A stretch of DNA of 10,216 nucleotides, taken from NCBI GenBank assembly GCA_028284565.1, contig JANQRM010000034.1, positions 1 to 10,216 on the forward strand, given 5' to 3'. Origin of the DNA: Anaerolineae bacterium (GTDB taxonomy: Bacteria; Chloroflexota; Anaerolineae; Aggregatilineales; Phototrophicaceae). Shown here in pieces: positions 1 through 10,216 of the stretch. Both the position numbers and the translations under genes were made by a program. Under the pieces are notes generated by a model. The model saw nothing but the letters and a program-made list of their open reading frames with translations, made no database searches and was not told the origin of the DNA. How positions within the stretch are numbered: position 1 is the stretch's first letter; each line of letters begins with the position of its first letter.

Positions 1-569
1 CTAACCGGATAAACCGCTTCTTGTGGCACAACGAGATAATCAAAGGGTGGCTTGGCACTGGCTTTCTGTTGCTTGACTGATGCGGAAAAATCTTCAACCG
101 TGACGATTCCTTCTTCCATCACATATTGCATCCACAATCGGCTATGAATTCCGATATGCAAGCATTTCCGAACCAAGCCCACGCCTAATGGATCAGTGTC
201 TTGCTCCCACTTGATAATCACTTGCGCGCGGTCGATGGCTTCTCGCCAAGCATCTTCCGCTTCATAAGCATAGTCGTTATAAAACTGATGAACCGATTGC
301 GATAACAATTCCTCAAATACACTTCTTTGGATGGACATCGTTTCGAGTGTTTCATGATTCATCTTCGATAACCATGCCGATTGATGCATCACCCACATAA
401 AGCTCAATGTCACCCATACTGGACGCGAGACGGTACTATCCCCATAAAATGAGCCCAGACTCGGCACATAGACGATAATTCGATTCTCGTTGAATGTCCC
501 GATAATGTGATTCCCCGCTTTGGGTAAACGTCGTTGTTGAGCATCATAAAACGCAGTCGGAAGATGCAT
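1..569 (-). CDS. DUF4291 domain-containing protein (3' end beyond window)
   Basis: Reading leftward from an ATG at 569-567, the frame is open for 189 codons to the window edge. The product begins MHLPTAFYDAQQRRLPKAG. It resembles the DUF4291 family: an early beta strand around residues 31-34 (IIVY, where relatives have a VYQAY-like stretch), a W/F-rich segment at 51-66 (VTLSFMWVMHQSAW), a KWEQDTDP segment at 120-127, an IQIG-like CLHIGIHSR at 136-144, and a VPQEAVYP ending at 181-188. That ending is close to the usual C-terminus of the family (about 180-210 residues), so probably only a few codons are missing. The biochemical function of the family is not known to me. An in-frame TGA at 591-593 limits the start, and AAGGA (585-581) lies 11 nt before the ATG. 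It lies 58 bp downstream of the SAM hydrolase gene on the same strand. The assignment is from remembered family motifs. Confidence 0.8.
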   Translation of the reverse strand, partial: MHLPTAFYDAQQRRLPKAGNHIIGTFNENRIIVYVPSLGSFYGDSTVSRPVWVTLSFMWVMHQSAWLSKMNHETLETMSIQRSVFEELLSQSVHQFYNDYAYEAEDAWREAIDRAQVIIKWEQDTDPLGVGLVRKCLHIGIHSRLWMQYVMEEGIVTVEDFSASVKQQKASAKPPFDYLVVPQEAVYPV

Positions 570-601
570 AAGTGGTTTTGTCCTTCGTGTTCAGCTTAAA
601 T

Positions 602-631
602 AGTATACGTTGCTTTTTGTGATTCTCTTAA
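602..631 (-). promoter_or_regulatory. Candidate promoter for the DUF4291 gene
   Basis: On the minus strand a TATACT -10 box (607-602) is preceded by 18 nt and a TTAAGA hexamer (631-626), which matches the TTGACA consensus at four of six positions. The -35 box overlaps the TAA stop of the SAM hydrolase gene. Predicted transcription would start near 595. The -10 is identical to those of the other promoters proposed in this window, but the -35 is mediocre, so co-transcription from the upstream gene is equally possible. Confidence 0.35.
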
Positions 632-1479
632 TCAGAGTCTTGAATAGTCATGATGACATCATCGCCAATCGCCACATTTAATTTATCCGAAGCATTCCCT
701 TGATTGACAGCGATTTCCAGCCAACCATTGCTATCGAGCTTCACAAACGCCTCACCCAGTTCAACCCTATGATACGACTCGCGTATCTGATTAAATTGTG
801 TATCACCAATAGTGATTTCAACGGATTCTGCATGTAGCTGTACCAATTGGCTAGGAATATGAAGCCGAGTATTCAGTGATAACGAATGGGAATCTTGCCA
901 AGTCAGATTGCCAATGCTGATTATGATATTTCCAAAATGGTCGATATAGACGACTTCGCCCTGAATAGTATTTCCTTGTTTCTCTAACTTTGGTACAGGA
1001 AGTGAGATTAAATCGTCCAGCCGTTCACCAAAATCTGCGAGATGGGTGTTGCCACGCGCTAAATACGCACATGCTGGCGCAAAAATATCACGTCCATGAA
1101 ATGAATGGCTCACATCGCTTAACTGATAGTCAGGATTATCCAGTGAAACAGCTTGGAATGACCCTAATTCAGACAAAACATAACTCAATACCCCATTATC
1201 CGGCGCAATGAAGGTGTAATCGTCGGCCTTAACTGCGATTGCCTTCCGTTGACTGCCTACGCCGGGGTCTACAACAACTAGAAAGTGTGTCCCCTTCGGA
1301 AAATAACTATAGCTATTCAATAATGTAAACGCCCCTTGTTGGAGATTCTGTGGTTCGGTGTGATGTGTAATGTCAATCAAGCGAGCCGACGGACAAATAT
1401 CTGCCATGACCCCTTTCATCACCCCAACATAACTATCTTGGATACCAAAGTCTGTGAGCAACGCGATCGTAACGGACAA
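628..1479 (-). CDS. SAM hydroxide adenosyltransferase (DUF62 / SAM hydrolase)
   Basis: The 283-residue product belongs to the DUF62 family, relatives of fluorinase and chlorinase that use water (hydroxide) to split S-adenosylmethionine into adenosine and methionine in the cytoplasm. Motifs seen: LLTDFG at 7-12 with Asp10, VVVDPGVGS at 68-76, IAPDNGVLS at 91-99 with Asn95, FHGRDIFAP at 127-135, and in the C-terminal domain YIDHFGNIIIS at 178-188, which contributes to adenine binding in relatives. Asp71, Arg78 and His128 correspond to the Asp-Arg-His triad typical of the hydrolysing members. Length is normal for the family. The start is TTG (1479-1477): AGGAAA (1490-1485) lies 5 nt before it, and an in-frame TAG at 1491-1489 rules out an upstream ATG, GTG or TTG. 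The gene diverges from the his operon. No clear promoter could be assigned to it. The exact physiological role of this family is still unclear. Confidence 0.93.
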   Translation of the reverse strand: MSVTIALLTDFGIQDSYVGVMKGVMADICPSARLIDITHHTEPQNLQQGAFTLLNSYSYFPKGTHFLVVVDPGVGSQRKAIAVKADDYTFIAPDNGVLSYVLSELGSFQAVSLDNPDYQLSDVSHSFHGRDIFAPACAYLARGNTHLADFGERLDDLISLPVPKLEKQGNTIQGEVVYIDHFGNIIISIGNLTWQDSHSLSLNTRLHIPSQLVQLHAESVEITIGDTQFNQIRESYHRVELGEAFVKLDSNGWLEIAVNQGNASDKLNVAIGDDVIMTIQDSD

Positions 1480-1507
1480 CTCAATTTCCTAACGTGAATT
1501 TGATTCA

Positions 1508-1537
1508 TTGACAAGTGTAACGCGACATGGGTATACT
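1508..1537 (+). promoter_or_regulatory. his operon promoter (sigma70-type)
   Basis: A perfect TTGACA -35 box (1508-1513) and a TATACT -10 box (1532-1537) are separated by 18 nt. Predicted transcription starts near 1544, about 25 nt before the leader peptide ATG and about 157 nt before hisH, so the transcript would carry the complete leader peptide and terminator. This is one of the two strongest promoter-like sequences in the window. Confidence 0.8.
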
Positions 1538-1568
1538 GGCATCGGTTGACTTTAGGAGATTTGTCCCA

Positions 1569-1622
1569 ATGTTCCATCATCATCATTCCACATTTAACCC
1601 AACACCGGTGTGTGCGACTTGA
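1569..1622 (+). CDS. hisL: Histidine operon leader peptide (four consecutive His)
   Basis: This is a 17-codon ORF encoding MFHHHHSTFNPTPVCAT, ending in TGA. It begins with ATG, 10 nt after an AGGAG Shine-Dalgarno (1554-1558). Residues 3-6 are four consecutive His codons, all CAT. It sits between a near-consensus promoter and an intrinsic terminator, 78 nt upstream of hisH. In enterobacterial hisL a run of His codons lets the leading ribosome sense charged tRNA-His: stalling there favours an antiterminator and lets RNA polymerase enter the operon. The arrangement seen here is the same, although the peptide sequence is not evidently related beyond the His run and is shorter in His number than the seven of the enteric leader. 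The peptide itself probably has no other function. Four adjacent His codons placed exactly here, before his genes, are unlikely to be chance; that the mechanism operates is inferred. Confidence 0.85.
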   Translation: MFHHHHSTFNPTPVCAT

Positions 1623-1652
1623 TGCTTTGCAATTCAACTTTGCGTAAACAAT

Positions 1653-1682
1653 AAGCCCCGCCGATAGCGGGGTTTTTTATTT
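1653..1682 (+). terminator. his attenuator: intrinsic terminator ahead of hisH
   Basis: A perfect 6-bp GC stem CCCCGC (1656-1661) / GCGGGG (1667-1672) with loop CGATA is followed by six T (1673-1678) and then ATTT. The A-rich bases before the stem can extend it against the T run. It ends 18 nt before the hisH ATG and 31 nt after the leader stop codon. No other gene on the plus strand ends upstream of it, so it can only act on the leader transcript, which is what is expected of an attenuator. Confidence 0.9.
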
Positions 1683-1700
1683 GTATGGGAAGGCAATTCT

Positions 1701-2321
1701 ATGTTAGCAGTCATTGATTATGGTGCAGGCAATTTACGCAGTGTGCTTCATGCCCTCAAGCATATTGGGGTCGAGGATATGCAATTGGTTCGCCATCCAC
1801 AAGAACTCGAAGGCGCAAGCAAAATCATCTTGCCCGGCGTGGGAGCATTTGGCGCAAGTATCCAGCAACTCCATAAGCAAGACCTCGTAAAACCATTACA
1901 AGATGCGATTACCGGCGGAATCCCCTATCTTGGTATTTGTGTGGGGATGCAACTCCTTTTTGAAATCGGCGAAGAAATGGGCGAACATGAAGGCTTAGGC
2001 ATCTTAGCGGGGCGCGTCGTGCGTTTTCCACAGGATGACAAGCTCAAAGTTCCACATATGGGTTGGAATCAATTGCATATCCAACGCGAGTCCTGCTTGC
2101 TAAAGAATCTTGATGCAGAAAGCTATGCCTATTTCGTCCATAGCTATTATTGTGCGCCAAGCAATGAAAGCGATGTGGTCGCAACCGTTGACTATGGACT
2201 TCCATTCACCGCTGTTATTCAACGAGATAATATCTACGGGGTACAATTCCATCCCGAAAAGAGCCAAACCTTTGGACTACAAATCTTAAAGAACTTTCTC
2301 GCACTCGCGGAGGCAGCATGA
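1701..2321 (+). CDS. hisH: Imidazole glycerol phosphate synthase, glutamine amidotransferase subunit HisH
   Basis: HisH hydrolyses glutamine and passes ammonia to HisF, which uses it to make imidazole glycerol phosphate and AICAR (fifth step of histidine synthesis). The 206-residue product is a class I glutamine amidotransferase: MLAVIDYGAGNL at the N-terminus, LPGVGAFG at 44-51 (oxyanion region), the nucleophile Cys80 in YLGICVGMQLLF, PHMGWNQL at 118-125, YFVHSYY at 144-150, and the rest of the triad, His184 and Glu186, in VQFHPEKSQ. Length is normal and the triad intact. GGGAAGG (1687-1693) lies 7 nt before the ATG. It is the first structural gene of the operon, directly after the attenuator terminator, and overlaps hisA by 4 nt (ATGA), which suggests translational coupling. 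Confidence 0.98.
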   Translation: MLAVIDYGAGNLRSVLHALKHIGVEDMQLVRHPQELEGASKIILPGVGAFGASIQQLHKQDLVKPLQDAITGGIPYLGICVGMQLLFEIGEEMGEHEGLGILAGRVVRFPQDDKLKVPHMGWNQLHIQRESCLLKNLDAESYAYFVHSYYCAPSNESDVVATVDYGLPFTAVIQRDNIYGVQFHPEKSQTFGLQILKNFLALAEAA

Positions 2322-3049
2322 TTATTTATCCAGCAATTGACCTACGAGGCGGAAAAGTCGTGCGTCTGCGAGAAGGTGATCCCAACCGACAAACGACCTT
2401 CAGTGATGATCCCATTGCCACTGCCCAACAATGGCTCGATGAAGGTGCGACATGGTTGCATATCGTCAACTTGGATGGTGCCTTCGCAGAAGCTAACAGC
2501 AATAGCCAAATCTTAGAAGCGATTGCACAACTTGATGTTAAAATCCAATTTGGAGGCGGACTACGCGATTTATCCGCAATTGAACAAGCCCTCAACAGTG
2601 GTGCAGACCGAGTGGTTATCGGGACTTTGGCAATTAAAGAACCAGAGATCGTCGGACAAACGGTAGAACATTTTGGAGCAGATGCCATTTGTGTCGCATT
2701 GGATGCGCGTGATGGCAAAATTACGACGCACGGCTGGCAAGAAGTCACCGAGCAAACGCCCCTTGAAATTGGTCAACATATGACAGAGGTGGGTGTTCAA
2801 CATGCCCTCTTTACCGATGTACAACGTGATGGCGGGTTAAGTGGTGTGAATATCGAAGCTACCGTCTACCTCGCACAAGAAACAGGCTTACAAGTTATTG
2901 CATCAGGAGGCATTAGCTCCTTAGATGACATCCGCGAATTAGCCGAAAGCGGTCACATAGCGGGTGTAGTCACGGGGATGGCACTTTACGAAAAGAAGTT
3001 CTCGCTCCAAGAAGCCATTGAGGTAGCCAATCAATTGAGTGTAGGGTGA
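2318..3049 (+). CDS. hisA: Phosphoribosylformimino-AICAR-phosphate isomerase HisA
   Basis: HisA carries out the Amadori rearrangement of ProFAR to PRFAR, the fourth step of histidine synthesis. The 243-residue product is a (beta/alpha)8 barrel of normal length. It begins with [15 protein letters not shown], in which Asp8 is the first catalytic acid; Asp129 in VALDARDGK is the second. Other family signatures are FGGGLRD at 78-84, the phosphate-binding [10 protein letters not shown] around 195-204 and VVTGMALY near the C-terminus. The half-barrel repeat with HisF is visible. GGAGG (2309-2313), inside the end of hisH, lies 4 nt before the ATG. HisA is the usual annotation; nothing suggests the bifunctional HisA/TrpF (PriA) of actinobacteria, but this cannot be excluded by eye. 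Confidence 0.97.
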
Positions 3050-3053
3050 TGCT

Positions 3054-3833
3054 ATGTTAGCCAAGCGAATTATTCCTTGTTTAGATGTGAAAGATGGACG
3101 TGTAGTCAAAGGTGTCAACTTCGTCAACTTGCGCGATGCAGGCGACCCCATAGAACAAGCGATTGTCTATGATCGTGAAGGCGCAGATGAATTGGTCTTT
3201 CTGGACATCACAGCCTCTCATGAAGGGCGAAAGACCACGCTCGATATGGTGCGTCATGTTGCTGATAGCATCTTCATCCCCTATTGTGTCGGCGGTGGTA
3301 TCCGCACCAAAGAAGACATTCGGGATACCCTGCTAGCTGGCGCAGATAAAGTCTCGATTAACAGCACGGCGATTCGCAATCCCCAATTGATTAATGATGG
3401 AGCATGGGCATTTGGCAGTCAATGTATTGTCGTTGCAATTGATCCCCTCTATGTCGACGGTAAGTGGGTCGTGCATATCAACGGCGGACGTGTCCCAACA
3501 GATAAAGAAGCAGTTGGATGGGCAAGAGAAGTCGAAGATCGTGGCGCGGGCGAAATCCTACTTACGAGCATGGACAGAGATGGCACGAAGGCAGGCTATA
3601 ATATCGAACTCACGCAAGCTGTTTCAGAAGCTGTCACAATTCCCGTCATTGCATCGGGAGGAGCAGGCAATAAAGCGCACTTTTATGAAGCATTCGCTGA
3701 TGGTAAAGCCGATGCCGCCCTCGCCGCGAGTTTATTCCACTATAATGAACTGCGGATTGGTGAACTCAAGCAATATCTCGATGAAAAAGACATCCCCATT
3801 CGCATGAACGGCTGGGAGGGACTCGATGATTAA
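3054..3833 (+). CDS. hisF: Imidazole glycerol phosphate synthase, cyclase subunit HisF
   Basis: HisF is the cyclase partner of HisH and converts PRFAR plus ammonia to imidazole glycerol phosphate and AICAR. The 259-residue barrel shows the N-terminal [19 protein letters not shown] with catalytic Asp11, CVGGGIRT at 78-85, the second acid Asp130 in [28 protein letters not shown] at 169-183 and VIASGGAGN at 198-206. Length is standard. It starts 4 nt after the hisA stop, with AGGGTG (3043-3048) as the ribosome binding site spanning that stop codon. Its 3' end overlaps hisI by 8 nt. Confidence 0.98.
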
Positions 3834-4179
3834 GAACTTGGAACTCAATGCCTTAAAATGGGGGAAAGATGGGCTGATTCCCGCGATTGTTCAAGATGTG
3901 AATACCAGTGAAGTTCTCATGATGGCATACATGAATCGCGAATCCCTCCAACAGACTCTCAACAAGGAGGAAACCGTCTTCTGGAGTCGCAGTCGGCGAG
4001 AAATCTGGCATAAAGGGGCGACATCCGGCAATATTCAAAAGGTGATTGAAATCCGTGTCGATTGCGATGCAGATACTCTACTCATCTGGGTTGAACCTGC
4101 GGGACCTGCGTGCCACACTGGAGAAGATACCTGTTTTTACCGTACCCTCAATGAATTTGCCGAAGAAAGCCTAACATAA
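3826..4179 (+). CDS. hisI: Phosphoribosyl-AMP cyclohydrolase HisI
   Basis: HisI opens the purine ring of phosphoribosyl-AMP (third step of histidine synthesis) and is a zinc enzyme that also needs magnesium. The 117-residue product has the single-domain length. Seen: [30 protein letters not shown] at 30-41, [18 protein letters not shown] at 52-69, metal-binding DCDADT at 79-84 (Asp79, Cys80, Asp81, Asp83) and [12 protein letters not shown] at 93-104 (Cys96, Cys103). All metal ligands expected in the family are present. The start ATG overlaps the end of hisF and follows GGGAGGG (3814-3820) by 5 nt. The hisE activity is on a separate polypeptide rather than fused at the C-terminus as in enterobacteria. 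Confidence 0.97.
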
Positions 4180-4481
4180 TGCCTGACATGCTCGACACCT
4201 TAGAAGCGATTATCCATGATCGCAAACGCAATCCAAAAGCAGGAAGCTATACTCAGCAACTCTTCCAAAAAGGACGTGGTAAAATCGCACAGAAAGTCGG
4301 GGAAGAAGCCACAGAAGTTATCGTCGCCGCCTTATCTCAAGAGAAATCTGACCAAATCAATGAACTAGCCGACTTGTTTTATCATGTCTTAGTCCTGATG
4401 GCAGACCTTGATATTCGTTTGGATGATGTGCGCGCTAATCTTGCAGAACGCCATCAACATCGCACCACAAAGGACAATTAA
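4179..4481 (+). CDS. hisE: Phosphoribosyl-ATP pyrophosphatase HisE
   Basis: HisE removes pyrophosphate from phosphoribosyl-ATP (second step of histidine synthesis). The 100-residue all-helical MazG-like protein shows LDTLEAIIHDRKRNPKAGSYT, the metal-binding helix KVGEEATEVIVAA (Glu42, Glu43, Glu46) and ELADLFYHVLVLM (Glu61, Asp64), which together form the acidic site of the superfamily. Length is typical for the stand-alone enzyme. The ATG shares one base with the hisI stop (TAATG) and there is only a weak GA-rich ribosome binding site, so translation probably depends on re-initiation after hisI. Confidence 0.96.
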   Translation: MPDMLDTLEAIIHDRKRNPKAGSYTQQLFQKGRGKIAQKVGEEATEVIVAALSQEKSDQINELADLFYHVLVLMADLDIRLDDVRANLAERHQHRTTKDN

Positions 4482-4483
4482 CT

Positions 4484-4900
4484 GTGCCACCATCAGACCG
4501 CTTTGTCTCAGAAACGACTTTTCATGTCCGTTATGCCGAAACTGACCAGATGGGAATCGTCCATCATGCAACTTACTTGGTTTATTTTGAAGAAGGACGT
4601 AGTGACTACATCCGTCAACGAGGTGGCAGCTATGCTGATTTCGAGAAGGTTGGCTACTTTCTCGCCGCAAGTGAAATCCATGCCCGTTTCATCAAGCCTG
4701 CCATTTATGACCAACAAATCACCGTTTATGCATGGATTGACGATATCAAAAGCCGACGCATGACTTTTGCCTGTGAAATCGTGGCAGTAGATACTCAAGA
4801 CCTGCTCTTCAAAGCGACAGCTAACCTCATCTGTCTCAATCGAGAGGGACAAGTTACGCGAATGCCAGACGAGTGGCACGCGTGGGGAAACCATGATTGA
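4484..4900 (+). CDS. YbgC/4-hydroxybenzoyl-CoA-thioesterase-like hotdog acyl-CoA thioesterase
   Basis: The 138-residue product is a single hotdog-fold domain of the 4-hydroxybenzoyl-CoA thioesterase / YbgC family, whose members hydrolyse acyl-CoA thioesters. The active-site signature is at residues 17-39: YAETDQMGIVHHATY followed by FEEGR, with Asp21 the expected catalytic acid; GGSYADFEKVGYFL and the strand-rich remainder fit the family. Substrate cannot be read from sequence. The start is GTG, 2 nt after the hisE stop, and AGGA within hisE lies 9 nt before it. The tight spacing puts it in the his operon, although its chemistry points to the acyl-CoA ligases that follow. A promoter for those ligases begins inside its stop codon. 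Confidence 0.88.
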   Translation: MPPSDRFVSETTFHVRYAETDQMGIVHHATYLVYFEEGRSDYIRQRGGSYADFEKVGYFLAASEIHARFIKPAIYDQQITVYAWIDDIKSRRMTFACEIVAVDTQDLLFKATANLICLNREGQVTRMPDEWHAWGNHD

Positions 4901-4925
4901 CCGTCCATAACGGATAAACTATACT
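4897..4925 (+). promoter_or_regulatory. Promoter of the acyl-CoA ligase genes
   Basis: TTGACC (4897-4902) and TATACT (4920-4925) are separated by an ideal 17 nt. The -35 box overlaps the TGA stop of the thioesterase gene. Transcription is expected near 4932, inside the palindrome described at 4931-4944 and about 40 nt before the ligase ATG. I see no terminator between the thioesterase and this promoter, so read-through from the his operon is also possible. Confidence 0.7.
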
Positions 4926-4930
4926 CAATT

Positions 4931-4944
4931 CATTCAATTGAATG
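4931..4944. promoter_or_regulatory. Perfect 14-bp palindrome, candidate operator
   Basis: CATTCAATTGAATG is a perfect inverted repeat beginning about 6 nt after the -10 box, covering the expected transcription start. A partly overlapping imperfect repeat follows (ATTGAAT at 4937-4943 against TTTCAAT at 4949-4955). The position fits a repressor site, for example for a fatty-acid-responsive regulator, but the protein is unknown and AT-rich palindromes of this length can occur by chance. Confidence 0.45.
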
Positions 4945-4972
4945 TTCATTTCAATAAATTTTGGAGACAAAT

Positions 4973-6709
4973 ATGGTTACTTATGCAGACCGTCCTTGGA
5001 CAAATAGTTATGATGATGGAATGCCCACTTCCCTTGAATTCCCTGAAGTACCGCTTCACCAATTTTTGCGCGATACAGCAAAACGTATCCCGAATAACAC
5101 CTGCCTCATTTCATCGGCACGCCTCCCTTTGCTGGGTCGCCAAGCCAATATGACCACCTATGCCCAACTAGACCGTGCCTCCGATGCAATGGCAGCTGGT
5201 TTGGTCGATACGGGGCTGAAAAAAGGTGATAGAGTAGCGATTGTGATGCCCAACTGTGCGCAATTTGCGATTACCTTCTTTGCCATTCTCAAAGCAGGCG
5301 GAGTTGTCGCGGCAACCAACCCGACGTATCCAGCTGATAAGATGGCATATCAAATCAACGACTGCGGAGCAGAATTCGTCGTTTGCCTGACACTCTTCTA
5401 CCCCTTAGTCAAGCAAATTCAATCGAAAACCCAAGTCAAAACAGTTATCGTCGCGAATATCAAAGAATATCTCTCGCCGATTGCCAAACTCCTCTTCACA
5501 CTCGCGCGTGAGAAAAAAGATGGACACTTCTTAGAGGCCCCGCAATCCGGTGATGTCTGGTTTCAAGATGTCTTGTCAAAATATGATGAGCAAAAACCCA
5601 ATGTCGATGTCAAGTCAGACGATCTTGCGCTTTTCCAATACACAGGCGGAACAACCGGTGTCTCCAAAGCGGCGATGGCACAGCACAAAGCTCTTGTTTC
5701 CAATATGCTCATGCTTGATTCGTCAATGAGTGTTTCGGGTGTTCCGGGAGAGAAAGAAATCTTCTTAGGCGCAATTCCCATGTTCCATGTTTATGGATTG
5801 GTCGTCGTCCTCAGTTTGGGTGTCTACAAAGGTGGGCAGATTGTCCTTGTACCGAATGCACGTGATATTGTCGATGTCTTAGATAATATCCATCATTTCA
5901 AAGCCACACTTTTTCCAGCTGTTCCAGCTCTCTATAATGCGATTAACAACCACCCCGATGTCAAATCGGGCAAATACTCCCTAAGCTCATTGAGAGACTG
6001 TATCAGTGGGTCTGCTCCCTTACCCCCTACCACCAAGAAGGAATTTGAACGCCTCAGCGGTGCAGTCGTACGTGAAGGTTTTGGCATGAGCGAAGCCCCT
6101 ACCGCCACCCACGTCAATCCCATCACGAAAGAGAATCGTGTAGGGTCAATTGGCTTGCCCTTGCCAGAGATGGATATGCGGATTGTCAGCCTTGATGATG
6201 GTGAAACGGATGTCCCTATTGGTGAAGTTGGCGAACTACTGATGTCGGGTCCCAATCTGATGGTCGGTTATCATGGGATGCCCACAGAGACCGCCAATTC
6301 CATTCGTGAAAAAGATGGCAAACGTTGGCTCTACACAGGTGACATCGCCCGCGTAGATGACGATGGCTACTTCTACATCGTTGATCGCAAGAAAGATATG
6401 GCACTCATTGGTGGCTTCAACGTCTACCCTACAGCGGTCGAGAACGCCCTCAAATCGCATGATGCCGTACTAGAGGTCGGTGTCGCCGCCATTCCCCATC
6501 CAGAAAAAGAAGGACAAGAAGCCCTAAAAGCATGGGTGGTGAAAAAGCCAGATCAAAATGTCACCGAACAGGAACTCATCGACTTCTGTGCAGATAAACT
6601 CGCCGCATACGAAGTGCCACGTCGCATCGCTTTCATAGATGAATTACCAAAAACTACGGTTGGCAAAACCCTACGTCGGGAATTGGTGCGCCTCGAAACC
6701 GAAAGTTAG
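4973..6709 (+). CDS. Long-chain fatty acid--CoA ligase (AMP-forming), copy 1
   Basis: The 578-residue product is an ANL-superfamily acyl-CoA synthetase that activates a fatty acid with ATP to an acyl-AMP and then to acyl-CoA. Motifs: the P-loop YTGGTTGVSK at 223-232, IPMFHVYG at 268-275, acyl-binding/A5 EGFGMSEA at 368-375, A7 YTGD at 454-457, hinge DRKKDM at 471-476, GGFNVYP at 480-486, and catalytic Lys565 in TTVGKTLRRE. The N-terminus (YADRPWT) and length match FadD/LcfA-type long-chain ligases. Chain-length preference cannot be read. I start it at ATG 4973, 6 nt after GGAG (4963-4966); a TTG at 4961 is in frame but lies on that ribosome binding site. The N-terminus then aligns with the next gene (MVTYADRPWT). 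It follows its own promoter and is closely paralogous to copy 2. Confidence 0.93.
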   Translation: MVTYADRPWTNSYDDGMPTSLEFPEVPLHQFLRDTAKRIPNNTCLISSARLPLLGRQANMTTYAQLDRASDAMAAGLVDTGLKKGDRVAIVMPNCAQFAITFFAILKAGGVVAATNPTYPADKMAYQINDCGAEFVVCLTLFYPLVKQIQSKTQVKTVIVANIKEYLSPIAKLLFTLAREKKDGHFLEAPQSGDVWFQDVLSKYDEQKPNVDVKSDDLALFQYTGGTTGVSKAAMAQHKALVSNMLMLDSSMSVSGVPGEKEIFLGAIPMFHVYGLVVVLSLGVYKGGQIVLVPNARDIVDVLDNIHHFKATLFPAVPALYNAINNHPDVKSGKYSLSSLRDCISGSAPLPPTTKKEFERLSGAVVREGFGMSEAPTATHVNPITKENRVGSIGLPLPEMDMRIVSLDDGETDVPIGEVGELLMSGPNLMVGYHGMPTETANSIREKDGKRWLYTGDIARVDDDGYFYIVDRKKDMALIGGFNVYPTAVENALKSHDAVLEVGVAAIPHPEKEGQEALKAWVVKKPDQNVTEQELIDFCADKLAAYEVPRRIAFIDELPKTTVGKTLRRELVRLETES

Positions 6710-6752
6710 CAGAAGAAGTCATTAAAACACGATACAATAAAGGAAAATTGAT

Positions 6753-6782
6753 ACCGAGTCTGAAACTGAGGCTCGGTTTTTC
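6753..6782 (+). terminator. Intrinsic terminator between the two ligase genes
   Basis: A 9-bp stem (6753-6761 with 6769-6777, one G-U pair) closes a 7-nt loop and runs into TTTTT (6777-6781). It ends only a few bases before the AAGGAG of the second ligase and about 16 nt before its ATG. It would separate the expression levels of the two genes, or could act as a conditional element in the leader of copy 2. Confidence 0.8.
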
Positions 6783-6797
6783 TTTAAGGAGATGTTG

Positions 6798-8579
6798 ATG
6801 GTAACCTACGCAGACCGCCCATGGACAAAACATTACGACCCCCATGTTCCCAAAACCCTTGAACCCTACCCTGATAAGGTGATGACGGATTATCTCCGAG
6901 AAACAGTTGCAAAAAATCCATCAGGCACAGCGTTAATTACAACACTCAAACTTCCACTATTAGGTCGACGAGACAGTCGCATCAGTTATGGTGAATTGGA
7001 CAAACTATCCGATGCGCTTGCAAGCGGACTGGTGGATATAGGATTGGAAAAGGGAGACCGGGTCGTCATTGTCATGCCCAATAGTGTTGCTTTTGCAGTG
7101 AGTTATTTCGCTATACTAAAAGCTGGAGGCTGCGTCGCGGCAACCAACCCCACCTATCCCCCCGGCAAAATGGCATATCAAATCAATGACTGTGGTGCGA
7201 AGTTTGTCATCACCCTCACACTGTTCTACAACCTCATCAAAGAGATACAACCTCAAACTCAAGTCAAACAAGTCATTGTTTCCAATATCAAAGAATACTT
7301 TCCAACGATTGGCAAAGTCCTCTTCACACTCGCTACCGAGAAAAAAGCAGGGCATCGCATCGAAGCATTAAAAAGTGGTGATGTCTGGTTCCAAGATATT
7401 CTCAAAAGAAATGTAGGACAAAAGCCCAATGTCAAAGTCGAACCCGACGATTTAGCTCTCTTTCAATACACGGGCGGGACAACCGGTGTCTCCAAAGGCG
7501 CAATCGCAACGCACCGCATTCTAGTTGCCACAACAGAAGGTGTCCAAGCATGGACAGGACTCAAAAGCGGAACATTTGGAGATATGAAACCCTCTGATAT
7601 GGTCTATTTAGGGGCAATTCCCATGTTCCATGCCTATGGGTTGGTCGCCCTCTTGACAAATGGAATCTCAGCAGGTGGCACAATCGCCCTCATCCCCAAT
7701 CCGCGCGATTTAAAAGAAGTCGTTGATGTCATTCATCATTATCAGCCCCATGTCTTTCTCGGTGTTCCTGCCCTCTATAACGCCATTAACAACCATGCCC
7801 GAGTCCAATCTGGCGAAGTCAGTCTCAAGAGCTTTGTATTGAGTACAAGTGGTTCCGCCCCTCTGCCCAATGCCACCCAAAAACAATACGAAACCCTCAG
7901 TGAGTGTTCAATTGTCGAGGGATACGGTATGAGTGAAACACCCGTTGCGACCCATTCCAATCCCATCTTTGGTGAAAAGCGGTTTGGCTCCATAGGCTTG
8001 CCCTATCCCGATATGGATTGCCGCATCTTGAGTTTGGACGATGGCGAAACCGAATTGCCTGTTGGGGAAGTGGGTGAACTCGTCATCGCAGGACCCAATA
8101 TCATGAAAGGGTATCATGGGATGCCCACTGAAACAGCCAATGCTTTGCGAGAAAAAGATGGGAAAACTTGGCTACACACTGGCGACATCGCCCACATGGA
8201 CGAGGATGGCTATTTCTACATCGTTGACCGCAAGAAGGATATGGCACTCATCGGCGGATTCAATGTCTACCCGGCTTCGGTAGAAAATGCGCTCAAATCT
8301 CATCCTGCGATTTTTGAGGTCGGTGTTGCCGCCATTCCCCATCCCGAAAAACATGGACAAGAGGCACTCAAAGCATGGATTGTGCTTCATCCCAATGAAA
8401 AAGTCACCGAAGATGACCTCATTAAACACTGCGAACATCATCTTGCAAAATATGAAGTCCCACGTCGCTTCAGCTTTGTCGATGAATTACCCAAATCAGC
8501 CGTCGGCAAAACCTTACGACGTGAATTGATTCGCTTGGAAATGGAAGAGCGCGAAAAAGAGGCTTTGCAAAACGCCTAG
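6798..8579 (+). CDS. Long-chain fatty acid--CoA ligase (AMP-forming), copy 2
   Basis: This 593-residue protein is a close paralogue of the preceding ligase and should catalyse the same ATP-dependent acyl-CoA formation. Motifs: P-loop YTGGTTGVSK at 224-233, IPMFHAYG at 274-281, EGYGMSET at 374-381, HTGD at 460-463, DRKKDM at 477-482, GGFNVYP at 486-492 and catalytic Lys571 in SAVGKTLRRE. Compared with copy 1 it has a longer, different stretch after the P-loop (about 238-270, including a TGLKSGTFGDMKPSD segment) and a charged C-terminal tail (MEEREKEALQNA); these may alter substrate range. The ATG at 6798 lies 6 nt after AAGGAG (6786-6791); an in-frame ATG at 6792 abuts the ribosome binding site and is less likely. 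An intrinsic terminator precedes the gene. Its stop codon overlaps that of the convergent membrane-protein gene. Confidence 0.93.
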   Translation: MVTYADRPWTKHYDPHVPKTLEPYPDKVMTDYLRETVAKNPSGTALITTLKLPLLGRRDSRISYGELDKLSDALASGLVDIGLEKGDRVVIVMPNSVAFAVSYFAILKAGGCVAATNPTYPPGKMAYQINDCGAKFVITLTLFYNLIKEIQPQTQVKQVIVSNIKEYFPTIGKVLFTLATEKKAGHRIEALKSGDVWFQDILKRNVGQKPNVKVEPDDLALFQYTGGTTGVSKGAIATHRILVATTEGVQAWTGLKSGTFGDMKPSDMVYLGAIPMFHAYGLVALLTNGISAGGTIALIPNPRDLKEVVDVIHHYQPHVFLGVPALYNAINNHARVQSGEVSLKSFVLSTSGSAPLPNATQKQYETLSECSIVEGYGMSETPVATHSNPIFGEKRFGSIGLPYPDMDCRILSLDDGETELPVGEVGELVIAGPNIMKGYHGMPTETANALREKDGKTWLHTGDIAHMDEDGYFYIVDRKKDMALIGGFNVYPASVENALKSHPAIFEVGVAAIPHPEKHGQEALKAWIVLHPNEKVTEDDLIKHCEHHLAKYEVPRRFSFVDELPKSAVGKTLRRELIRLEMEEREKEALQNA

Positions 8580-9139
8580 GTTGTTCTCAACACTTCATCG
8601 GCTGAAGGATTGGAGTCAGCATACCAACTCCGCATAATCTCCAAATCCTCCGGCTGATAATACCCACGGAAGAACGCCCGTGCCGCCCAACGATTCATAT
8701 ACCACACAGCATATAACCCAATCAATATGACGAAGACGAGATAGCTCAACCAAATCCCGCCAAACTCCCGCGACGAGTCCAGAGCCGTTGAACTATTTTG
8801 AATACCCGGCAAAATTTGCAAGACAATCGTTAAGCCGGCAATGAATATCACTGTCCCTGTGAAGATATGACGTATCCATGGAGGTCGCCCGAGCCAAGTC
8901 AAAACAGCAACCACCAAAAAACTTAGCGCAAGTCCAACTTGGATAACTGCTTCGAGGGTTGAAAGTCCACCCATCAAATCGGCACCCGATATACTGCCCG
9001 GCTCTATCACCATGAGGTTATTCAATTGCCAAAAGAACAAAACATTGACAATCGGAAGCACCGTAAATGCCATCACACCCACTACAATCGCAAGCGATAC
9101 GCCCAAAGGACGTTTCGGCTTATCTGGAATTTTCGTCAT
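8576..9139 (-). CDS. Four-helix integral membrane protein, unknown function
   Basis: I do not recognise this family. The product of about 187 residues has a short basic N-terminus (KIPDKPKRP) and four hydrophobic segments, numbered from the upstream ATG: roughly residues 13-38, 65-84, 92-112 and 128-149. A polar loop with acidic residues (EPGSISGADLMGG) lies between helices 1 and 2, and a soluble C-terminal tail of about 40 residues (RWAARAFFRGYYQPEDLE...) follows helix 4. By the positive-inside rule both ends are probably cytoplasmic. No catalytic motif is visible. Two adjacent ATGs are possible; GGGAG (9150-9146) lies 6 nt before the second (9139) and 3 nt before the first (9142), so I favour the second. 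It diverges from the regulator gene to its right and converges with the second ligase. Confidence 0.8.
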   Translation of the reverse strand: MTKIPDKPKRPLGVSLAIVVGVMAFTVLPIVNVLFFWQLNNLMVIEPGSISGADLMGGLSTLEAVIQVGLALSFLVVAVLTWLGRPPWIRHIFTGTVIFIAGLTIVLQILPGIQNSSTALDSSREFGGIWLSYLVFVILIGLYAVWYMNRWAARAFFRGYYQPEDLEIMRSWYADSNPSADEVLRTT

Positions 9140-9173
9140 CATAGACTCCCGAACTTAAACTATTAGCAAGCAC

Positions 9174-9188
9174 TGTGACTATTTCACA
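9174..9188. promoter_or_regulatory. TGTGA-N5-TCACA inverted repeat in a divergent intergenic region
   Basis: TGTGACTATTTCACA has perfect 5-bp arms around a 5-nt spacer. It lies between the membrane-protein gene and the regulator gene, 22 nt upstream of the proposed -35 of the regulator promoter. The half-sites are those recognised by CRP/FNR-type regulators, but the usual CRP spacer is 6 nt, so the identity of any binding protein is uncertain. Confidence 0.3.
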
Positions 9189-9209
9189 AAATCGCCTTTT
9201 ACATCTTCA

Positions 9210-9238
9210 TTAACGCAACTGCAAAGCTATGCTATACT
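9210..9238 (+). promoter_or_regulatory. Candidate promoter of the BTAD regulator gene
   Basis: TTAACG (9210-9215) and TATACT (9233-9238) are spaced by 17 nt. The -10 is identical to those at the his and ligase promoters; the -35 matches four of six consensus positions. Transcription would start near 9245, about 28 nt before the ATG. The ribosome binding site (AAGAAA region) is poor. Confidence 0.5.
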
Positions 9239-9272
9239 ACCTGTATTATCGAAACTTGGTTAAGAAAACATC

Positions 9273-10216
9273 ATGCACGAACTAATCGAGCGCACGTTTA
9301 ATCGAATTATTGAAGAATCAAAACGGGCAAAAATTATCCTACTCCACCCAGACAGCCGCTACCGTTCCATGAGTGTCGCCCGCTTGGTACAAGATGACAC
9401 GATTCCTACGTACTATTATGCCTTCGGGGTTGACGATATAAACTTAAAGAATTTTATATCGAGTACCACGCACCATCTTGCCAATCAACATCCAACCTTC
9501 GGACGACATCTCAATCTCTTGCCACCCAAGGTTCAACGTGATTTTAACACACATTTCGATGTTGTTTTGCAAGCGTTTGTTAGAGAATTAGACGAACTTA
9601 GCGACGAGCCATTCTTTTTCATCCTCGATGAATTCGACAAAGCGGATGATGCCGATGATGTCCAACGCTTTGTTGAACGCCTCTCAAACTTCTCACCAGA
9701 GCAATGTACCATTGTCATGAATTCGCGTGAACTACCCCGCTTACCATGGGTATCCATGATTACACGCCATCATGCCTTACTCCTAAAAGACGATGAGATT
9801 ATTAAAGAAAATTTCTATGATTTTCCCGTCACCGATAATCCCGAACTAGAAGTTTATGCGCTCGGTCCCGGCTACATTTTGCTCAACAATGAATACATCG
9901 ACGATTGGGAAGGACATCTCCCTCGCCTACTGCTATTTTTTGCGATTGACAGACCTGTTGTCACACGCTCAGAAATCTGTGAAGCCTTCTGGCCCGACCT
10001 TGATATAGAGCAAGCTGTTAATGTTTTTCATGTAACCAAACGCCGACTTCACAAAGCGATGGGATTAGATGTCCTCGTCCATGATGGGCAATACTATCGC
10101 ATTAACCCCGAAATCCCAGTCTATTACGATTCAATGGAATTCGTCGATATGCTGATGGCAGGTCGTTACGATAACCTCGACGAAGAATTTACGCTCTGGC
10201 AGTCGATTGCCAATCT
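9273..10216 (+). CDS. SARP/BTAD-type transcriptional regulator with degenerate NTPase-like domain (3' end beyond window)
   Basis: The frame is open for 314 codons from ATG 9273 (MHELIERTFNRIIEESKRAK) to the right edge; an in-frame TAA at 9261-9263 excludes an earlier start. Residues about 1-170 resemble the N-terminal ATPase domain of MalT-like/STAND regulators: a strand RAKIILLHP at 18-26, a Walker-B-like FFFILDEFDKA at 114-124 and a sensor-like CTIVMNSRELP at 145-155. The expected P-loop is missing; the corresponding bases encode HPDSRYRSMS. Residues about 191-279 form an OmpR-type winged-helix DNA-binding domain (RLLLFFAIDRPVVTRSEICE, EAFWPDLD, NVFHVTKRRLHKAMG, YYRINPE), and from about 284 a bacterial transcriptional activator domain begins (VYYDSMEFVDML). 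This is the order known in SARP-like regulators of Chloroflexota and Actinomycetota. Targets are unknown; the divergent membrane protein is one candidate. Confidence 0.82.
   Translation, partial: MHELIERTFNRIIEESKRAKIILLHPDSRYRSMSVARLVQDDTIPTYYYAFGVDDINLKNFISSTTHHLANQHPTFGRHLNLLPPKVQRDFNTHFDVVLQAFVRELDELSDEPFFFILDEFDKADDADDVQRFVERLSNFSPEQCTIVMNSRELPRLPWVSMITRHHALLLKDDEIIKENFYDFPVTDNPELEVYALGPGYILLNNEYIDDWEGHLPRLLLFFAIDRPVVTRSEICEAFWPDLDIEQAVNVFHVTKRRLHKAMGLDVLVHDGQYYRINPEIPVYYDSMEFVDMLMAGRYDNLDEEFTLWQSIAN

What the first reader, a model, noticed from the sequence alone, without database searches (positions are those of the whole stretch)
1508..1700. Ribosome-mediated histidine attenuator upstream of hisHAFIE
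In order, the sequence shows a TTGACA/TATACT promoter, AGGAG, a 17-codon ORF with His at positions 3-6, and a perfect GC terminator with six T, ending 18 nt before hisH. This is the layout of the enterobacterial hisL attenuator, but the leader sequence is different and the operon begins with hisH rather than hisG. Such leaders are well described in Proteobacteria. If the host is Chloroflexota, as the gene content hints, this would extend His-codon attenuation to a group where I know of no description. The ORF is too short for ordinary gene calling and would normally be missed.
Basis: partly seen in the sequence, partly recalled or inferred. Interest (0 to 1): 0.85.

Follow-up and report, generated by a model that had tools for sequence, protein, structure and literature searches.

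The report
Chloroflexota histidine-sensing leader (attenuator)
Just before a set of histidine-making genes lies a tiny gene of repeated histidine codons followed by a stop signal for transcription, an arrangement known from E. coli that lets a cell make histidine only when it runs short, here found conserved across many Chloroflexota bacteria, where the papers I could search do not describe it.

Summary
Window 1508-1700 has a TTGACA-18-TATACT promoter, AGGAG, a 17-codon ORF (1569-1622, MFHHHHSTFNPTPVCAT) and an intrinsic terminator (1653-1678), ahead of hisHAFIE. HisH relatives are Chloroflexota. In the order holding the nearest relatives, 77 of 87 examined hisH loci with HisH at least 58% identical to the window have a His-rich short ORF plus terminator. 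The leader-ORF end is complementary to the terminator 5' arm, and own arms pair better than exchanged ones. Folding with the ribosome stalled at His favours an antiterminator; with the ribosome at the stop codon it does not. In the sister group, 15 of 15 hisG-first loci carry a His-rich ORF before hisG; some hisD and hisS genes do too. No Rfam family matches. Nine paper searches found no description in Chloroflexota. This is a known mechanism in a phylum new to it, probably of separate origin. Translation, termination and histidine response are untested.

The parts
1508..1537 (+). promoter, TTGACA (1508-1513), 18-nt spacer, TATACT (1532-1537)
   Evidence: 11 of 12; in 72 of 78 leader-bearing loci (window included) the best upstream promoter scores 10-12 of 12, one shuffle per locus never above 9
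1554..1558 (+). AGGAG, Shine-Dalgarno-like, 10 nt before the leader ATG
   Evidence: read from the sequence
1569..1622 (+). leader ORF, 17 codons, MFHHHHSTFNPTPVCAT, stop TGA 1620-1622
   Evidence: His-rich leader ORF plus terminator in 77 of 87 hisH loci at 58% HisH identity or more
1575..1586 (+). four consecutive His codons (CAT), the proposed sensor
   Evidence: 207 CAT and 70 CAC among His codons of 70 strict leaders including the window
1605..1616 (+). candidate antiterminator 5' arm (CCGGTGTGTGCG), inside the leader ORF
   Evidence: pairs with 1654-1664 at -10.7 kcal/mol
1653..1678 (+). intrinsic terminator: stem-loop 1653-1675 and T run 1673-1678; its 5' arm 1654-1664 is the antiterminator partner
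   Evidence: folds at -15.0 kcal/mol on its own
1701..4481 (+). regulated genes hisH, hisA, hisF, hisI, hisE
   Evidence: same order in 26 of 29 relatives

Best explanation
A ribosome-mediated transcription attenuator that senses charged histidine tRNA for hisHAFIE. RNA polymerase starts near 1544 and a ribosome follows on the leader ORF. When charged His-tRNA is short the ribosome stalls on the CAT run (1575-1586); the end of the ORF (1605-1616) stays free and pairs with the terminator 5' arm (1654-1664), so the terminator cannot form and the operon is transcribed. When His-tRNA is plentiful the ribosome reaches the stop codon (1620-1622) and covers 1605-1616; the terminator forms and transcription stops before hisH. 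With no ribosome, a fold inside the leader ties up the arm in part, so termination is favoured. Shown: the elements, their conservation, the better pairing of own arms, the predicted switch. Inferred: translation, stalling, termination, response to histidine.
For: Elements in order. His-rich ORF plus terminator before hisH in 77 of 87 loci at 58% HisH identity or more, peptides otherwise variable. Promoters in the same place. CAT and CAC exchange freely, as expected of a translated run. Leader-end and terminator arms pair better within a locus than across loci: -14.4 against -11.6 kcal/mol in 83 loci; none of 2000 permutations reaches the observed mean within either of two sequence classes of 32 loci. 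Predicted upstream pairing of the terminator arm 0.73 (stalled) against 0.27 (at stop), shift over 0.2 in 67 of 78 loci, reverse in 0; shuffled exposed segment 0.50. His leaders also before hisG (15 of 15 hisG-first loci), hisD (2 of 30) and hisS (8 of 30) in the same order.
Against: No experiment. The window's own arm pairing is modest: -10.7 kcal/mol, and 53 of 77 foreign arms would pair better with it. With the whole hairpin made, the terminator is the minimum-energy fold in all four states of the window, so the switch must act during transcription. Part of the stalled/stop difference comes merely from more RNA being free (shuffled control 0.50). Relatedness inflates the permutation tests, and a single flank column next to the core shows 14 pairing and 11 non-pairing cells. 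10 of 87 near relatives lack the pair in the scan.
Confidence: 0.9

Rival explanations
1. Chance: a short frame with a CAT repeat beside an ordinary terminator.
For: Promoter-like and terminator-like sites as such are not in excess in the window.
Against: The upstream gene is divergent (628-1479, minus strand), so the terminator ends no upstream gene of its own strand. The arrangement recurs in dozens of species before his genes, with four hits elsewhere in 2.22 Mb.
Confidence: 0.01
2. The leader acts at the level of translation of hisH, or by coupling and reinitiation, rather than by transcription termination.
For: Leader peptides can act by reinitiation in bacteria (PMC4833913, title, abstract and passages).
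Against: A G+C stem followed by a T run is conserved between leader and hisH; 29 nt (median) lie between ORF end and hairpin and hisH starts beyond the T run.
Confidence: 0.05
3. Another RNA sensor such as a T-box, or a protein repressor, regulates the operon, and the His run is secondary.
For: T-boxes occur in Chloroflexi (PMC3766115, passages).
Against: No Rfam family, T-box included, reaches its threshold in the window or 16 relatives, nor is T-box among the weak matches of 1450-1720. The His run is the one feature of the peptide that is kept. A repressor was not tested.
Confidence: 0.04

Closest known systems
his operon attenuator of enterobacteria (hisL, Rfam RF00514)
   Same: Promoter, short ORF with a His run, terminator, alternative antiterminator, his biosynthesis operon downstream.
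   Different: No match to RF00514; peptide and RNA sequences unrelated as far as seen; operon opens with hisH; the antiterminator arm lies at the end of the leader ORF itself. Details of hisL are recalled.
Candidate His attenuators of Firmicutes (PMC9413887: passages and section 8 read)
   Same: Three to five His codons in a row in a short leader peptide, terminator and antiterminator, no RF00514 match; predicted by comparison, not by experiment.
   Different: Bacillus cereus group, Peptostreptococcaceae with Lutispora, and Erysipelotrichales; sequences not compared here.
His leader peptides before hisZ and a hisS paralogue in bacilli (PMC2965389: passages read)
   Same: His-run ORF before a hisS-type gene, like the hisS leaders seen here.
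   Different: Firmicutes; other genes and sequences.
Leader-peptide attenuators of Actinobacteria (PMC1262725: passages read)
   Same: Leader peptide, terminator and antiterminator outside Proteobacteria, also before tRNA synthetase genes (trpS, leuS).
   Different: Tryptophan, cysteine and branched-chain genes; that paper saw no conserved RNA structure upstream of histidine operons.

Membership tests
ribosome-mediated (leader-peptide) transcription attenuator | Short ORF upstream of the operon with a run of codons for the amino acid the operon makes | tested here: met
ribosome-mediated (leader-peptide) transcription attenuator | Intrinsic terminator between the leader ORF and the first structural gene | tested here: met
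   by sequence only, termination not measured
ribosome-mediated (leader-peptide) transcription attenuator | Antiterminator that excludes the terminator, with support from related sequences | tested here: met
   across relatives; in the window itself the pairing is modest (-10.7 kcal/mol), and the single flank column tested is mixed (14 of 25)
ribosome-mediated (leader-peptide) transcription attenuator | Leader is translated and read-through follows charged tRNA | not testable with these tools
   needs reporter and ribosome-profiling work; CAT/CAC exchange is indirect support for translation
Rfam His_leader RF00514 | Match to the covariance model at its gathering score | tested here: not met
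   no match in window or 16 relatives; not among weak matches of 1450-1720 either
T-box RF00230 | Match to the covariance model at its gathering score | tested here: not met

The most novel reading that the evidence does not exclude
This order of Chloroflexota has a histidine attenuation regulon that arose independently of the proteobacterial and Firmicutes ones. A His-codon leader stands before whichever gene opens a his transcription unit (hisH, hisG or hisD) and often before hisS. The design is pared down: the antiterminator arm lies inside the leader ORF, so the finishing ribosome masks it directly. Leaders for Trp, Leu or Ile/Val were not found at the genes tested.
Probability: 0.55. Interest if true: 0.6.

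Novelty: new member of a known kind. Interest (0 to 1): 0.5.

Why it matters
Leader-peptide attenuation is usually treated as a proteobacterial device with some Actinobacteria and Firmicutes cases. A well-conserved histidine system in another phylum suggests that the mechanism arises repeatedly or is older than thought. It implies that in these Chloroflexota transcription and translation are coupled closely enough for a following ribosome to control the polymerase, which can be tested directly. It also gives a set of short genes and terminators that ordinary annotation would miss, and a regulon readable from DNA alone in bacteria known mostly from metagenomes.

Tried and rejected
Rfam gave no family; weak sub-threshold matches to Phe_, Trp_, Leu_ and Thr_leader are taken as likeness of shape. 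Leaders for other amino acids: a Trp scan of 30 loci from the trpE search gave three hits (L283, L299, L305), none ahead of a trpE start; a stricter scan gave none in 30 ilvB-search, 30 leuA-search and 24 trpE-search loci. These searches hold paralogues too (23, 24 and 23 genomes over the family cut-offs), and the scan was not validated for those amino acids. Among 20 further regions (hisZ and hisS) no leader stood before hisZ; one weak relaxed hit in L341 precedes an 84-residue frame, and one in L349 was not counted. A single flank column beside the GGTG/CACC core (25 loci) has 14 pairing and 11 non-pairing cells and does not help the case. A first attempt to place hisG starts in 30 phylum loci placed 9 and was replaced by a fixed stretch. 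In one search, hits in L030-L080 that look like the hisB C-terminus and hits near -250 to -370 that look like the antisense of the SAM_HAT gene were set aside; both labels are my reading.

Rows dropped before counts: 217 loci collapsed to 189. In one search, 15 of 98 loci at 56% identity or more were skipped for lack of a leader or a terminator. In one search, 128 of 141 genomes with a match were examined; six more were not fetched and seven have only weak or partial matches. Searches use only the 78 loci already classed as leader-bearing at 58% or more, window included.

Full report
What is there. hisH starts at 1701, followed by hisA, hisF, hisI and hisE (Pfam gives the enzyme families, the names hisA and hisF follow from order and family). 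The upstream gene is divergent (SAM hydroxide adenosyltransferase, 628-1479, minus strand). By simple scans, promoter- and terminator-like sites are not in excess in the window (17 found against a mean of 16.1; 10 against 9.9). The case therefore rests on the combination and on comparison.

Host. No genome is held for the window. A search of the genome collection with HisH kept the best 80 of 588 relatives; the first 29 (62-74% identity) are by record title Chloroflexota or its subgroups, except one MAG titled Pleurocapsa. In a tree of 129 HisH rows the window lies inside a clade of 85 rows, of which 77 carry the leader; the fork that joins it to 34 others has support 100/92. NCBI places Aggregatilineales, named in two of the titles, in Anaerolineae, Chloroflexota. 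In 26 of the 29 loci hisH-A-F-I-E are found in that order; in L027, L028 and L029 the stretch held does not show all five.

Conservation. The order of genome G001 (locus L001) holds 154 searched genomes, 141 with a match to HisH. I examined 128 loci from 128 of these genomes. His-rich ORF plus terminator, strict (three His in six residues) + relaxed (two in four), by HisH identity to the window: 66% and more, 45 + 4 of 53; 61-66%, 22 + 2 of 29; 58-61%, 2 + 2 of 5; 56-58%, 2 + 1 of 10; 50-56%, 0 of 31. So 77 of 87 at 58% or more. One of these, L090, has an unusual 66-nt gap and almost no arm pairing. Of the ten without, L138 is masked; L145 and L176 show a His ORF and an imperfect terminator by eye; L113, L124 and L148 keep a terminator without a clear His run; L152, L165, L028 and L094 were classed as none (sequences printed). 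On the tree the label needs at least 8 changes, against a mean of 39 for shuffled labels: inherited, with some gains or losses. The peptides vary in nearly everything but the His run. In 70 strict leaders (window included) the His codons are 207 CAT and 70 CAC, and 72 of 78 leader-bearing loci have an upstream promoter scoring 10-12 of 12, while one shuffle per locus never exceeds 9. Exchange of CAT and CAC fits selection on the amino acid, hence translation.

Chance. A scan of all loci then held, both strands, 2.22 Mb, for a His-cluster ORF followed within 5-75 nt by a terminator gave 117 hits. The hits that were not printed have a downstream frame beginning like HisH; of those printed, four (L032, L041, L099, L256) do not stand before a his gene. 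Many loci are near relatives or copies, so 117 is no count of independent events.

Antiterminator. The end of the leader ORF is complementary to the 5' arm and loop of the terminator, in several sequence classes: GGTGTTGG with CCGCACC, GAGCGATGC with GCCTCGCTC, CAGGAGCG with CGCTCCTT. Over 83 loci own arms pair at -14.4 kcal/mol on average, against -11.6 when terminators are exchanged (50 permutations, lowest -12.1). In each of two classes of 32 loci none of 2000 permutations reaches the observed mean (-16.7 against -15.0; -16.5 against -15.3). Relatedness inflates such tests. The single flank column beside the core is mixed, 14 pairing and 11 not. The window's own duplex is modest: -10.7, and 53 of 77 foreign arms would pair better with its leader.

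Ribosome states. With 14 nt masked from the A site on, folding the nascent RNA up to the terminator loop gives a mean probability of 0.73 that the terminator 5' arm pairs upstream when the ribosome stands on the first His codon, 0.74 on the last, 0.27 at the stop codon, and 0.57 with no ribosome (78 loci). For the window: 0.73, 0.73, 0.27, 0.37. The stalled value exceeds the stop value by more than 0.2 in 67 of 78; the reverse occurs in none. Part of this follows from more RNA being free: shuffling the exposed segment gives 0.50 instead of 0.73 (69 of 78 loci above their shuffled mean; window 0.33, 0 of 20 shuffles as high). With the whole hairpin made, the terminator is the minimum-energy fold in all four states of the window, so the switch must work during transcription. 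Without a ribosome the window's His codons pair with the stop-codon region, a possible protector hairpin.

A regulon. In a sample of 41 genomes of the order I scanned 30 of the hisD and 30 of the hisS loci. In the 15 hisD loci in which hisG could be placed, 15 have a His-cluster ORF before hisG; 10 of them pass the terminator scan, and by eye the other five have a hairpin with a short T run. In 350-nt stretches of 30 phylum loci the same ORF criterion is met in 3 of 592. For 14 of these 15 genomes the hisH locus was examined and has no leader. Two hisD loci (L239, L240) have a leader before hisD, and 8 of 30 hisS loci have one before hisS; two of 20 further regions (L346, L347) show it before hisS-like genes. 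Four of the eight hisS genomes (G001, G028, G090, G170) also have the hisH leader. Of 23 such leaders folded, most but not all show higher upstream pairing when stalled; L223, L248 and L332 show the reverse and L255 no change. So the leader tends to stand before the first gene of a histidine unit. In the phylum sample of 121 genomes, 93 have hisG; of the 30 loci given, one (L332) has a His leader with a terminator; a second ORF-only hit (L312) has no terminator in the scan. No such leader was found for Trp, Leu or Ile/Val.

Known systems. The layout is that of the his attenuator of enterobacteria, but no Rfam family matches. PMC9413887 describes candidate His attenuators in three Firmicutes lineages and found no RF00514 match there (passages and section 8). 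PMC2965389 reports His leaders before hisZ and a hisS paralogue in bacilli (passages). PMC1262725 predicts attenuators in Actinobacteria but saw no conserved RNA structure upstream of histidine operons (passages); [quoted passage not shown]). [quoted passage not shown]). PMC4833913 itself mentions Chloroflexi as a group with relatively few genomes (passages). Nine searches found no description of a His leader in Chloroflexota. They cover open-licence papers only; I recall, unchecked, attenuator surveys in subscription journals that may have included this phylum.

Verdict. The finding is real and its reading is right as far as sequence can show. Its separate origin is inferred from the lack of any sequence-family match, not shown by a tree.

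Noticed in passing
L217, L220-L228, L230-L232, L234, L235 (upstream of hisG); L239, L240 (hisD); L248, L249, L251, L254, L255, L259, L261, L262, L346, L347 (hisS): His-rich short ORFs, most with a downstream terminator, before other histidine genes of the same order.
   Followed up: partly
L332, 1257-1410: Possible His leader (NHHHHEQG at the end of the ORF) with a long perfect hairpin and T run before hisG, from the phylum sample; predicted switch not seen in folding.
   Followed up: partly
L021: Record titled Pleurocapsa minor (a cyanobacterial name) whose his operon groups with the Chloroflexota loci: probably a mislabelled MAG or bin.
   Followed up: no
window 628-1479: Divergent SAM hydroxide adenosyltransferase gene; its N-terminal start lies 28 nt from the -35 hexamer. 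A relative stands on the minus strand upstream of hisH in 13 of 29 loci.
   Followed up: partly
window 4484-4900: Thioesterase-like gene directly after hisE; found near hisE in 4 of 29 relatives.
   Followed up: partly
window 4897-8579: Two similar AMP-binding (acyl-CoA ligase-like) genes in tandem, with a promoter-like site TTGACC-17-TATACT at 4897-4925 before the first and a terminator-like hairpin at 6753-6777 between them (Pfam run on the first only).
   Followed up: no
window 1550-1682: Sub-threshold matches to Phe_, Trp_, Leu_ and Thr_leader but not His_leader; likely a shared shape of ORF then terminator.
   Followed up: no
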